In this document: in pieces, positions 1-64,000 of the stretch
Numbering within the stretch: the first letter of the stretch is position 1
Layout of the letters: each line of letters starts with the position of its first letter
From: Paucilactobacillus hokkaidonensis JCM 18461
GTDB lineage: Bacteria; Bacillota; Bacilli; Lactobacillales; Lactobacillaceae
NCBI RefSeq assembly: GCF_000829395.1
Contig: NZ_AP014680.1
Location: forward strand, 62,001 to 126,000
DNA length: 64,000 nucleotides
Direction of reading: 5' to 3'
Made by a program: the position numbers and the translations under genes
The notes under the pieces: model-generated
Told to the model about the DNA's origin: nothing
What the model saw: only the letters and a program-made list of their open reading frames with translations
The model's database searches: none

Positions 1-1569
1 TAATTAGTGGATGGTATTTAATTTAAAATATTAATAAGTATGGGCATTAAGACCGATATATTGTAAAATAAATGTATACATATTCCTGAATAAGCAAGAA
101 TTTTCGTGCATTTATAAATACTATCGGAGGTGTCACCTATGGTTTACCGTAAAAAGACAGTACAATTATCAATTAATTCTTTTGAAACTGCTTTAGGATG
201 TCCGCTGAGTGCAGATAATGAATGGGTTCAATTAGCTAATCAATTACCTTGGAGTGAATGGGACGAAGTATACCAATTGGCTTTTCCGTCCAATTTGGGT
301 CGTGCTGGTAAACCATTTAGACAATTATATGGAGCCCAACTAATCAAGCAACGAACAGGCCTTTCCGATCGTGAAGTAGTTGATGCTATTCGGGATACTC
401 CAGCTTATCAATATTTTCTCGGCTTTTCAGAGTACCAACCAGTTCGACCTTTCGATCATGTAACACTTGTATACTTTCGTAAACGGATTGCTCCAATTTC
501 AGACCAGATTCTTAATATCATGGCAAAATACACAGGAAAACTACTCAATGAAGCATTGCCAGATAAAAGAGTGGTAATCACTGATGCTACGGCTTTTCCA
601 GTTAATGTTGCGTATCCGCAGGATACACATCTGCTTAATGGAACACGGCTCAAGTTAGAGGCAGATATCAAACTAATGTCTAATCAGTTGAAGTTAGCTC
701 CGCCACGCACGCGTAAGCGTGAAGCTAAAAAACAATGGGTTGCTTTTTCTCGCCATCCACATCGTTGGGGAAAACAGACTCATAAGCAAATTAAAGCCCA
801 GCTTCAATATATTCGACGCGATTTACGTTTCGTTGATGAACTACTCGCGCAAGGAGGCCAGTTAAGTGAACGCCGTTTGAAAGTTTTGAGCACAGTACGT
901 AAAGTCTATGAACAGCAGGATTATATGTACCGTAATCATACGCATCATGTTAGTGACCGTATTGTAAGCCTGACTCAGCCTGAAATTAGGCCGATTGTAC
1001 GAGGGAAAGCTAAACAACCAGTAGAATTTGGACCTAAGGTTGATCTATCAATTACAGATGGTGTTGTTAACATTGAACGATTCTCATTTGATTCCTTCAA
1101 TGAAAGTACTGATTTCGCTTCAACCATAGATCACTATAAGGATGTTCATGGAGTCTATCCTGATGAGGTCTTAGCAGATACACTTTATCGAACACGAGCC
1201 AACATTAAGTTGTGCAAAGACTTAGGAATTAAATTAAGTGGTCCTAAGCTTGGCCGAAGGCCTAAACACGTAGATCCAGCTAAACGTCGTGAAGAACAAG
1301 ATGCAGAAAATCGGCGTGGTGAAATAGAGCGCGAGTTCTCACTGATTAAGAGCAAACTTGGGCTAGGTTTAGTGACCGCCAAAACTGCAGAAACAATTGC
1401 CGTAACAGTTGACACTGGAGTTGTATTGGCCAATCTTAAACGTGTATTGAGCTTTTTTTGTGTACCAATTTCTATATTCGTCGAAATGGATGGTGTAAAG
1501 CTTCAAATAGATTACAAAATGATTAATCGGCTATCAAATTTAGTGGCCTAAGATACCATCCACTAATTA
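1..1569 (+). mobile_element. IS1182/IS5-type insertion sequence with terminal inverted repeats
   Basis: The first 17 bases (taattagtggatggtat) recur as an exact inverted copy at 1553-1569, bracketing a single transposase gene whose stop codon lies just inside the right repeat. Beyond 17 bp the match decays (two mismatches in the next four bases). Total length of about 1.57 kb fits a one-ORF IS. The left end coincides with the window start, so the target duplication and the exact outer boundary cannot be checked. The reading frame is uninterrupted, so the element may still be active. Confidence 0.85.
139..1551 (+). CDS. DDE transposase of the IS1182/IS5 group
   Basis: Catalyses excision and insertion of the surrounding IS. 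The protein is about 470 residues. The N-terminal part (GKPFRQLYGAQLIKQ, then SDREVVDAIRDTPAYQYFLG) resembles the DUF772-type N-terminal domain of IS5/IS1182 transposases. Candidate DDE residues are the Asp in VVITDATAFP, the Asp in PDEVLADTLYR and the Glu in EIEREFSLIK. A GTG at 130 overlaps the GGAGG ribosome binding site (126-130), so the ATG at 139, eight bases downstream of it, is the better start. The gene fills the element between the inverted repeats. Family assignment is from recognised motifs; whether it is IS1182 or another IS5 subgroup is less certain. Confidence 0.85.
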   Translation: MVYRKKTVQLSINSFETALGCPLSADNEWVQLANQLPWSEWDEVYQLAFPSNLGRAGKPFRQLYGAQLIKQRTGLSDREVVDAIRDTPAYQYFLGFSEYQPVRPFDHVTLVYFRKRIAPISDQILNIMAKYTGKLLNEALPDKRVVITDATAFPVNVAYPQDTHLLNGTRLKLEADIKLMSNQLKLAPPRTRKREAKKQWVAFSRHPHRWGKQTHKQIKAQLQYIRRDLRFVDELLAQGGQLSERRLKVLSTVRKVYEQQDYMYRNHTHHVSDRIVSLTQPEIRPIVRGKAKQPVEFGPKVDLSITDGVVNIERFSFDSFNESTDFASTIDHYKDVHGVYPDEVLADTLYRTRANIKLCKDLGIKLSGPKLGRRPKHVDPAKRREEQDAENRRGEIEREFSLIKSKLGLGLVTAKTAETIAVTVDTGVVLANLKRVLSFFCVPISIFVEMDGVKLQIDYKMINRLSNLVA

Positions 1570-1613
1570 TTAAACAAATGAACATAACATAGTAAAACGG
1601 CTCATATCTGGTA

Positions 1614-2234
1614 CTATACCTTTTCTTGCCTTAATTTATCTGCTTCTGCAATAAAATCTTCAATCTTTTTTGGAGCTGCCCAATGTAACATATGAATATG
1701 CTTAGCTCCATGAGTATTTAATAATTTATCTTTCATTATTTTAGTGAATGCTTTTTCAGCCGTTGTACCAAACACAAGTACAAACTTAGGTTGAATTAGA
1801 TCAAACTCTTCTTGTAACATTTTAGTATTTTGAATCAATTTTTCATGATTTTTAGGTTCTAAAACCGTTTTTATAATACCAGGACTTGTACCTGGATCGT
1901 TCTTTATTATATCAGTCATATAGCTACCCACAAAAGGCGTATTTAATATCATTCTAGTAGTATTATAATCACGAATACGTGTACTACCATTATGAAAGTT
2001 AGACCAATCAAAGTTGCTATTGCTATCTTTTCCCATATTTGATCCCAATAAAATAGCATTACTGTTCAGGGTATTATGGCGGTATTTTGGCTTTTCAAGA
2101 TCTTTTAGAAACGGCTCAATTGATAATTCTTTCGTATGAATTGTTTTACTAACGTCTGCGATATCCCAGAGTGCCCAGCTACTATAACATGCATATTTAT
2201 CTTTTAAAACTTTGTAAGCTTTATCTGATATCAT
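1614..2234 (-). CDS. Uracil-DNA glycosylase-fold-like protein of unknown function
   Basis: A 206-residue soluble protein that I cannot name firmly. Three segments suggest a divergent uracil-DNA glycosylase fold: AILLGSNMG near residue 60 (position of the first catalytic loop), KFVLVFGTTAEKAF near 150 (the central strand and following helix) and HIHMLHWAAPKK near 180 (position of the HPSP-type loop). The canonical GQDPY and HPS residues are absent, so glycosylase activity is not implied. A weak AAGGCGATGG precedes the start. It is read in the same direction as the sortase gene upstream but with about 57 bases between them and no clear shared function. A second, closer UDG-family protein lies at 13531. 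Confidence 0.45.
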   Translation of the reverse strand: MISDKAYKVLKDKYACYSSWALWDIADVSKTIHTKELSIEPFLKDLEKPKYRHNTLNSNAILLGSNMGKDSNSNFDWSNFHNGSTRIRDYNTTRMILNTPFVGSYMTDIIKNDPGTSPGIIKTVLEPKNHEKLIQNTKMLQEEFDLIQPKFVLVFGTTAEKAFTKIMKDKLLNTHGAKHIHMLHWAAPKKIEDFIAEADKLRQEKV

Positions 2235-2291
2235 TTAACCATCGCCTTTATTTTTTATAATTATTTTCAATAATATTAATACAGTACACAG

Positions 2292-3089
2292 CTACTTAAC
2301 TTCCCTCAACGACAAGCTCACAAATGTTCGAGCCTTGTCAGCTGACACAGTTTCTCCAGCATCACCAGTAGTAGAACGTTCAGTGCACGTCCACAAAGTA
2401 GCTATTTTTTTGACTGAACTAGTTTTAACGTTGGTTTTGACTGAACTACGTGACTTTAAATAACTAACATAATCCGTAAATTGTTTATTATTTTTGAAAT
2501 TCAGCGTATGTGCTTTTGATGGACCGCTGTTAGATTGAACCGCAAAGACGGTTCCGACAAACTTCTTAGTCGGCGTATAGATATAGACATGTTTATGAGC
2601 ATTAAGAAAACTACTACTGAAGTATTTTGATAAATCGGAAAAACGCGTTTTATCATACATATTGTGCCCATAAATAAAGGTATTTTTACTAGAAAAGTTA
2701 GCATGATTACGGTAATCCATAAATATTTGCCCAGAAATTGAGGATTTATTATGCTCATCGTGATGTAGATAAAACTTATTATCTTTGCTTTGTAAAATTG
2801 CATAATTAATCTTTGTTCCTGGTACATAAACCCAAGCCTTAATTCTGGGATTCACTTTGTGCAGTTTTTTCCAGTTAATTGAAATATTACCTTCAGTGGG
2901 CATTTTTTTAACTGTTTTAGTAGTAAGAGTCTTAGTCGCCTGAACTTCTTGTTCGACTTTATAGTGTTGATAAAAGTGATTTCCAACAAAATAAATGCCC
3001 ACTAAAACTACCAACAATAAAAGGATGTTGATAATTTTTGATCGTGTGGATTTTTTTCTTTTATCCATGCGAAAGCCATGTTTTGCCAA
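2292..3089 (-). CDS. srtB: Class B sortase
   Basis: Membrane-anchored cysteine transpeptidase that would attach a secreted protein to peptidoglycan. Residues about 17-38 form one membrane segment (IINILLLLVVLVGIYFVG) after a basic N-terminus. The catalytic core shows the class B hallmarks: AWVYVPGTKINYAI, FYLHHDEHNKSS, GQIFMDYRN, FIYGHNM with the catalytic His, and ATLWTCTERS with the catalytic Cys; the Arg in DKARTFV is the likely third residue. The start is taken as TTG at 3089 because GAGGTG lies eight bases upstream; an ATG seven codons in is the alternative. The gene directly upstream (3161-3949) encodes a secreted protein with a sorting-like tail, separated by a terminator hairpin, so the two probably form an enzyme-substrate pair. 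Confidence 0.88.
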   Translation of the reverse strand: MAKHGFRMDKRKKSTRSKIINILLLLVVLVGIYFVGNHFYQHYKVEQEVQATKTLTTKTVKKMPTEGNISINWKKLHKVNPRIKAWVYVPGTKINYAILQSKDNKFYLHHDEHNKSSISGQIFMDYRNHANFSSKNTFIYGHNMYDKTRFSDLSKYFSSSFLNAHKHVYIYTPTKKFVGTVFAVQSNSGPSKAHTLNFKNNKQFTDYVSYLKSRSSVKTNVKTSSVKKIATLWTCTERSTTGDAGETVSADKARTFVSLSLREVK

Positions 3090-3114
3090 TTGAATGTCAC
3101 CTCAGAAATAAAAA

Positions 3115-3137
3115 TGAGCAGTCACGCTGACTGCTCA
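3115..3137 (-). terminator. Hairpin between surface protein and sortase genes
   Basis: A perfect 10-bp stem (tgagcagtca / tgactgctca) with a cgc loop. On the minus strand it is followed by a T-rich stretch (atttttatttct). It lies between the stop of the substrate gene and the start of srtB, so it probably lowers sortase expression relative to its substrate rather than ending the operon completely. Confidence 0.65.
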
Positions 3138-3160
3138 AAATTAATTAAGTTAGTTAAAGG

Positions 3161-3949
3161 TTATGCGATAAACTTACGGAAAGCAAGACCTAAACCAGCA
3201 ATCAAAGAAGTCAATCCGGTACCTACTGTAGGTAATACGCCAGCAGAAACGCTAGTTTGAACGTCACCTGTTTTAGATGATTTGTTTGATGTAGCAGCTG
3301 AAACAACGGCAGAAACGCCAGCTTTAGTCGTAGCTTTGTTGATAGCAGCCTTAGCATTTGCTTTAGCAGTTGCGCTTAAACTTGAATTGTTATCAATAGC
3401 CTTAATTGCATCAGTCTTTGCAGTACTTACAGTTGAAGAATTGTTTGAAGAACTTGTATTTCCTGTAGCTGATGTGTTATTCGAGTTAGTAGAACCTGCT
3501 GTGTTTGACGATGAACCAGTGCTTGCTGAGCCAGTTGATGCACTACCCGATTCAGTTGAAGTTGAACCAGTATTTGTTGATGAACCGTTAGCAGTATAGG
3601 TAAAAGGTGTTAAAATTGTACCAGATGTTCCATCAGAATTCCATTGATATTGAATAGTTGAACGAGAAGCAGTATATCCCGCAACTGCTGGAACTTTGAA
3701 TGTCATTACTTTATTTGGTACAGGAACTACTTCTGCAAATTCAATTTGTTGCATTTTTCCACCAATATAAATATTTAAAGTGGGAAATGTGGGCGCTAAA
3801 CCAGCGGCACTTACAGTAGTAGGTTGGGCATTCAATGCCACAGTAGTAGCACCAACGCCAACACCCAATAATGATACGGCAGCCATTGAAGTATATGCTA
3901 ACTTCTTAGATGACGACTTAAATTTGTTTACCTTTGTTTCGATTGACAT
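3161..3949 (-). CDS. Secreted Ser/Thr/Asn-rich surface protein, probable sortase B substrate
   Basis: A 262-residue exported protein. Residues 1-48 form a signal peptide (basic start, SMAAVSLLGVGVG core, probable cleavage after TTVSA). A small folded part of about 80 residues follows, then a Ser/Thr/Asn/Gly-rich linker (about 123-172) and a helical Ala/Lys-rich stretch (about 173-222). The tail holds KTGDVQTS, then VLPTVG, a hydrophobic segment (TSLIAGLGLAF) and RKFIA. This is a cell-wall sorting layout, but no canonical LPXTG is present: candidate motifs are DVQTS at 229-233, which resembles NPQTN of SrtB substrates, and LPTVG at 239-243. The adjacent class B sortase supports the first. The binding partner of the folded part is unknown. 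Confidence 0.75.
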   Translation of the reverse strand: MSIETKVNKFKSSSKKLAYTSMAAVSLLGVGVGATTVALNAQPTTVSAAGLAPTFPTLNIYIGGKMQQIEFAEVVPVPNKVMTFKVPAVAGYTASRSTIQYQWNSDGTSGTILTPFTYTANGSSTNTGSTSTESGSASTGSASTGSSSNTAGSTNSNNTSATGNTSSSNNSSTVSTAKTDAIKAIDNNSSLSATAKANAKAAINKATTKAGVSAVVSAATSNKSSKTGDVQTSVSAGVLPTVGTGLTSLIAGLGLAFRKFIA

Positions 3950-3994
3950 AGATAAAAATCTCCCTTTTGATAAATGTTTTGTATGACTGCGTAC

Positions 3995-4023
3995 ATTATA
4001 TCTTTTGATAATGACATATTATG
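3995..4023 (-). promoter_or_regulatory. Possible promoter of the surface protein gene
   Basis: On the minus strand a perfect TATAAT (3995-4000) lies about 45 bases upstream of the ATG at 3949. The -35 region 17 bases further up (CATAAT) is poor, so the assignment rests on the -10 box alone. Confidence 0.35.
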
Positions 4024-4050
4024 TCGTTTTTAAAAATGCATTCCAAAAAA

Positions 4051-4091
4051 ATTACCACTACTTGAAAGGTCAAAATTCAAGTAGTGGTAAT
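4051..4091 (-). terminator. Terminator of the WYL regulator gene
   Basis: A perfect 16-bp stem (attaccactacttgaa and its complement) with a 9-base loop lies just past the stop at 4118 and is followed on the minus strand by seven T residues. Confidence 0.85.
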
Positions 4092-4117
4092 TTAGTTAAA
4101 TTTAAAAAGTGGATTCA

Positions 4118-5065
4118 CTAATCAAGGTATTGGTCCCGAGCTGCAGTTAGTGCATCACGCATGCGATTGACTAGTAACGGTGGGGAAATAACCTGTAATC
4201 CAGCACCTTGACTTAATAGCCACAGCATCGCACCGTCAACTTTTACATAGGCAACGATCACACAGCTACCGTCTGAATTGCTTTTAATGACGTGCGAACC
4301 TGGAAAATAATCCAGGGCCGTTTGCGGATAATAGCGATAAATGAAACTAATTCGAGTTAACTGACCTGAATCTAACAAATAAGTTTGATGGCGGTGATCT
4401 TGTAATGAGAAACGGTCCGCGTAGTTCAGCTGTTGCCCAGCAGATTTAGCTAAAATATCAATAATCCGATCGAGCCGGTATAACCAGTAACCATCATGTT
4501 CTTGACTCAGCATGGCTACATAAAAGTAGTGGACTTCAAAAAATAGCGCCACTGGTTGGGCATGGTGTTTAAGCGGTTTGGGTTCATCGGGATGGCTGCT
4601 AAGGTAAGTAAAAGTTATTTTTTCGTTGTTAGCAATACATAGAGACATTTCCCGTAGTTGACTGAGGAGTGGTTTAGGTTTTGATAAAGGGGTGTAGCTA
4701 TTATAAGGAATTGAAATTTGATCATAGACAGCAGCTTGCATGGTTGCTGACAATCCGGAACTGAGAAATGCTAGTGTATCGCGTAATTCAGTTTGAGTCA
4801 GTGCTCGTGATCCCAATAAAATATTGCTGGCAGCCAAAACCATTTCGAAATCCAACATTTCACTTTTATGTGATAGCCGGTACGTTCCTTTTTTGCTTAC
4901 GATTTCGCCGGCATCATATTCGGCTAATGCGCTTCGAATATAAGATATATCGCGTTGGGCTGTTCGTATGTCAATGCCGTATTTTTTTTGTATGTTTTTT
5001 TGATCCAATGTTTGACCAGTTATTAACTGGACTAATAGTTCAGCCATCCGATAATTACTTGCCAC
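4118..5065 (-). CDS. WYL-domain transcriptional regulator
   Basis: A 315-residue regulator. The N-terminal 60 residues look like a winged helix of the HTH_11/DeoR-like kind (LLVQLITGQTLDQKNIQKKYGIDIRTAQRDISYIRSAL in two parts: recognition helix around TAQRDISYI). The middle and C-terminal parts match a WYL domain, including the YWLYRLDRIIDI stretch, followed by a WCX-like C-terminal extension. WYL domains are ligand-sensing, often binding nucleotides or nucleic acid. The GTG at 5065 is chosen because GGAGGTG lies five bases upstream. The target is unknown; a TGTTAT/ATAACA palindrome in the divergent intergenic region at 5148-5166 could be its operator, and the divergent zinc-ribbon gene its target. 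The ligand cannot be deduced. Confidence 0.8.
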   Translation of the reverse strand: MASNYRMAELLVQLITGQTLDQKNIQKKYGIDIRTAQRDISYIRSALAEYDAGEIVSKKGTYRLSHKSEMLDFEMVLAASNILLGSRALTQTELRDTLAFLSSGLSATMQAAVYDQISIPYNSYTPLSKPKPLLSQLREMSLCIANNEKITFTYLSSHPDEPKPLKHHAQPVALFFEVHYFYVAMLSQEHDGYWLYRLDRIIDILAKSAGQQLNYADRFSLQDHRHQTYLLDSGQLTRISFIYRYYPQTALDYFPGSHVIKSNSDGSCVIVAYVKVDGAMLWLLSQGAGLQVISPPLLVNRMRDALTAARDQYLD

Positions 5066-5147
5066 TTTTACACCTCCGTCACTACCGCTAAATGATATCT
5101 TAATTTTATTACAGCATACTCTCTTGGCATAAAGTATACCAAAATAT

Positions 5148-5166
5148 TGTTATATTGATAATAACA
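5148..5166. promoter_or_regulatory. Possible operator palindrome between divergent genes
   Basis: TGTTAT and ATAACA arms separated by 7 bases lie between the divergent WYL regulator and zinc-ribbon gene. The AT-rich setting makes chance occurrence possible. Confidence 0.25.
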
Positions 5167-5182
5167 GTATTTTTTACGCTGG

Positions 5183-5210
5183 TTCACTTTAAAAGCAGTC
5201 ATGATATAAT
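5183..5210 (+). promoter_or_regulatory. Promoter of the zinc-ribbon membrane protein gene
   Basis: TATAAT at 5205-5210 with TTCACT 16 bases upstream (5183-5188). The gene starts 33 bases after the -10 box, behind a GGGGGG ribosome binding site. Confidence 0.5.
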
Positions 5211-5242
5211 TTGATTAATATAGTTTTTTTGGGGGGATTGTA

Positions 5243-6097
5243 ATGGTAAAGTGTCCAAATTGTGGCAAAGAAAATGATGCAAGTGCTAAATTTTGTGAAA
5301 ATTGTGGGCATGAGCTTACGGCTGCCGGTCTTAGTCGATCGCAATTAAAGCAAAGTAAAAGACGTTATTGGCCTTGGATTACGGCTGGAATAATTGTTGT
5401 ATTAGCGATCGGGATCTTTATTTTTATGAGGACGCCCAATGGTAATTCGAATGCAGGGGTTGCTGATTCTTCTAGTTCTTCTTCAACATCTTCCCAAAGT
5501 TTGAATTCCGCTAATAAAGAGTCAGAAAGTGAGCGCAGTACAGCTAGTTCTGATTCTAAAAAATCAGTTGATTTGACTGAAACGCAGCAAGGTGAGGTCG
5601 AAAGTCAGATGTTAAATTGGGCGGATGATCGTGCGAAAGTTGGAAATATGGCGGTCAGTGATTTTTACTTTGATCACGGTGCTGCCGGATCTGGAGATTG
5701 GTATGCAAATACTCCAGATGGTGAGGTTCAGGTCCAAGATGAACAAAATCCAGGTAAAAACGGGTTTAAAATTCATGCGGTTGGTGGCTTAGTTTTTTAT
5801 ACTGCTAAGGATGGAACTACAGGCATTGATGATAATTTAAGAGGTGCGACTGTTGATGGCTATTCGCTTAACATGAATTTTAATAAACCTGTTAGCAAGT
5901 ACTTGTTTGGTGATAATGGCGTTGTTTATGAATTAAAATCAGGTAACGGGACTGAACTAAGTCAAAATACTGGTTTTGGTGAGTATAGTGATGATGGAAC
6001 TGAATCTGGTGGTAATATCGATCCAGATGGAACGTTTATAATTTCTAATGATCAAGCTGCTAAAACAGAGCTGCAAAAAGTATTGGCACAATACTGA
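5243..6097 (+). CDS. Zinc-ribbon single-pass membrane protein
   Basis: A 284-residue protein with a cytoplasmic zinc ribbon at the N-terminus (CPNCGKENDASAKFCENCG, four Cys), a basic segment, one membrane helix at about 50-68 (WITAGIIVVLAIGIFIFM), a Ser-rich linker and an extracellular domain of about 175 residues. The outer domain has repeated aromatic/acidic features (MLNWADDRAKVGNM, DFYFDHGAAGSGDWYANTP) that resemble the DUF4767 domains found in lactobacilli; this is recognition, not proof. Proteins of this layout are common in Lactobacillaceae and have no firm function. The gene stands alone with its own promoter; the TauE-like gene follows 33 bases later and could be cotranscribed. Confidence 0.7.
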   Translation: MVKCPNCGKENDASAKFCENCGHELTAAGLSRSQLKQSKRRYWPWITAGIIVVLAIGIFIFMRTPNGNSNAGVADSSSSSSTSSQSLNSANKESESERSTASSDSKKSVDLTETQQGEVESQMLNWADDRAKVGNMAVSDFYFDHGAAGSGDWYANTPDGEVQVQDEQNPGKNGFKIHAVGGLVFYTAKDGTTGIDDNLRGATVDGYSLNMNFNKPVSKYLFGDNGVVYELKSGNGTELSQNTGFGEYSDDGTESGGNIDPDGTFIISNDQAAKTELQKVLAQY

Positions 6098-6130
6098 CCG
6101 ATAAAATTAATTAAGAACTGGAGAAAATGA

Positions 6131-6862
6131 ATGTCGCTGATCCTAATTATTTTAATTGTCCTATTTGGCGCGTTAGTCCGAACCGTGTTTGGCTTTGGCG
6201 AAGCGCTAGTGACGATGCCATTGCTGGCGCTAGTCGGTTTTAATTTACAAGAATCGACTGCCTTGATTGGTGCACTAGGTTTATTAGTGGCATTACCAGC
6301 AACGATTAAGTTTCGTGCTCATATCGATTTTGCGGTGGTGCGACGGCTAGTTACAGGATCACTATTTGGTGTTCCTGTAGGGATTTTATTGATTAAAATG
6401 GTCGATACGAGCTTAGTTTTACATTTGCTGGGTCTCTTTTTAATTGGCTATGGTTCGTATAGTCTATATAAAATATTTCGCCGACGGTCGGGGAAGCCTC
6501 GGCTGCGCGCAAATGGTTGGGACTACTTAGCCGGTTTAATTTCTGGAGCGTTAGGGAGTGCCTACAATAGTCACGGTGTTCCTGTGGTGATTTATGGAAC
6601 GTTAAAGCATTGGCCTGTTGAAAAGTTGCGTGGAATTTTGCAAGCACATTTTGTTTGTGTGGGGATAATCGTGGTTGTAAGCCAACTAGCATCGGGATTT
6701 TGGACGATCAAAGTGGTTCAGTTACTATTAATTATCATTCCACTGTTATTTATCGTGATACCATTTGGTAACTGGCTTAGTGCTCATGTTTCACGTGAAA
6801 CGTTAGTTAAATATATTTATATGTTGCTGATCATTTTTGGTGGATTAATGTTTTATCGCTAA
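6131..6862 (+). CDS. TSUP family (TauE/SafE-like) membrane transporter
   Basis: A 243-residue integral membrane protein with about eight hydrophobic helices and the TauE/SafE pattern: FGALVRTVFGFGEALVTMPLLAL in the first repeat (around 13-35) and LAGLISGALGSAYNSHGVPVVIY in the second (around 134-156). The family exports sulfite, sulfonates or related organic anions; the substrate here is not determined. Its start follows ggagaaaatga. A parS-like palindrome sits near its 3' end (6787-6802). A strong terminator follows directly. Confidence 0.8.
   Translation: MSLILIILIVLFGALVRTVFGFGEALVTMPLLALVGFNLQESTALIGALGLLVALPATIKFRAHIDFAVVRRLVTGSLFGVPVGILLIKMVDTSLVLHLLGLFLIGYGSYSLYKIFRRRSGKPRLRANGWDYLAGLISGALGSAYNSHGVPVVIYGTLKHWPVEKLRGILQAHFVCVGIIVVVSQLASGFWTIKVVQLLLIIIPLLFIVIPFGNWLSAHVSRETLVKYIYMLLIIFGGLMFYR
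6787..6802. other. parS-like palindrome
   Basis: TGTTTCACGTGAAACG matches the bacterial ParB-binding parS consensus (TGTTTCACGTGAAACA) at 15 of 16 positions. It is inside a coding region, as is common for parS. Confidence 0.5.
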
Positions 6863-6870
6863 TTATATGT

Positions 6871-6910
6871 AAAGGCCCGTTCAAAACTAATTAGTTTTGA
6901 ACGGGCCTTT
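6871..6910. terminator. Bidirectional terminator between convergent genes
   Basis: A perfect 40-base palindrome (20-base arms beginning aaaggcccgttcaaaacta) flanked by T-rich sequence on both strands. It separates the convergent TauE-like and amidohydrolase genes. Confidence 0.9.
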
Positions 6911-6926
6911 TTAAGGATGATATATA

Positions 6927-7955
6927 TTATTTTAGTTTTAACAATTTTTCAATATTTTCATGTGCAATTTTTTCTTTATCGTCATTAGCAATATCCGTAT
7001 TTGCCAGAAAGTCTTTCGCGTTACCCTTTACATAAGGATAATCTTGGGCCCATATAACGTGGTCGGCACCCATTTCAGTTAAAACAAGTTGCATTTGTGG
7101 CCAAGTGTACATACCACTGGGTGTGACGTAAACATTTTTCTTGTAATAGTATGAAACAGGATGCTTGAGTGGATTACCAACAACGGGGGTCGTAGCTTCA
7201 TCCAATCGTTCTAGGAAGTAGGGTACAAACTCGCCCCAGTGACCTGAAATTAGTTTAAGGTTGGGGAGCTTGTCAAATAAGCCAGATAGGATTAGTCGAG
7301 TAACATGCAAGCCGGCTTCCATGTGCCAGCCCCAACCGGGAGTTGACATGATCGCATTAAATCCAATCGGATTCATATTGCTGTAATAATTTTTGCGAAT
7401 GGTTTCAGTGGGCATTGATGGATGGATATACAAAGGAACATCTAGCTGCGCTGCCATTTCAAAGATTGGCATGAATTTTGGATCGTCCAAGAATTGTCCG
7501 CCCTTAGCAGTTCCTAAGATAAGAGCGCCCTTTAAATCTAGTTCGGTAACTGCTCGTTTTAGCTCTTTAGCGGCATCCTTTGGATCAGAAATTGGTAAAG
7601 TGGCTAAGCCTAGGTAACGATCAGGGTGCCGTTTTACCGTAGCAGCAATATCAGTATTAATTCTTTGTGTCAGTGGAATCGATTGTTCAGCTGGCAACAT
7701 ATCAGGGTTAGTACTAGCATCACCATAGGAAAGAATTTGAACATCAATACCGTTTTTATCCATATATTTAATGCGATTTTCGTCAACATCTTGCATTTCC
7801 TCGGGTGTTACGTGATAAGCAACTAAACCCTCTGCAAATGATTGTCCGAATTCTTTCATTGCCTTAGGATCGGCTGGTTGTGTTTTTAAGTAGTCATTAA
7901 TAATTTTGTTAGCATATGGCATGCTAATGTGTTCTTCAGCTGTGATTAATTTCAT
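6927..7955 (-). CDS. Amidohydrolase-family decarboxylase (ACMSD / gamma-resorcylate decarboxylase type)
   Basis: A 342-residue TIM-barrel metal enzyme. Family features are the N-terminal E-x-H metal motif (ITAEEHIS, residues 7 and 9), YIHPSMP with a metal His, GHWGEFVPYFLERLDE with the conserved His and Glu, and WAQDYPY with the catalytic Asp. Members decarboxylate dihydroxybenzoates or aminocarboxymuconate semialdehyde, or hydrolyse related substrates; the substrate is not determined here. A GTG at 7967 lies inside the GAGGTGGAG ribosome binding site, so the ATG at 7955 is used. A TetR-type gene follows upstream on the same strand, 88 bases away, and may control it. This fits with the phenolic acid decarboxylase at 19464: both act on aromatic acids, but any link is inference. 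Confidence 0.8.
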   Translation of the reverse strand: MKLITAEEHISMPYANKIINDYLKTQPADPKAMKEFGQSFAEGLVAYHVTPEEMQDVDENRIKYMDKNGIDVQILSYGDASTNPDMLPAEQSIPLTQRINTDIAATVKRHPDRYLGLATLPISDPKDAAKELKRAVTELDLKGALILGTAKGGQFLDDPKFMPIFEMAAQLDVPLYIHPSMPTETIRKNYYSNMNPIGFNAIMSTPGWGWHMEAGLHVTRLILSGLFDKLPNLKLISGHWGEFVPYFLERLDEATTPVVGNPLKHPVSYYYKKNVYVTPSGMYTWPQMQLVLTEMGADHVIWAQDYPYVKGNAKDFLANTDIANDDKEKIAHENIEKLLKLK

Positions 7956-8043
7956 GATTATCTCCACCTCATCTATAAGATAGACATAGTTTACCTAAAT
8001 TTAGGTCGAAGATATGGACTGATATGGACAGTTTGTTCCATAA

Positions 8044-8577
8044 TTAAAAAATTTTATCGAGATTGTTGGTCAAATGGAGAAATAAGTCGGTGGCTTGTTC
8101 TTTGGACCACTTTTGATTCAAAACATAGTCGCGAAGAAACATATAGGTTGCTGCTGCATAAACGTTACAAATGGATTTTTCATCAATTAAATTGACTTTA
8201 TTTTGCTGGGCAATCCGTTGATTAAACTCAGATAGGCGCTTGATGAAGGCCTGACGAGTATTAGACCATTCGATGAGTTCGAAAACATTGGTTCGCTCTT
8301 GCCAAGTGGTCATTAATTGTAAGGTCATGTTACGAGCGGTTAGGTCTTGAATACGGAACTCTTTCAAAAATTCATTTAAGTGCTGATCGATCATCGTGAT
8401 GATTACTTCTTTAGGCGATAAATAGTAGCGATAAAATGTTTGGCGCGAGATACCGGCAGTGGTAGCTAGCTTAGGCCCTGTTAGAGTATCGAAATTGATC
8501 TTATTTTGACATAGCATTACAATGGCTGCATCAATTTTTTCCTTTGTTTTTAAAGTTCGGCGATCTATTTTTTCCAT
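8044..8577 (-). CDS. TetR-family transcriptional regulator
   Basis: A 177-residue protein with an N-terminal TetR DNA-binding domain (TKEKIDAAIVMLCQ, then TAGISRQTFYRYYLSPKEV, the helix-turn-helix and the following helix) and a ligand-binding C-terminal half with no recognisable signature. The ATG at 8577 is preferred; the GTG codons four codons earlier fall in the region that would serve as ribosome binding site. Same strand as, and immediately upstream of, the amidohydrolase gene, so the likely role is control of that gene. Confidence 0.8.
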   Translation of the reverse strand: MEKIDRRTLKTKEKIDAAIVMLCQNKINFDTLTGPKLATTAGISRQTFYRYYLSPKEVIITMIDQHLNEFLKEFRIQDLTARNMTLQLMTTWQERTNVFELIEWSNTRQAFIKRLSEFNQRIAQQNKVNLIDEKSICNVYAAATYMFLRDYVLNQKWSKEQATDLFLHLTNNLDKIF

Positions 8578-8622
8578 TATTGTCACCACTTTTAGTTTTA
8601 TGATTATCCATATTATACAATT

Positions 8623-8656
8623 AAAGGATCATCCGGAGAAACCCAGATGATCCTTT
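8623..8656 (-). terminator. Terminator of the ABC-F gene
   Basis: An 11-bp perfect stem (aaaggatcatc / gatgatccttt) with a 12-base loop lies shortly after the ABC-F stop codon. The minus-strand T-run is short. Confidence 0.65.
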
Positions 8657-8671
8657 TGCATAAATCGTTAT

Positions 8672-10291
8672 TTAATAGATACCTTCAACTTTGGCTTGAA
8701 CTGTTTCATGCGCCATAAACTCATCATAGTTAGTATCGGCACGATCAACAACACCTTTTGGTCCAACTTCAACGATATGATTAGCAATCGTTTGGATAAA
8801 TTGGTGATCATGACTGGTAAATACTAATGAGCCAGTAAAGTCAGTTAGTGCATCGTTCAAACTAGTGATGCTTTCAAGATCCAGATGGTTAGTTGGATCG
8901 TCTAAGATTAAAGTATTAGCCTTACTTAACATTAATTTGGACAGATAACTACGGACTTTTTCGCCCCCAGATAATACGTTAACTTGCTTCAGCACTTCTT
9001 CACCGCTGAATAACATTTTACCTAAGAATCCTCGCAAGAAAGTATTATCACTTTCTTCTTTACTAGCAAACTGACGTAACCATTCCACAATACTGATGTC
9101 TTCAGTAAATTCTGGTGTTAGATCCTTGGGCATGTAAGCGCGGGTAGTAGTAACGCCCCAATTAACAGTACCGGTATCTGGTTTTACATTACCAGCAATA
9201 ATCTGCATTAAAAGACTAGTAGTTGCATCGGAACGAGAAACGAGGGCCGTTTTATCGCCTGGATGGAGAATGAAATTGACGTTATCAAGCACCTTTTTAC
9301 CATCAATGGTTTTGCTGACGTTTTCTACGCGTAATAGATCGTTGCCCATTTCGCGTTCAGGTGTGAATTTAATAAATGGATATTTACGTGAGCTCGGTTT
9401 GATATCATCCAACGAGATTTTTTCCAATTGTTTCTTCCGTGATGTTGCTTGCTTAGACTTAGAAGCGTTGGCGGAGAAACGATCAACGAATTCTTGCAAT
9501 TGCTTAATTTGTTCTTCTTTTTTAGCATTTGATTGTGACTTAAGTTGTTGTGCTAATTGTGAACTTTGAATCCAGAAGTCATAATTGCCGACGAATAATT
9601 CAATTTTACCGAAGTCCACATCACAAATATGGGTACAAACGGTGTTTAAAAAGTGGCGGTCATGACTGACAACTAGGACGGTATTATCGTAGTCAGCGAG
9701 GAAGTTTTCTAGCCAGCTGATCGTCTGCGGATCCAAACCATTGGTCGGTTCGTCCAATAACAGTACGTCTGGTTTGCCAAACAATGCCTGTGCTAGCAAC
9801 ACTTTAATTTTGTCTCTTTCAGGTAATTCCTTCATTAAACTTTGATGTTGGCTTTCGGGGATGCCCAATGATTGTAATAACTGGTCGGCATCACTTTCTG
9901 CGTTCCAGCCATCCATTTCGGCAAAATCGCCTTCAAGTTCGGCCACTTTGAGTCCATCAGCCTCTGAAAAATCAGGTTTGGCGTACAATGCGTCTTTGTC
10001 GACCATTATTTGATAGAGCTTTTCATAGCCTTGGAGTACTGTATTGAGGACAGTTTGGTCATCAAAGGCGAAGTGATCTTGTTTCAAACTGCTCATTCGT
10101 TCATTATGCCCCATGCTCACAGTACCGGTGGTTGGCGTAAGATTACCTTCAAGAATCTTTAAGAACGTTGATTTTCCGGCCCCATTAGCACCAATAATGC
10201 CGTAGCAGTTTCCCGGAGTGAATTTTAAATTTACATTTTCATACAACTTTCGATCTGAAAATGTCATGGATACATTATTAACAGTTAACAA
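8672..10291 (-). CDS. ABC-F ATPase (YbiT/EttA-like, ribosome-associated)
   Basis: A 539-residue soluble protein with two nucleotide-binding domains and no membrane segment, as in ABC-F translation factors. Domain 1: Walker A GANGAGKST (about 34-42), a degenerate signature (LMKELPERDKIKVLLAQAL) and Walker B VLLLDEPTNGLD. A charged linker (about 245-300) matches the P-site tRNA interaction motif region. Domain 2 has a clear LSGGEK signature and LILDDPTNHLD, but its Walker A is replaced by VSRSDATTS, lacking the GK[ST] core. The TTG at 10291 is preceded by GAGGT. The family includes housekeeping ribosome factors and antibiotic-resistance factors; the overall length and missing linker extensions favour the YbiT-like housekeeping group. 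Confidence 0.88.
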   Translation of the reverse strand: MLTVNNVSMTFSDRKLYENVNLKFTPGNCYGIIGANGAGKSTFLKILEGNLTPTTGTVSMGHNERMSSLKQDHFAFDDQTVLNTVLQGYEKLYQIMVDKDALYAKPDFSEADGLKVAELEGDFAEMDGWNAESDADQLLQSLGIPESQHQSLMKELPERDKIKVLLAQALFGKPDVLLLDEPTNGLDPQTISWLENFLADYDNTVLVVSHDRHFLNTVCTHICDVDFGKIELFVGNYDFWIQSSQLAQQLKSQSNAKKEEQIKQLQEFVDRFSANASKSKQATSRKKQLEKISLDDIKPSSRKYPFIKFTPEREMGNDLLRVENVSKTIDGKKVLDNVNFILHPGDKTALVSRSDATTSLLMQIIAGNVKPDTGTVNWGVTTTRAYMPKDLTPEFTEDISIVEWLRQFASKEESDNTFLRGFLGKMLFSGEEVLKQVNVLSGGEKVRSYLSKLMLSKANTLILDDPTNHLDLESITSLNDALTDFTGSLVFTSHDHQFIQTIANHIVEVGPKGVVDRADTNYDEFMAHETVQAKVEGIY

Positions 10292-10426
10292 TCTCTTACC
10301 TCACTTTAATTTGTTTATCGTTAGTTTCGCATTCCTTCCATACTAGCAGATAAGGGCAAGTGGAACAATGATATAATACTGAAGGATGGCATTAAAGCGG
10401 TAACATTAAAAATAAGGGGTGATTTT

Positions 10427-11077
10427 ATGACTTTTGGACCGGATCCACATCAAGTTTATCCTAATTCAAATATCAAAGAACTGGTGTTTATTAAAAATAC
10501 CATTACACGACCGAATATTAAGATTGGTGATTTCACATATTATGATGATCCTGTCAATCCTGAAGGGTTTGAAGAACATGTAACACATCACTATGAGTTT
10601 CTGGGTGACCAACTAATAATTGGTAAATTTTGCTCAATTGCAAGTGGCATTGAATTTATAATGAACGGTGCCAATCACGTTATGAAGGGAATTTCCACCT
10701 ATCCATTTAATATTTTGGCAAATGGTTGGGAAAATAAAACCCCGGAGCTTTCTGATTTACCGTTTAAAGGAAACACCGTCGTTGGTAATGATGTCTGGTT
10801 CGGTCAAAACGTGACGGTTTTACCAGGGATCACCATTGGCGATGGAGCGATTATCGGAGCCAATAGTGTGGTTACTAAGGATGTTGCGCCATACAATATT
10901 GTGGGTGGCAACCCAGCACAGATGATTAAGCAACGATTTTCAACTAATGTTATTGCCAGTCTTGAAAAGCTTGCGTGGTGGGACCGAGATATTAGTTGGA
11001 TTAATGCCCATATTGGTGCCTTAATGGTCGGAGAAATTAGTCTGGAACAGATTGAGGCATTAATTGCGGCTAAGTAG
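10427..11077 (+). CDS. Vat/CatB-like xenobiotic O-acetyltransferase
   Basis: A 216-residue left-handed beta-helix acetyltransferase. The N-terminal half follows the Vat pattern closely (MTFGPDPHQVYP, NIKIGDFTYYDD, GKFCSIASGIEFIMNGANH with the catalytic His, STYPFNI) and the C-terminal half shows hexapeptide repeats (VGNDVWFGQNVTVLPGITIG, IGANSVVTKDV, YNIVGGNPAQ). Such enzymes acetylate streptogramin A or chloramphenicol from acetyl-CoA, but chromosomal homologues in lactobacilli are often of unknown substrate. Start follows AAGGGGTGAT. It is a single-gene unit ended by a terminator. Confidence 0.85.
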   Translation: MTFGPDPHQVYPNSNIKELVFIKNTITRPNIKIGDFTYYDDPVNPEGFEEHVTHHYEFLGDQLIIGKFCSIASGIEFIMNGANHVMKGISTYPFNILANGWENKTPELSDLPFKGNTVVGNDVWFGQNVTVLPGITIGDGAIIGANSVVTKDVAPYNIVGGNPAQMIKQRFSTNVIASLEKLAWWDRDISWINAHIGALMVGEISLEQIEALIAAK

Positions 11078-11106
11078 TGATTGATCTCTTTTTAAATTTT
11101 CGAAAA

Positions 11107-11149
11107 AAACTACCTGATGATTTCCAAACGGAAGTCATCAGGTAGTTTT
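11107..11149. terminator. Bidirectional terminator
   Basis: A 14-bp stem (aaactacctgatga and its complement) flanked by A- and T-runs separates the convergent acetyltransferase and alcohol dehydrogenase genes. Confidence 0.85.
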
Positions 11150-11170
11150 ATTAATATGATTTAATTAAGT

Positions 11171-11929
11171 TTACTGAGCTGTGTATCCACCGTCAACAAC
11201 GAATTCTGATCCAGTAGCGAATTTAGATTCATTAGAAGCTAGGTAGATGCAAATATAGGCAATGTCATTTGGTTCACCGAGATGGCCCATTGGTGTTTTT
11301 GTCCGTTCTGACATGGCTGCTTCAGCGCCGGGAATATTATCAACTAATGGAGTTTTGATATAACCGGGATGAACGGTGTTAACTCGAACGCCGTAGTCTT
11401 TAAGGGCACAGTCGATGGCTGCGGATTTAGACATAATGCGAACAGCACCCTTAGAAGCATTATATGCACCCAAGTCCGGATCACCAACAAAACCTTCAAT
11501 AGAAGACATGTTAATAATTGAAGCACCCAGGTTCTTGTTTTTCATCCGTTGAATTGCAAGTCTGGTTCCGAAAAAGACACCATCCAAGTTAATTGACATC
11601 AGTTTACGCCATGTTTCAGTTGAAGTTTCTTCAATCGAGCCGGTTAAACCAACACCAGCATTGTTTACAAGGGTCGAAACTGGGCCGTATAGTTTTTCAG
11701 TTGTATCAAATAATTTTGTCCAACCATCTTCATCGGAAGCATCATGTTGTACAAATGTGACAACGTCTGAACCACCAATTTGCTTGGCAGCTTTTTCACC
11801 AACGTCAGCATGACGACCGGTAATGACAACCTTGGCGCCTTCTTCAACAAACTTTTGGGCTACAGCAAAACCAATTCCCAAAGTACCACCAGTAACGATT
11901 GCAACTTTTCCATCTAAACGATTGCTCAT
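11171..11929 (-). CDS. (R)-specific, NADP-dependent short-chain alcohol dehydrogenase
   Basis: A 252-residue SDR closely resembling the Lactobacillus kefir/brevis (R)-alcohol dehydrogenase used for ketone reduction; the length is the same and many blocks are shared ([58 protein letters not shown]). The catalytic triad is Ser143, Tyr156 and Lys160; NNAG is at 89-92. The Arg39 in ITGRH matches the NADPH-preferring form of the family. The C-terminal GSEFVVDGGYTAQ, which carries the magnesium-binding end in the characterised enzymes, is intact. GGAGGT precedes the ATG. Single-gene unit; a paralogue lies at 43933. Confidence 0.92.
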   Translation of the reverse strand: MSNRLDGKVAIVTGGTLGIGFAVAQKFVEEGAKVVITGRHADVGEKAAKQIGGSDVVTFVQHDASDEDGWTKLFDTTEKLYGPVSTLVNNAGVGLTGSIEETSTETWRKLMSINLDGVFFGTRLAIQRMKNKNLGASIINMSSIEGFVGDPDLGAYNASKGAVRIMSKSAAIDCALKDYGVRVNTVHPGYIKTPLVDNIPGAEAAMSERTKTPMGHLGEPNDIAYICIYLASNESKFATGSEFVVDGGYTAQ

Positions 11930-12023
11930 GTGTAAAACCTCCTAATTGTTATATGTGAAGTTTAACACAAAAACGCTCATTTAGAAAATCGAGTAGTTAA
12001 GTTCAATAGTACATATTTAATTA

Positions 12024-12039
12024 TGTTTCACATGAAACA
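12024..12039. other. parS-like palindrome
   Basis: TGTTTCACATGAAACA, a match of 15 of 16 to the parS consensus with the central CACGTG altered to CACATG. It lies between two genes, just after the Ldh2-family gene stop. Confidence 0.4.
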
Positions 12040-12051
12040 TAATTAAGACAC

Positions 12052-13137
12052 CTACAATGCGGCGGGTGATTGAATATTTAATTCGGTAGCAATATCTTGT
12101 AGCTGCTTCGTAGTGGTGTCGTCAATTGAAACACCGTGCGCCTTATTTTCATCGTAACGTTTGTATTCTCGATCACCGGGGATCATGATTTGGGTGCCAG
12201 GTAGTTTGTCTAGATTTCGAATGCGGTCAAACATACTTTCGACATTGCCCTTAAGAACCTCCAGATCGCCAAAGAAAGATGGATCGATGGCCATAAAGAA
12301 CTGGCTAAAATCATGTTTGCCAGTGTTTGTGTCGGCAGAAATGGAACCTTGGGCTAAAATACCAGTTAAAAGTTCAACTACTAACGAGTTACCAAAACCC
12401 TTGTAATTGGAGTTTTCTTCAGAATTGCCACCCAGGGTCAAAACGCCACCACCAGGTTGTTCTTCTGTAAAGGCAACCTTGGAAAGAATATCTTCGGCTG
12501 CATTGGCATCTTTGACAACACCACGGTCACCATCAATGGCCCATTCACCAGGAATTTGTTCACCCTTTTTAGCCAGTAGCTGGATTTTACCGCCAGAAAC
12601 AACTGAAGTGGCACCATCAAAAACGAATGGGTGTGGATCGGCTGGAAAGGTGAACGCAAATGCATTGGAACCTAAGAATGCGTCCTTAGAATTTGTTGGA
12701 ACGACAAGTGGGCGTGTATTTGTATTTGAAATCCCAATTAGTCCGGCCTCGGCTGCCATTCGTGAGTAATAACCAGCAGTTCCGAAATGATTTGAATTAC
12801 GAATTACGGCAACGGAAATGACTGACTTCTTTGTTTTTTCGATTAGACTCTTCATTGCGAGTGCCGAAGCAATGTGTCCCATGTTTTGGTTGGCATCAAT
12901 CAATAAACTAGTGGGTGTTTCTTTTAATATGATTGGTTTATTTTTGGGTTCAATAATGTGTTCTTTAATCATATTGAGATACCAAGCTAATCGCTGGATG
13001 CCATGAGAAGAAATTCCCCGTAAGTCGGCATCGACTAATGTATCTGCTAGTAATGCACTATCTTCCTTTGAAAAATCATATTTGGCAAAGACCTGCTCTA
13101 AAAATGTTGCTTCTGCTGATGAACTAATTTTCATCAT
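12052..13137 (-). CDS. Ldh2 (malate/L-lactate dehydrogenase type 2) family oxidoreductase
   Basis: A 361-residue NAD(P)-dependent dehydrogenase of the Ldh_2 fold. Family blocks are GISSHGIQRLAWYLNMI with the conserved His (about 45), NSNHFGTAGYYSRMAAEAG with the second conserved His, LIGISNTNTRPLVVPT, GSNAFAFTFP and NYKGFGNSLVVELLTGIL. Members act on 2-hydroxy/2-oxo acids such as malate, sulfolactate, ureidoglycolate or 2,3-diketogulonate; the substrate cannot be read from the sequence. The gene is preceded by a T-box leader with its own promoter. The predicted specifier is ATG, implying induction when methionyl-tRNA is scarce. Either of two adjacent ATGs (13137, 13134) could be the start; the second spaces better from AAGGA. 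Confidence 0.85.
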   Translation of the reverse strand: MMKISSSAEATFLEQVFAKYDFSKEDSALLADTLVDADLRGISSHGIQRLAWYLNMIKEHIIEPKNKPIILKETPTSLLIDANQNMGHIASALAMKSLIEKTKKSVISVAVIRNSNHFGTAGYYSRMAAEAGLIGISNTNTRPLVVPTNSKDAFLGSNAFAFTFPADPHPFVFDGATSVVSGGKIQLLAKKGEQIPGEWAIDGDRGVVKDANAAEDILSKVAFTEEQPGGGVLTLGGNSEENSNYKGFGNSLVVELLTGILAQGSISADTNTGKHDFSQFFMAIDPSFFGDLEVLKGNVESMFDRIRNLDKLPGTQIMIPGDREYKRYDENKAHGVSIDDTTTKQLQDIATELNIQSPAAL

Positions 13138-13170
13138 GATTCCTTCTTTCTAATTTAATTCAAATAAAAA

Positions 13171-13440
13171 ATCGTCCTGTACAAAAATTTGTACAAGGAC
13201 GATTACGATTAAACCGTGGTGCCACCTATATTTACAATCAAAAAATGACTGCCTTGGTGCTTATTAAAATGGTCAAATAAGCTGGCAGCATAACGATTGC
13301 TAGGCGTAGACATGGCGTTAACTTGTCTAATACTCCGAGTTCATCTTCACTAGTTTTAAAATGTACCCTTGCAGCGAATAGGTACTCTCTTAAAATTAAA
13401 ACGAGTTACTCTTCTCATCAATATTTAATGTATTAACTTA
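13171..13440 (-). promoter_or_regulatory. T-box leader with predicted methionine specifier (ATG)
   Basis: A minus-strand leader for the Ldh2-family gene. In order: gatgagaagagta opens Stem I, the AGAGAG element and a distal loop follow, then gtGAAGATGAactc, in which the specifier ATG (13342-13344) sits between GAAG and A in the specifier loop. The T-box sequence GGTGGCACCACGG is at 13214-13226. The leader ends in an intrinsic terminator (13171-13204, stem atcgtcctgtacaaa / tttgtacaaggacgat with one bulge, then a T-run). The specifier reading is supported by the T-box at 45037, which has the same GAAGATGAAC loop in front of a methionine-synthase-type gene and compensatory changes in the flanking helix (GAG/CTC here, GAAG/CTTC there). 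Confidence 0.88.
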
Positions 13441-13446
13441 CTGACG

Positions 13447-13475
13447 AATTTAAAACAAATTGATTTGTTTGTCAA
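13447..13475 (-). promoter_or_regulatory. Promoter of the T-box/Ldh2 transcript
   Basis: Minus-strand TTGACA (13470-13475), 17-base spacer, TAAATT (13447-13452), placing the start of transcription near 13440, right before the leader. Confidence 0.7.
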
Positions 13476-13530
13476 GGAGACACATTGTAGAATGTGGTTG
13501 GAACGCGATACTATTTAGAGGTGAATAATA

Positions 13531-14118
13531 ATGCAAACAGCAGCAGAGCTTTTTTTGGCAATTCAAAACGATCCACAAAATAAAGTATTTACCCAACAAA
13601 AAATTTTACCACTGTACCATGTTGAGCTTGATGCAGAAATTATGATAATCAGCCAAGCGCCTAGTCGAAAGGCACAAGCATCGATGGTGTTTTGGGATGA
13701 CCCCAGTGGCGATCGGTTACGAGCATGGATGGGAATGACTAAAGAGCAGTTTTATCATTCCGGAAAAATAGCAGTAATGCCGCTAGATTTTTATTATCCG
13801 GGTAAGGGTCCACATGGTGATTTACCACCCCGAAAAGGATTCGCTGAAAAATGGCATGAGTCTGTTTTAGCACTCATGCCAAATATTCGGTTAACACTCT
13901 TGGTTGGCCAATATGCTCAAAAATATTATTTGCAAAAAAAACAGCAAAAAAATTTAACGGAAACGGTTCGCCATTATGAGGATTATTTACCCACCTACTT
14001 TCCGCTAGTCCATCCATCTCCATTAAACTATGGGTGGTTGAAACAACATGCTTGGTTTGAACAAACGGTTGTTCCAGCACTGCAAACGCAGGTTAAGCAA
14101 ATCATGGCTGATAAATAA
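13531..14118 (+). CDS. Uracil-DNA glycosylase family protein
   Basis: A 195-residue protein of the UDG superfamily of the kind widespread in Firmicutes and annotated simply as uracil-DNA glycosylase family. Motif A position: MIISQAPSRKAQAS (around 36-49); central strand LTLLVGQYAQKYYL (around 125); motif B: FPLVHPSPLNYGWLKQH (around 160), which carries the HPSP typical of active UDGs. It lacks the Cys cluster of family 4/5 enzymes. The likely role is removal of uracil or related bases from DNA, but activity is not certain in this subgroup. GAGGTGAATA precedes the ATG. It is divergent from the T-box-controlled gene. Confidence 0.75.
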   Translation: MQTAAELFLAIQNDPQNKVFTQQKILPLYHVELDAEIMIISQAPSRKAQASMVFWDDPSGDRLRAWMGMTKEQFYHSGKIAVMPLDFYYPGKGPHGDLPPRKGFAEKWHESVLALMPNIRLTLLVGQYAQKYYLQKKQQKNLTETVRHYEDYLPTYFPLVHPSPLNYGWLKQHAWFEQTVVPALQTQVKQIMADK

Positions 14119-14180
14119 AAAAACTTAATGCTTGCCTTGAAGTTAACTCCATGGTTTATGATGATCTCGTAATCAAATAA

Positions 14181-15056
<876 letters not shown>

Positions 15057-15074
15057 AAGATTGGAGAAAATGAT

Positions 15075-15713
15075 ATGCGTGTGATGATATTAGGTGCTGC
15101 GGGTCAAATTGGTAAAATGGTTACTAATGATCTCTTGGCTCAGACTGATTTTGATTTAACACTGTATGGTCGAAATGTTTCTACGAGATTAGCTGATCAA
15201 GCTAGTAATCGAGTTACATTTATTGATGGTACGTTTGAGGAACTTGATAAAATTAAAGCTAGTTTAGCAAATGTTGACGCGGTCTATCTGAGTTTTGTGG
15301 CCGGTGATGACATTATTCAACCACTAGTTAAAATTTTACAAGCAGCGGGTGTTAAACGATTTATTGCGGCTAATATTCCTGATTTATATCAAGAAGTGAC
15401 CGGTAAATTTCAGAAATGGTATCGAGAAAATACTGGGATTGTTTGGAATACGCCGTATAAAAAAGCGGCTGATATTATTGAAAATAGTGAACTTGATTAT
15501 ATTATTTTACGAATTACTTGGTTGTATAATCAGGAAGGTAATACCAATGTTCACATTACCAAAAAGGGTGAACCATTTGTGGAGGCACAGGTTACTCGAC
15601 AAGCGGTAGCACAAACGGTAGTTGATTTACTGACTGGTAAACTTGATTATCATCGTGAAAGCTTAGGATTGGGTGAGCCTGGAACACAATATTCCAAACC
15701 GAGTTTTTACTAA
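15075..15713 (+). CDS. NAD(P)-binding Rossmann-fold protein (atypical SDR)
   Basis: A 212-residue protein with the N-terminal Rossmann motif MILGAAGQIGK (glycine-rich loop) and an atypical-SDR pattern (NAD(P)H-binding, PF13460-like): VDAVYLSFVAGDD, AAGVKRFIAANIPDLYQ, ELDYIILRITWLYNQEG. There is no YxxxK catalytic pair in the usual place, which is normal for this subgroup. These proteins are quinone oxidoreductase-like or redox sensors; no precise function is claimed. Likely operon partner of the aldo/keto reductase. Confidence 0.75.
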   Translation: MRVMILGAAGQIGKMVTNDLLAQTDFDLTLYGRNVSTRLADQASNRVTFIDGTFEELDKIKASLANVDAVYLSFVAGDDIIQPLVKILQAAGVKRFIAANIPDLYQEVTGKFQKWYRENTGIVWNTPYKKAADIIENSELDYIILRITWLYNQEGNTNVHITKKGEPFVEAQVTRQAVAQTVVDLLTGKLDYHRESLGLGEPGTQYSKPSFY

Positions 15714-15720
15714 AAGTAAC

Positions 15721-15769
15721 TGCACAACAAAAAACGCAATCTAATTCAGATTGCGTTTTTTGTTGTGCA
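15721..15769. terminator. Strong terminator after the AKR operon
   Basis: A perfect 22-bp stem (arms begin tgcacaacaaaaaacgcaat) with a 5-base loop. T-runs are inside the stem on either strand. Confidence 0.85.
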
Positions 15770-15779
15770 TGACTGGTAG

Positions 15780-15807
15780 TTGCACTCCAATCCAGGCGTG
15801 GTAAACT
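15780..15807 (+). promoter_or_regulatory. Promoter of the DHA2 transporter gene
   Basis: TTGCAC (15780-15785), 16-base spacer, TAAACT (15802-15807). Transcription would start near 15814, which rules out a start codon at 15809. Confidence 0.45.
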
Positions 15808-15838
15808 ATTGCTAACTTATATTGGGATGGTGGAAATT

Positions 15839-17257
15839 TTGAAGCAAGGGTCGCAATGGATATTGTTATTTGCAACATCAATGGTTTCGTTCATGTCAAC
15901 GATTGATGCAAGTATTGTCAATATTGCTGTACCTAAAATGTCACGCGATTTAAAGGTGCCGATGAATGAGGCAGAGTGGATCGTGTCTGTATATCTAGTC
16001 ATGATTTGTGTGTTGCTGATTTTCTTTGGTAAGTTATCAGATCAGGTGGGAAGAATTCCAATTTTTCAAATTGGGACCCTTATTTTTGTGGCTGGGTCGC
16101 TGTTTTGTGGTTTAAGTACCAACTTAACTATGATTATTATTTCCCGGGTAATTCAAGCGGTTGGAGCGTCAATGACTATGGCAACCAATTTTGGGATTAT
16201 CACCGAGATTTTTCCGTTTCAACGACATGGAATCGCGTTAGGGGTTAATAGTTCATTTGTTCAAGTTGGTAATATTGCTGGACCAGGATTAGGTGGTTTA
16301 ATTTTGGCGACGTTCAACTGGCACTATATTTTCTTTGTGAATGTGCCAATCGGTTTAATTGCGTTTGCATTCGGTCATCATATCTTTCCAAAGGATACTC
16401 AGCCTCGTAAACCGATTGTGGTTGACTGGTTGGGATATGCGACTTATTCAATGGCAACAGTTGCTTTTTTTGTAGCAATCTATTGGGGTCAAGCGATCGG
16501 ATTTGTCCAGATACGTATCATGGGGCTATTTGCAATAGCTGCTGGGTTATTGGCGGTCTTTATTAGGCATGAACGACAGGCTAAGGATCCATTAATTAAT
16601 TTGAAGATTTTTAAAAGCGGTGGCTTTTCAATTGGAATCATTACTGCAATGTTGGTTTATTCAGTTGGTTATTTTAATAATATGATCATGCCTTTTTACC
16701 TGCAAGAGACACTGAAGTTATCTTCAATGACGGCTGGTTTAATTTTAATGTCGATTCCAATTTTAAATATTTTCAGTGCACCAGTAGGAGGGATGATTGC
16801 TGACCATATTGGAGCCGAAAAGATTTCTTTTCTAGCGTTATTTATTTTTCTAATTCCCGAATTAATATTTATTAATATAAATGTTTCTTGGTCAATTGTT
16901 TGGTTGATTGTTGGTTTGGCATTCTTTGGAATTGCCAATGGTGCTTTTCAAAATAATCCAATGATCATGGGTAATGCTGGAAAAGAATATCAAGGGGTTG
17001 CTGGTTCCATCGCTGCTTTGGCTCGTAATTTTGGAATGTCAATTGGTTTGTCATTGGCAACATCGCTGCTTTATTTTGGGATTAGTGTCAAGGCTGGAAA
17101 ACACATCACGGCATATCCAACAGCACATCCACACTGGTTTATCTTTGGTATGCATTTCACCTATTGGTTTGCACTCGCAATGATTATTATCGCTATTAGT
17201 TTGCTAGGTGGTCTATTACTCAAACAACGATTAAGCGCAAAGCAAGTGAAAGAATAG
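15839..17257 (+). CDS. MFS drug:H+ antiporter, DHA2 (14-TM, EmrB/QacA) family
   Basis: An efflux pump of about 472 residues with about 14 hydrophobic helices. Family motifs: motif D1 near helix 1 (FMSTIDASIVNIAVPKMS), motif A in the loop after helix 2 (GKLSDQVGR), and motif C-like GPGLGGLI in helix 5. The start is uncertain: the TTG at 15839 follows GGTGG and lies after the predicted transcription start, while the ATG at 15827 has no ribosome binding site. Typical substrates are cationic drugs, dyes or toxic organic compounds; nothing here specifies one. A structured repeat (17281-17486) follows the gene. Confidence 0.85.
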   Translation: MKQGSQWILLFATSMVSFMSTIDASIVNIAVPKMSRDLKVPMNEAEWIVSVYLVMICVLLIFFGKLSDQVGRIPIFQIGTLIFVAGSLFCGLSTNLTMIIISRVIQAVGASMTMATNFGIITEIFPFQRHGIALGVNSSFVQVGNIAGPGLGGLILATFNWHYIFFVNVPIGLIAFAFGHHIFPKDTQPRKPIVVDWLGYATYSMATVAFFVAIYWGQAIGFVQIRIMGLFAIAAGLLAVFIRHERQAKDPLINLKIFKSGGFSIGIITAMLVYSVGYFNNMIMPFYLQETLKLSSMTAGLILMSIPILNIFSAPVGGMIADHIGAEKISFLALFIFLIPELIFININVSWSIVWLIVGLAFFGIANGAFQNNPMIMGNAGKEYQGVAGSIAALARNFGMSIGLSLATSLLYFGISVKAGKHITAYPTAHPHWFIFGMHFTYWFALAMIIIAISLLGGLLLKQRLSAKQVKE

Positions 17258-17280
17258 ATTGAGTATGCAAAAAGAGGAGA

Positions 17281-17486
17281 GTGGGAAATAAGGCGTTTAG
17301 ATTCTGAGCATACTCCGTTGTCCAAAGAACTAACTGCTAAAGCAGTAAGTTCTCATGGCAGCCTAGACTAACGAATGATCCGTACTTTGGATCGTTTGTT
17401 AATCGTAGCTAAGCGGAAGCCATTATTACTTGCCGGTTTTCGGCTTAGTAATATGGACATCGAAGAGAATCTGCCTTATTTCCCAC
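17281..17486 (+). repeat. Structured intergenic repeat, family A, long copy
   Basis: Closed by an outer 14-bp stem: gtgggaaataaggc (17281-17294) with gccttatttcccac (17473-17486). Inside are further hairpins, including aacgaatgatcc ... ggatcgtttgtt with loop gtacttt. The second copy at 63864 is shorter: this copy has two extra segments of roughly 45-48 bases, each able to fold on its own. In the outer stem the G-C pair at the fifth position becomes T-A in the other copy, a compensatory change. The tail gttttagcaataaa is also shared. No coding frame is evident. Confidence 0.8.
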
Positions 17487-17575
17487 GTTTTAGCAATAAA
17501 GTTCCTAAAAGCAAAAGAAGCCTCAGCAAAAACGTAGTTTTTGCCCAGCTTCCTCTTCCTACATACTTATTTAGT

Positions 17576-18010
17576 TTAATCGATAAGACTACCATCTTTA
17601 CGATATTCTTTAACGCACGATCTTTTATTTTTAGCAATGCCTTTAGCAGCAGCCACCGCTTCTTTTTTTGTATCAAAAATTTCGCTAGGCTTTTTGGCAC
17701 CTTCTGTCATCACAGCCCAGCCATTGTCAGTATGTTTCACGACTTCATTGGCATTAATTAACTTTGCACTCCGCTCGTTGACATCATGCTGATCGTTTTT
17801 GCTAGGATTGTCCTCTTTAACGAATTCGCGTTTTTCTTTTTCGCTGGCGTTAGCATACCATTTTTCGGCTTGACTCATTGCAATTGGAATTGCCCGATCA
17901 TATGGGTAACCATCAGCAAGCAATGCATTGGCAATATCGATTGCCTTTTTTCGTTCCAGTTGTTTCATATTCTTCATTGAGGTTGGGTAGTCTTTCATGT
18001 TCCATGCCAT
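17576..18010 (-). CDS. DUF2188 domain protein, small stress-type protein
   Basis: A 144-residue hydrophilic, Lys/Ala/Glu-rich protein. The N-terminal half (MAWNMKDYPTSMKNM, then KKAIDIANALLADGYPYDRAIPIAM) resembles proteins annotated as ChaB-like or general stress proteins, and the C-terminal half (NGWAVMTEGAKKPSEIFDTK, EAVAAAKGIAKNKRSCVKEY, DGSLID) matches DUF2188. No enzyme motif is seen. GGAGGATACACGA precedes the ATG. It is a monocistronic unit; a gcaaaaac-gta-gtttttgc hairpin about 35 bases past the stop may end it. Role in stress tolerance is inference from family members. Confidence 0.7.
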   Translation of the reverse strand: MAWNMKDYPTSMKNMKQLERKKAIDIANALLADGYPYDRAIPIAMSQAEKWYANASEKEKREFVKEDNPSKNDQHDVNERSAKLINANEVVKHTDNGWAVMTEGAKKPSEIFDTKKEAVAAAKGIAKNKRSCVKEYRKDGSLID

Positions 18011-18135
18011 TCGTGTATCCTCCTTGACGATTCGTCGGTGTGATTATAAAAATTAGTGGTAGTAAAATTCTATCTGTAATAGTAACTATACCAATTTTTA
18101 AATAATAACGAAAGCATTATGCATATGATTAGTTA

Positions 18136-18681
18136 TCAAAAAGAATTATAACCTGCTTGAAACTCATCCATTGCGCCATGCAGAGCAGCAGATACATTTT
18201 CATAAATATCTGGTACTAGGACTAATCCGAGTAGAATAATTCCTAAGACCACTGTCTTAGTTGAGAGTGAACGGTTGAATTGGCGCCAGTTGATGGTAAA
18301 TAATAGCCCAATAAATAATACGATAACGGGTAGACTTGTCCAGTCGCTGAACGTTGCAACTTTAACGTGAAGACTAATTAAAATAATATACATTATAATT
18401 CCTAAGACTAAACCACCGACCACAATTTTAAATACGCGACTAAGCGGTTCCTTATTACCTGCAGTTAGGCTGTTCATTAAGGACATGTCGCCACGGACCA
18501 GATCGTCAATTGAAATATTGAATAAATTACTGATGGCAACGACATTGGCAAAGGTTGGTAATGCTAAGCCGCTTTCCCATTTTGAGATGGACTGACGTGA
18601 GATATGCAGTTTGTCTGCCAATTGGGTTTGAGATAAGCTATGTTGCTCCCGATAAGTTTGAATCTGATAACCAATTTTCAT
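18136..18681 (-). CDS. XRE-family regulator with membrane segments
   Basis: A 181-residue protein with a Cro/CI-type helix-turn-helix in residues 1-60 (LSQTQLADKLHISRQSISKWESGLALPTFANVVAISNLFNIS in two adjoining helices with SRQSISKWE as recognition helix) and three to four hydrophobic segments after residue 85 (FKIVVGGLVLGIIMYIILI, SLPVIVLFIGLLFTI, TKTVVLGIILLGLVLVP). The combination suggests a membrane-tethered regulator; many such genes sit alone in Firmicutes genomes. GGAGG precedes the ATG. A similar protein is at 35336. Target unknown. Confidence 0.8.
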   Translation of the reverse strand: MKIGYQIQTYREQHSLSQTQLADKLHISRQSISKWESGLALPTFANVVAISNLFNISIDDLVRGDMSLMNSLTAGNKEPLSRVFKIVVGGLVLGIIMYIILISLHVKVATFSDWTSLPVIVLFIGLLFTINWRQFNRSLSTKTVVLGIILLGLVLVPDIYENVSAALHGAMDEFQAGYNSF

Positions 18682-18762
18682 TTTATGCTCCTCCTGTTAG
18701 ATTTTATTATAAACATACGCTGAATAAAAGGGGAGCACCAAATGGTTGCGACAAAAAAAGAG

Positions 18763-18811
18763 TGCAAACAGTCACGGATAATTTTATGTTAGACGTTTGT
18801 GACTGTTTGCA
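18763..18811 (-). terminator. Terminator of padR
   Basis: A 13-bp stem (tgcaaacagtcac / gtgactgtttgca) followed on the minus strand by ctcttttttt, just past the padR stop codon. Confidence 0.8.
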
Positions 18812-18813
18812 TA

Positions 18814-19359
18814 TTAGTTAGATGCTAATCCTTGAATGGTTTCTGTTAGCCAGTTTGTATAACCAGTTTCACGCTGAATTGCGTGTTGTAATATTAGAAA
18901 ATGCCCGAAATTATTTGAATCACTTTGATTGTGAAACTTCGACTTCATTTGCTGCTGCAGATGCGTTAACTTGTTTTTATGTAAGTTAAGTTGTTCCGTT
19001 AACATTGGCTTTAATCGGGCATCATCAGTCTTATGGATAAAGTACAATTTCAAAATAAATTCGTCTTTGGTTGCTGACAATGCAGGGGTGGGTTCACTAA
19101 TCCATTGATGCAGTTCATTGGTTCCTTGATCAGTGATTGAATACGATTTTTTTTCGAGTTTTTCTCCTGTAATAGTCAGACGATGGGTAATTAGTTGGTT
19201 ATCTTCTAGTCGCTTTAGTAGAGGATAAATTTGGCTGTGATTAGCCGACCAGAATTCACCAATATCAGAATCAAAAGCCTTTGTGATATCGTACCCAGTC
19301 AATTCATTCTCACTTAACAGTCCAAGAATGATAAATTTTAGTTTGTTTCGCTGTGCCAT
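18814..19359 (-). CDS. padR: PadR, phenolic-acid-responsive repressor
   Basis: A 181-residue PadR-family regulator: winged helix in residues 1-85 (KLKFIILGLLSENELTGYDI, FWSANHSQIYPLLKRLEDNQ, then the wing KLEKKSYSITDQGTNELHQW) and a helical C-terminal dimerisation domain. It is divergent from the phenolic acid decarboxylase gene, the classical PadR arrangement in lactobacilli. PadR represses pdc and is released by p-coumaric, ferulic or caffeic acid. The palindrome at 19417-19436 between the genes is the likely operator. AAGGAG precedes the ATG. Confidence 0.92.
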   Translation of the reverse strand: MAQRNKLKFIILGLLSENELTGYDITKAFDSDIGEFWSANHSQIYPLLKRLEDNQLITHRLTITGEKLEKKSYSITDQGTNELHQWISEPTPALSATKDEFILKLYFIHKTDDARLKPMLTEQLNLHKNKLTHLQQQMKSKFHNQSDSNNFGHFLILQHAIQRETGYTNWLTETIQGLASN

Positions 19360-19416
19360 AAAGGGGACTCCTTGACAATTTAATGGGACCAGTATACCAT
19401 GATCCAGTATTATAAA

Positions 19417-19436
19417 ACATGTAAATAATTACATGT
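19417..19436. promoter_or_regulatory. PadR operator
   Basis: acatgtaaataattacatgt: arms ACATGTAA and TTACATGT around an ATAA centre, 27 bases before the pdc start. It resembles the ATGTAA-N-TTACAT site recognised by PadR proteins of lactobacilli. Confidence 0.75.
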
Positions 19437-19463
19437 ATAAAAATAAAAAGGAGAGCATGAATA

Positions 19464-20003
19464 ATGATAGAAAAACATTTTACAACACTTGACGATTTTT
19501 TAGGAACTCATTTCATTTACACGTATGACAATGGTTGGGAGTATGAATGGTACGCTAAAAACGATCATACTGTTGATTATCGAATTCATGGTGGCATGGT
19601 TGCTGGTCGTTGGGTGACTGATCAAGAAGCTGATATTGTCATGTTAACGGCAGGCATTTATAAAATTTCATGGACGGAGCCTACTGGTACTGATGTTGCA
19701 CTTGACTTTTTACCAAATGATCATAAAGTCCATGGCACAATCTTTTTCCCAAAGTGGGTTGAAGAACATCCAGAAATTACAGTGACTTACCAAAATGAAC
19801 ATATTGATTTGATGGAAACTTCTCGTGAAAAGTACGCAACCTATCCTAAGTTAGTAGTTCCAGAATTTGCTAACATTACTTATATGGGCGAAGCTGGGCA
19901 AGATAACGAAGATGTAATCAGTGAAGCACCATATGAAGGGATGCCTGATGATATCCGTAGTGGTAAGTATTTTGATGAAAAATACCATCGAGTAAATAAA
20001 TAA
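19464..20003 (+). CDS. pdc: Phenolic acid decarboxylase
   Basis: A 179-residue cofactor-free lipocalin-like enzyme converting p-coumaric, ferulic and caffeic acids to vinylphenols in the cytoplasm. It is nearly block-for-block like the Lactobacillus plantarum enzyme, including [71 protein letters not shown] and [19 protein letters not shown]. The Tyr and Arg residues of the entrance ([19 protein letters not shown]) and the catalytic Glu of VEEHPE region are present. Divergent from padR with the operator between, so inducible by its substrates. A terminator follows at once. Confidence 0.96.
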
Positions 20004-20020
20004 TTCTTTATGTAGATGAT

Positions 20021-20056
20021 AATAGGCGATTATTTCCGAGGAAATAGTCGCCTATT
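20021..20056. terminator. Terminator between pdc and the MHS transporter gene
   Basis: A 16-bp stem (aataggcgattatttc / gaaatagtcgcctatt) with one mismatch and a 4-base loop, between convergent genes. Confidence 0.75.
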
Positions 20057-20072
20057 ATGGAATTCAATCATA

Positions 20073-21389
20073 TTATTTAGTGTAATCGATATTTTTAGTA
20101 TCTTTGGTAAAGGCCAAAGCAATAAATGAAACAACGGCCATGATGCCTAAATACAATCCGACAGTATGTAAGCCCCAGTTTGCTGCTAACCAAGTTGCGA
20201 TTGTTGGAGCAAACGCAGCTCCAACGATGGCGGATAGATTATAGGCTAGCGCCGAACCAGAATAACGTACTTTAGTAGAAAATAGTTCTGGTAGGACTGC
20301 ACCAATTGGACCGTAAATAATTCCCATCAAGAAAAAGCCGATAAATAGAAATGCACAGACACCTGGCACATTATGCTGTCCCGTTAAGAAAACAGGGAAG
20401 ATGACTGCAAATATTGCAATTAGAGCAGTTCCTGTCATTAGAATCTTTTTGCGCCCCCAGTAGTCTGCTAAGTAAGAGGAAGCCAGAATAACGGCGGCAA
20501 ACATCACAATGGCGGCCATTAAGAGTAGCAAAAATTCTCGATTACTAAAGCCTAAATTTGTGGTGGCAAATGTTAATGACCAAGTAGAGAGGGTGAAGAA
20601 GAAAGTATATGAAACAGCAACGATGAAAGTACCACGTAAGATTTGTTTCCAGCTTGTTTTGAAAACTTCTTTAAGAGGTGACTTTGCTACGTTTTCCTCC
20701 TTTTGCGTCATTCGAAATAAAGGTGTTTCTTGAAGCCTTTTGCGGACCCATAAACCGATAATTACCATTACAGCGGAAGCTAAAAATGGGATGCGCCAGC
20801 CAAAGCTTACCATTTGAGATGGTGTTAAGAATGATTCCAGAACAAAGAAGAGACCGTTACATAAGAAAAATCCTAAGGGAGCGCCGAGCTTTGGAAATGA
20901 ACCATATAAAGCTCGTTTGTTTTCAGGAGCATTTTCAGTGGCCACTAAGACTGCACCTGACCATTCACCGCCTAACCCAATTCCCTGAACAAAGCGACAT
21001 AAACAAAGCAGGATTACTGCAGTAAAGCCAAGTGTTTTAAATCCAGGCAAGAATCCAATTAATACTGTCGCACCACCCATTAGGCTTAATGAAACAACCA
21101 GTGTTCGTTTTCGCCCAATCTTGTCACCAAAGTGGCCAAATATAAATGATCCTAATGGTCTGGCAACAAATGCTACTCCGAAAGTTAATAGACTTAATAA
21201 GATGGCAATGGTTGGAGTTAAGGACGGGAAGAAAATCTTTGGAAAATAAGTGGCTGCTGCGGTTCCATATGCGTAAAAATCAAAGAACTCAACCGCGGTT
21301 CCAATCATTGACGCAAAAATAACTGTTTTGACCGGGTCTCGTTCAATTGTGGTGCTTTCTGTATGTAATAATTCTGTCGATGTTTCCAT
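20073..21389 (-). CDS. MFS metabolite:H+ symporter (MHS) family transporter
   Basis: A 438-residue, 12-helix transporter of the MHS family (proline/betaine, shikimate, citrate, alpha-ketoglutarate permeases). Recognised blocks: FASMIGTAVEFFDFYAYGTA in helix 1, FVARPLGSFIFGHFGDKIGR (motif A after helix 2), RFVQGIGLGGEWSGAVLV (helix 4/5) and PIGAVLPELFSTKVRYSGSA. The substrate is not fixed by sequence. The gene sits behind a roughly 230-base leader containing a 12-codon open frame with three consecutive Ile codons and an intrinsic terminator, so its expression may be attenuated in response to amino acid supply. AGGAAGTGA precedes the ATG. Confidence 0.85.
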   Translation of the reverse strand: METSTELLHTESTTIERDPVKTVIFASMIGTAVEFFDFYAYGTAAATYFPKIFFPSLTPTIAILLSLLTFGVAFVARPLGSFIFGHFGDKIGRKRTLVVSLSLMGGATVLIGFLPGFKTLGFTAVILLCLCRFVQGIGLGGEWSGAVLVATENAPENKRALYGSFPKLGAPLGFFLCNGLFFVLESFLTPSQMVSFGWRIPFLASAVMVIIGLWVRKRLQETPLFRMTQKEENVAKSPLKEVFKTSWKQILRGTFIVAVSYTFFFTLSTWSLTFATTNLGFSNREFLLLLMAAIVMFAAVILASSYLADYWGRKKILMTGTALIAIFAVIFPVFLTGQHNVPGVCAFLFIGFFLMGIIYGPIGAVLPELFSTKVRYSGSALAYNLSAIVGAAFAPTIATWLAANWGLHTVGLYLGIMAVVSFIALAFTKDTKNIDYTK

Positions 21390-21482
21390 AATGCAGTCAC
21401 TTCCTATTCTATGTGTTTGATAGATTGCTCAAATCATTGTTGCAATAAACAATATTCCTCCAGTTCTCAAGGTAAATAAAAA

Positions 21483-21509
21483 GGCCAAGGAGTTTGAACA
21501 CCCCTGGCC
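21483..21509 (-). terminator. Attenuator-type terminator in the MHS leader
   Basis: On the minus strand: stem ggccagggg / ctccttggcc (9 bp with G-U pairs), 9-base loop, then tttttattt. It lies 94 bases before the transporter ATG, upstream of the gene rather than after one, so it must regulate read-through. Confidence 0.75.
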
Positions 21510-21521
21510 AATGCCAACGCT

Positions 21522-21565
21522 GCTCGCAAATTAGTGCGAGCAACAATTTAAATTGTCACTCACAC
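21522..21565 (-). promoter_or_regulatory. Mutually exclusive hairpins in the MHS leader
   Basis: The segment at 21534-21549 can pair fully (with G-U pairs) with the preceding segment 21550-21565, or through its gctcgca core with 21522-21528 on the terminator side (7 bp). The two pairings exclude each other, as expected of an attenuator. Confidence 0.6.
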
Positions 21566-21603
21566 TACATAATAATAATTTGGACTCGTAGGCTGGCTGT
21601 CAT
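21565..21603 (-). CDS. Short leader-peptide reading frame with three Ile codons
   Basis: ATG at 21603 to TAG at 21565 encodes MTASLRVQIIIM. A CGAGGT ribosome binding site lies eight bases upstream (GAGG at 21613-21616). The three tandem ATT codons and the position directly before alternative hairpins and a terminator are what is expected of a leader peptide that stalls when charged Ile-tRNA is short. No protein-level evidence exists; a short frame by chance remains possible. Confidence 0.5.
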   Translation of the reverse strand: MTASLRVQIIIM

Positions 21604-21639
21604 AATTATTTACCTCGTTGATATAAATTTGATGTTAGT

Positions 21640-21668
21640 ATCATATCTTAGTTAATGAGCTTTGTAAA
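21640..21668 (-). promoter_or_regulatory. Promoter of the MHS leader transcript
   Basis: Minus-strand TTTACA (21663-21668), 17-base spacer, TATGAT (21640-21645); transcription would begin near 21633 and run through the leader peptide. Confidence 0.65.
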
Positions 21669-21854
21669 CAGAAAAATTAAAATTAGATTATAAAATGATT
21701 AAAGAAGCTGTGAAAATAGCTTGTAAGTACACGCTTATTAGACGTCATTTTATTAAATTAATTATGAGAATTACTTAATAAAAATAATTCTTTTGACAGT
21801 AAAACTTACGATTTTATTGAAATTCAATATCTCCACCGATTAATTTTGAAATTA

Positions 21855-21863
21855 TGCTATACT
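21855..21863 (+). promoter_or_regulatory. Extended -10 promoter of gdhA
   Basis: TGCTATACT, an extended -10 box (TGn plus TATACT at 21858-21863), 46 bases before the gdhA ATG. The region from here back to 21669 holds nothing else that I can recognise apart from AT-rich sequence. Confidence 0.5.
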
Positions 21864-21882
21864 TTGAAGAATGTTTTTTTAG

Positions 21883-23256
<1,374 letters not shown>

Positions 23257-23299
23257 TAAAACTGTTGAATGTACAATATGCTGCAAATGGACAATTTAA

Positions 23300-23342
23300 A
23301 AAGAAAGGAAAACTGACCGCTAAGGTTGGCTTTCTTTTTTTT
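23300..23342 (+). terminator. Terminator of gdhA
   Basis: Imperfect hairpin (aaagaaaggaaaactgacc paired with ggttggctttcttt) followed by a T-run, 44 bases past the stop. Confidence 0.65.
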
Positions 23343-23422
23343 CGTTAAAGGACTATTCTTTTTTGGAAGGTTTGTTTGGATAGCCAACTAATTTCAATAA
23401 CGTGGTTAAGGGGGGATTTAAT

Positions 23423-24673
23423 GTGAATAATTCAGCTAAAAGTGGGCATTCTTTATTAGATAAAATTGGAATTCCAGCATCATTAGCATGGGGATTCGTT
23501 GGCCTGTTTTTCTTTGTGACCGGTGCTACGATCGAACAGGGGTGGTTTTCGTCGTCACTTGTTAACAGTGGGTTTAGTAGTTCAAGTGCTGGATTGATCT
23601 TCACTGTTTATGGAATTGCGGTAGCAGTCTTTGCTTGGTTGACAGGCGCTTGTACGCAGATCTTTGGTATCCGGAGATTAATGTTGGCTGGAGTAATTTT
23701 GTATTTTGTGGGTAGTTTGCCGTTAGTTCTGGTGGCCTTACCTCAAAAAAGTTATTGGTTAATTATGTTAGTCTACACAATTAGAGGTGCCTCGTATCCG
23801 TTATTTGCCTATTCTTTCTTAGTTTGGCTGAATTATAGGGCCCCCATGGCATCGCTGGCTCGTGCGATGTCCTGTTTTTGGATAACTTTTGGATTAGGGA
23901 TGACCGTTTTTGCACCATATTTTTCGAGTGCTTTTATGTTTATGGGTAAAACTAATTTATTCTATTTTGGGTTTGTATTAGTAATTATTGGTGCCGTGTG
24001 TGCATTAGTTTTAAACCATGATGATGCTAAAATTCCACAGACTAATGAGGCAGTGCTCAAGGGTTTATTTGATAGTTTTACGCTTATTTTTCGCCGACCG
24101 CGATTAGGTTTAGGCGTAATTGTCAAAGCAATTAATGATATTGGTAAGTTTGGCTACGTAATTGTTATGCCAATCTATTTAATTCACTACGGTTATAGCA
24201 CGTCTGAATGGCTAACAGTGTGGGCAATCGTCAACATCGTTGGTTATTTTTTCAACTATTTATTTGGTTATATTGCCGATTCAATTGGCTGGCGTAAAAC
24301 CTTGGTCTATTTTAGTGGAACTTTTTGTGGGCTTGGCACACTGGGACTGTGGCTGGTTCCAGTTATACTGGGGCATAATTTAATTGCATTATTTATGGCA
24401 CTAGTATTGTATACAATTGGATTAGGCGGTTTTGTGCCATTATCTGCAATTATTCCTAATTTAGTGCCAGAGAACAAAGGCGCGGCCATTTCGGCACTTA
24501 ATTTAGGATCGGGATTAAGTAATTTTTTGGGACCATTAATTGTCAGTATTTTTATCTCGCCGTTTGGTTCTGCAGGTGCACTGATTGCTTTAGCAGTGGT
24601 CTATTTTTTGGCCAGTCCATTATCTTATTTCTTAAAGACGCCAGATGAGTTAAACCAAGCAAAGCGTGCTTAG
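23423..24673 (+). CDS. MFS transporter, polyol permease-like (RbtT/DalT/CsbX type)
   Basis: A 416-residue, 12-helix transporter. The blocks IPASLAWGFVGLFFFVTGAT, LIFTVYGIAVAVFAWLTGAC and AIIPNLVPENKGAAISALNL recall the RbtT/DalT/CsbX subfamily (ribitol, D-arabinitol and related polyol uptake). The GTG at 23423 is used because GGGGGG lies seven bases upstream; a GTG at 23402 precedes that site. No polyol dehydrogenase or kinase lies next to it, so the substrate is open. It ends just before a parS-like palindrome. Confidence 0.75.
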   Translation: MNNSAKSGHSLLDKIGIPASLAWGFVGLFFFVTGATIEQGWFSSSLVNSGFSSSSAGLIFTVYGIAVAVFAWLTGACTQIFGIRRLMLAGVILYFVGSLPLVLVALPQKSYWLIMLVYTIRGASYPLFAYSFLVWLNYRAPMASLARAMSCFWITFGLGMTVFAPYFSSAFMFMGKTNLFYFGFVLVIIGAVCALVLNHDDAKIPQTNEAVLKGLFDSFTLIFRRPRLGLGVIVKAINDIGKFGYVIVMPIYLIHYGYSTSEWLTVWAIVNIVGYFFNYLFGYIADSIGWRKTLVYFSGTFCGLGTLGLWLVPVILGHNLIALFMALVLYTIGLGGFVPLSAIIPNLVPENKGAAISALNLGSGLSNFLGPLIVSIFISPFGSAGALIALAVVYFLASPLSYFLKTPDELNQAKRA

Positions 24674-24686
24674 TATAAATGTTAGT

Positions 24687-24702
24687 TGTTTCACGTGAAA
24701 CG
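24687..24702. other. parS-like palindrome
   Basis: TGTTTCACGTGAAACG, 15 of 16 to the parS consensus, in the intergenic space between the polyol-type transporter and the CadD-like gene. Confidence 0.5.
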
Positions 24703-24721
24703 TTTAATTAATAAATAGAGA

Positions 24722-24750
24722 TTGGCAGAATAATAGTTGCGTGCTATAGT
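24722..24750 (+). promoter_or_regulatory. Promoter of the CadD-like gene
   Basis: TTGGCA (24722-24727), 17-base spacer, TATAGT (24745-24750). Transcription near 24757 excludes a start codon at 24737. Confidence 0.65.
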
Positions 24751-24790
24751 GAAACGGCTCGACAAAAATATGCAATTGGAGACGAGATAT

Positions 24791-25402
24791 TTGATCAAAG
24801 TAATTTTCACTTCAATTATTCTGTACGCATCCACAGCTGTTGATTTAGTAGTGATCCTAATGCTGCTGTTTTCAAAATATCCTGGTAGTAAGAATCGACG
24901 CTCGATCTTTATTGGCCAGTTTATCGGCTCATACATTTTAATTTTAATCAGTTTATTTTTTGCTCTAATTTTAAACTATGTACCACAAAAATGGTTGTTA
25001 GGATTATTGGGCTTAATTCCAATTGGGTTTGGGATTAGATACCTACTTGATAACGATGATGAAGCTGCTGAGGCAAGTATTAAAATTGAGCAACGGCAAA
25101 GTAAAAGCTTAATTGGAACGGTCATATTGCTGACAGTGGCATCGTGTGGTTCCGATAATTTGGGCTTATTTATTCCATATTTTGTTTCATTAACTCCGGC
25201 GCAGATTGGTGTAACACTCATTATCTTTACCATTGGAATTTTTCTACTGGTATCGTTGGGTGACAAATGCGCACGAATTAAACTGATTCGTAAAACGCTG
25301 GATAAGTTTGGCAACATCATTATGGCCGTGGTTTACATTGGTCTGGGCCTAATGATTATTTTAGAAAGCGAAACAATTCAACATTTAATAGCATTAATTT
25401 AA
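24791..25402 (+). CDS. CadD-like cadmium/cation resistance membrane protein
   Basis: A protein of about 203 residues with five to six membrane helices and the Cad-family pattern: ILYASTAVDLVVILMLLFSK in helix 1, IGQFIGSYILILISLFFALIL in helix 2, LLGLIPIGFGIRYLL, and TVASCGSDNLGLFIPYFVSL with the conserved Cys/Asp/Asn. Members confer cadmium resistance or transport amines/cations. The TTG at 24791 follows GGAG; the ATG at 24770 has no ribosome binding site and would leave a leader of only about 13 bases. A terminator follows. Confidence 0.8.
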   Translation: MIKVIFTSIILYASTAVDLVVILMLLFSKYPGSKNRRSIFIGQFIGSYILILISLFFALILNYVPQKWLLGLLGLIPIGFGIRYLLDNDDEAAEASIKIEQRQSKSLIGTVILLTVASCGSDNLGLFIPYFVSLTPAQIGVTLIIFTIGIFLLVSLGDKCARIKLIRKTLDKFGNIIMAVVYIGLGLMIILESETIQHLIALI

Positions 25403-25409
25403 TTTTTTG

Positions 25410-25438
25410 AGGACATTCCGGCATATTAGGAGTGTCCT
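25410..25438 (+). terminator. Terminator of the CadD-like gene
   Basis: Ten-bp stem aggacattcc / ggagtgtcct (one G-U pair), 9-base loop, followed by tttta. Confidence 0.65.
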
Positions 25439-25522
25439 TTTAGTATGAAACAAAAAATTGCTAAACATAAAGCGGGGCGCTATGATTAGATCGTAATTAA
25501 CTTAATTAAAGAGGATGAGAAA

Positions 25523-26755
25523 TTGGATAACTATGCTGGTGAACCGTTAAATATATTACATACAATTGGTTTAGATACGCTCTATCCGACCATTAGATGT
25601 CAAATCAAGTTTGCAGGTCAACTTGATCAAGCCCGTTTTTTGGGTGCACTGAAAGCTGTTGTAAAAATAATTCCAAGTATTATGTGTCGCTATGAAATGA
25701 AAGATAATAGTTGGCAACAGGTTACCAAGGATGTCGCGGACCTGATTAAATGGGACGTCACGAACGTCGATCAAGATGCAAAAAATTATGATTTAATGAA
25801 AGAACCACAGTTGCGGATATACTGGAATAAAAATGATCAACAAGATGTACTGACTTTTTATGTTAGCCATATATTGACTGACGGGGCCGGCTTTAAGCAA
25901 CTGTTATATTTAATTGCTAAGGCATATTCAAATGGTGCATCGGCGATTAACTCAGTTGAAAATAAGCAAGATGTTGATTGGTTGATCAAATTAGTTCAAC
26001 AAAATCATCGGTCAACTGGAAAACAAACTGCGGATCATCCCAGTGCACCGTTGGAATTACCACACTTAAAAGAAGGCTCTGATACAGTAGCTCAGTTTGT
26101 CGGGACAGTCCAATTAGACACAACTACCGTTGCCAAATTAGTTAATAAAACGCATCAAGTCGGTGTGACACTCAATGATGTTTTCATGGCTGTATTCGGT
26201 AAGGCAGTTCAACGATATGGCCAATCAGACAGTATTGCATTGGCTTGTCCAACCGATATGCGGCAATTTATTGGTCACTCAGAACCAGATGTAACCAGGG
26301 TGGCTAATCATACATCGCGGTATAATTTTGATGTTGCTAGTGCACAGGATGAATCAATTGATGATCTAATCATGAAAATTCATCAAACCATGGCAACTAA
26401 AAAACAATCAAAGCAGTGTTTTGACTCGATTGCAGACCTTCTTGCTAATTATGCAAAATACCCATTATCAAAGTTGCAACAAATTGTTGAGGATAACTAC
26501 CATGTCCGTGACATTGCATATACAAATTTTGGGATCATTGATGATCAACGGGTACAATTTAGCAAAACCCCAGTGGATAGTATTACTTTGACTGGTAGTT
26601 TCAGACGTGCACCGATGTTTCAGATTGCAGTGGCCACGTTTAAAGGCCAGACAACCTTGGCATTTAATATGGACGGAACAAAAAATGAATATCAATTTGG
26701 TATGGCCATTACTAGGAGCATGGTTGATTTGATTGAAAACTTTTGCAGGCAGTAA
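25523..26755 (+). CDS. Condensation-domain-like acyltransferase
   Basis: A 410-residue stand-alone protein of the chloramphenicol-acetyltransferase-like superfamily to which NRPS condensation domains and PapA5/alcohol acetyltransferases belong. The HxxxDG catalytic motif is present as HILTDGAG (about 115-122), and a DFGWG-like position is not obvious near the C-terminus. There are no carrier or adenylation domains nearby, so a peptide synthetase role is unlikely; acyl transfer to an alcohol or lipid acceptor is more plausible but not shown. The TTG at 25523 follows AGAGGATGAG. Similar stand-alone proteins occur in lactobacilli without assigned function. Confidence 0.65.
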   Translation: MDNYAGEPLNILHTIGLDTLYPTIRCQIKFAGQLDQARFLGALKAVVKIIPSIMCRYEMKDNSWQQVTKDVADLIKWDVTNVDQDAKNYDLMKEPQLRIYWNKNDQQDVLTFYVSHILTDGAGFKQLLYLIAKAYSNGASAINSVENKQDVDWLIKLVQQNHRSTGKQTADHPSAPLELPHLKEGSDTVAQFVGTVQLDTTTVAKLVNKTHQVGVTLNDVFMAVFGKAVQRYGQSDSIALACPTDMRQFIGHSEPDVTRVANHTSRYNFDVASAQDESIDDLIMKIHQTMATKKQSKQCFDSIADLLANYAKYPLSKLQQIVEDNYHVRDIAYTNFGIIDDQRVQFSKTPVDSITLTGSFRRAPMFQIAVATFKGQTTLAFNMDGTKNEYQFGMAITRSMVDLIENFCRQ

Positions 26756-26807
26756 TCATTAGCAACATGCGATATAATCGTGGTATTCAAAAATCGGAGG
26801 AGAACAA

Positions 26808-27146
26808 ATGAATCTAACAGCTCATCAACAATGGCTGATCAATTTTTATCAAAAAAGAGGTTGGTATCAACTGTCACCATTTATTCGCGTTAACTTTATT
26901 AGTGAAGAAGTGGGTGAATTATCACGAGCTGTGCGGGCAATTGAAATTGGCAGAGATCATCCTGGCGAACAGCCACGAAGTGCGACACAATTGCATGATA
27001 ACTTGATTGAAGAGCTGGGTGATATTACAGATCAAGTGTTAGTTTTGGCCGCTAAATATGATATTAAGCCCGATGAGTTATTAAGATATAGTGAGCAAAA
27101 ATTAACCCGCAGATTTGCAAATGAGGACAGCGTGGACGATGAGTGA
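26808..27146 (+). CDS. MazG-like nucleotide pyrophosphohydrolase
   Basis: A 112-residue single-domain MazG-type protein. The metal-binding pattern of the all-alpha NTP pyrophosphatases is clear: FISEEVGELSRAVRAIE (EExxE) and NLIEELGDITDQVLVLA (ExxD). These enzymes hydrolyse (d)NTPs to monophosphates and clean non-canonical nucleotides. GGAGGAGAACAA precedes the ATG. The next gene begins eight bases before its stop, so the two are translationally coupled. Confidence 0.85.
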   Translation: MNLTAHQQWLINFYQKRGWYQLSPFIRVNFISEEVGELSRAVRAIEIGRDHPGEQPRSATQLHDNLIEELGDITDQVLVLAAKYDIKPDELLRYSEQKLTRRFANEDSVDDE

Positions 27147-28290
27147 AGAATTAAAGTTGGATTTGCCCAAACAAGTTACTGAAAAATTGCAGTTAGATGC
27201 TGGCGATCGAGTTTTATTAACTCTGAAAGATGATAGTGTTAATATTCAGCCAACAATTAAATTGAAGAGCAAAATTTCATTATGGTGGACGCTGTTACCA
27301 ACTATTGTGGCCAGTATTTGTTTTAATCTTTTTTTCTGGTGGCAAAAAGATAATCAGATCAAACTGAGCGGAACCACCTCAATTGCTACGGCCGTGATTT
27401 TTCTAGGACTGATCACCGGAACCATTTTATTTATCATATTTTTTATTAAAAACAGAAATACGGTTAATTCAACATTACGAAACGTATATTGGCGTAACTT
27501 TCCAACCATCGTGTTGTCGTTTACGTTAATTTTATTTTTTGCTTTATTAGGTATTTTTTGGATATTTGGTTTAATTTTTACCGGTGCGTCATTCGACCGT
27601 TTTACTGCTACCTTAATTTTTTTGGTATTCAATAGTGTGATTAACTACATGATGATTCTGGCGGCTCAAACGATTTCTTCAGTTATGTTAACAACACTCT
27701 TCACAATTGTGATCAGTAGTGGAGTAATAATCTCGATGGCGTCTAATAGTCAACAGCGTTGGTGGCAGCATAATTTAAGCTTTTTAGGTACTAACCTAGC
27801 TAGTAATAGCTGGCAATTTAATTTTACGTTAGTTTTCTCGGCACTGATTATGGTGGTTTTAATCGATTATTTATTTGTGGCGCTGCAAGCCAATTATCCA
27901 CGGTCACGCCAATTAACTACTTTAAGAGTTATTTTGACGCTAACTGCTATTGACCTTGGCGCAGTGGGGGCATTTCCAAACAATGCTAGTTTTCATGTGC
28001 TACACGATCAGTTATCTAAAGTATTGATCTATGCTATTATTTTATTGATTGTTGGTATTAAATGGTTGTTACCAGATGTGACCAAAGAGTTTCTCACCAC
28101 ATCGTATTTAATTGGCGCGACATTAATTTTAATTGATGTATTATTCCAATTTGTTGGTTACCTTTCGCTAACGGCATTTGAATTGATTGGGTTCATACTG
28201 GCGTTTGGATGGATTTTATTATTGTTTCAAGTTATTGCGCAGTTAACGTACGAGCAAACCCGCATTTTTCAGATTAAAATTAGTCGGTAG
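27139..28290 (+). CDS. AbrB-domain plus DUF998-type membrane protein
   Basis: A 383-residue protein: residues about 1-40 form a SpoVT/AbrB-like swapped-hairpin segment (LDLPKQVTEKLQLDAGDRVLL), followed by about ten membrane helices whose second half resembles DUF998 (SFLGTNLASNSWQFNFTL, LTLTAIDLGAVGAFPNNASF). This fusion occurs in lactobacilli; function unknown. The ATG at 27139 overlaps the end of the MazG-like gene and has GAGGA upstream; an in-frame start at 27115 is less likely. First of a run of three membrane-protein genes on this strand. Confidence 0.65.
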   Translation: MSEELKLDLPKQVTEKLQLDAGDRVLLTLKDDSVNIQPTIKLKSKISLWWTLLPTIVASICFNLFFWWQKDNQIKLSGTTSIATAVIFLGLITGTILFIIFFIKNRNTVNSTLRNVYWRNFPTIVLSFTLILFFALLGIFWIFGLIFTGASFDRFTATLIFLVFNSVINYMMILAAQTISSVMLTTLFTIVISSGVIISMASNSQQRWWQHNLSFLGTNLASNSWQFNFTLVFSALIMVVLIDYLFVALQANYPRSRQLTTLRVILTLTAIDLGAVGAFPNNASFHVLHDQLSKVLIYAIILLIVGIKWLLPDVTKEFLTTSYLIGATLILIDVLFQFVGYLSLTAFELIGFILAFGWILLLFQVIAQLTYEQTRIFQIKISR

Positions 28291-28353
28291 TAATTTTTAT
28301 TTATGGTGCTAATAGTGCTAAAATTTACGGATACCTAAGGAAGTGAAGATAAT

Positions 28354-29010
28354 TTGGCTAAAATGAAAGATTTTAAACAACGGATGGAATTTTTAGTATT
28401 TTCAATTTTACTAAATGCCGCTGGAAATGCATTAACGATTTCAACTAATTTAGGAAGTGCCGTTTGGACAGGGTCATCTGTTAATTTGGCCAATTGGATT
28501 CATATTTCTTTAGGAACAACTTTATTTATTTATGGAATTGTGATTACGTTAGTTAATCAAATTATCATTGGTCATTTTGATCGACGGCGCTTCTTTTCTA
28601 ACTTACTTTATACGTTGCCGTTTAGCTATTTAGTTTCGTTTATGACTATTTTTTGGAACTGGGTTGGGGTGCCACATTGTGGATTAGTGGCCCGCGTAAT
28701 TCTAGATACAATTGGGATTATGACCATTGCGGCCGCGGTTTCAATTTATCAACGCTCAAATATTTTAATGCATCCCAATGACGATTTATCATATATATTA
28801 CGATTTAAATTTTTGAAGGGTTCTGCAATTTTAGGTCAGTGGACAAGTTATCTTCCACCAATTATCATCACCATTCTTTCAGTTTGGGCAACTGGCCAAT
28901 TAAAAGCCATTGGCTATGGAACCATCGTTGCGCTGGTGGCACAAGGGGCAATGATGAGCTGGTCAGATAAACATGTTTTTCCACAATTAAAGCATCATGT
29001 AGATTTGTAA
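28354..29010 (+). CDS. YczE/YitT-like membrane protein
   Basis: A 218-residue protein with five to six membrane helices. The N-terminal pattern (LLNAAGNALTISTNLGSAVW, TTLFIYGIVITLVNQIIIG) matches the YczE/COG2364 group of predicted membrane proteins. No catalytic residue is evident. The start is TTG at 28354 after AAGGAAGTGAAG. Twenty to forty bases separate it from its neighbours, so an operon with the DUF1275 gene is likely. Confidence 0.65.
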   Translation: MAKMKDFKQRMEFLVFSILLNAAGNALTISTNLGSAVWTGSSVNLANWIHISLGTTLFIYGIVITLVNQIIIGHFDRRRFFSNLLYTLPFSYLVSFMTIFWNWVGVPHCGLVARVILDTIGIMTIAAAVSIYQRSNILMHPNDDLSYILRFKFLKGSAILGQWTSYLPPIIITILSVWATGQLKAIGYGTIVALVAQGAMMSWSDKHVFPQLKHHVDL

Positions 29011-29047
29011 AAATTAGTAGGTAACCGAATTGCGAGGAAAGCTCACT

Positions 29048-29743
29048 ATGATAAATTACGATAACCCTAAAATTTATCAACTACGTTCAATTGCCGTGGC
29101 ATTAACCTTTTGTGGCGGTTTTATTGATGCGTATACCTTTATTCAACGGGGTGGAGTTTTGGCAGCTGGTCAAACTGGAAATATTATCTTTTTGAGTGCG
29201 GATATTGCCAAATGGAATCTGCCTGGGGCACTGACTAAATTAGCTACGTTGGTTGCTTTTATTGCTGGTATCATGGTTGTTGAAATAATTAATTATTGGC
29301 CGCATCGATCACATTATTGGCGGCTAATGATTTTAATTGCTGAGCTGGCAACCTGTTTTATTGTTGGTTTGCTTCCAAAAACTGTTTCAAATATTTTTAT
29401 TGTTCCATTTTTATCATTTGTGATGGCAATGCAAACCACTGCGTTCAGTCAAATTGAAGGGCAGGCATATAATAATGTCTTCACGACGGGTAATTTGAAA
29501 AAGGCAGTTAGTGGAATCACAAGGTTTGTATTTGCCGGTGTGTCAGAACAACGGATTGTTGGTCTGACCTATATGCAGTTAGTTTTAGGCTTTGCTAGTG
29601 GTGCTATTACTTCAGCCATTTTGCAAAGAATATGGGCCGTGAAAACAATTTGGGTAGTCGTCGGAATACTGCTAATTGTAGGTAGCTACTATGGTCGCTT
29701 GTTATTTTTACGTAATCGTCTATGGAAAAAGAATCGTAAATAA
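29048..29743 (+). CDS. YoaK/DUF1275 family membrane protein
   Basis: A 231-residue protein with six predicted membrane helices and the DUF1275 signature: TFCGGFIDAYTFIQRGGVLA, AGQTGNIIFLSADI, and MAMQTTAFSQIEGQAYNNVFTTGNL (around 125-150). The family has no settled function. The ATG at 29048 follows GAGGAAAG; the in-frame TTG at 29030 overlaps that site. Confidence 0.8.
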   Translation: MINYDNPKIYQLRSIAVALTFCGGFIDAYTFIQRGGVLAAGQTGNIIFLSADIAKWNLPGALTKLATLVAFIAGIMVVEIINYWPHRSHYWRLMILIAELATCFIVGLLPKTVSNIFIVPFLSFVMAMQTTAFSQIEGQAYNNVFTTGNLKKAVSGITRFVFAGVSEQRIVGLTYMQLVLGFASGAITSAILQRIWAVKTIWVVVGILLIVGSYYGRLLFLRNRLWKKNRK

Positions 29744-29789
29744 TTGAAATTGGTACACTGCTGCAGACCAATATTTTGGAGGCTTATAC

Positions 29790-31649
29790 ATGGATATTGT
29801 ATTAATTGGTGCTGGACCTCGTGGATTGGTCGCAGCCGAAAGATTAATTGAACGCCAAAGAAAGAGTAATCAATTTGATCAACTTAATATTGTTTTGACT
29901 GATCCGTTTGGAATTGGTGGACGAGTTTGGCAAACTAATCAGCCACATGAGTTGATTATGAACACCAATCCAGATCAAATTACTTTATTTACTGATAGGA
30001 CAGATCAAATTAATGGGCCCATTATTCCAGGATTGAATCTTTTTGACTGGGCCCAAAGGGATGCGGCTGATTATCTTAAAGAACATGACTTTGACCAAAA
30101 AGATAAATTTTTGGCAGAAATAAATGAGTTAAAAAGTAATGGTTATGCCTCGCGAAGCTTGTTTGGGGTTTATTTAAAGTGGTTTTTTGAATACTTACAA
30201 ACTCGGATAACGCAGAAAACTAGCCTATCAGTGATTACAGAAGAAGTTATGGCAGTTAAGCCAATATCGCAAAGCAACGAATATTTGGTTGAAACCAGTA
30301 ATCATGAATTACATGCGGATGCTGTTATTATGGCGTTAGGGCACTGTGAAAATAAGCCCACGCCAGAACAAGTTAAGTTGAGAGACTTTGCTGGAAAAAA
30401 TAAAATCAATTATATTTATCCGACGCAACCACAAGAATATGATTTCAAAAATTTAACGGCTGGGCAAACACTGATTGTACGGGGCTTAGGGTTAAGTTTC
30501 TTTGATGCCGTAGCAATGCTGACAACCGGACGGGGTGGCCAATTTGAACCTGGTGCGGATGGATATTTAATTTATCGTCCATCTGGCAAGGAACCCAAAA
30601 TTGTTGCTGGTTCGCGTTTAGGGGTACCATTGAAAGCTAAAGGTAGAAATGAAAAGCGTAATGATGAACGAGCGCAAGCACATTTTTTTACTGCGAAATG
30701 GTTTCAAGAAACGCAGCAAAAAGGCAGTGTTGCAGGGGATGAATTTATCTCATTAGCACATCATGAAGTTGAATATGTATATTATGAACGATTGCTGCAA
30801 CAAAAATATCCACAAATTGATCGAGCCAGATTATTAAATAAATTTGTCACAGCAAAGGATCCCGATGAAGTTATTAAACATTCAAAGATTAATGCAAGTG
30901 ATCGTTTCAATTGGGAACGATTAATGAATCCCACTAAGTTTATTGACGATAGTGCTGATCCACAAGTGATGGCGCGGTATTTGCAAAATGATGTGGATGC
31001 AGCTCGTGAGGGGACGAAGACAGGACCTATGACGGCTGCGTTAGAGGTATTTCGAGATATTCGGGATGTCTTACGGCAAGTTATCAATTTGCAACTTTTA
31101 AGTCCGGATGATTATCGGGAAAATTTTTTAGGTCAATTTAGTTATGAAAATTCCCATTTAGCAGTTGGTCCACCAGAAATTAGGATTGAAGAATTAAGGG
31201 CATTAGTTTTGGCGGGAGTGGTTACCCTGTTGGCTCCGGAGATGACGGTTGATACTGATGATCAGACTGGTCAATTTGTGACTTGGTCGAAGCAACAGCC
31301 CCAAAAAAGGCATGAAGCTGATTATTTATTGGAAGCACGATTGCCTTCAATAAAGGTGGAACAGAGTCAAAATCCACTCATGCAAAATTTACTGACGACT
31401 GAATTAGCCCAACCGCATGAGCTGGAGTTATCAGATGGAACCCAGTTTAAGACTGGTGGTATAGATGTTGATATTAAGACCGAACAATTGCTAGTAAACA
31501 GTAAACCAAATAAATGGCTTTATGTTTGGGGGATTCCGACTGAGAGTAAGCAGTGGTTTACCACCGCTAGTCCACGGCCGTACATTAATGATGTTACATT
31601 TCGGTCTGGGGATGCAATCGTTGATCAAATATTCAAGTTGAATACTTAA
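29790..31649 (+). CDS. FAD/NAD(P)-binding protein (COG4529-like)
   Basis: A 619-residue flavoprotein of the FAD-NAD(P)-binding (NAD_binding_9) type. An N-terminal Rossmann motif VLIGAGPRGLVAAERL (residues 4-19) is followed by FGIGGRVWQTNQPHELIMNT, and a second dinucleotide region IVRGLGLSFFDAVAMLTTGRG lies around 228-248. It is longer than the core family owing to a helical middle part. Reaction unknown; homologues are described only as FAD-dependent oxidoreductase or hydroxyacyl-CoA dehydrogenase-like. GGAGG precedes the ATG. It is the last gene before a convergent small RNA (31656-31767). Confidence 0.75.
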   Translation: MDIVLIGAGPRGLVAAERLIERQRKSNQFDQLNIVLTDPFGIGGRVWQTNQPHELIMNTNPDQITLFTDRTDQINGPIIPGLNLFDWAQRDAADYLKEHDFDQKDKFLAEINELKSNGYASRSLFGVYLKWFFEYLQTRITQKTSLSVITEEVMAVKPISQSNEYLVETSNHELHADAVIMALGHCENKPTPEQVKLRDFAGKNKINYIYPTQPQEYDFKNLTAGQTLIVRGLGLSFFDAVAMLTTGRGGQFEPGADGYLIYRPSGKEPKIVAGSRLGVPLKAKGRNEKRNDERAQAHFFTAKWFQETQQKGSVAGDEFISLAHHEVEYVYYERLLQQKYPQIDRARLLNKFVTAKDPDEVIKHSKINASDRFNWERLMNPTKFIDDSADPQVMARYLQNDVDAAREGTKTGPMTAALEVFRDIRDVLRQVINLQLLSPDDYRENFLGQFSYENSHLAVGPPEIRIEELRALVLAGVVTLLAPEMTVDTDDQTGQFVTWSKQQPQKRHEADYLLEARLPSIKVEQSQNPLMQNLLTTELAQPHELELSDGTQFKTGGIDVDIKTEQLLVNSKPNKWLYVWGIPTESKQWFTTASPRPYINDVTFRSGDAIVDQIFKLNT

Positions 31650-31655
31650 GGACAC

Positions 31656-31767
31656 AAAAAAACAGCCACCTAAGTAGTCGGTAGTGGCTGTTAAAAACGC
31701 TCAGTATTAGAGCGTGGCGTGTAAACACGCAACGAACATCATCTGTTCGCTAAGATTTGGCACCTTC
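31656..31767 (-). ncRNA. Predicted small RNA transcribed toward the FAD protein gene
   Basis: The minus strand holds an extended -10 promoter (TGTTATACT, -10 at 31774-31779), then three simple hairpins (cgaaca/tgttcg, gcgtgt/acacgc, cgctc/gagcg followed by five T) and a final terminator (aacagccac / gtggctgtt, 31661-31692, followed by seven T). The product would be about 110 nt with no start codon behind a ribosome binding site. It matches no RNA class that I recognise. It also serves as the 3' boundary of the convergent gene. Confidence 0.5.
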
Positions 31768-31773
31768 GAGAGA

Positions 31774-31782
31774 TAGTATAAC
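31774..31782 (-). promoter_or_regulatory. Extended -10 promoter of the small RNA
   Basis: Minus-strand TGTTATACT. The -35 region is not recognisable, as is common with TGn-extended promoters. Confidence 0.45.
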
Positions 31783-31809
31783 ACATTATTTCACTATGGA
31801 GGCCGCAAT

Positions 31810-31872
31810 ATGTTAAATAATCGTTTATTTCATTGGTTGATTATGCGGATCGAGAATCCTTTTTCGGTATGA
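31810..31872 (+). CDS. Possible 20-residue peptide ahead of an MFS gene
   Basis: ATG at 31810 to TGA, preceded by a perfect GGAGG at 31798-31802 with a 7-base spacer. The peptide is mixed hydrophobic/basic (begins MLNNRLFHWLIMRIE). It ends 55 bases before the MFS start. It could be a leader peptide or a small protein; there is no hairpin or terminator between it and the MFS gene to support attenuation. Confidence 0.35.
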   Translation: MLNNRLFHWLIMRIENPFSV

Positions 31873-31927
31873 GTTTAGTAATTTAATTTTATTTTGCTAA
31901 GCTTTTGTATGGAGGAAAGGATTAAAA

Positions 31928-33115
31928 TTGGATTCAAAAAAAGATTTATCTGGAAAAACTGTGTTGTTAATGGCAATTGCAACGGGAATTATCGTTGCTA
32001 ATTTAAATTATATTCAACCAATTGAGGGACTAATTGCAACTAGTTTTCGGGTCTCAAAAGCTGCTGTTGGTGTAGTTGCGATGCTAACTCAATTAGGATA
32101 TGCCTTTGGATTGTTGTTCATTGTTCCACTGGGAGACATTTTCAACCGGTATCACTTAATTCAAATTATGCTGGGATTATCAATTTTATCGCTCATCGTG
32201 GCGTTTTGGTCACCTTCGATTGTTATTTTTGGTATAGCATCTTTATTGGTGGGTATTACCTCGGTTGCCCCGCAGATTATTATTCCTTATGCAGCTTATT
32301 TAGCGCCTAATTTACATCAAGGGAAGGTTTTAGGAAACGTGCTGAGTGGTTTGCTAACTGGGATTTTGTTATCACGATCGGTTAGTGGCCTGTTGGGCAG
32401 TGTGCTTAGTTGGCAATACGTGTATTTGATTGCCGCCATTGCTTGTACCATTTTGTTATTTGTTTTACATGCCTATTTACCACGTGATCCCCGGGAGCAA
32501 CAAAATATGCAATATGGAAAAGTATTGGCGTCTTTACCTAAATTACTAGCGCAAGAAAAACATTTACAAGGTGCTGCTATCAACGGCTTTTGCTTATTTG
32601 GTGTTTCTAATGTGTTATGGTCAACGCTGGCATTTTATTTAGCTGCTCAGTATCATTTGGGCAGCAATGTTGCTGGTTTACTAGGATTATTAGGGATTAC
32701 TGGTGTTTTATTTGCTTCAATCATCGGTCGACTAGTGGATGAATACTCACCAAGAATGACAATTGGATTGGGTATTGGTTTTTCTACTTTAGCATTTGTG
32801 ATTTTTGCTAGTTTAGGACACTTATTGGTTGGTTTGATTGTTGGAATTGTTCTATTAGATTTAGGAACACAGTTTGGTCAAGTTTCAAATCAAGCCATTG
32901 TTCAATCACTGAATTCACAAGCTAGTAGCAGAAATAATTCTTTATTTATGTTTAGTTATTTTTTAGGAGGTTCTCTGGGAACCTTTTTTGCGACTTTTGC
33001 TTGGAGTCATTTTGGCTGGACCGGAGTCTGTAGCGTCGCCGCTGTATTCTTGATTTTTGCACTTTTAGGTCATCTAATATTGAAGGAACCCAAAAAATTA
33101 CAGAAAACTAGTTAA
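31928..33115 (+). CDS. MFS transporter (12-TM, sugar/drug type)
   Basis: A 395-residue transporter with 12 predicted helices. It starts TTG behind GGAGGAAAGG. Motif A-like PLGDIFNRYHLIQIML follows helix 2, and the second half carries IGRLVDEYSPRMTIGLGIG. It resembles the YgaY/YwfA-type group of poorly characterised MFS proteins that share the N-terminal pattern ATGIIVANLNYIQPIEGLIA. Probably proton-driven efflux; substrate unknown. A parS-like site lies just after the stop. Confidence 0.8.
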   Translation: MDSKKDLSGKTVLLMAIATGIIVANLNYIQPIEGLIATSFRVSKAAVGVVAMLTQLGYAFGLLFIVPLGDIFNRYHLIQIMLGLSILSLIVAFWSPSIVIFGIASLLVGITSVAPQIIIPYAAYLAPNLHQGKVLGNVLSGLLTGILLSRSVSGLLGSVLSWQYVYLIAAIACTILLFVLHAYLPRDPREQQNMQYGKVLASLPKLLAQEKHLQGAAINGFCLFGVSNVLWSTLAFYLAAQYHLGSNVAGLLGLLGITGVLFASIIGRLVDEYSPRMTIGLGIGFSTLAFVIFASLGHLLVGLIVGIVLLDLGTQFGQVSNQAIVQSLNSQASSRNNSLFMFSYFLGGSLGTFFATFAWSHFGWTGVCSVAAVFLIFALLGHLILKEPKKLQKTS

Positions 33116-33128
33116 AAGTGCACTAAAT

Positions 33129-33144
33129 GGTTTCACGTGGAACA
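33129..33144. other. parS-like palindrome (weaker)
   Basis: GGTTTCACGTGGAACA, 14 of 16 to the parS consensus, immediately upstream of a GNAT gene. Confidence 0.35.
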
Positions 33145-33163
33145 TAATAATAGTGAGGTAATG

Positions 33164-33604
33164 ATGAAAGTAACTCAATTAAATGATATTAATGAGCAAC
33201 AATTAAACCAGATTATGCAAATTTGGTTAGCGGGAAATGAAGAGGCCCACAGTTTTGTACGGGCTAACTATTGGTCAGATGCTTTTACAGCAGTTAAACA
33301 ACAAATTGCATTGGCAGATATTTTTGTGGTGATGGATGCAGAAAAAATAATCGCCTTCGCAGGATTGGCTGATCATTATATTGCAGGATTGTTTGTTAAA
33401 CGGGCCTATCGAGATCAGGGGATTGGCGGAGCAGTTATTGATTATTTGCAACAAAATTATACCGAATTAGAATTAAATGTCTTTGAAAAAAATGAGGCTG
33501 CGTTTAGGTTTTATCAGGCACACCACTTCAAAATCGTTGAACAAAAACTGGACGAAGAAACAAGGGAAGTTGATTTTAAAATGAAATGGGTAAAACAAGC
33601 TTAA
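33164..33604 (+). CDS. GNAT-family N-acetyltransferase
   Basis: A 146-residue acetyltransferase. The acetyl-CoA loop is seen as YRDQGIGGAVIDYLQ (about 82-96), followed by LELNVFEKNEAAFRFYQAHHF, the usual GNAT C-terminal strand and helix. The substrate is undetermined. The ATG at 33164 sits five bases after GAGG; the adjacent ATG at 33161 is too close, and upstream in-frame starts lie within the parS-like palindrome. Confidence 0.8.
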   Translation: MKVTQLNDINEQQLNQIMQIWLAGNEEAHSFVRANYWSDAFTAVKQQIALADIFVVMDAEKIIAFAGLADHYIAGLFVKRAYRDQGIGGAVIDYLQQNYTELELNVFEKNEAAFRFYQAHHFKIVEQKLDEETREVDFKMKWVKQA

Positions 33605-33612
33605 ATTAAGGA

Positions 33613-33640
33613 TTGATTATGAAAATTAAAATGGTATGAT
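33613..33640 (+). promoter_or_regulatory. Promoter of the aminotransferase leader
   Basis: TTGATT (33613-33618), 16-base spacer, TATGAT (33635-33640) with a TGG extension. Transcription would begin near 33647, 24 bases before the leader peptide ATG. Confidence 0.6.
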
Positions 33641-33670
33641 AAAACCATACTTAATTCAAAGGAGTTTTTA

Positions 33671-33739
33671 ATGATGATATTAACCACACAAACTCAATTG
33701 AATAACTGCCGATATTACTTCCGGTTTTTCCATGTGTGA
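33671..33739 (+). CDS. Tyr/Phe-rich leader peptide of the aminotransferase
   Basis: A 22-codon frame behind AAAGGAG (33658-33664) ends in CRYYFRFFHV: two Tyr and three Phe codons in seven. The codons for Tyr-Tyr-Phe (tattacttccg, 33713-33723) are the exact 11-base complement of 33810-33820 downstream, and a terminator follows at 33826-33864. This is the arrangement of a classical ribosome-mediated attenuator sensing aromatic amino acid supply. Existence of the peptide is inferred from sequence only, but base pairing, codon content and location agree. Confidence 0.75.
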   Translation: MMILTTQTQLNNCRYYFRFFHV

Positions 33740-33866
33740 TTTGTGGGAGCCGAAAGCACTTTAGGCTGTAATAAGCCGGCTGCACAGATCACGTTAATGA
33801 CTGTGCGGGCGGAAGTAATACCAGGAAAACCCCTTGCAGGCATATCGTGACTGTGTGGGGTTTTTG
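33713..33866 (+). promoter_or_regulatory. Attenuator region with alternative pairings and terminator
   Basis: Pairing 1: 33713-33723 (Tyr/Phe codons) with 33810-33820, 11 bp. Pairing 2: hairpin cacag (33783-33787) with ctgtg (33801-33805). Pairing 3: cacagatcacg (33783-33793) with cgtgactgtg (33846-33855), one bulge, which would block the terminator's 3' side. Terminator: aaaacccc (33826-33833) with ggggtttt (33857-33864), followed by further T. Pairings 2 and 3 are exclusive, as are 3 and the terminator. How ribosome position selects among them is inferred, not resolved. Confidence 0.7.
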
Positions 33867-33904
33867 TTTTTTTATTTATATGGTTTGGATTTTTGTTTTG
33901 AAAC

Positions 33905-34015
33905 GTGTTAAGTCAACCAGGCTCCTAGAGCTAAGGTAATTAATCGTCATTCGCCAAGAGCGCGAACAACGCTTAATCATCTTAGCTTACGGAACCTGAC
34001 CGGTTGCCTTAACAC
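33905..34015 (+). repeat. Large imperfect palindrome upstream of the aminotransferase
   Basis: gtgttaag (33905-33912) pairs with cttaacac at 34008-34015, continuing inward through caacc/ggttg and aggctcc/ggaacct, then agctaag/cttagct, and an inner attaatcgtcattcgc/gcgaacaacgcttaat hairpin. The whole 111 bases can form one long arm ending 5 bases before the AGGAGGAGA ribosome binding region. It could be a second regulatory structure or a mobile palindromic element. Confidence 0.55.
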
Positions 34016-34035
34016 TCTATTTTAGGAGGAGAAGA

Positions 34036-35214
34036 ATGAGTCGATTAGTTGGTCACATGAAAAAAGAATTAGCTGCATTGGCACCATCTGATATTTTGAA
34101 GTTTAACCAGGAAATTGCTGATATTCCAGATATTGTGAAATTAACATTAGGTGAACCGGATTTTAATACACCTGAACACGTTAAAAAAGCGGCTATCAAG
34201 AGTATTGAAAATAATGAAAGCCACTACACCAATTCACGTGGAACCCAAGGGCTACGTGAAGCTGCCACGGGTTTTCTGAATCAAAAATATGGGTTAAATT
34301 ACGATCCAGATACTCAAATCTTGGTAACTACGGGAGCTACGGAGGCAATTTATTCAGCATTAACAGCAATCCTAAATCCTGGGGACACGGTCATTATTCC
34401 AACACCAATTTTCCCGCTGTATATTCCAATAGCAATGTTAAATGGGGCAAAACCAGTTTTTGTTGATACGTCTGACAACGGATTTGTGCTCTCACCAGAG
34501 AAATTGGCTGCTGCTATTGAAGCAAACAAGGATACCGTTAAAGCGATCATTCTTAATTTTCCAAACAATCCAACGGGGGTAACCTACAAACGGGCTGATC
34601 TCGAAAAATTAGCTGCAGTGATTTCACAACATGACATCTTCTGTCTTAGTGATGAAATTTATAGCGAACTAACTTATGATGGTCAGCATGTTTCGATGGG
34701 CACAATTTTACCTGAACAAACGCTGTTACTCAATGGTGTGTCTAAGTCCCACGCGATGACTGGCTGGCGCATTGGATTACTATGCGGCCCAGCAGATGTA
34801 ATTACTCAAATTGGTAAAGTACATCAATTTGCGATTACATCCGCTACTACTAATGCTCAAGCTGCAGCTGAGGAGGCATTTAAAAATGGTCCTGATGATG
34901 GAGCCAAAATGCGGGTAACTTATCAGAAACGGCGCGACTTACTACTAGCAGGATTGCAAAAAGCAGGATTCACGTGTGCTAATCCAAATGGTGCTTTTTA
35001 TCTCTTTGCCAAAATTCCAGCAGGATTAACTAACGATAGTTGGAAGTTCTGCTATGATCTCGCTAAAGAAGCAAAGGTGGCAGTCATTCCGGGAGCTTCA
35101 TTTGGACCTGGCGGCGAGGGCTATGTCCGGATCAGTTATGCTGCTAGTACAGAAGATTTAACGAAGGCAATTAAACGAATTCAAGCTTATGTGAGCGAGC
35201 GACTTACTAAATAA
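34036..35214 (+). CDS. PLP-dependent class I aminotransferase, probably aromatic
   Basis: A 392-residue fold-type I aminotransferase of the PatA/AraT group. Blocks: VKLTLGEPDFNTPEHV, ATEAIYSALTAILNPGD, ILNFPNNPTGVTY with the conserved Asn, DEIYSELTYDG with the PLP-binding Asp/Tyr, and NGVSKSHAMTGWRIG with the catalytic Lys in SKSHAM. Transfers amino groups between an amino acid and 2-oxoglutarate. The Tyr/Phe-rich leader peptide upstream suggests aromatic amino acids as its physiological link; AraT-type enzymes of lactobacilli also act on Met and Leu. GGAGGAGAAGA precedes the ATG. GdhA (21910) could supply its amino acceptor. A terminator follows. Confidence 0.9.
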   Translation: MSRLVGHMKKELAALAPSDILKFNQEIADIPDIVKLTLGEPDFNTPEHVKKAAIKSIENNESHYTNSRGTQGLREAATGFLNQKYGLNYDPDTQILVTTGATEAIYSALTAILNPGDTVIIPTPIFPLYIPIAMLNGAKPVFVDTSDNGFVLSPEKLAAAIEANKDTVKAIILNFPNNPTGVTYKRADLEKLAAVISQHDIFCLSDEIYSELTYDGQHVSMGTILPEQTLLLNGVSKSHAMTGWRIGLLCGPADVITQIGKVHQFAITSATTNAQAAAEEAFKNGPDDGAKMRVTYQKRRDLLLAGLQKAGFTCANPNGAFYLFAKIPAGLTNDSWKFCYDLAKEAKVAVIPGASFGPGGEGYVRISYAASTEDLTKAIKRIQAYVSERLTK

Positions 35215-35217
35215 ACA

Positions 35218-35255
35218 AAAAATTGTTGCAGAATATAAAATCTGCAACAATTTTT
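35218..35255 (+). terminator. Terminator of the aminotransferase gene
   Basis: A perfect 15-bp stem (aaaaattgttgcaga and its complement) with an 8-base loop and a T-run. Confidence 0.88.
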
Positions 35256-35335
35256 TTATTAAATAGTAGTGTGTCAAAGACTTTTGATAGCATTAATTCA
35301 CTAATTAAGGTAACTTGAAAGTGGAGGGATGTAGT

Positions 35336-35896
35336 ATGAAAATTGGGCAGCGACTGCAGGATCTGCGACAAAAAAATGGTGCTAGTCAAGAAATGGTTGC
35401 CAACAAGATTCATGTTTCACGCCAAACCATTTCCAACTGGGAAAATGAACACAGCATTCCGGATTTACAGAGTTTATTGTTATTAGCCGATTTATACTCT
35501 ACAACATTGGATGAGTTAGTGAGGGGCGATTTGGATATGCTAGATGCAAAAAAAGTAATCAAACAAATGGTTTGGTACACGGTTGGTTTGCTTGTTTCCG
35601 TAATATTTGTTTATTTAGGTTTTTATTTACTGACATTTGGAAAATATTGGTCAGTGGCATCATATTTAACCGGTTTTGCATTATTTGCATACTTTACGTA
35701 TAAATTTTTTAAACTACAAAAGCAAAAAAATGTATGGACGATTGCAGAAATTAGATATTATATGAAAACGGGAAAGATAAGGAAAAGTAAAAATCGAAAG
35801 AGAAAGGTGATATTTGAATCCCTGTTCGGAGCATTACTGGGAGCAATAATTGGAGTTGTTTTAATGTTCATACTACTGCATTTTATGCGGTTTTAA
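35336..35896 (+). CDS. XRE-family regulator with membrane segments
   Basis: A 186-residue protein: XRE helix-turn-helix in residues 1-60 (NGASQEMVANKIHVSRQTIS, WENEHSIPDLQSLLLLADLY) and then hydrophobic segments (MVWYTVGLLVSVIFVYLGFYLL, YWSVASYLTGFALFAYFTY, LFGALLGAIIGVVLMFILL) with a strongly basic stretch between (KIRKSKNRKRKV). It is similar in layout to the protein at 18136. The ATG at 35336 has GGAGGG seven bases upstream. Probably a membrane-associated regulator; target unknown. Confidence 0.8.
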   Translation: MKIGQRLQDLRQKNGASQEMVANKIHVSRQTISNWENEHSIPDLQSLLLLADLYSTTLDELVRGDLDMLDAKKVIKQMVWYTVGLLVSVIFVYLGFYLLTFGKYWSVASYLTGFALFAYFTYKFFKLQKQKNVWTIAEIRYYMKTGKIRKSKNRKRKVIFESLFGALLGAIIGVVLMFILLHFMRF

Positions 35897-35919
35897 CAAA
35901 AATATTTCCCAGGAAATAG

Positions 35920-36798
35920 CTATAAATTGATTGGTTGTTGCAGTTCATCAATTAGTTTTTCCATCAGTGGGTTAACTTGTGGGCGGTATGCTAATACAAT
36001 ATCAAAATGCGGTTGATTTTTGTCCGTTAGATTGATTGTGTGGACTGATTGGTCATCTTTCAAGGCTAATTCGGTTAAAAAACTAATCCCAACATTTTCA
36101 TGGACCATTCCTTTTAAAACATTAATATCTGGTGTTGTGTATGCAATTTGGGGCTCAAAATGGTTGATTGCCGCGAGTTTGCGAAAGGCAGCTGGATGAA
36201 CGAATCCTTCTTTTAACGTGATGAAGGGTTCTTTTTTTAGTTCCGCAAATTTAATTGCAGTTTGCTGCTGGAGATCGTGTTTCGGACTCACAATAATTTT
36301 AAAATCAGTTTTAGCCAGAGTGATTGTTTTGATTTGTGCCATTTCAATCGGATCAACCGTTCCTAGTAGTGCAACATCAATTTCGCCAGATTGCAGTTGC
36401 TGTTGTAGAGTTGCCGAGCCGGCCTCAAATGTTTGCAAATGTGACATTAAATTTTGTTGAATTAATCGTTTGGCTAGTTGAGGAAAATAATAAGTACCAA
36501 TAATTGGTGGCAGTCCAAAGCGGATCTTTTGTTGTGTCAACGTGACAATATCCGCTTTGGCAGTGACTAACTCTTGTAAGATGGCTTTGGCATGTTCGCC
36601 AAATTCTTGCCCCGCTAATGTTAAGTCAAGCTGGTGATGGGATTGGTCACGAATAAATAATGGGACTCCTAATTCAGCCTCAAGTCGTTTAACAGCATAC
36701 GTAATGGTTGGTTGAGAAACGGCAAAGTGCTGTGCCGTTTTTGTGTAGTTTCGATCTTCGGTTAATTGGACGAAATACTCTAAATCGCGAAAATTCAT
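35920..36798 (-). CDS. mleR: LysR-family regulator of the malolactic genes
   Basis: A 292-residue LysR-type activator. The N-terminal winged helix is typical (MNFRDLEYFVQLTEDRNYTK, AQHFAVSQPTITYAVKRLEA, ELGVPLFIRD), followed by a two-lobed effector domain. It is divergent from the malolactic enzyme gene, exactly the position of MleR in lactic acid bacteria, where it activates mle genes in response to L-malate and low pH. GAGGT precedes the ATG. The assignment as mleR rests on this context plus family. Confidence 0.85.
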   Translation of the reverse strand: MNFRDLEYFVQLTEDRNYTKTAQHFAVSQPTITYAVKRLEAELGVPLFIRDQSHHQLDLTLAGQEFGEHAKAILQELVTAKADIVTLTQQKIRFGLPPIIGTYYFPQLAKRLIQQNLMSHLQTFEAGSATLQQQLQSGEIDVALLGTVDPIEMAQIKTITLAKTDFKIIVSPKHDLQQQTAIKFAELKKEPFITLKEGFVHPAAFRKLAAINHFEPQIAYTTPDINVLKGMVHENVGISFLTELALKDDQSVHTINLTDKNQPHFDIVLAYRPQVNPLMEKLIDELQQPINL

Positions 36799-36913
36799 TT
36801 GTTTACCTCAGGTTTCTCATATAAGTATATTTTATCATAACTAAGCGGTTTGACTATAGTTTTTATCAGGGTTTAGACTGCTCCTTGTATTCAAGAAAGC
36901 GAGGAATGTAATT

Positions 36914-38563
36914 ATGACATCAACACAAATTTTAAATGACCCATTTTTAAATAAAGGAACGGCTTTTACTAAAGCAGAACGCCAAAGTTTACATTTGACT
37001 GGATTGATTCCACCACAGGTACAAACACTAGACCAACAAGTTGAACAAACCTACGCACAAGAACAAAGTAAACCTAATAATTTAGAAAAACGTTTGTTCT
37101 TAATGGAAATTTTTAACACTAACCGAATTTTATACTATAAGTTATTTAGTCAGCATGTAGCAGAGTTTATGCCAATCGTCTATGATCCAACGATTGCAGA
37201 TACGATTGAACACTATTCTTCATTATTCGTTGATCCTCAAAATGCTGCCTTTCTTTCCATCGATGACCCAGATTCAATGAAGGAGACACTAATTAATGCA
37301 GCCGCTGGCCGGGACATTCAATTGATCGTTGTGACCGACGCTGAAGGAATTTTAGGCATTGGTGACTGGGGCACTAATGGTGTTGATATCGCTGTTGGTA
37401 AACTGATGGTTTATACTGCTGCAGCTGGCGTTGATCCGAGTCATGTATTACCTGTCATGTTGGATGCTGGTACTAATAATCAATCATTATTAGATGATCC
37501 ATTGTATTTAGGCAACCATCATGAACGGATTCGTGGTGATCAATACTTTGAATTTGTGGATCAATTTGTCCAAAATGCTGAAGATTTATTCCCCAATATG
37601 TATCTGCATTTTGAGGATTTTGGTCGCGACAATGCAGCTAAGATTTTACAACGTTATCAAAAAGATATTGTCACTTTTAATGATGATATTCAAGGAACTG
37701 GAATTATTACATTAGCCGGTATTTTAGGTGCACTACAAATTTCAAAACAAGAATTGTCAGAACAACGCTACATGAGTTTTGGTGCTGGAACTGCCGGTGC
37801 AGGAATTACTGCACGAATTTTTTCAGAATTAGTTGAACAAGGAATGAGCGAAGAAGAAGCACGTAAACATTTTTACATGGTCGACAAGCAAGGAATGTTG
37901 TTTGACGATGATCCAACATTAACACCGGAACAAAAACCATTCGCACGGCAACGATCAGAATTTGATAATCCTGATGAGTTAACTAATTTATTGGCAGCTG
38001 TTAAGGCAGTTCATCCAACAATTTTAGTTGGAACATCTACACAACCAGGAACCTTCACTGAAGATGTTATTAAAGAAATGGCTGCTCACACGCAGCGTCC
38101 AATCATCTTCCCACTATCAAATCCGACTAAATTAGCTGAAGCTAAGGCGCAAGATTTGATTGAATGGACGAACGGACAAGCACTAGTTGCTACTGGGATT
38201 CCTGCGAAGGATGTTGTTTACAATGGTGTCACTTACCAAATTGGACAAGCGAACAATGCATTAGTCTACCCAGGTCTAGGTTTAGGAACATTGGCAGCTA
38301 AAGCAACCGTCCTAAATGATGAGATGATTTCTAAAGCAGCTCATTCACTTGGTGGCATTGTCGATGCAAGCCAACCAGGAGCAGCAGTCCTACCTCCTGT
38401 CACCAAGTTAGCCGATTTCTCGCAAACAGTTGCTCAGGCAGTAGCTGCTAGTGCAATTGAACAGGGGATTAGCAGAGTTGAAACTAAGGATGCTGCTACC
38501 GCAGTCAATGCAATCAAGTGGGAACCAAAATATACATCAATATCAGATCATCAGATCAGTTAG
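36914..38563 (+). CDS. mleA: Malolactic enzyme
   Basis: A 549-residue enzyme that decarboxylates L-malate to L-lactate and CO2 using NAD and Mn2+, without releasing pyruvate. Blocks: [111 protein letters not shown] and the NAD fold [15 protein letters not shown]. It has the length and sequence texture of the malolactic rather than malic enzymes. Followed by a permease gene 38 bases downstream. Together they give acid resistance and a proton motive force through malate/lactate exchange. GAGGA precedes the ATG. Confidence 0.95.
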
Positions 38564-38601
38564 CTGATTAATTTAATTATTATTAGACAGGGAGTGTTTT
38601 C

Positions 38602-39558
38602 ATGACTGCTTTTATCACTTCGGTGGAGAGCGTGGTTGAGATTATTTTGGTAATCGCGTTGGGTTATTATTTACGCCAACGTGGGAAGTTCGATGATCAT
38701 TTTAAGGGTAGTATTTCATTTTTAATCATGAATATTGCGCTACCAGCCTCAATTTTTGTTTCCGTTCTTAAATATTTAACACGCGACAAATTAGTTGAGC
38801 TATCAGGCGGATTATTATATGCCTTTATCAGTTTTGCAATCGGATATTTAGTTGCGTGGCTACTAAGTAAACTATTACGAGTCCGGGTTGGACGCCGTGG
38901 TACGTTTATCAATATGTTTGTTAATGCAAATACTATTTTTATTGGTTTACCACTGAATATGGCATTGTTCGGCGTAAAGAGTATGCCTTACTTTCTGATT
39001 TACTATGTAATGAACACTGTTTCGACTTGGGCAGTAGGAGTATTTTTCATCTCTAATGATGATCCGACGAAAGAAAAGGGTACTAAACAGCCATTTAATT
39101 GGAAGAAACTATTGCCAGCTCCATTACTCGGATTTTTAGTTGCTTTGGTGTTCTTATTACTAGCAATTCCAATCCCAGGTTGGATTAATTCAACTTTAAG
39201 TATGGTTGGTAATATTGTGACGCCCATGTCATTGATTTACATCGGAATTGTTTTATCAGATGCTGGTTTAAAATCAATCCACTTTGATAAGGATACGATT
39301 GGCGCATTGGCTGGACGATTCATTATTGCACCAGCAATCATGGTTTCTGTGATTTTGATCAGTGGTCATATTGGTAATGTGATGCCATCACTAGAATCAA
39401 GCACATTGATTATCCAATCAGCTGCACCCGGTTTGGCTGTACTGCCAATTTTGGCAGGTCAATCACACGGGGATGTTGAGTATGCAACCAATGTAGTTAC
39501 CACAAGTACGGTATTGTTCGTGGTTGTTGTGCCAATTTTGATGGCAATCATTAGTTAA
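38602..39558 (+). CDS. mleP: Malate permease (AEC family)
   Basis: A 318-residue protein with about ten membrane helices of the auxin efflux carrier family, the usual malate carrier beside malolactic enzyme. Recognised blocks: ILVIALGYYLRQRGKFDDHF, FLIMNIALPASIFVSVLKY, FVNANTIFIGLPLNMALFG and SAAPGLAVLPILAGQSHGDV. It brings in L-malate (monoanion) or exchanges it with lactate. Second gene of the mleA operon, ended by a hairpin. Confidence 0.9.
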   Translation: MTAFITSVESVVEIILVIALGYYLRQRGKFDDHFKGSISFLIMNIALPASIFVSVLKYLTRDKLVELSGGLLYAFISFAIGYLVAWLLSKLLRVRVGRRGTFINMFVNANTIFIGLPLNMALFGVKSMPYFLIYYVMNTVSTWAVGVFFISNDDPTKEKGTKQPFNWKKLLPAPLLGFLVALVFLLLAIPIPGWINSTLSMVGNIVTPMSLIYIGIVLSDAGLKSIHFDKDTIGALAGRFIIAPAIMVSVILISGHIGNVMPSLESSTLIIQSAAPGLAVLPILAGQSHGDVEYATNVVTTSTVLFVVVVPILMAIIS

Positions 39559-39591
39559 TCTAGATACTATGAAACAAATAAGATTCGTGAG

Positions 39592-39632
39592 AACTCCTTA
39601 GGATTAGATTAAAAATCTAATTTTGAGGAGTT
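39592..39632 (+). terminator. Terminator of the mle operon
   Basis: Stem aactcct ... attaga / tctaat ... aggagtt with internal mismatches, followed by six T. Confidence 0.7.
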
Positions 39633-39697
39633 TTTTAGGTTGTACAAAAAAACACGGCACTATATACTTTGAATAGGCTTTCATTTTAGGAGTGTGT

Positions 39698-40876
39698 ATG
39701 GCAACTTTACTGTTAATTATTATTTATATTGCCTTTATTGGCTTAGGAATTCCTGATTCTTTGTTTGGTGCTGCTTGGCCGGCGATCTATCACGAATTCA
39801 ATTTACCATTATCTGCTGCCAATTACGTCACGCTGTTAATTTCGGGTGGCACAATTGTTTCCAGTCTAATCAGTGCTTGGGTGATAAATCATTTTGGAAC
39901 TGGTAAAGTGACAGCATTTAGTACCGGGCTAACCGCAACTGCATTATTAGGTTTTTCAATGTCTAGTAGCATTTGGTGGTTATGCTTGTTTGCAATTCCG
40001 CTAGGCTTAGGTGCTGGTGCGATTGATACGGCATTAAATAACTATGTGGCGTTGCATTATCAAGCAAGTCAAATGAGCTTTTTACATTGTTTTTATGGTA
40101 TTGGTGTTTCGCTTAGTCCGTATTTGATGGCCCACGCGTTGGCACAAAACAATGCATGGCGTAATGGTTATCGTATGGCGTTTTATTTACAGCTTGGAAT
40201 TACTATTCTGTTGATTGTGACGTTACCGCTATGGCAAAAAGTACACGCCAAACACGAATATACTGCTGGTAAATCGACGACGTTAAGTTTTAAATCAATT
40301 ATTAAAGTGCCAGGAGTGCAATGGGTATGGATAATTTTTCTAGGAACCTGCGCCATTGAGTTTACTTGTGGTATCTGGGGAGCCACTTTTTTAGTTAATA
40401 CGCGCGAAATGGTGGCGTCAAGTGCGGCACAGATAGTAACCCTTTACTATCTTGGAATCATGATCGGGCGCCTTGTTTCGGGAATCGTTGCCAGCCGAGT
40501 AACTAGTTGGCATATTATTTTCGGTGGCCAGTTGATTTTACTATTGGGAATTGGCATGTTGTTATTACCATTGTCAGTTGTACTGGCGGGGACTGGGTTA
40601 TTTTTAATCGGATTCGGTAATAGTACTGTTTTTCCCAATTTGATTTTTTTGACGCCTCAAAATTTTGGCGTAGATATTTCGCAATCAATTATGGGAACTC
40701 AAATGGCGGCTTCATATGTGGGCACGATGTTAATGCCAGCATTGTTTGGCTTATTGGCACAGAAATTGGGTTCCGGCACGCTACCGTATTTTATATTAAT
40801 AATGTATTTTGTTATGATCACAGCGACGGTTGCACTAGTTAGAAATTTACAAAAACGCGGTAAATATAATTCATAA
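39698..40876 (+). CDS. MFS transporter (FucP/YfkF-like 12-TM)
   Basis: A 392-residue protein with 12 helices: AFIGLGIPDSLFGAAWPAIY in helix 1, IPLGLGAGAIDTALNNYVAL in helix 4, and HCFYGIGVSLSPYLMAHAL in helix 5 are reminiscent of the FucP-type sugar permeases. The neighbour downstream is a ROK sugar kinase, 36 bases away, which supports sugar uptake followed by phosphorylation. The ATG at 39698 is used: a GTG two codons earlier lies in the AGGAG site. Confidence 0.78.
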   Translation: MATLLLIIIYIAFIGLGIPDSLFGAAWPAIYHEFNLPLSAANYVTLLISGGTIVSSLISAWVINHFGTGKVTAFSTGLTATALLGFSMSSSIWWLCLFAIPLGLGAGAIDTALNNYVALHYQASQMSFLHCFYGIGVSLSPYLMAHALAQNNAWRNGYRMAFYLQLGITILLIVTLPLWQKVHAKHEYTAGKSTTLSFKSIIKVPGVQWVWIIFLGTCAIEFTCGIWGATFLVNTREMVASSAAQIVTLYYLGIMIGRLVSGIVASRVTSWHIIFGGQLILLLGIGMLLLPLSVVLAGTGLFLIGFGNSTVFPNLIFLTPQNFGVDISQSIMGTQMAASYVGTMLMPALFGLLAQKLGSGTLPYFILIMYFVMITATVALVRNLQKRGKYNS

Positions 40877-40891
40877 GTTTCACGTGGAACA
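40876..40891. other. parS-like palindrome (weaker)
   Basis: AGTTTCACGTGGAACA, 14 of 16 to the parS consensus, between the MFS and ROK genes. Confidence 0.35.
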
Positions 40892-40912
40892 ACAGAAGAA
40901 AGGGTGGGCTAG

Positions 40913-41887
40913 ATGTTCATTGGAATTGATCTTGGCGGTACAAATATTAAGGTGGGTTTGTTTGATGATCAATTACAGCACGTTGATGAACTATGGCGAG
41001 CAACGCAATCTGAATTGAATTCAGCGACGGTGATTAGTAATATGATCGCGACGGTCCAGGATTTATTGGTACAAAATCAGATACAAGCATCAACAATACA
41101 GGCAATTGGAATTGGTGTTCCTGGTTTGCTGGATATTGATGCAGGAGTATCTAAATTTTCGCCCAATTTTATGAATTGGCAGGATGTGCCGATTAAAGAA
41201 ATTTTTGAAAATCAGTTTCATGTTCCGGTCTTTATTGATAATGATGTTCGAGTAAATCTATATGGTGAATGGCAGTTTGGCGCTGGAGTTGGACAACAAA
41301 ATTTGTTAATGGTGACATTGGGCACGGGATTAGGCTCAGGTGTTGTCATGGATGGACGTGTTTTATATGGCGCGACCGCTAGTGCCGGTGAGTTGGGACA
41401 TATGAACATGTATCGACACGGCCGGCCGTGTGCTTGCGGTAGTACTGGCTGTTTAGGGCGCTATGTTTCCGCGCGTGGAATTGTTAAAACGGCCCAGGAA
41501 AAGTTGGCTAGCGGGACAACAAGTATACTGACAGATTGGACACATGATGATCCAAGTAAAATCACCGCTAAAATGTTATCGCAAGCTGACGAGCAACACG
41601 ATCAACTAGCTCACACTGTGTGGCAAGAAACCGGTGCCTTACTTGGCTACGGCTTAGCGAATGCCATTAATTTATATAATCCAGCCATGATTATTATTGG
41701 TGGCGGTGTTGCCAACGCGGGGGAACGATTATTCACCCCCACAAAGCAGGTCGTTCAAGCTCATGGATTAAAGATTGCAGTTGCGGCCTGCCAGATTGTG
41801 ACCGCCAAGTTAGGTGATCGTGCGGGAATGGTTGGGGCCGCGATTATGGCGCAGCGACGTAAATTAAAAAATAGCAACACGGTGTAA
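40913..41887 (+). CDS. ROK-family sugar kinase (glucokinase-like)
   Basis: A 324-residue ATP-dependent kinase. N-terminal phosphate-binding loop GIDLGGTNIKVGLFD, substrate region SAGELGHMNMYRHGRPCACGSTGCLGRY containing the CxCGxxGC zinc site and the ExGH catalytic neighbourhood, and VTLGTGLGSGVVMDG. Lacks an N-terminal helix-turn-helix, so it is a kinase, not a ROK repressor. It likely phosphorylates glucose or a related sugar. The adjacent MFS gene suggests a sugar uptake pair. Confidence 0.88.
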   Translation: MFIGIDLGGTNIKVGLFDDQLQHVDELWRATQSELNSATVISNMIATVQDLLVQNQIQASTIQAIGIGVPGLLDIDAGVSKFSPNFMNWQDVPIKEIFENQFHVPVFIDNDVRVNLYGEWQFGAGVGQQNLLMVTLGTGLGSGVVMDGRVLYGATASAGELGHMNMYRHGRPCACGSTGCLGRYVSARGIVKTAQEKLASGTTSILTDWTHDDPSKITAKMLSQADEQHDQLAHTVWQETGALLGYGLANAINLYNPAMIIIGGGVANAGERLFTPTKQVVQAHGLKIAVAACQIVTAKLGDRAGMVGAAIMAQRRKLKNSNTV

Positions 41888-41955
41888 ATTAATTTTATTA
41901 GCGATAACCGCGGTGTATCGGCACTTAAATAAGTTGCCATAGGAAACCATTATTA

Positions 41956-41984
41956 TGGACTTTAAATATCTAACGGACTATAAT
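41956..41984 (+). promoter_or_regulatory. Promoter of the oleate hydratase gene
   Basis: TGGACT (41956-41961), 17-base spacer, perfect TATAAT (41979-41984), 43 bases before the ATG. Confidence 0.65.
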
Positions 41985-42026
41985 CAGTGGTGAAATCGAT
42001 TACAATCAAATCCGGAGGTGCACGAT

Positions 42027-43721
42027 ATGACAAAAAGTAAAGCAATTATGATCGGTGCTGGACTATCCAACATGGCTGCAGCGGTGTACTTGATTCAAGA
42101 AGGACACTGGCAAGGTGATGCAATCACTTTTTATTCGTTAGATGATCACGGATCCAATGACGGTGCTCCCACTGATACGACTACGAATGAGTACTGGAAC
42201 AAAAATCATCCAATGGAAAATACTAAGGGCTACGTTGCTCGTGGTGGTCGGATGTTGAATTATCGAACCTATGTTGACTTAATGGACTTATTGGATCGCA
42301 TTCCATCAACCACTGAGCCGGGGATGACGGCTGCAGAGGATACACGCGATTTTGATAGTCATCACCGTACTTTTGATAAGGCCCGGTTGTTGCAAGGTGG
42401 TAAAGGCATCATTAATGGTGGTCATTTAGGCCTGAATAATAAGGATCGCATGGCGCTCAGCAAGCTGGTATTAATGCCCGATTCACAAGAAGAAAAGTTA
42501 GATAATATTACGATTGCTGAGTATTTTAAAAATACACCGCATATTTTCCAAACTAATTTTTGGTATATGTGGGAAACCACGTTTGCTTTTCGGACTCGTA
42601 GTTCAGTCCAGGAGTTGCGCCGGTATATGCACCAAATGATTTATGAATTTACGCAAATTGAACATTTAGTCGGGGTTAATCGAACCCGCTATAATCAATA
42701 TGAAAGTATCATGTTGCCGTTGATTAATTATTTGAAGGATCAGGGATGCAAGATTATTTTGAATCGCCGCGTGACGGATTGGGAATTCAAAGAAACCACG
42801 ATGCAAGATGAAATTACCGTCACAGGTCTGCAAATGGAAAATACTGAAACTGGCGAGACTGAAACTGTACCGGTTGATGCTGATACGGCAGTGATGTTTA
42901 CCAACGGTTCAATCACTGATTCAGCGACAATGGGTGATTACAATACGCCGGCACCAGAAAATATGGACTATGGGGCCGCATCTGGATTGTGGAAGAAAGC
43001 AACTGAACGTTTCTATAATTTGGGTAATCCAGATAAGTTCTTTGCAGATCGGGATGCCAGCGAGTGGGTCAGCTTCACATTGACTACAAAAGATCATTTG
43101 TTGCTAAATGAAATTTCGAGAATTACAACCCAAGTGCCTGGGAATGCATTAAATTCATTTATTTCAACGAAGCCACTTACCGATTTAGGCTATGAAGATG
43201 TGAATATGTCGATTGTGGTGCATCATCAGCCACATTTTACTACGCAAAAACCAAATGAATCGGTTATCTGGGGGTACTTCCTATATCCACGTCGAACAGG
43301 TGAGTTTGTCAATAAACAATATATCAAGATGACGGGTAAGGAAATGCTGCAGGAACTGATTGGACAGTTAGCTAAGGTTGATCCAGGTCCCAATAATATT
43401 CAGGATAAGGCTAAAGAAATTTTTGACAGTGTCATTAATAATATTCCAATTTATATGCCATATGCATCGGCATTGTTCAATAACCGAGCTAAGACAGATC
43501 GGCCGGAGGTAATTCCAGCTCATTCAACTAACCTAGCATTTACGGGTGAGTTCGTGGAACAACCATACCAAATGGTCTTCACGGAACAAAGCGCAACCCG
43601 TTCAGGTGAAATAGCAGCCTTCCACTTTGCGGGTGTGCCAATGGAGAAGCTGGTTAAAAACCCAAGATTTGATAAGGATCCGAAGGTGCTGGCTAGGGCA
43701 ACTAAGAAGATGTTTGAATAG
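42027..43721 (+). CDS. ohyA: Oleate hydratase
   Basis: A 564-residue FAD-dependent hydratase of the myosin-cross-reactive-antigen family, converting oleic and linoleic acids to 10-hydroxy fatty acids, often for detoxification. The N-terminal Rossmann motif AIMIGAGLSNMAAAVYLIQE is followed by GYVARGGRMLNYRTYVDLMD, the FAD-contact and conserved region, and FWYMWETTFAFRTRSSVQEL, a strongly conserved block. GVNRTRYNQYESIMLPLINY is also typical. The GTG at 42018 overlaps the GGAGGTG site, so ATG 42027 is the start. A single-gene unit, with a structured repeat following. Confidence 0.93.
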   Translation: MTKSKAIMIGAGLSNMAAAVYLIQEGHWQGDAITFYSLDDHGSNDGAPTDTTTNEYWNKNHPMENTKGYVARGGRMLNYRTYVDLMDLLDRIPSTTEPGMTAAEDTRDFDSHHRTFDKARLLQGGKGIINGGHLGLNNKDRMALSKLVLMPDSQEEKLDNITIAEYFKNTPHIFQTNFWYMWETTFAFRTRSSVQELRRYMHQMIYEFTQIEHLVGVNRTRYNQYESIMLPLINYLKDQGCKIILNRRVTDWEFKETTMQDEITVTGLQMENTETGETETVPVDADTAVMFTNGSITDSATMGDYNTPAPENMDYGAASGLWKKATERFYNLGNPDKFFADRDASEWVSFTLTTKDHLLLNEISRITTQVPGNALNSFISTKPLTDLGYEDVNMSIVVHHQPHFTTQKPNESVIWGYFLYPRRTGEFVNKQYIKMTGKEMLQELIGQLAKVDPGPNNIQDKAKEIFDSVINNIPIYMPYASALFNNRAKTDRPEVIPAHSTNLAFTGEFVEQPYQMVFTEQSATRSGEIAAFHFAGVPMEKLVKNPRFDKDPKVLARATKKMFE

Positions 43722-43729
43722 TGTGTGGA

Positions 43730-43830
43730 GAAAGCCGGTTATGCACTGAGGATTAACATAAAATATGGCATGATCCACGGTCTTTGTGGATCGTGCCATA
43801 TTTTGGGTTAACCGGAAGTACATGGCTTTC
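43730..43830 (+). repeat. Structured intergenic repeat, family B, copy 1
   Basis: Outer stem gaaagcc / ggctttc with atgcact / agtacat, then a long inner stem of about 28 bp running from ggattaaca to gatccac and back through gtggatcgtgccatatttt to ggttaacc, capped by the loop ggtcttt. A trailer gatctaatcaataaaaata follows. It lies after the oleate hydratase gene and before the SDR gene and may act as terminator-like structure. Copies at 44682, 44809 and 44905. Confidence 0.75.
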
Positions 43831-43932
43831 GGAGCCGATCTAATCAATAAAAATAAAAAGATGAATAATTTGAAACCAGTTAGTGAACTATGGCACAATA
43901 TACCTAACAATTAAGAAAAGAGGAAATTATCA

Positions 43933-44682
43933 ATGGCAGATCGTTTAAAAAACAAAGTAGCAATCATCACAGGTGGAGTAGCTGGAATCGGCTTAGGAAT
44001 CGCAGAATGCTATGTACGCGAAGGTGCCAAGGTAGTGATCACGGCGAACCATAACGTAGATGGTGGAAAACAAGCAGTTGCTAAATTTGGTGACGAGAAA
44101 GCATTATTTGTGCAACAAGATGTCGCAGTTGAAGCTGACTGGGATAAGGTGATCAAAGAAACAGTTGCCAAATTTGGTAAGGTTGATATCGTGGTTAACA
44201 ATGCCGGAATCGGTGGTGGCAGTGCACCAATCGAATCGATGAGCTTGGATAATTGGAATAAAACGATGGGAGTTAACTTAACCGGTAACTTCCTTGGGAT
44301 TAAAGCGGCTATTAATGCCATGAAAGAAACTAACGGCGGCAATGGTTCAATTATCAACGTTTCATCGGTAGCGGGTTTAGTGGGGCTCCCAATGGCACCA
44401 GACTATTCAGCAACTAAGGGTGGTACCAGAATGTTAACCCATGCGGTAGCATTGTCATTGGCCCAACGTAAAATTAATATCCGGGTTAATTCAGTCCATC
44501 CGGGCTGGATTGATACAGATATCGTACCAAAAGAAGCCCGTGAAGCAATCATTTCAACAATTCCAGTCGGTCACATGGGTGAGCCAAGAGATATTGGTGA
44601 AATTTGTGTTTACTTGGGTAGCGATGAGTCTAAGTATGCAAATGGAGCTGAGTTTGTGGTTGACGGTGGAGTTAGGGCGTAA
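43933..44682 (+). CDS. Short-chain dehydrogenase/reductase (R-ADH paralogue)
   Basis: A 249-residue SDR: cofactor loop [17 protein letters not shown] (89-92), Ser145-Tyr158-Lys162 catalytic set, and the same C-terminal EFVVDGG as the R-ADH at 11171. [12 protein letters not shown]-type block is present as [14 protein letters not shown]. The position equivalent to the NADP-selecting Arg is replaced (ITANHN), so NADH preference is possible. Substrate unknown. The start follows AAAAGAGGAAATTATCA. It sits between two family B repeats. Confidence 0.88.
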
Positions 44683-44782
44683 AGAGTCGGGTATTCTCCG
44701 AGGATTAACGTAAAACAATACATGATCCACGGTCTTTGTGGGTCATGTATTGTTTTGGGTTAACCGGAAGAGAATGACTCTT
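44682..44782 (+). repeat. Structured intergenic repeat, family B, copy 2
   Basis: Same architecture as copy 1 with a different outer stem: aagagtc / gactctt and attct / agaat in place of gaaagcc / ggctttc and atgcact / agtacat. Both members of each pair have changed together. The inner long stem ends in the same ggtcttt loop and the 3' flank again gives ggttaaccgga. It begins at the stop codon of the SDR gene. Confidence 0.75.
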
Positions 44783-44808
44783 GGAGCCTGTAAAATCAAT
44801 AAAGATAG

Positions 44809-44900
44809 AAAAGCAATCCAGAGTTTTTTGTGGATCGTGCTTTATTTTGGGTTAACTGGAAGAACATGGTTTTCGGAACCGATCTAATCAACAAAAATAG
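44809..44900 (+). repeat. Family B repeat, partial copy 3
   Basis: Retains the 3' half (gtggatcgtg, ttttgggttaactggaag, acatggttttcggaaccgat, then ctaatcaacaaaaata) with a shortened 5' arm aaagcaatcca. Confidence 0.65.
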
Positions 44901-44904
44901 GAAA

Positions 44905-44990
44905 TGATCCACGAATTTTGTAAACCGTCAGTTCTTTTAGGCTAACCGGAATATAGTGATTCTCATAGCCGATCTAATCAATAAAAATAA
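44905..44990 (+). repeat. Family B repeat, decayed copy 4
   Basis: Recognised by gatccacgaattttgt, aggctaaccggaa and the trailer gatctaatcaataaaaata. Stem pairing is weak, suggesting decay. Copies 2-4 are in tandem. Confidence 0.55.
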
Positions 44991-45000
44991 GGACCGATCC

Positions 45001-45029
45001 TTGACATGACCCAGACAAAATCCTACAAT
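45001..45029 (+). promoter_or_regulatory. Promoter of the MetE-like T-box transcript
   Basis: Perfect TTGACA (45001-45006), 17-base spacer, TACAAT (45024-45029); start near 45036. Confidence 0.8.
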
Positions 45030-45036
45030 TACTATT

Positions 45037-45316
45037 GTTTTATAATCAAATTTTAATAATCTTCAAGAAGAAGAGTAGCAGCTAAGCTATCTAAAGAGAG
45101 CTAGATACGGTGAGAAATGGCAATAGTAAAGTTGTGAAGATGAACTTCGAATGATGATAATTGGTCTTAATAAGGCTGATTATCCGGTAGGAACCGTTAT
45201 TTTTCCGGGTATTATCAAGATACCGTTGAGGCACATTTGTATTGTGTAAAAAAAGGGTGGTAAAGCGTTGAAGCGCCCCTTATCTATGATTTCTCATGGA
45301 TAAGGGACGCTTTTTG
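45037..45316 (+). promoter_or_regulatory. T-box leader, methionine specifier (ATG)
   Basis: Stem I begins gaagaagagta, contains AAGAGAG and closes with gtGAAGATGAacttc; the specifier ATG is at 45140-45142. The T-box sequence AGGGTGGTAAAGCG is at 45254-45267. The terminator is a hairpin from 45271 to 45314 (agcg-cccttatc ... gataaggg-cgct) followed by five T. The downstream gene is a methionine-synthase-type protein, which agrees with methionine sensing: uncharged tRNA-Met would stabilise the antiterminator. Confidence 0.92.
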
Positions 45317-45388
45317 TGTTTTGAGCAAAAATTATCCTAATACGCGAAAATGCGATTATAAACAAATAAAATAACGAGGAGAATTTTC

Positions 45389-46540
45389 ATGATACAAGAT
45401 AAAATTAATTTTATAAAACCAACTCTGTCACCTTTTCGTAATGATATTGTCGGTAGTTTTCTTCGCCCAGAAAGGCTAAAAATAGCTCGGGAACAATTTA
45501 AAACGAATCAGATTAGTGCTATTGAATTAAGAAAAATTGAAGATGAACTGATTGTTGATCTAATTAAAAAAGAAGAAGATGTAGGATTACGGGCGGTGAC
45601 GGATGGAGAGTTCAGGCGTAGCTGGTATCACTTAGATTTCTTTTGGGGTCTTCAAGGCGTTAAAAAAATTAAAACTGCTGGTTGGCAATTACATGATGGG
45701 AGTCACGCTCGTGGAGAGGGAGCTGAATTGACTGGTGTGCTCGGTGGTAAAAATCATCCATTCATCGAACATTTTGATTTTGTTAAAAATCATGTCAGTG
45801 ATGGTGTTCAGGTCAAACAAACCATCCCGTCGCCGGCTTATTGCTTGGTTCAATTTGAATTTCCTAATGTAATTGAAAAAACGAAACAAATTTATCAGTC
45901 TGAAGATGAATTAATTACAGCAATTGCTAAAGCCTATGATGAAGTGCTTGCTGACTTTTATGCGCATGGAGCGACGGTAATTCAGTTTGATGATAGTGCC
46001 TGGAGCAATCTAATTGCCGCAAATATTGTCAGTGACGGTGGCGATGGCTATCAGAATTTCACCAAAAAAGAAATTGATATACTCAAACAAAAACTGCTGA
46101 AGGTAAATAATCTTACTATTGAAGGTGCACCGGCAAGTTTGACGATTAACGCGCATATTTGTCGTGGTAATTATAAATCCAACTGGGCATACTCAGGTAG
46201 TTATGCCAACATTGCAGAGCCTTTATTTACACAAGAAAAGGTGAATGCATTTTATTTGGAATATGATTCTGACAGCGATGGTGGCTTTGACGTATTGAAA
46301 AAAATAGATAAACAAAAGTGGGTAGTTTTGGGGTTGTTGACTTCGAAACAAGGTGAGTTAGAAGACCGTAATACAGTAATTAATCGGATTGAAGAGGCCA
46401 GCCGGTACTTTGATCTGAATCATCTTTGTTTAAGTCCACAATGTGGCTTTGCCTCATCAGAGGAAGGCAATGTGTTAACCGAAAAACAGCAATGGAATAA
46501 ACTGCGACTGATTAAATCAATCACTGATGAATTATGGTAA
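45389..46540 (+). CDS. MetE C-terminal-type methionine synthase (YxjG/YxjH-like)
   Basis: A 383-residue single-domain protein equivalent to the C-terminal catalytic domain of cobalamin-independent methionine synthase. FRNDIVGSFLRPERLKIARE, DGEFRRSWYHLDFFWGL and the zinc ligands are visible: His and Cys in NAHICRGN, Glu in FYLEYDSD, and Cys in LSPQCGFAS. It transfers a methyl group to homocysteine, possibly using another methyl donor than 5-methyltetrahydropteroyl-triglutamate. A methionine T-box precedes it. GAGGAGAATTTTC precedes the ATG. Confidence 0.88.
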   Translation: MIQDKINFIKPTLSPFRNDIVGSFLRPERLKIAREQFKTNQISAIELRKIEDELIVDLIKKEEDVGLRAVTDGEFRRSWYHLDFFWGLQGVKKIKTAGWQLHDGSHARGEGAELTGVLGGKNHPFIEHFDFVKNHVSDGVQVKQTIPSPAYCLVQFEFPNVIEKTKQIYQSEDELITAIAKAYDEVLADFYAHGATVIQFDDSAWSNLIAANIVSDGGDGYQNFTKKEIDILKQKLLKVNNLTIEGAPASLTINAHICRGNYKSNWAYSGSYANIAEPLFTQEKVNAFYLEYDSDSDGGFDVLKKIDKQKWVVLGLLTSKQGELEDRNTVINRIEEASRYFDLNHLCLSPQCGFASSEEGNVLTEKQQWNKLRLIKSITDELW

Positions 46541-46592
46541 TCGGCCGGTGAAACTGATAAGTGTTAGTTGAGTTTAGCGAGGTTTGAAATAT

Positions 46593-46621
46593 TTGACCCG
46601 ACAAAACTTTAGTGCTAGATT
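46593..46621 (+). promoter_or_regulatory. Promoter of a short peptide-encoding transcript
   Basis: TTGACC (46593-46598), 17-base spacer, TAGATT (46616-46621). Transcription near 46628, 20 bases before the AAGGGGGTGAT site. Confidence 0.65.
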
Positions 46622-46648
46622 GGACCTAACAAAAAAGGGGGTGATGCT

Positions 46649-46708
46649 TTGAGTATAGGAAAAAATCTTAAGGCATCAGCATCCGTGAATAACGGTGAAA
46701 ACTACTGA
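46649..46708 (+). CDS. 19-residue peptide on a short transcript
   Basis: TTG at 46649 to TGA at 46706, behind AAGGGGGTGAT (strong Shine-Dalgarno match). Product MSIGKNLKASASVNNGENY: hydrophilic, no membrane segment, no double-glycine leader. The frame overlaps a gcatcag / ctgatgc hairpin, so the RNA structure may matter more than the peptide. Not a recognised family. Confidence 0.4.
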   Translation: MSIGKNLKASASVNNGENY

Positions 46709-46724
46709 TGCACTCTAAGAGAAG

Positions 46725-46757
46725 GGCCGGCAAAATTTAATTGCCGGTCTTTTTTTT
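46725..46757 (+). terminator. Terminator of the short transcript
   Basis: Nine-bp stem ggccggcaa / ttgccggtc (one G-U), 7-base loop, then eight T. Confidence 0.85.
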
Positions 46758-46890
46758 GTTGCAATCCTGTATTAAGTTCAGTAGTCTGTTAAATGTAGTG
46801 GCGTTAGGTTTAGCGGCCTAATTAAGCTATACCGAGGGTTAAGTACAGAGATCACACTTTACGCCAAAACTTATTAGGGGGCGTGGTCAT

Positions 46891-46956
46891 ATGCTACTAA
46901 ATCTAAGGAAAGTTTGTGGGTTCCATGATTATGGAGCTATTTGCGGCTGCAATTAA
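46891..46956 (+). CDS. Short frame overlapping the candidate toxin start
   Basis: ATG at 46891 behind AGGGGG, 21 residues (begins MLLNLRKVCGFH), ending 31 bases inside the toxin frame. The toxin frame has only a weak site of its own, so this frame may provide translational coupling, as known for several type I toxin mRNAs. Could also be chance. Confidence 0.35.
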   Translation: MLLNLRKVCGFHDYGAICGCN

Positions 46957-47017
46957 TTTTGCAATCGCATACTGGATAATAAAAAAGCTAATCGCCCTCA
47001 ATAGGGAGATTAGCTAA
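46925..47017 (+). CDS. Candidate type I toxin, 30-residue membrane peptide
   Basis: ATG at 46925 (or the ATG two codons on) to TAA at 47015. The peptide has an acidic/neutral start, a hydrophobic helix (LFAAAINFAIAYWIIKKLIA) and a polar tail (LNREIS). Its 3' end coincides with a strong stem (46986-47015) that acts as terminator for an antisense transcript from the opposite strand. Size, membrane helix and antisense overlap are the hallmarks of Fst/Ldr-like type I toxins, but the sequence is not one I recognise. No toxicity data can be inferred. Confidence 0.5.
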   Translation: MIMELFAAAINFAIAYWIIKKLIALNREIS

Positions 47018-47066
47018 ACCACAAAACTAGTACTTACTCGGGGAGAGCTGTTCCAGCAGCTCTCAT
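46980..47066 (-). ncRNA. Candidate antisense antitoxin RNA
   Basis: On the minus strand, TATATT (47074-47079) could start a transcript near 47066. It begins with a stable hairpin (gagagctg / cagctctc, 47043-47064) and ends in the stem agctaatc ... gattagct (46986-47015) followed by six T. About 87 nt, fully complementary to the toxin 3' end and 3' region. The -35 box is weak. Confidence 0.5.
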
Positions 47067-47264
47067 TACATATAATATACTATCATAATTTTTGGATTTA
47101 TGACAGAAAAAAGATTGTGATTACAGTAGTTGTAGTTATTGAAGATGAAAATGATAATATTTATTATTTCGAAGAAGATCAGCATAATCTACTGCCGATC
47201 TTTTTTGGTGCCTTCTTTTATGGTAAGTTTATGTAAGAATGGTCTACTGGAAGGAATACTAATA

Positions 47265-48200
47265 ATGAACGCAATAAAAATGAAAAATACTTTATATGCA
47301 GCAGTAATTGGGGATGCCTTAGGTGTTCCAGTCGAAATGAAACAACGTGGGCAATACCGTGTTTCAGGTATGACTGGCTATGGTACATGGGGTCAACCGG
47401 CCGGTACATGGTCTGATGATACCTCATTAACATTATGTTTGATTCAAAATTTAGTAAAAGATGATGATTTAGACTCGTTAATGGATAAATTTGTCTCCTA
47501 CATGGAAAATGCTGAATGGACACCAGCAGATGAAGTCTTCGATGTTGGTAATTCGTGTTCTAAAGCAATTGTAAATTATGCGGTAAACAAGCTACCGGCA
47601 ACTGAATGTGGTGATAATTCGGAATACGGCAATGGGAATGGTGCAATCATGCGGTTAGCACCATTGGTAATGACACTAAATGATGAATTGACAATTGAAG
47701 AACGCTTCAAGCAATATCGAGATTACACTTCTTTGACTCACCGGCATCCTAGGGCAATTACTGGTAGTCTGATTTATCTTGAAATTCTGTGGTATTTAAA
47801 GCAAGGAGCTAGTTTGGTTGATGCAATTAAATCATCAGAGGATAGTGTTGATTTAATTGGCAACTATTCAGTTAAATATAGAAATGAAAAGCAATCCTTC
47901 AATCGTATTTTTGATTCTGACTTCAAAAATTTACCAGTTAGTGCAATTAGATCGAGTGGGTATGTTGTTGATACATTGGGAGCGGCAGTGTGGATAGCGC
48001 TGAACAGTGATTCGTATAAAAATGCGATATTAACTGCAGTAAATTTGGGCGGAGATACAGACACCATTGCTTCTATTACTGGATCAATTATGGGATTCAA
48101 AGATGCTATCGACATACCGAGTGAATGGACCGAAGCTATTGTAAATCGGGAATATTTTGAGAAAATAGTTAATCCGTTTGTTGAGAAGTACAGGGATTAA
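47265..48200 (+). CDS. ADP-ribosylglycohydrolase
   Basis: A 311-residue DraG-like hydrolase that removes ADP-ribose from proteins, nucleic acids or small molecules. Metal and substrate motifs: AAVIGDALGVPVE (N-terminal), WSDDTSLTLCLIQN (T/S-D-D magnesium ligands), NGNGAIMRLAPL, and VNLGGDTDTIASITGSI (C-terminal Asp cluster). The ATG at 47265 follows GGAAGGA; an in-frame start at 47139 would add 42 residues of unrelated sequence without a ribosome binding site. It lies between a candidate toxin-antitoxin locus and the type I restriction genes, which hints at a defence or stress role. No ADP-ribosyltransferase gene is next to it. Confidence 0.85.
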   Translation: MNAIKMKNTLYAAVIGDALGVPVEMKQRGQYRVSGMTGYGTWGQPAGTWSDDTSLTLCLIQNLVKDDDLDSLMDKFVSYMENAEWTPADEVFDVGNSCSKAIVNYAVNKLPATECGDNSEYGNGNGAIMRLAPLVMTLNDELTIEERFKQYRDYTSLTHRHPRAITGSLIYLEILWYLKQGASLVDAIKSSEDSVDLIGNYSVKYRNEKQSFNRIFDSDFKNLPVSAIRSSGYVVDTLGAAVWIALNSDSYKNAILTAVNLGGDTDTIASITGSIMGFKDAIDIPSEWTEAIVNREYFEKIVNPFVEKYRD

Positions 48201-48378
48201 TAAAAAATGAGGATAAGCATATTCAATATGAAATAGTGCCTATGTTGAATCGTTTTTAAATTGAACTTCCCAAGTAGGCAATTAAATGATAATCTTGGTG
48301 TGGTATTAAACACTATTACTTATATACGGAATTAGTGTTATAAATCGTTATTAATTGTTTACTTTGAGGAGTAGTAAT

Positions 48379-51252
48379 ATGGTGCAAGAATACGAGTCAG
48401 AAGCACAATTAGAAAATCAATTTATGAAGCGTCTTAATGCAGTTGGATATAAGACCGTTGTTATTAGAGACGAGCAGGCATTATTAAATCATTTTAGAGA
48501 TATTTTAAACCACAGAAATATTAAAAACTTGGATAGTAAGCCATTAACTGATACGGAGTTTAGTCAGGTATTAAATGAAATGGTTGGTTCACGATCACTA
48601 TATGAAATTGCTGAATTATTACGTGGATCAGATGTGCAACCATATGGGAAAATAGCTATTCAGCGGGATGATAATTCTCAAGTCTACTTGGAATTCTTTG
48701 ATGGTCACGACTGGACTAATAATACTTATGAAGTCACACATCAAATTACAATTAATGGTAAATATGAAAATAGGTATGATGTGACGGTTCTAATTAATGG
48801 ATTACCAATTGTACAAGTGGAATTGAAAAGGCGTGGAGTTGACTTTACACAGGCATTTAACCAAATTATTCGTTATCGTAACGAATCTTTTCGCAACCTA
48901 TTTCGGTTTATACAAATATTTGTAGTTTCCAATGGAGGTAACTCTCGTTATTTTGCCAATGGGGATGGTAATTTAAATTCCAATTTTATGTTTTATTGGA
49001 CAGATGAAAATAATAACTGGTTGAATGACATTGATGCATTTACCGCTTCATTTTTTATTCCTAGTAGGCTACATAGTTTGGTGGCCAAATATACGATTTT
49101 TGATAAAGCAAATGAACGAATGCTCATTATGCGTCCTTATCAAATATACGCAGCAGAGGCAATCTTAAAACAGGCACAAGAACACCCTGAAGAAAATGGA
49201 TATATCTGGCATACTACTGGATCAGGTAAAACAATTACGTCATTCAAGGCAAGCCAATTATTATCTCGTGAAACAGATGCAACAAAAGTTATTTTCATGA
49301 TTGACAGATCAGATTTAGACTTACAAACAGCGAAAAATTTTAATTCATATTTGCCAAAATCTGTTAGTAATCAACCAGCGCTTGATCGAACTGAAAATAC
49401 GTATAGCTTGGTAAGACAACTTCAATCAAATGATTCGCCGCTTATAATTACGACCATTCAGAAACTAAATAATGCGGTTAGCGGAAGTCGTTATAAAGAT
49501 GTATTAACCCCTTTTCATGATCAACGTGTGATTTTTATTGAAGATGAGGCCCATCGCAGTCAGTTTGGTGAAATGCGAAAAAATATCAATCAATGGTTTA
49601 AAAATGCAGAACATTTTGGATTTACCGGGACACCAATTTTTGCGAAAAATGTTGGGGCTGACGGTCGAACTACCGAAACTTTGTATGATAAAGAGTTGCA
49701 TAAATATCTGATTAAGGATGCTATTCGCGATGAAAATGTTTTGGGATTTAGTATTCAGTATATTGGTACTATCAAGGGTAAAAATATTGCAGTTGATGAT
49801 GAAAAGGTACCAGGCATCAATACAAAAGAAGTATATGAAAGTGATGAACGTCTGAGGCTCATCGTTCAGCATATTTTATTAAATCATGATCAAATTACAT
49901 CCAATAAGAAATATAATTCTATTTTGACTGTTTCAAGTACGGCCATGGCACTCAAATATTATCAAATGTTTAATGAACTGGATCCAAAACATCACGTTAA
50001 TGTAACTACTATTTTCACTTGGGCAGCTAATGAAGATGATGCACAAGAAAAACAGGAACAAGATGTTACGAGTTCTCGTCATGGATTGGATAAAGTTATT
50101 GATGATTATAACAATCAATATAAAACATCATTTAGTACTAATCACTTTGCTGATTATTTTGCTGATGTTTCTAAACGAATGAAGGAACACAGTGACCGGA
50201 CTCCAGATGATAATATTGATGTTTTGATTGTAGTTAATATGTTTCTAACTGGATTTGATTCCCCTAAATTATCAACTTTATATATTGATAAAAATTTACG
50301 TTGGCAAGGCTTAATTCAGGCCTTTTCTAGAACAAATCGAATTGAAAAAAAGACTAAACCATTCGGTAATATCATTAGCTATCGCAATATCAAAAAAGAA
50401 ACTGACGATGCAGTTAAATTGTTTTCTGCCGGGTCACAAGAAGATTTTTTTGTTCCAACGTATGATGAATTAGCTGGGAAGTTTGCAGATGCAATTACTA
50501 ATCTTCATCAAGTTGTTTCAACACCAAATGATGTTGATCGCTTGTACGATTTAGGTGATGAAGAACTAAAAAAATTTGTGCTCTCTTTTAGAGATATTTT
50601 AAAGACGTATAACAAAATTAGAGTTTATGACGATTTTTCGTGGAACAAAGTTAAAGATAATGAATTTACTGCCCAAGATATGGAATCATATCGCGGGAAA
50701 TATTTTGATGCATATCATCATATACAGGAACACACTGATACCAAAGGAGAAAAAGCCTCTGTACTTGAAGATATTGATTTTCAGATTGAGTTGTTGGAAA
50801 CTGATAAAATTGATGTGCAATATATTGTTAATTTGATAAAAACTATTAATTTAGATTCCAAGGATAATACCGATGCAGATCGTGAAAAAATCAAACGATT
50901 ACTTGATAATGCTGATAGTATGGAACTTAAATCTAAAGCGGATCTATTGGCTGCTTTCTTGGATGAAGTGGTTCCTCAATTAGATCCCGATGCTAATGTT
51001 GGTACCGCATTAAATCAATATCTAGCAAAAAAGCGTAACGAAGAAATTTATCGCTTTGCAGAAGAAACTAAGGTGTCAACTGATGAACTAAATGAGCAAA
51101 TTGCGAGTTACGATTTTTACGGTCATACGGATTCACAAAAGATGACGGATGCATTGAGTAATGCGGGATACAGTTTCAAAGAAAAAATAAATTTAAAGAA
51201 AAAGATTAGGACATTTGTGTTGAATACAATTGATCGATTTACAATGTCGTAG
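48379..51252 (+). CDS. hsdR: Type I restriction enzyme, R subunit (HsdR)
   Basis: A 957-residue motor/nuclease subunit. N-terminal PD-(D/E)xK nuclease: YDVTVLINGLPIVQVELKRRG (Asp and E-x-K). Helicase motifs: Walker A HTTGSGKT (about 284-291), DEAD-type IEDEAHRSQFGEM, FGFTGTPIF (motif III), and the C-terminal RecA lobe VVNMFLTGFDSPKLSTLYID with FSRTNR (motif VI). A helical C-terminal domain binds the methylase core. It translocates DNA and cuts at a distance from unmethylated target sites. GAGGAGTAGTAAT precedes the ATG at 48379. First gene of the hsdRMS operon, with hsdM 16 bases downstream. Confidence 0.95.
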   Translation: MVQEYESEAQLENQFMKRLNAVGYKTVVIRDEQALLNHFRDILNHRNIKNLDSKPLTDTEFSQVLNEMVGSRSLYEIAELLRGSDVQPYGKIAIQRDDNSQVYLEFFDGHDWTNNTYEVTHQITINGKYENRYDVTVLINGLPIVQVELKRRGVDFTQAFNQIIRYRNESFRNLFRFIQIFVVSNGGNSRYFANGDGNLNSNFMFYWTDENNNWLNDIDAFTASFFIPSRLHSLVAKYTIFDKANERMLIMRPYQIYAAEAILKQAQEHPEENGYIWHTTGSGKTITSFKASQLLSRETDATKVIFMIDRSDLDLQTAKNFNSYLPKSVSNQPALDRTENTYSLVRQLQSNDSPLIITTIQKLNNAVSGSRYKDVLTPFHDQRVIFIEDEAHRSQFGEMRKNINQWFKNAEHFGFTGTPIFAKNVGADGRTTETLYDKELHKYLIKDAIRDENVLGFSIQYIGTIKGKNIAVDDEKVPGINTKEVYESDERLRLIVQHILLNHDQITSNKKYNSILTVSSTAMALKYYQMFNELDPKHHVNVTTIFTWAANEDDAQEKQEQDVTSSRHGLDKVIDDYNNQYKTSFSTNHFADYFADVSKRMKEHSDRTPDDNIDVLIVVNMFLTGFDSPKLSTLYIDKNLRWQGLIQAFSRTNRIEKKTKPFGNIISYRNIKKETDDAVKLFSAGSQEDFFVPTYDELAGKFADAITNLHQVVSTPNDVDRLYDLGDEELKKFVLSFRDILKTYNKIRVYDDFSWNKVKDNEFTAQDMESYRGKYFDAYHHIQEHTDTKGEKASVLEDIDFQIELLETDKIDVQYIVNLIKTINLDSKDNTDADREKIKRLLDNADSMELKSKADLLAAFLDEVVPQLDPDANVGTALNQYLAKKRNEEIYRFAEETKVSTDELNEQIASYDFYGHTDSQKMTDALSNAGYSFKEKINLKKKIRTFVLNTIDRFTMS

Positions 51253-51268
51253 TTTAAGTGGGGATTTT

Positions 51269-52861
51269 ATGGCTGAAACACATACAGAACAATCACAGCA
51301 ACAAGCAGAACTACAAAAACAATTGTGGTCTATCGCCAATGATTTACGCGGTAATATGGATGCTAGTGAGTTTAGAAATTATATTTTGGGATTGATTTTT
51401 TACCGATTCTTGTCGGATAGAGTGCAAAGCTACGCCAATTCTTTACTGGATAACGATGAATTAACATTTATGCAGGCTTATTCTGACGAAGAAATGAAAT
51501 CTGATTTGAAGGATGAAGTCACTAAAACGATTGGCTTTTTTATTGAACCACAATACTTATTTGATACATTAATTGAGGCTATTAAAGCGGGTAACTTTGA
51601 TATTGAACAGTTACAGACGGCCGTTAACGAAGTTCAAAATTCAACAATTGGTCATGAATCTGAGGATGATTTTAGAGGGTTATTTGAGGATATGGACCTA
51701 AACTCATCTAGATTAGGCAGTACTGTTGCTCGCCGGGGTGAATTAATGGCCAAGGTAATGCTTAATTTGGCTGATATTCCTTTTTCTAATGGTGATGTTC
51801 AAATCGATGTTCTGGGGGATGCTTATGAATATTTAATTAGCCAATTTGCCGCTTCTGCAGGTAAAAAAGCAGGCGAATTTTATACACCACAGCAAGTGTC
51901 AAAATTATTATCACGATTAGTTACGTTACATCGATCAGAAGTTAAACGAGTTTATGACCCAACAATGGGGTCCGGATCATTATTATTACGAGTTGGAGAC
52001 TACACTAAAGTTGCAGAATATTATGGTCAAGAATTAAACGGAACGACTTACAATTTGGCTCGAATGAACATGTTGATGCATGGGATTCGATATACACAGT
52101 TTGATATGAAGCAAGGAGACACGCTGGAAGACGATCATTTTGAAGGAACAATGTTTGATGCTGTGGTGGCTAATCCACCATACTCGGCTAACTGGAATCC
52201 AGATGGTAAGTTGGATGATGAACGGTTTAGAAAATACGGAAAAACAGCACCTAAATCAAAAGCCGACTTCGCTTTTGTTGAACATATGCTTTACCACTTA
52301 AATAATGACGGTACGATGGCTGTTGTGTTGCCACATGGTGTGTTATTTCGGGGAGCCGCTGAAGGTAAAATTAGGCAGTACATGATTGAAAATGATAATG
52401 TCTTAGATGCAGTGGTTGGTTTACCAGCTAACTTGTTTTATGGCACTTCAATTCCAACAATTGTGTTATTTTTCAAGAAAAATCGTAGTAATACCGATGT
52501 TTTCTTTATTGACGCGTCCAATGATTTTGAAAAGGGAAAAAATCAAAATAATTTAACTAATGAGCAAATTGATAAAATTGTGACGACCTATGATAAACGT
52601 GAGGATGTTGATAAATATGCTCACAAGGCTAGTTTTGATGAAATTAAAGAAAATGAATTCAATCTTAATACTCCACGGTATGTTGACACCTTTGAAGAAG
52701 AAAAACCGGTAGATGTTGATAAATTAAGCTCAGATATGAAAGAAACTGATGCTAAAATAAGTCAGCTGGAGGCTGAATTTAAAGGGATGTTGGGTGATTT
52801 AGCCAGTCCAGATGCTGACGCTCAACAGCAGCTTACGAAGTTGAAGGAGTTGTTCAAATAA
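51269..52861 (+). CDS. hsdM: Type I restriction enzyme, M subunit (HsdM)
   Basis: A 530-residue N6-adenine methyltransferase. HsdM_N helical domain in about 20-150 (QLWSIANDLRGNMDASEFRN, ILGLIFYRFLSDRV), then the SAM-binding loop VYDPTMGSGSLLLRVG and catalytic NPPY motif (VVANPPYSANW). GEFYTPQQVSKLL is the usual block before the SAM loop. The C-terminal coiled region binds HsdS. GGGGATTTT precedes the ATG at 51269. Its stop overlaps the hsdS start by one base, so the two are coupled. Confidence 0.95.
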   Translation: MAETHTEQSQQQAELQKQLWSIANDLRGNMDASEFRNYILGLIFYRFLSDRVQSYANSLLDNDELTFMQAYSDEEMKSDLKDEVTKTIGFFIEPQYLFDTLIEAIKAGNFDIEQLQTAVNEVQNSTIGHESEDDFRGLFEDMDLNSSRLGSTVARRGELMAKVMLNLADIPFSNGDVQIDVLGDAYEYLISQFAASAGKKAGEFYTPQQVSKLLSRLVTLHRSEVKRVYDPTMGSGSLLLRVGDYTKVAEYYGQELNGTTYNLARMNMLMHGIRYTQFDMKQGDTLEDDHFEGTMFDAVVANPPYSANWNPDGKLDDERFRKYGKTAPKSKADFAFVEHMLYHLNNDGTMAVVLPHGVLFRGAAEGKIRQYMIENDNVLDAVVGLPANLFYGTSIPTIVLFFKKNRSNTDVFFIDASNDFEKGKNQNNLTNEQIDKIVTTYDKREDVDKYAHKASFDEIKENEFNLNTPRYVDTFEEEKPVDVDKLSSDMKETDAKISQLEAEFKGMLGDLASPDADAQQQLTKLKELFK

Positions 52862-53463
52862 TGAATGATGAAAATCAACCAAAAGTTAGATTTGCTGGAT
52901 TTACTGACCCTTGGGAACAGCGTAAGGCAAAAGAAGTTTTTAAATCTTTTAGTGAAAAAGAACATGAAAGTTATCCAGTTTTATCTGTAACCCAGGACCA
53001 GGGTGTAGTTTATAGAGACAATCTGGATATTGATATTAAATATGATCCTGCAACTCTATCAAATTACAAAGTCGTTCACCCTTATGATTTTGTTATTAGT
53101 TTGCGGTCTTTTCAAGGAGGGTTTGAATTATCTGAAATACTTGGAATTTCAAGCCCAGCATATACTATTTTTAATTTTATAAGCAGAGAAAATCATAATT
53201 GTTATTATTGGAAATTTTTCTTTAAAACATATAAATTCATCGAATCCTTAAAAAAGGTCACATTCGGGATTAGGGATGGAAAGTCAATTAGTTTTACTGA
53301 ATTCTCTTCTCTTAAATTGTGTTTTCCATCTACTTACGAAGAGCAAAAACAAATTGGAGAACTTTTCAATAAAATCGTGGATAACCTTATCGCTGCCAAT
53401 CAAGTTAAGCTTGATAAATTGAAAGAAATGAAAAAATGGTTAATGCAAAATATGTTTATCTAA
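52861..53463 (+). CDS. hsdS: Type I specificity subunit (HsdS), half-size with one target-recognition domain
   Basis: A 200-residue specificity subunit with one target-recognition domain only, against about 400 residues for the usual two-domain HsdS. It starts with the conserved VRFAGFTDPWEQRKAKEVF region and ends in the central conserved helix DNLIAANQVKLDKLKEMKKW, LMQNMFI. A stop codon (TAA) sits exactly where related full-length copies read CAA (Gln in IFDQEW), and weak similarity to the continuation follows the stop, so the second half was probably lost. Half-size HsdS can function as dimers. It carries the 39-bp repeat that is inverted at 55053-55091, allowing exchange with silent cassettes. 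Only this copy is in the expressed position. Confidence 0.9.
   Translation: MNDENQPKVRFAGFTDPWEQRKAKEVFKSFSEKEHESYPVLSVTQDQGVVYRDNLDIDIKYDPATLSNYKVVHPYDFVISLRSFQGGFELSEILGISSPAYTIFNFISRENHNCYYWKFFFKTYKFIESLKKVTFGIRDGKSISFTEFSSLKLCFPSTYEEQKQIGELFNKIVDNLIAANQVKLDKLKEMKKWLMQNMFI
52888..52926 (+). repeat. Inverted repeat A (5' conserved hsdS region), expressed copy
   Basis: 39 bases of the FAGFTDPWEQRK coding region, perfectly repeated in inverted orientation at 55053-55091. Shorter copies of its 3' part occur at 55661-55680 (inverted) and 55732-55748 (direct). Confidence 0.9.
53385..53402 (+). repeat. Repeat B (3' conserved hsdS region), expressed copy
   Basis: ccttatcgctgccaatca, encoding LIAANQ. 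Inverted at 54586-54603 and near 55158-55174, direct at 56229-56246. The inverted pair at 54582-54608 and 56224-56250 is 27 bp with one mismatch at most. Confidence 0.85.
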
Positions 53464-53562
53464 GAATTGGGCTATTTTTTTCAATTTACGCATTTGATGA
53501 GTGAAAGCATAGTTATTATTTTTTTCAAGTCTGGTAAATAATTGCTAATATCTGTATCAATT

Positions 53563-53598
53563 AATTAGGAAGTTATACAAAGGCTTCCTAATTTTTTG
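53563..53598 (+). terminator. Terminator of the hsd operon
   Basis: Perfect stem aattaggaag / cttcctaatt with an 11-base loop and six T, 100 bases past hsdS and ahead of the recombinase. Confidence 0.85.
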
Positions 53599-53612
53599 AT
53601 GGAGGTGTCTTT

Positions 53613-54530
53613 ATGACACAAAATGTTAAGTTGCACGAATATTTTTTTCAATGGATGAAGTTGTATAAGCTAGATGCGGTTCGTCCGGTTACGTATCGAA
53701 AGTATGAAATGACACATAAGCAGCTCGTTTATTTGGCTCCAGAGCTAAAAATGAATGAACTGACACGCCTTACGTATCAACAGTTACTGAATGATTATGC
53801 TGATAATCATGAACGTCAGACAGTGATGGATTTTCATCGGCATATTAAAAGTTCGTTAATCGATGCTTTGGAAGAGGATATTATAGATCGAGATCCAACA
53901 AGAAAGGCAATAATAAAGGGAATACAGCATCGACAACATAAAACAAAATTTTTGAATCAACATGAAGTACAAGAACTATTAAATGTTTTAGTTTTAGATG
54001 AGGGGGTTAATTGGGATTATTTTATTTTATTAGTTGCTAAAACTGGTCTGAGATTTGCTGAGGCACTTGCTGTAACACCAAAAGATTTTGACTTCGCTCA
54101 TCAGTATTTGAATATAAGCAAAACATGGGATTACAAGTCATCTGAGTCCGGTTTTGCGCCAACAAAAAATAAATCTTCGGTTCGAAAAGTACAGTTAGAT
54201 TGGCAGACGGTGATTCAGTTTTCTCAACTTGCAAAGAATTTACCTGAGGATCAACCAATTTTTGTTAATAGTAAGGTTTACAACGATACGGTAAATCATT
54301 ATTTGGAAAGATTGTGCAAGAAAGCAGTAATACCGGTTATTTCAGTTCATGGGCTTCGGCATACACATGCTTCATTGCTATTGTATGCCGGAGTTAGTAT
54401 AGCTTCAGTAGCTAGAAGACTGGGACATTCAAATATGACGACGACACAGCAAACATATTTGCACATCATTCAGGAGTTGGAGAATCAGGATAACGATAAA
54501 GTTATGAAACATCTTGCTAGTTTAATATAA
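53613..54530 (+). CDS. Tyrosine recombinase linked to hsdS switching
   Basis: A 305-residue site-specific recombinase. The N-terminal SAM-like core-binding domain spans about 5-105, the catalytic domain the rest: Arg in KTGLRFAEALAV, Lys in SSVRKVQLDW, His-x-x-Arg in SVHGLRHTHASLL, His in RRLGHSNMTTT, and the nucleophile Tyr in QTYLHI. It sits between the expressed hsdS and the inverted silent cassettes, the location of the recombinases that shuffle hsdS in Streptococcus and Lactobacillus. GGAGGTGTCTTT precedes the ATG. The likely job is DNA inversion at the hsdS repeats. Confidence 0.9.
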   Translation: MTQNVKLHEYFFQWMKLYKLDAVRPVTYRKYEMTHKQLVYLAPELKMNELTRLTYQQLLNDYADNHERQTVMDFHRHIKSSLIDALEEDIIDRDPTRKAIIKGIQHRQHKTKFLNQHEVQELLNVLVLDEGVNWDYFILLVAKTGLRFAEALAVTPKDFDFAHQYLNISKTWDYKSSESGFAPTKNKSSVRKVQLDWQTVIQFSQLAKNLPEDQPIFVNSKVYNDTVNHYLERLCKKAVIPVISVHGLRHTHASLLLYAGVSIASVARRLGHSNMTTTQQTYLHIIQELENQDNDKVMKHLASLI

Positions 54531-54581
54531 GCTTTTCATTATAAGTCATGGAGGTTTATGAATCCATGGCTTATTTTGGTT

Positions 54582-54608
54582 ACACTGATTGGCAGCGATA
54601 AGGTCATC
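54582..54608 (-). repeat. Repeat B, inverted distal copy
   Basis: 27 bases covering DDLIAANQC, inverted relative to 56224-56250. Confidence 0.85.
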
Positions 54609-55052
54609 CAAAATTGCTAAAAAAAATCCAATCTTTCTTTGCTCTTGAACTACTGGCAAACATATAGGTGTTTCAAGTATATTTTTATTATATAGTCGTT
54701 TGATTGTACTTCCTTCTAAACCGTACCATTTTACTATTTCGTAGAATTGCTTTAGGAATGAATTTTCCAATTCATCAGAATGGTTCAACCACACAATATT
54801 TGAATCCTGGAAATATGCTTTTTCTCCTTTATATTCAACAGTTCTGCCGATACTACCTGATGCAGATATCAGAGTATCACCAATTTCTGGATAAGAATAT
54901 TTTTTTTTGTATTCATTAAATAACTTTATTGGTATATATGAATCTGCTTTTTTCCCAAAAGTACCTATTTTATAAAACGGAATATCTCCATTTGTAGAGG
55001 TTTGATCTTTGAAAATTCGCTTGTTCATTGATACTGAACCCACATCGCCTAA

Positions 55053-55091
55053 CTTACGCTGTTCCCAAGGGTCAGTAAATCCAGCAAATCT
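55053..55091 (-). repeat. Inverted repeat A, silent copy
   Basis: Perfect 39-base inverted match to 52888-52926, inside the silent cassette between its two target-recognition domains. Confidence 0.92.
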
Positions 55092-55660
55092 CCATTCTTG
55101 ATCAAAAATCTTCTGCATCAGCAACTTTTTGACATCTTTTAACTGATCAAGCTTATCCTGATTGGCAGCGATAAGCTTATCAAAGCTATCCAAAATACTA
55201 TAAATATTCTTTTGTTCAGTTGAATTTGGTTCCTGAAATGTGAAATTAGAAAAGTTAGTAAAAGAAATTCCAAACACTTTTAATCCGGTGCCAACCTTAT
55301 ATCCATAATGTTTGAACTGCTCGGTTCGTAATAAATAATACAAAAAGAGTGGCTGAATTCCTACTGGAGTAATTGCAATAGTATGCAATCCAGCAATGAT
55401 CCTATATTTTTTATGATGTAATAAAATCGCTGAATCAGCAATTCCTTTATAGTCTTCAGACGCGTCAGCAATAATAACATCATTATCAGATAAATAACGA
55501 TAGTCTCCTTTTTTAATATTAGGCAGCACACTTGGATCACTTATCTTATCGGCAACTCGTGTGTGAATATCTCCATAGTGAATATATTTAAACCCAGTTA
55601 ATTCCGTAGTTTCAATTGCTCTAGTAAATGCATACGATTTAGCTTGGCTTACGACATCGT

Positions 55661-55748
55661 TTAACTTACGCTGTTCCCAAACGTTAATTCTAAATTTTAA
55701 AATTAAATCAGTCGTTAAATTTGGGTACGTCTGGGAACAGCGTAAGTT
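55661..55748. repeat. Paired short repeats A at the junction of two silent cassettes
   Basis: ttaacttacgctgttcccaa (55661-55680) and tgggaacagcgtaagtt (55732-55748) face each other across 51 bases of AT-rich sequence. Both encode WEQRKL but on opposite strands: a head-to-head cassette junction. Confidence 0.85.
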
Positions 55749-56322
55749 GGGAGAATTAGGCTCAACATATTCTGGACTATCAGGTAAATCAAAAAATGAC
55801 TTTGGACATGGACATGCCAAATTTATTACCTACATGAATGTATACAGTAATCCTATATCTTCAAAAGAAATGGTTGAAAATGTTGAACTAGATGCCAAAC
55901 AAAATCAAGTAGAAAAAGGAGATGTTTTTTTTACAACTAGCTCTGAGACTCCTGATGAAGTAGGAATGAGTTCAGTTTGGACGTATAGTGAAGATAATAT
56001 ATATTTAAATAGTTTTTGTTTCGCTTGGCGGCCTACTAAATACTTATTTGATAACAATTTTTTGGCGTATACACTAAGATCGCCATTCTTAAGAAGAAGT
56101 CTAAATTTATTAGCGCAGGGAATTTCCCGATATAATATCTCAAAGCAAAAATTGATGAAAGAAAATATTTTTGTTCCTATTTTAGATGAACAAATAAAAA
56201 TTGGAAATTTTATGAAATATTTTGATGACCTTATCGCTGCCAATCAGTGTCAGCAAAAACTGATTAAAAATGGAGCATTTATCAATAGTATAAATAGAGT
56301 TAAATTTACCAATTCAACATAA
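55732..56322 (+). pseudogene. Silent hsdS cassette, fourth target-recognition domain
   Basis: A 196-residue open segment beginning WEQRKLGELGSTYSGLSGKS and ending with the conserved DDLIAANQCQQKLIKNGAF and a short tail. Single target-recognition domain on the plus strand, without promoter or ribosome binding site: the nearest start-like TTG (55747) lies inside the repeat. The direct orientation relative to the expressed hsdS and the inverted repeat B at 54582 allow recombination with other cassettes. Confidence 0.8.
56224..56250 (+). repeat. Repeat B, distal plus-strand copy
   Basis: 27 bases encoding DDLIAANQC, inverted copy at 54582-54608. Confidence 0.85.
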
Positions 56323-56381
56323 GCATTTAGTTATAAAACTAAATCTGATATCATTAAATAATTAAACGAAAAGAGAAAAAA

Positions 56382-57305
56382 ATGGAAAAATTTGAAGTTT
56401 TAGCACGAGTCGACCAAGAAAATATTGTTATGCCTAGAATTATTGAAACTTTACGTAAACTTGGTGGACGTTCAGATAGAAATGAACTATCAAAGGAAGT
56501 GGTTTCAAATTCAGAAGAAATACCGGAAGAGTATGTTAAGACTATTAAAACTAGTAGGAACGGTAACGATTATCTTCCGTTCAGATATACATTCAATTTT
56601 GCAATTAAGAATCTAATTTTTGCTGAATTTATTATTATTCCTATGCGTGGAACTGTCGAGTTGACTGAAAAAGGAAGAACGATTGATTTGTCCACATTTA
56701 ATGCTGTACAGGATGTTCGTAAGTTGGCAGATCCAAAATGGAAGGATCAGAGTAGGAAAAATAAAGATAAAAGGAACAAGCACAAAAAAGGGATTCCCAC
56801 TATTATGCAGACTGTTGAAGAAATTGACAATGATAGTCAAGTAGATGAATGGCGTAATCAATTAGCAGTAGCACTATTAAATTTTACTCCTGGAAAATTT
56901 GAGTTATTTGCACGTGCTTTGATTAAAAATATGGGAGTTGCTATTGATGAAAAAGTTGGTGTTAAGTTAACTGGTGATGGTGGATTGGACGGCTATGGTT
57001 ATTTAACTACTGACGATTTTAGAACCGCACGGGTTGCGATTCAGGCGAAACGCTGGAGTGGATTAGTCTCCTCTCCTGAAATTGATAAATTTAGAGGCGC
57101 GATGGATAAATATAATGCTGAATATGGTGTTTTTATTGCAACCTCAGATTTTACTCGGGATGCAATCCAAGCATCAAGAGTGGGAACTAGAGTTATTACA
57201 CTAATTAATGGTGATAAGATTGCAGACTTGGTTGCTAAATTTGAATTACATGTTCAACCCGTTACTACTTATGTACTAGATGATTATTATGAAGGATCAG
57301 AATAG
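56382..57305 (+). CDS. mrr: Mrr-like type IV restriction endonuclease
   Basis: A 307-residue protein with an N-terminal Mrr_N-type winged helix (IVMPRIIETLRKLGGRSDRN, FRYTFNFAIKNLIFAEFI, VELTEKGRTID) and a C-terminal Mrr catalytic domain of the PD-(D/E)xK fold: FELFARALIKNMGVAID, GVKLTGDGGLDGYGYL (Asp) and RVAIQAKRWSG (Q-x-K). It would cleave methylated DNA. The distance between the two domains is filled by a basic linker (SRKNKDKRNKHKKG). Sits directly after the hsdS cassettes, forming a defence cluster. The upstream ribosome binding site is weak (aaaagagaaaaaa). Confidence 0.88.
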   Translation: MEKFEVLARVDQENIVMPRIIETLRKLGGRSDRNELSKEVVSNSEEIPEEYVKTIKTSRNGNDYLPFRYTFNFAIKNLIFAEFIIIPMRGTVELTEKGRTIDLSTFNAVQDVRKLADPKWKDQSRKNKDKRNKHKKGIPTIMQTVEEIDNDSQVDEWRNQLAVALLNFTPGKFELFARALIKNMGVAIDEKVGVKLTGDGGLDGYGYLTTDDFRTARVAIQAKRWSGLVSSPEIDKFRGAMDKYNAEYGVFIATSDFTRDAIQASRVGTRVITLINGDKIADLVAKFELHVQPVTTYVLDDYYEGSE

Positions 57306-57336
57306 CTAAAATTATAAAAAATAAGGAGTTTTAATT

Positions 57337-57864
57337 ATGGCAGACGAAAGTATCATGCAATTAAGAATCCAACTAACAGACGTACATCCCCCAGTATGGC
57401 GACGAATTCTAGTATCAACCACAATTCGGTATGATCAACTCAATATTATCATTCAACTAGCATTTGGCTGGACCAATTCACATTTACACAGTTTTGTTGT
57501 GGCCCATGATCATCCGATCCAATACCTTCCTGAGGGTGGAGAGGATTACTTTAGCAATACACGTTTTACTAATGAATATCTAATTTATCCAGATTTGAAA
57601 TTAGGCAGTGTCACGTATACCTATGATTTTGGAGATAACTGGGAACATAAAATCAAGCTTGAAAAGATGCTTTCCGTTGATGAACTACCAAGTTCTCAAT
57701 TACCTTACTGCATTGGCGGACGTGGTGCTACGCGGATGGAAGATACTAGAATTGGTGATTCATACAATGGAGAAGCCAACATGCCGTTTGATAAAGAAGG
57801 ACTCAATGAGCTGCTAGATGAATATGCTACTGCAGGCGAAATGTTGTTAGAATATGATGGCTAG
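57337..57864 (+). CDS. Plasmid pRiA4b ORF-3-like family protein
   Basis: A 175-residue protein of the PRiA4_ORF3 family, recognised from MQLRIQLTDVHPPVWRRILV, FGWTNSHLHSFVV, YTYDFGDNWEHKIKLEK and YCIGGRGATRMED. Function unknown; the family is often on plasmids and next to mobile or defence genes. AAGGAG precedes the ATG 32 bases after the mrr stop, so cotranscription with mrr is likely. Confidence 0.88.
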   Translation: MADESIMQLRIQLTDVHPPVWRRILVSTTIRYDQLNIIIQLAFGWTNSHLHSFVVAHDHPIQYLPEGGEDYFSNTRFTNEYLIYPDLKLGSVTYTYDFGDNWEHKIKLEKMLSVDELPSSQLPYCIGGRGATRMEDTRIGDSYNGEANMPFDKEGLNELLDEYATAGEMLLEYDG

Positions 57865-57936
57865 CTTTTAGGAGGCTCATTATTTCCTTGGAAATAGTTT
57901 TATCTAGCTGTTTGTGGGAGATGTGATAAATACAAA

Positions 57937-57970
57937 AAATGACTTAAATCTGTTTTGATTTAAGTCATTT
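57937..57970 (+). terminator. Terminator after the mrr/ORF-3 genes
   Basis: Perfect 14-bp stem aaatgacttaaatc / gatttaagtcattt, 6-base loop, then further T. Confidence 0.9.
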
Positions 57971-58112
57971 TTTTATGGAATATGTAACTCTATGAATATA
58001 TGCCTTGATTACGAAAAATTATTTACTAAGATAACTATTAACCTGCACAGAAGTAAGATAAAATAACATATACGTAAAAAGATCTAGAATACATTAAATT
58101 GGGAGATTTAAA

Positions 58113-59321
58113 ATGAAAAAAGGTATCGGTTTATGGGGATGGATCGGAATAATTATTCTGATAGGTATTGTCATTAAGTTTTGGTGGGTATTTGTTATTG
58201 GTGTTTTCATCTATTTGGGGTATCTGATTTATCACAAATACGCGCTTAATTCCAAGCATAAGACTAGAAATACAATCTTAACATGGTCAGCCGTGTTCCT
58301 TTTGTCCATATCTTGTATCGGAGTTGTATTTGATAATTCTGATTCAACGACTGCAACCAAAAGTACGTCGGAACAAAAGACCGTTAAAGTTACAAAAACT
58401 GCCAACCATAAAAAGGCAAATCCTTCCGAGGATAAGAAAAAGTCGAAAGTTGGTAAGCAACTAAATACTGACGATTTAGTTAATTTGCAATACACCGGAG
58501 CTCAGACTATTGCAGTCAATGGTGGGAATCCGAGCTTTAGTACTGATGATCTTTCAACAGCTAAGGGGAGTTGGCAAGATTATGGTAATTTAGATTCACA
58601 AAATCGTCCAACCCATGCGGATGCGTTAATTAATCACGCGATGCAGCCGACTGCCAAACGGGAACCATTAAACGTTAATCCTACTGGCTGGCGCAATAAA
58701 AAAATCAAGTCTGGGTACCTTTATAATCGGTCTCATTTAATCGGCTATCAATTAACTGGTCAAAATAATAATCCAAAGAACTTGATTACTGGGACACGTT
58801 CGATGAATAGTCCAGAGATGCTCCACTATGAAGATGATATTGCCTATTATCTAAAGACTAATCCGAACGGATATGTTCGTTATCAAGTTGTGCCTGTATT
58901 TAAAGATAATGAGCTAGTTGCTCGTGGAGTTCATATGCAAGCTCAATCAGTCGGTGATAATTCCGTTCGTTTTAATGTGTATATTTTTAATACCCAGGAT
59001 GGAGTTGAAATTAACTATAGCGATGGTACTAGCAAAGTCTCGGCCAATGAAACTAACAAGAAACAGCCGACCATTAGTAGTTCATCTGCTGAAAGCGAAA
59101 GTTCGACCACCGATAATTCGGTTACTGCTGTATCTGGTAATGATGATGGATCAAATGGAGATATGAATACCGCTGATACCGGTAGAATAGTTGGAAATGT
59201 GAATAGTCATATTTATCACGTACCAGGGCAGAGTGGCTATAACATGAATTCCTCGAATGCGGTCTATTTTAACTCTGAGCAAGCCGCCCAAGCTGCTGGA
59301 TACAGAAAGTCGCTTAGATGA
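58113..59321 (+). CDS. Membrane-anchored DNA/RNA non-specific endonuclease (EndA-like)
   Basis: A 402-residue protein. Two membrane segments at the N-terminus (IGIIILIGIVIKFWWVFVIG, then ILTWSAVFLLSISCIGVVF), a Lys/Ser-rich linker, then a beta-beta-alpha-metal nuclease domain: YLYNRSHLIGYQLTGQNNN, the DRGH-type motif with the catalytic His, and NPKNLITGTRSMNSPEM with the metal Asn. A Ser/Thr/Asn-rich linker and a C-terminal 50-residue segment (NSHIYHVPGQSGY, SEQAAQAAGYRKS), also found on other secreted bacterial nucleases, complete it. It likely degrades extracellular DNA, as competence nuclease or for nutrition. GGGAGATTTAAA precedes the ATG. Confidence 0.87.
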   Translation: MKKGIGLWGWIGIIILIGIVIKFWWVFVIGVFIYLGYLIYHKYALNSKHKTRNTILTWSAVFLLSISCIGVVFDNSDSTTATKSTSEQKTVKVTKTANHKKANPSEDKKKSKVGKQLNTDDLVNLQYTGAQTIAVNGGNPSFSTDDLSTAKGSWQDYGNLDSQNRPTHADALINHAMQPTAKREPLNVNPTGWRNKKIKSGYLYNRSHLIGYQLTGQNNNPKNLITGTRSMNSPEMLHYEDDIAYYLKTNPNGYVRYQVVPVFKDNELVARGVHMQAQSVGDNSVRFNVYIFNTQDGVEINYSDGTSKVSANETNKKQPTISSSSAESESSTTDNSVTAVSGNDDGSNGDMNTADTGRIVGNVNSHIYHVPGQSGYNMNSSNAVYFNSEQAAQAAGYRKSLR

Positions 59322-59328
59322 AAATAAT

Positions 59329-59359
59329 AAAAGCTGCTGTCAATTCGATAGCAGCTTTT
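59329..59359. terminator. Bidirectional terminator
   Basis: Stem aaaagctgct / agcagctttt, 11-base loop, between convergent nuclease and potassium channel genes. Confidence 0.8.
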
Positions 59360-59363
59360 TGTA

Positions 59364-60134
59364 TTATAGGCCCAGCAATTGTTTCTTTTTTGCTTCAAAA
59401 TCTTCTTTAGTTATTAATTGTTGGTCAAATAAAGTGTTCAACTGAATTAAATTGTCAGTTAAATCCTGATCTAAATTTTTTGTGCTAGCTAATTTATCTA
59501 AAGACGATTTGATATATTGAATATCGCTATCCTCGTTTGATGAAAAAAATGAAGTAATTGCGCTAGTGAGCATACCAATCATTCCGATACCAACAAACAT
59601 TAGTATTACGGCCATAATTCGGCCAATCGCTGTTGAAGGAGACATATCGCCATATCCAACAGTTGTTGTAGTAACAATTGACCACCATAGAGCATTCCAA
59701 AAGCTGGTTTGTTCAGTCAGAGAATATACTATTGCAGCAATGATTAGTAATACGGAATCAATGTATATTAAATAAATCAGGCCATTAGTTTTTAAAAAAC
59801 GTAATATATTGTTTCTTAACCTACCAAGCAATGCAGTTAAGCGTAATACTCTAAAAAATTTAAAGACCCTAATGAATCTGAACGCTCTTGAGAGACGATT
59901 AATTCTGAACAAATAGAATGCCGAATTAAATGGAACTATAGATAATAAATCGAAGATGTTATGAATGATAAAGTATCTTTTATTTTTTGCTCTAATAAGT
60001 CGGTAGAAATAATCAATAGCAAAAATGAATAAAATGACATTATCAATTACTGCATAGGGTTCAGAATCGATTGAAATTGTGTTCGCTAAGTCTGCGATTA
60101 CAAGCACGATTGAAATTAAAGCTAGAACTAGCAT
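59364..60134 (-). pseudogene. Potassium channel gene, 5' end removed by IS66
   Basis: What remains encodes 256 residues of a voltage-gated-type K+ channel: S1-S4 like helices (MLVLALISIVLVIADLA, VILFIFAIDYFYRLIRA, then the Arg-rich NRLSRAFRFIRVFKFFRVLR), a pore with selectivity filter TTTTVGYGDMSP, and a C-terminal SHOCT-like segment (LIQLNTLFDQQLITKEDFEA). The IS66 left end lies 29 bases upstream, and the frame continues without stop to the insertion site; joining across the target duplication gives an ATG and MKNKIYIYNFV before this Met. Eleven residues, the start and its upstream region have thus been separated. The ATG at 60134 has no ribosome binding site, so expression is doubtful. Confidence 0.85.
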
Positions 60135-60154
60135 TACAAAATTATATATGTATA

Positions 60155-60162
60155 TTTTATTT
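60155..60162. repeat. IS66 target-site duplication, left
   Basis: ttttattt, identical to 62465-62472; 8 bp is the duplication length of the IS66 family. Confidence 0.9.
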
Positions 60163-60200
60163 GTAAGCGCCGAATAACTTAGTACCTACAAATTGAATGT

Positions 60201-60239
60201 CTCCTTCTATAAACTGAATTTATCAGTTAAATGAAGGAG
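60201..60239 (+). promoter_or_regulatory. Hairpin hiding the tnpA ribosome binding site
   Basis: ctccttc (60201-60207) pairs with gaaggag (60233-60239), and aactga/tcagtt (60212-60228) extends it inward. The 3' strand contains the tnpA Shine-Dalgarno, so transcripts entering from outside the element would be translated poorly. Confidence 0.5.
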
Positions 60240-60250
60240 GCTTTTTTAGT

Positions 60251-60427
60251 TTGAAAGATATCGTACAAATCCAGATGGATCCAGCCAATGAAGAACGACA
60301 TGAACATGATCATTTTGAAATTGCAGCTACGCTGCAGATCGGTGACATTAAAGTTAATATTCAAAATGGCATTGATAAATATATTCTATATATTATCTTG
60401 AAGGAGCTAAACGCTGATGCTAGTTAA
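60251..60427 (+). CDS. tnpA: IS66 TnpA (small accessory protein)
   Basis: A 58-residue protein (begins MKDIVQIQMDPANEE) starting at TTG 60251, ten bases after GAAGGAGG. It ends 11 bases inside tnpB, giving coupled translation. In IS66 elements the first gene is a small protein needed for transposition; this version is shorter and diverged from the proteobacterial TnpA, and is assigned by position in the element. Confidence 0.65.
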   Translation: MKDIVQIQMDPANEERHEHDHFEIAATLQIGDIKVNIQNGIDKYILYIILKELNADAS

Positions 60428-60770
60428 TTACAACCAAGTCAGGCATATTTACATTGTATGTGGCAAAACTGATTTAAGACGCGGCATTGATGGATTAGCT
60501 TCAATTGTGAAAAACGAATATCAGCTGGATGTGTATTCAGATGCCCTTTTTATATTTTGTGGTGGCCGATCAGATCGGTTTAAAATGTTGTACTGGGATG
60601 GCGATGGCTTTCTACTTTTATACAAACGGTTAGAGAACGGAAAGTTACATTGGCCGCGTCATCGGCAAGAGGTGAATCAGCTCTCGCAACAACAACTTCG
60701 TTGGTTGTTTGAAGGTTTGAAAATTGACCAACATCATTCAGTCCACGTGGCTAAACCAGGTCAATTTTAA
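60417..60770 (+). CDS. tnpB: IS66 TnpB accessory protein
   Basis: A 117-residue IS66 Orf2-family protein, easily recognised from VRHIYIVCGKTDLRRGIDGL, ALFIFCGGRSDRFKMLYWDG, GFLLLYKRLENGKLHWPR and the C-terminal QLRWLFEGLKI. Essential accessory factor of IS66 transposition with unknown biochemical activity. The ATG overlaps the end of tnpA. Confidence 0.95.
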   Translation: MLVNYNQVRHIYIVCGKTDLRRGIDGLASIVKNEYQLDVYSDALFIFCGGRSDRFKMLYWDGDGFLLLYKRLENGKLHWPRHRQEVNQLSQQQLRWLFEGLKIDQHHSVHVAKPGQF

Positions 60771-60838
60771 ATCTTCTCGCTAAAGTGAACTATGTATGAT
60801 ACACTACTTTCATTATTTAAGTGAAAGTGGTGATTTTA

Positions 60839-62374
60839 GTGACTGATGTAGTCGAAACGCTGGTTAAAAATAACCAAGAACTAGTTGAACAATTAACCAA
60901 GGTTAATAAGCAGAATGAACAACTACATCAGGAAGTTACCTACTTAAACGAATTGACCAGTGAAATGAGCCGAAAGCTTTTTGGTAAATCTAAAGAGATA
61001 GTGCCTGAAGATGGACAACTATCGTTGTTCGAAAATGATACTTCAAACACAGTTAAGGCTAACGATGTACTCACTGAAGTGAGTAGCTACAAGCGAAAAG
61101 CTAAGGGTACGAAAGCAGACAAGCTAGCTAATTTTCCAACTAAAATTATTGAACGAGAATTAAAAGATGAAGACTGTCAGTGTGATAACTGTGGTTCACA
61201 CATGATTGACATGGGAAGCATTGAAGCTCGTAGTGAATTAGAATTTATCCCAGCGACCATTAAACGACTAATGTATAAACAACACAGCTATGTATGTAAA
61301 AAATGTGAGCGCCAAGGGATTACGTCCATCAAGAAAGCATCGATACCCAAACCATTGATTTCCAATAGCTTAGGGTCCAGTTCAATTGTGACAGAAACAA
61401 TCCTACAAAAGTTTCAGCAAAAAGTACCGGCTTACCGGCAAGAAAAGTACTGGCAGTCCTTAGGACTACCTATAAATCGGGATAACATCTGTAATTGGCA
61501 AATCATCAGCAGCGAGCAGGTATTACAACCGATTTATGATTTATTGCATGAAGAATTAACACAACAAGACATTGTACATGCGGATGAAACAAGCTATCAA
61601 GTAATTCAAAGTGATAAAGTCAAAACATACTTTTGGCAGTTCTGTTCCGGCAAAACTGAGGAAAAACAAATTGTCCTTTATCATCATGCCGAATCACGAG
61701 GACATGAAGTTCCATTACAATTTCTTGATGGATTTAATGGATATCTGCATTGTGATGGCTGGGGTGCCTATCATCTTTTACCTAATATTACGTTAGTATC
61801 ATGTGCTGCACATATTAGGCGTAAATTTTTCGAGGCACTAGGTAATAAGCGCGATCCGAATAAGTCGAGCCCAGCATATATCGGATATATGTATTGGCAG
61901 CGAATGTTTCAACTTGAAAAAAAGTGGCGCAATCTAGCTCCGAAGGAGCGATTAGCGCAGCGACAAAAAGAACTCAAACCAGTGATGGATGAGTTTTGGC
62001 AATGGTTAGAAGTATTAAATGTATTGCCACATTCAAAGTTGGGACGAGCAGCCGAATATGCGGCCAAACAACGTGATGGAATTCTTCAGGTACTTAATGA
62101 TGGTCGTCTGGAATTTTCTAATAATAAAGCAGAACGCATGATTAAAGAACTAGTTATGGGTCGTAAGAATTGGTTGTTTTCAACTAGTTTAAAGGGTGCC
62201 CATTCTAACGGCGTAATTCTAAGTATTATGAAAACTGCAGAATTACAAGGGTTGGATGTGCGTAAATATCTGAACTATTTATTTAGACAAATTCCCAACC
62301 TAAAGATCGTAGATCACGATGCACTAATAAAATACATGCCGTGGTCTAAAAACATACAAATGAACTGCAAATAA
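60839..62374 (+). CDS. tnpC: IS66 TnpC transposase
   Basis: A 511-residue DDE transposase. N-terminal leucine-rich coiled coil (VKNNQELVEQLTKVNKQNEQ), zinc-binding segment with two CxxC pairs (CQCDNCGSHMID and YVCKKCERQG), and catalytic core: Asp in VHADETSYQV, Asp in YLHCDGWGAYHL and Glu in NNKAERMIKELVMGRKNW. The GTG at 60839 is used because AGTGGTG lies just upstream; an in-frame GTG at 60821 is the alternative. Frame intact. Confidence 0.95.
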   Translation: MTDVVETLVKNNQELVEQLTKVNKQNEQLHQEVTYLNELTSEMSRKLFGKSKEIVPEDGQLSLFENDTSNTVKANDVLTEVSSYKRKAKGTKADKLANFPTKIIERELKDEDCQCDNCGSHMIDMGSIEARSELEFIPATIKRLMYKQHSYVCKKCERQGITSIKKASIPKPLISNSLGSSSIVTETILQKFQQKVPAYRQEKYWQSLGLPINRDNICNWQIISSEQVLQPIYDLLHEELTQQDIVHADETSYQVIQSDKVKTYFWQFCSGKTEEKQIVLYHHAESRGHEVPLQFLDGFNGYLHCDGWGAYHLLPNITLVSCAAHIRRKFFEALGNKRDPNKSSPAYIGYMYWQRMFQLEKKWRNLAPKERLAQRQKELKPVMDEFWQWLEVLNVLPHSKLGRAAEYAAKQRDGILQVLNDGRLEFSNNKAERMIKELVMGRKNWLFSTSLKGAHSNGVILSIMKTAELQGLDVRKYLNYLFRQIPNLKIVDHDALIKYMPWSKNIQMNCK

Positions 62375-62464
62375 GAAGACAACTGTCCACCAAATGAAAA
62401 ATTTAGTAGATAGCTGCCTATTTGTGGTGTCATTAGATTTAGTACTACACTATCCGGCGCTTAC

Positions 62465-62472
62465 TTTTATTT
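62465..62472. repeat. IS66 target-site duplication, right
   Basis: ttttattt, matching 60155-60162. The separated start codon of the channel gene lies just beyond, at 62475-62477 on the minus strand. Confidence 0.9.
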
Positions 62473-62477
62473 TTCAT

Positions 62478-62667
62478 TTTTCTGTCTTTTCATGGTTAAT
62501 AATTATTTTGTTTAAAACATTTGAAAAGCTTCTCTAATCTATTTTGGACCGTCAAAAGAATCTTGGCAACACTTTTTATATAGAGTGAACCTATCCACTG
62601 GCTTATTAATAATAAAACCGATATACTGGCTTTTGTGTTTCAAAAAGTATAGTAAGGAAGTGTTGTT
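62478..62667. other. Former upstream region of the channel gene and MFS promoter region
   Basis: On the minus strand this was the promoter region of the potassium channel gene before IS66 arrived; on the plus strand it precedes the MFS efflux gene. The AT-rich stretch holds TTTATATAGAG-like sequence near 62575, but no promoter pair is convincing. Confidence 0.35.
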
Positions 62668-63852
62668 ATGACAGGAAAAACAAAGCGCGCCATTTTTATT
62701 TTAATTTTCAGTGAATTTCTAGTCTGTTTGGGGATTAGTCTAGTTATTCCGGTGATGCCGTTCATTAAAAATGAGCTTCATTTAACGGCCACTGATATGG
62801 GGATTATGACGTCGTTATTTGCCCTGGCACAATTTATCGCTTCGCCGATTATTGGCCGGCTATCGGACAAGATTGGGCGTAAACCAGTCTTGGTTGTTGG
62901 ACTATTCCTATACATGATCTCCGAAATTTTATTTGCATTAACGAATCAGTTATTTATGTTTAACATCTCACGAATTGTCGGTGGCCTTTCTGCTGCAATG
63001 GTGGTGCCCACCTCAATGGCGATGGCGGCAGATATCACTACTAAACGACAACGAGCTAAAGTGATTGGCTGGTTGTCGGCGGCCTTTAGTGGTGGCTTAA
63101 TTCTAGGACCTGGGATTGGCGGTATTTTAGCTAAAATTGATTATAAGGCGCCATTTTGGATTGCGGGTTTAATGGGCTTATTCAGTACCATTGCACTAGC
63201 TACCATGTTGCCAAAAGAAGACGAACTCGGCCACAACGATGGTGGGCCGGCCCGTGCCGAACTGGAGCCACCAACTAAAATGCTGCATTTTCTAACCAAA
63301 CCCGTCATTATCTTGTTTGTGTTGATCTTAGTATCATCGTTTGGACTACAAGGGTTTGAAAGTATTTACAGCATCTATGTGAATGAAGTGTTTAAGTTTA
63401 GCCTAGATAATATTGCGCTGGTATTGACGTTAAATGGAATCATTTCCTTAATCTTGCAAGTTGTCCTATTTGACCGGCTAGTTATTTGGTTGAAAGAAAC
63501 CAAAGTCATTCGCTACTGTTTTTTCCTCAGTTTCGCCGGTACCATTTGGATTGTGCTAGCCCATAGTAAGTGGGAAGTGATTGTGGCGACCTTAATTGTC
63601 TTTTCAGCATTTGATTTGCTACGGCCAGCCATTACCACCATGCTGACTAAAATCAGTACGAAGAATCAAGGCCTGATTAATGGACTGAATATGTCACTAA
63701 CCAGTGTTGGAAACGTGATTGGCCCGATCATGTCTGGGGCATTGCTAGACATGAACTATCACTATCCATATGTTGTCGTGGCCGTGTTCTTGATTATTTC
63801 GTTTGGGATGACTTATCTGATTCGAGATCGGACTAGTATGAAAGTAATTTAA
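62668..63852 (+). CDS. MFS multidrug efflux transporter (NorA/Bmr-like, 12 TM)
   Basis: A 394-residue protein of the DHA1 class: helix 1 FILIFSEFLVCLGISLVIPV, motif A PIIGRLSDKIGRKPVLVVGL between helices 2 and 3, helix 4 RIVGGLSAAMVVPTSMAMAA, and motif C GWLSAAFSGGLILGPGIGGI in helix 5. Resembles NorA/Bmr and TetA-like efflux pumps for fluoroquinolones, dyes and other cations. AAGGAAGTGTTGTT precedes the ATG. A family A structured repeat follows directly. Confidence 0.9.
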   Translation: MTGKTKRAIFILIFSEFLVCLGISLVIPVMPFIKNELHLTATDMGIMTSLFALAQFIASPIIGRLSDKIGRKPVLVVGLFLYMISEILFALTNQLFMFNISRIVGGLSAAMVVPTSMAMAADITTKRQRAKVIGWLSAAFSGGLILGPGIGGILAKIDYKAPFWIAGLMGLFSTIALATMLPKEDELGHNDGGPARAELEPPTKMLHFLTKPVIILFVLILVSSFGLQGFESIYSIYVNEVFKFSLDNIALVLTLNGIISLILQVVLFDRLVIWLKETKVIRYCFFLSFAGTIWIVLAHSKWEVIVATLIVFSAFDLLRPAITTMLTKISTKNQGLINGLNMSLTSVGNVIGPIMSGALLDMNYHYPYVVVAVFLIISFGMTYLIRDRTSMKVI

Positions 63853-63863
63853 TGGAAAAAAGA

Positions 63864-63987
63864 GTGGTAAATAAGGCGGTTAGATTCTGAGCATAGCCTA
63901 GATTAACGAATGATCCGCACTTTGGATCGTTTGTTAATCGTAGCTAAGCGGAAGAATTTGCCTTATTTACCACGTTTTAGCAATAAA
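63864..63987 (+). repeat. Structured intergenic repeat, family A, short copy
   Basis: Outer stem gtggtaaataaggc (63864-63877) with gccttatttaccac (63960-63973), then gttttagcaataaa. Inside, attaacgaatgatcc (63902-63916) pairs along its full length with ggatcgtttgttaat (63924-63938), two of the pairs being G-U, around the loop gcacttt. Compared with 17281-17486 it lacks two inner hairpin segments. Confidence 0.8.
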
Positions 63988-64000
63988 AAGTCGCCCAGAT

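Follow-up and report, generated by a model that had tools for sequence, protein, structure and literature searches.

The window, by which we mean the whole stretch of 64,000 nucleotides of Paucilactobacillus hokkaidonensis JCM 18461 that was analysed (NZ_AP014680.1, positions 62,001 to 126,000), contains an aminotransferase gene preceded by a promoter-like sequence, a short frame rich in aromatic codons, a set of predicted alternative helices and an intrinsic terminator. The features are the following, counted from the first letter of the window.

13192-13430, minus strand: T-box leader (90.9 bits, E 1.7e-18; Rfam cut-off 93)
33613-33640, plus strand: promoter-like -35 TTGATT, 16-nt spacer and extended -10 TATGAT (TG before the -10)
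33658-33664, plus strand: putative ribosome binding site (RBS) AAAGGAG of the leader frame
33674-33739, plus strand: predicted leader peptide frame MILTTQTQLNNCRYYFRFFHV; stop TGA 33737-33739, alternative start ATG 33671
33713-33730, plus strand: control codons Tyr-Tyr-Phe-Arg-Phe-Phe
33718-33727, plus strand: arm A, inside the control codons; pairs with 33747-33756 (RNAalifold)
33736-33756, plus strand: arm B; 33736-33745 (including the stop codon) pairs with C, 33747-33756 with A
33780-33792, plus strand: arm C; 33783-33792 pairs with B, 33780-33791 with D
33798-33809, plus strand: arm D; partner C or E
33828-33842, plus strand: arm E, 5' arm of the terminator; pairs with F, or its 33831-33842 with D (antiterminator)
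33848-33873, plus strand: arm F (33848-33862) and the T run of the terminator
33899-34018, plus strand: dispersed hairpin repeat between terminator and gene, 120 nt, TGAAACGTG...CACTCT
34036-35214, plus strand: regulated gene, PLP-dependent class I/II aminotransferase, 392 aa (PF00155, 243 bits)
35920-36798: LysR-type regulator, divergent from the malolactic enzyme gene
36914-38560, plus strand: malolactic enzyme gene (NF041582, 997 bits)
45053-45283, plus strand: T-box leader (80 bits, E 1.1e-15; Rfam cut-off 93)

An earlier note on this DNA had described a promoter, an RBS and a 22-codon frame ending in CRYYFRFFHV, and all three are present, the promoter as a promoter-like site. The 22-codon frame (33671-33739) reads MMILTTQTQLNNCRYYFRFFHV; the leader peptide probably has 21 residues, as the starts of the orthologues align with the second ATG (33674). 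The promoter call alone is weak, a 3.5-kb scan giving 14 such sites against 11.3 in shuffled sequence; by eye, a TATGAT or TATCAT box stands at the same place in most of 20 aligned leaders. Counting both strands, the whole window has 22 ATG frames that span 15-30 codons and follow an RBS-like site; of these, only the two nested leader frames (starts 33671 and 33674) have at least five aromatic residues in their last nine. The intrinsic terminator, given in the note as 33826-33864, was located at 33828-33862 and is followed by a T run; RNAfold forms the hairpin, and a simple terminator scanner did not list it. The window leader folds better than shuffled versions of itself (z -3.6; 1 of 200 shuffles as good). 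The gene begins about 160 nt downstream of the T run and belongs, as the note had it, with the class I aminotransferases (PF00155, class I/II). Its best NCBIfam match is NF005588 (561 bits, below the cut-off of 576), so the substrate is unassigned by family; the nearest PDB sequence is 4my5. The leader DNA has no match in the plasmid collection searched.

The two T-boxes that the note placed in this window are also there. The hairpin repeat downstream of the terminator is probably not part of the switch. It has 12, 13 and 9 matches in three genomes (G000, G001 and G006; leader matches included), and 25 aligned copies share a hairpin of 40 pairs, 24 of them double-changed. Several copies end just before an RBS and some stand in tandem; the repeat has no Rfam match in the window, and may be either a mobile palindrome or a 5'-UTR element. 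Five Secundilactobacillus loci (L063, L064, L066, L070 and L071) carry, by eye, tandem long palindromic repeats of other sequence just upstream of the leader.

The earlier note had proposed an alignment of orthologous upstream regions. Loci were found with the aminotransferase protein alone in a species-genome collection, which makes the comparison non-circular. This gave 18 loci from Paucilactobacillus, Secundilactobacillus, Lentilactobacillus, Pediococcus, Lacticaseibacillus and one unclassified Lactobacillaceae MAG; upstream DNA was sufficient in 17 of them, while L072 ends 148 nt upstream, at a contig edge. In 17/17 orthologues a leader frame of 20-22 codons with (F/Y)YF(W/R)FF stands before the same RNA and is preceded, by eye, by an RBS-like site, its translation being predicted. 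The six control residues are YYFWFF in 10, FYFWFF in 6 and YYFRFF in 1. Between start codon and aromatic block, the length differences in a MAFFT alignment of 20 leaders (A3) are multiples of three; after the block, a one-base gap alters the peptide tail in L004, L075, L076 and L078. With the first base of the first aromatic codon as origin, the stop is at +24 in 16/20 leaders, where it overlaps arm B, and at +48, +30, +30 and +21, respectively, in those four, where a ribosome at the stop would still cover most or all of arm B. The leader pattern was not matched at same-genus paralogues of 50-59% identity (fetched loci L034-L043 and L045-L049). Four further genomes of this genus lack both a close orthologue (best 54-57%) and a leader match. 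The comparative evidence for a ribosome-dependent attenuator is, on these sequences, strong.

The conserved switch, as read from the alignment, is one of six arms, in which helices A:B and C:D and the terminator E:F exclude helices B:C and D:E. RNAalifold proposed A:B and C:D unprompted from 20 leader cores. In alignment A3, 95.9% of the 711 cells of the three OFF helices (A:B, C:D and E:F) are paired, falling to 32-46% when the helices are slid out of register, and they contain 13 double-changed pairs against 8.6 in shuffles, and 61 double-changed cells against 19.1. Taken singly, A:B is paired in 96% of cells with 3/10 pairs double-changed and one C-A mismatch in the window, C:D in 220/220 cells, and E:F in 92.8% with 8/15 pairs double-changed. 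The ON helices (B:C and D:E) are paired in 92.2% of 437 cells, against 28-49% when slid. They have one double-changed pair (GC 7, CG 6, UA 1, UG 1, unpaired 5), which lies in B:C, D:E having none. This is not above shuffles (mean 1.0; 499/500 shuffles reach one), and the double-changed cells number 8 against 3.4. At one position of D:E, 12 of the 19 sequences with letters there have no pair. Covariation is limited by arms C and D each having to fit two partners. The D:E and E:F counts are lowered by two Lacticaseibacillus rows (L075 and L076), misaligned in E/F and retained. As to covarying stems, for which the earlier note proposed a test, A:B, C:D and E:F show compensatory change; B:C and D:E are retained with hardly any covariation. 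In arm E of the window, G33840 is mismatched in both helices, as A-G opposite D and as G-A opposite F. In the clade of the window, TGG (Trp) has become CGG (Arg) and its partner in B has gone from A to G, so that the RNA pair is kept and the amino acid is not. In this sense, the nucleotide conservation of the control codons is partly due to the A:B helix that overlies them.

The two pairings of the earlier note are real in the window, and neither was upheld as the conserved switch, for which the six-arm anatomy stands instead. The 11-bp exact complement between 33713-33723 and 33810-33820 is exact only in the window among the 20 leaders, with 72/140 cells paired in register. Without a fixed register, no more than 25 of 500 shuffles equal the complementarity between the codon block and the D-E linker in 12/20 leaders, the sequences being related. 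The second pairing, 33783-33793 with 33846-33855, has 10 bp with A33788 bulged and amounts to C with F, paired in 138/182 cells; it arises because F resembles D.

From the frame, its codons, the helices and the genes that accompany them, we infer ribosome stalling, an order of folding and a response to amino acids. We consider, with a probability of roughly 0.86, that the leader is a ribosome-dependent transcription attenuator sensing charged tRNA-Tyr and tRNA-Phe, plus tRNA-Trp in most relatives. With no ribosome, A, which contains the aromatic codons, would pair with B and C with D, and the terminator E:F would form. A ribosome translating the peptide to its end would cover B, leaving C:D and E:F to form, again the OFF state. 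Upon shortage of aromatic tRNA, the ribosome would stall on the Tyr/Phe codons, covering A and leaving B free; B:C could then form once C is made, the freed D would pair with E, no terminator would form and the aminotransferase would be transcribed. Ribosome-dependent attenuation, already the reading of the earlier note, remains the best one, with the frame and the aromatic codons kept in 17/17 orthologues.

Folding was predicted for the 20 leaders with the ribosome-covered bases removed and for several transcript ends, and the predicted outcomes vary with the transcript end. When a ribosome occupies the first aromatic codon of a transcript that ends after E, D:E exceeds 0.5 in 17/20, all except the window, L064 and L070; with the ribosome on the last Phe codon, D:E is found in 13 to 16/20. 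With the ribosome at the stop, C:D exceeds 0.5 in 20/20 for a transcript that stops at D; at three successively longer ends in E it does so in 14, 13 and 12/20 (at each of these ends not in L003, L004, L066, L067, L069 and L073). Once the transcript extends to after E, with the ribosome still at the stop, D:E prevails in 6 to 8/20. Both expected outcomes, stalled D:E and stop-state C:D, are predicted in 11/20 with the transcript reaching E, the window not being among them. If the ribosome is stalled and the transcript reaches no further than D, C:D prevails in 16/20 and B:C in 4; with no ribosome, C:D prevails in 19/20 at D and in 12-13/20 after E. When the whole terminator is present, E:F prevails in every tested state except in stalled L067, which implies that the decision of the switch must be kinetic and not purely thermodynamic: folding would have to follow the order of synthesis, B:C before D is made and D:E before F is made.

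In the window leader no ribosome state favours D:E, and the forced B:C plus D:E fold has -34.4 against -35.6 for the best one, a cost of 1.2 kcal/mol, so that by these predictions its switch looks weaker than those of its relatives. It may then be asked whether the family is functional and the window copy is decaying, with two pairs of D:E gone, the Trp codon lost and a repeat standing before the gene. The stalled-state D:E of 0.00-0.02 at every end tested and the mismatches A-G and C-U speak for decay. However, the frame, B:C (10/10 pairs) and C:D (11/11) are intact, A:B has a single mismatch and the two folds lie only that 1.2 kcal/mol apart. P. wasatchensis, moreover, shares the loss of Trp and has two such repeats, yet its stalled D:E reaches 0.94 (its stop state gives C:D at 0.84, but D:E when the transcript is two nucleotides longer). 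We regard decay of this copy as unlikely, albeit the most plausible of the alternatives.

A covariance model of the aromatic leaders (R1) matches 80/397 Lactobacillaceae genomes at E <=0.01, in 13/40 genera, with no match in the other 317. It matches 14/295 genomes of an order sample that overlaps with the family sample, including a few genomes from other Lactobacillales families. In a class sample the matches are 2/250, namely the genome of the window and G819 (28.4 bits), which by eye was read as a chance match; an order-level match in G474, without a leader frame, was likewise set aside as chance. The 78 model matches have 23/23 pairs double-changed, in a set fitted to the model and biased towards it. 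R1 has aromatic codons partly built in, so its rows are not independent evidence for the codons; this comes from the 17 orthologues found by protein and from the serine set described below, found with the SerC protein.

Forty R1 matches were read (L109-L148). A frame preceded by an RBS occurs in 34 of them, the exceptions being L130, L132, L134, L135, L138 and L146. In 27 the downstream gene is a relative of the window aminotransferase (52-80% identity). The other 13 genes encode a PF13303 membrane protein (6), transketolase (2), DAHP synthase, shikimate dehydrogenase, SerC, a 2-hydroxyacid dehydrogenase and a weak relative of prephenate dehydratase (below the cut-off); 10 of them were checked with HMMs, and L123, L128 and L137 were named by eye. 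Outside the Lactobacillaceae, six of the eight loci read (L155-L162) have an RBS-preceded leader frame with aromatic codons; the frame of L155 was seen by eye and has a weak RBS, and the eighth locus is the chance match in G474. The genes there are an aminotransferase followed by a PF13303 gene, DAHP synthase genes, an ABC transporter and, by eye, a PDT-like gene (no Pfam match in the two tested). The aminotransferase, DAHP synthase, shikimate dehydrogenase and transketolase genes fit with, and so support, sensing of aromatic amino acids.

PF13303 ('PTS_EIIC_2') membrane proteins follow aromatic leaders at L117, L119, L123, L128, L131 and L143 (L123 and L128 by eye); one stands beside the aminotransferase at L155, and by eye a PF13303-like protein follows the 2-hydroxyacid dehydrogenase at L127. 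This company suggests a role of PF13303 proteins with aromatic compounds; one PF13303 protein, compared with viral contigs, has no relative there. The transketolase leaders (L124, and L137 by eye) end in YYYYWFFK and YLYYWFFK and have an extra stretch between the stop codon and arm B; perhaps aromatic control extends in this way to the erythrose-4-phosphate that feeds the shikimate pathway.

The R1 match that precedes serC (L145) codes for SSSSRSTTAFV. When the genus of L145 was searched with the SerC protein, serC was found in 11/30 genomes and a serine leader in 10 of these 11, not in L173. RNAalifold on the ten serine leaders again gives A:B and C:D, with 98.5% of 198 cells paired and 5 double-changed pairs against 1.8 in shuffles. 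A model of the serine form (R2) matches 40/301 Lactobacillaceae genomes at E 0.05. Among 30 R2 loci fetched, of which L175 and L176 come from genomes used in building the model, an RBS-preceded frame with serine codons was found in 28, not in L199 nor in L185, the latter read at the wrong offset. By eye the downstream gene resembles serC, an identity that NCBIfam bears out for the four tested; at L178 a serA-like fragment follows (56 bits, far below the cut-off, with 105 aa available). R1 finds 5/11 serine loci, weakly (27.9 to 14.4 bits), and the aromatic and serine forms share only the layout and a CACAG...CTGTG core. Serine codons stand before serC and aromatic codons before aromatic genes, a match of codons to pathway that is expected if charged tRNA is sensed. 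It is conceivable, though we would put the odds somewhat below even, that a single modular Lactobacillales attenuator scaffold, a counterpart to the T-box, descends from one RNA with its codons exchanged per gene, and that its targets assign functions, for instance to PF13303 'PTS EIIC' proteins as transporters of aromatic compounds.

The serine form also bears on whether the leader works as an arrest peptide, in which the nascent YYFWFF would cause the stall itself, by binding a free amino acid or a drug inside the ribosome tunnel. TnaC stalls through its nascent peptide, and the high conservation of the motif would be in line with such a mode of action. However, the three aromatic residues stand in for one another, and relatives have R, S or G in place of W. 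The A:B pairing accounts for part of the codon conservation, and before serC the same slot is filled with serine codons, all of which makes an arrest peptide very improbable. Control of translation, with hairpin E:F acting on the RBS of the gene, draws on Secundilactobacillus, where the hairpin ends about 10 nt before the RBS with a short T run between; we judge it very improbable, given that even there the RBS lies outside the hairpin, and that in the window a long T run follows E:F with the gene about 160 nt further down. A tRNA-binding T-box or other known riboswitch has a negligible chance, even though T-boxes commonly control genes of this sort and the window has two of them: the T-box covariance model has no match in the window leader, nor does any Rfam family, leader type included, at its cut-off (best sub-threshold matches 25 bits against cut-offs of 55-59).

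In lactic acid bacteria, the control of amino acid genes is commonly attributed to T-boxes or repressors, and aminotransferases are linked to aromatic compounds in fermented foods. T-boxes bind tRNA directly and need no leader peptide; a T-box (RF00230) resembles the attenuator proposed here in that amino acid genes are controlled by tRNA charging and a terminator. The his, phe and trp operons of enterobacteria are the classical leader-peptide attenuators, the his type having six arms. The leader of the window is like them in its short frame with control codons, its exclusive helices, its intrinsic terminator and, for his, the six-arm logic; it differs in sequence, in belonging to Lactobacillales, in having Tyr, Phe and Trp together and in its several unlinked targets. 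Aromatic amino acid regulation in low-GC Gram-positives was reportedly treated by Panina et al. in 2003, which may bear on these leaders. If ribosome-dependent attenuation is true, a translation-dependent sensor of aromatic amino acids and serine would explain the control of aminotransferases in lactic acid bacteria; the leader codons would name the amino acid and make gene function predictable, and a regulatory layout carrying different control codons offers a testable case. What the earlier note found is right in kind and understated in extent.

That note called classic leader-peptide attenuation rare in Firmicutes, which is fair, but attenuators of this type have been reported or predicted there, Lactococcus included, in PMC2965389, PMC9413887 and PMC5794164. 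They comprise hisS/hisZ leaders in bacilli (PMC2965389), his-operon leaders in the B. cereus group, Eubacteriales and Erysipelotrichales (PMC9413887), and the ilv-leu attenuator of S. aureus with BCAA leaders predicted in Lactococcus lactis and Streptococcus (PMC5794164). Between them, passages of PMC2965389, PMC8632094, PMC9413887, PMC2494555 and PMC5794164 cover his, hisS/hisZ, cysS (alpha-proteobacteria) and ilv-leu attenuators. As far as these sources extend, the Firmicutes examples share the mechanism and the phylum (Lactococcus and Streptococcus also the order) with the Lactobacillaceae aromatic and serine leaders, and differ in the amino acids and genes concerned. In a literature search that covered subscription journals in part, no aromatic or serine leader peptide of Lactobacillaceae was found. 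The mechanism is thus of a known kind, and the Lactobacillaceae aromatic leader family is apparently undescribed.

A distant member outside the Lactobacillaceae, L161, has the leader NFYFSFFR before an ABC transporter (ABC_sub_bind/BPD_transp_2), and is matched at 2043-2253 (minus strand) by RF02863, 'Enterococcus sRNA 2410', with 59.2 bits against a cut-off of 61. RF02863 has no match in the window, nor at E 0.01 in the other 17 loci scanned, and the main text of the Enterococcus transcript paper (PMC7724050) mentions neither 2410 nor leader peptides. The outer helix of RF02863 is the arm pair A:B of the leader family, the difference being that it is filed as an sRNA. RF02863 may represent a terminated leader that belongs to an ABC transporter operon and encodes an aromatic peptide, and the leader family may in this way explain one Rfam sRNA without a stated function.
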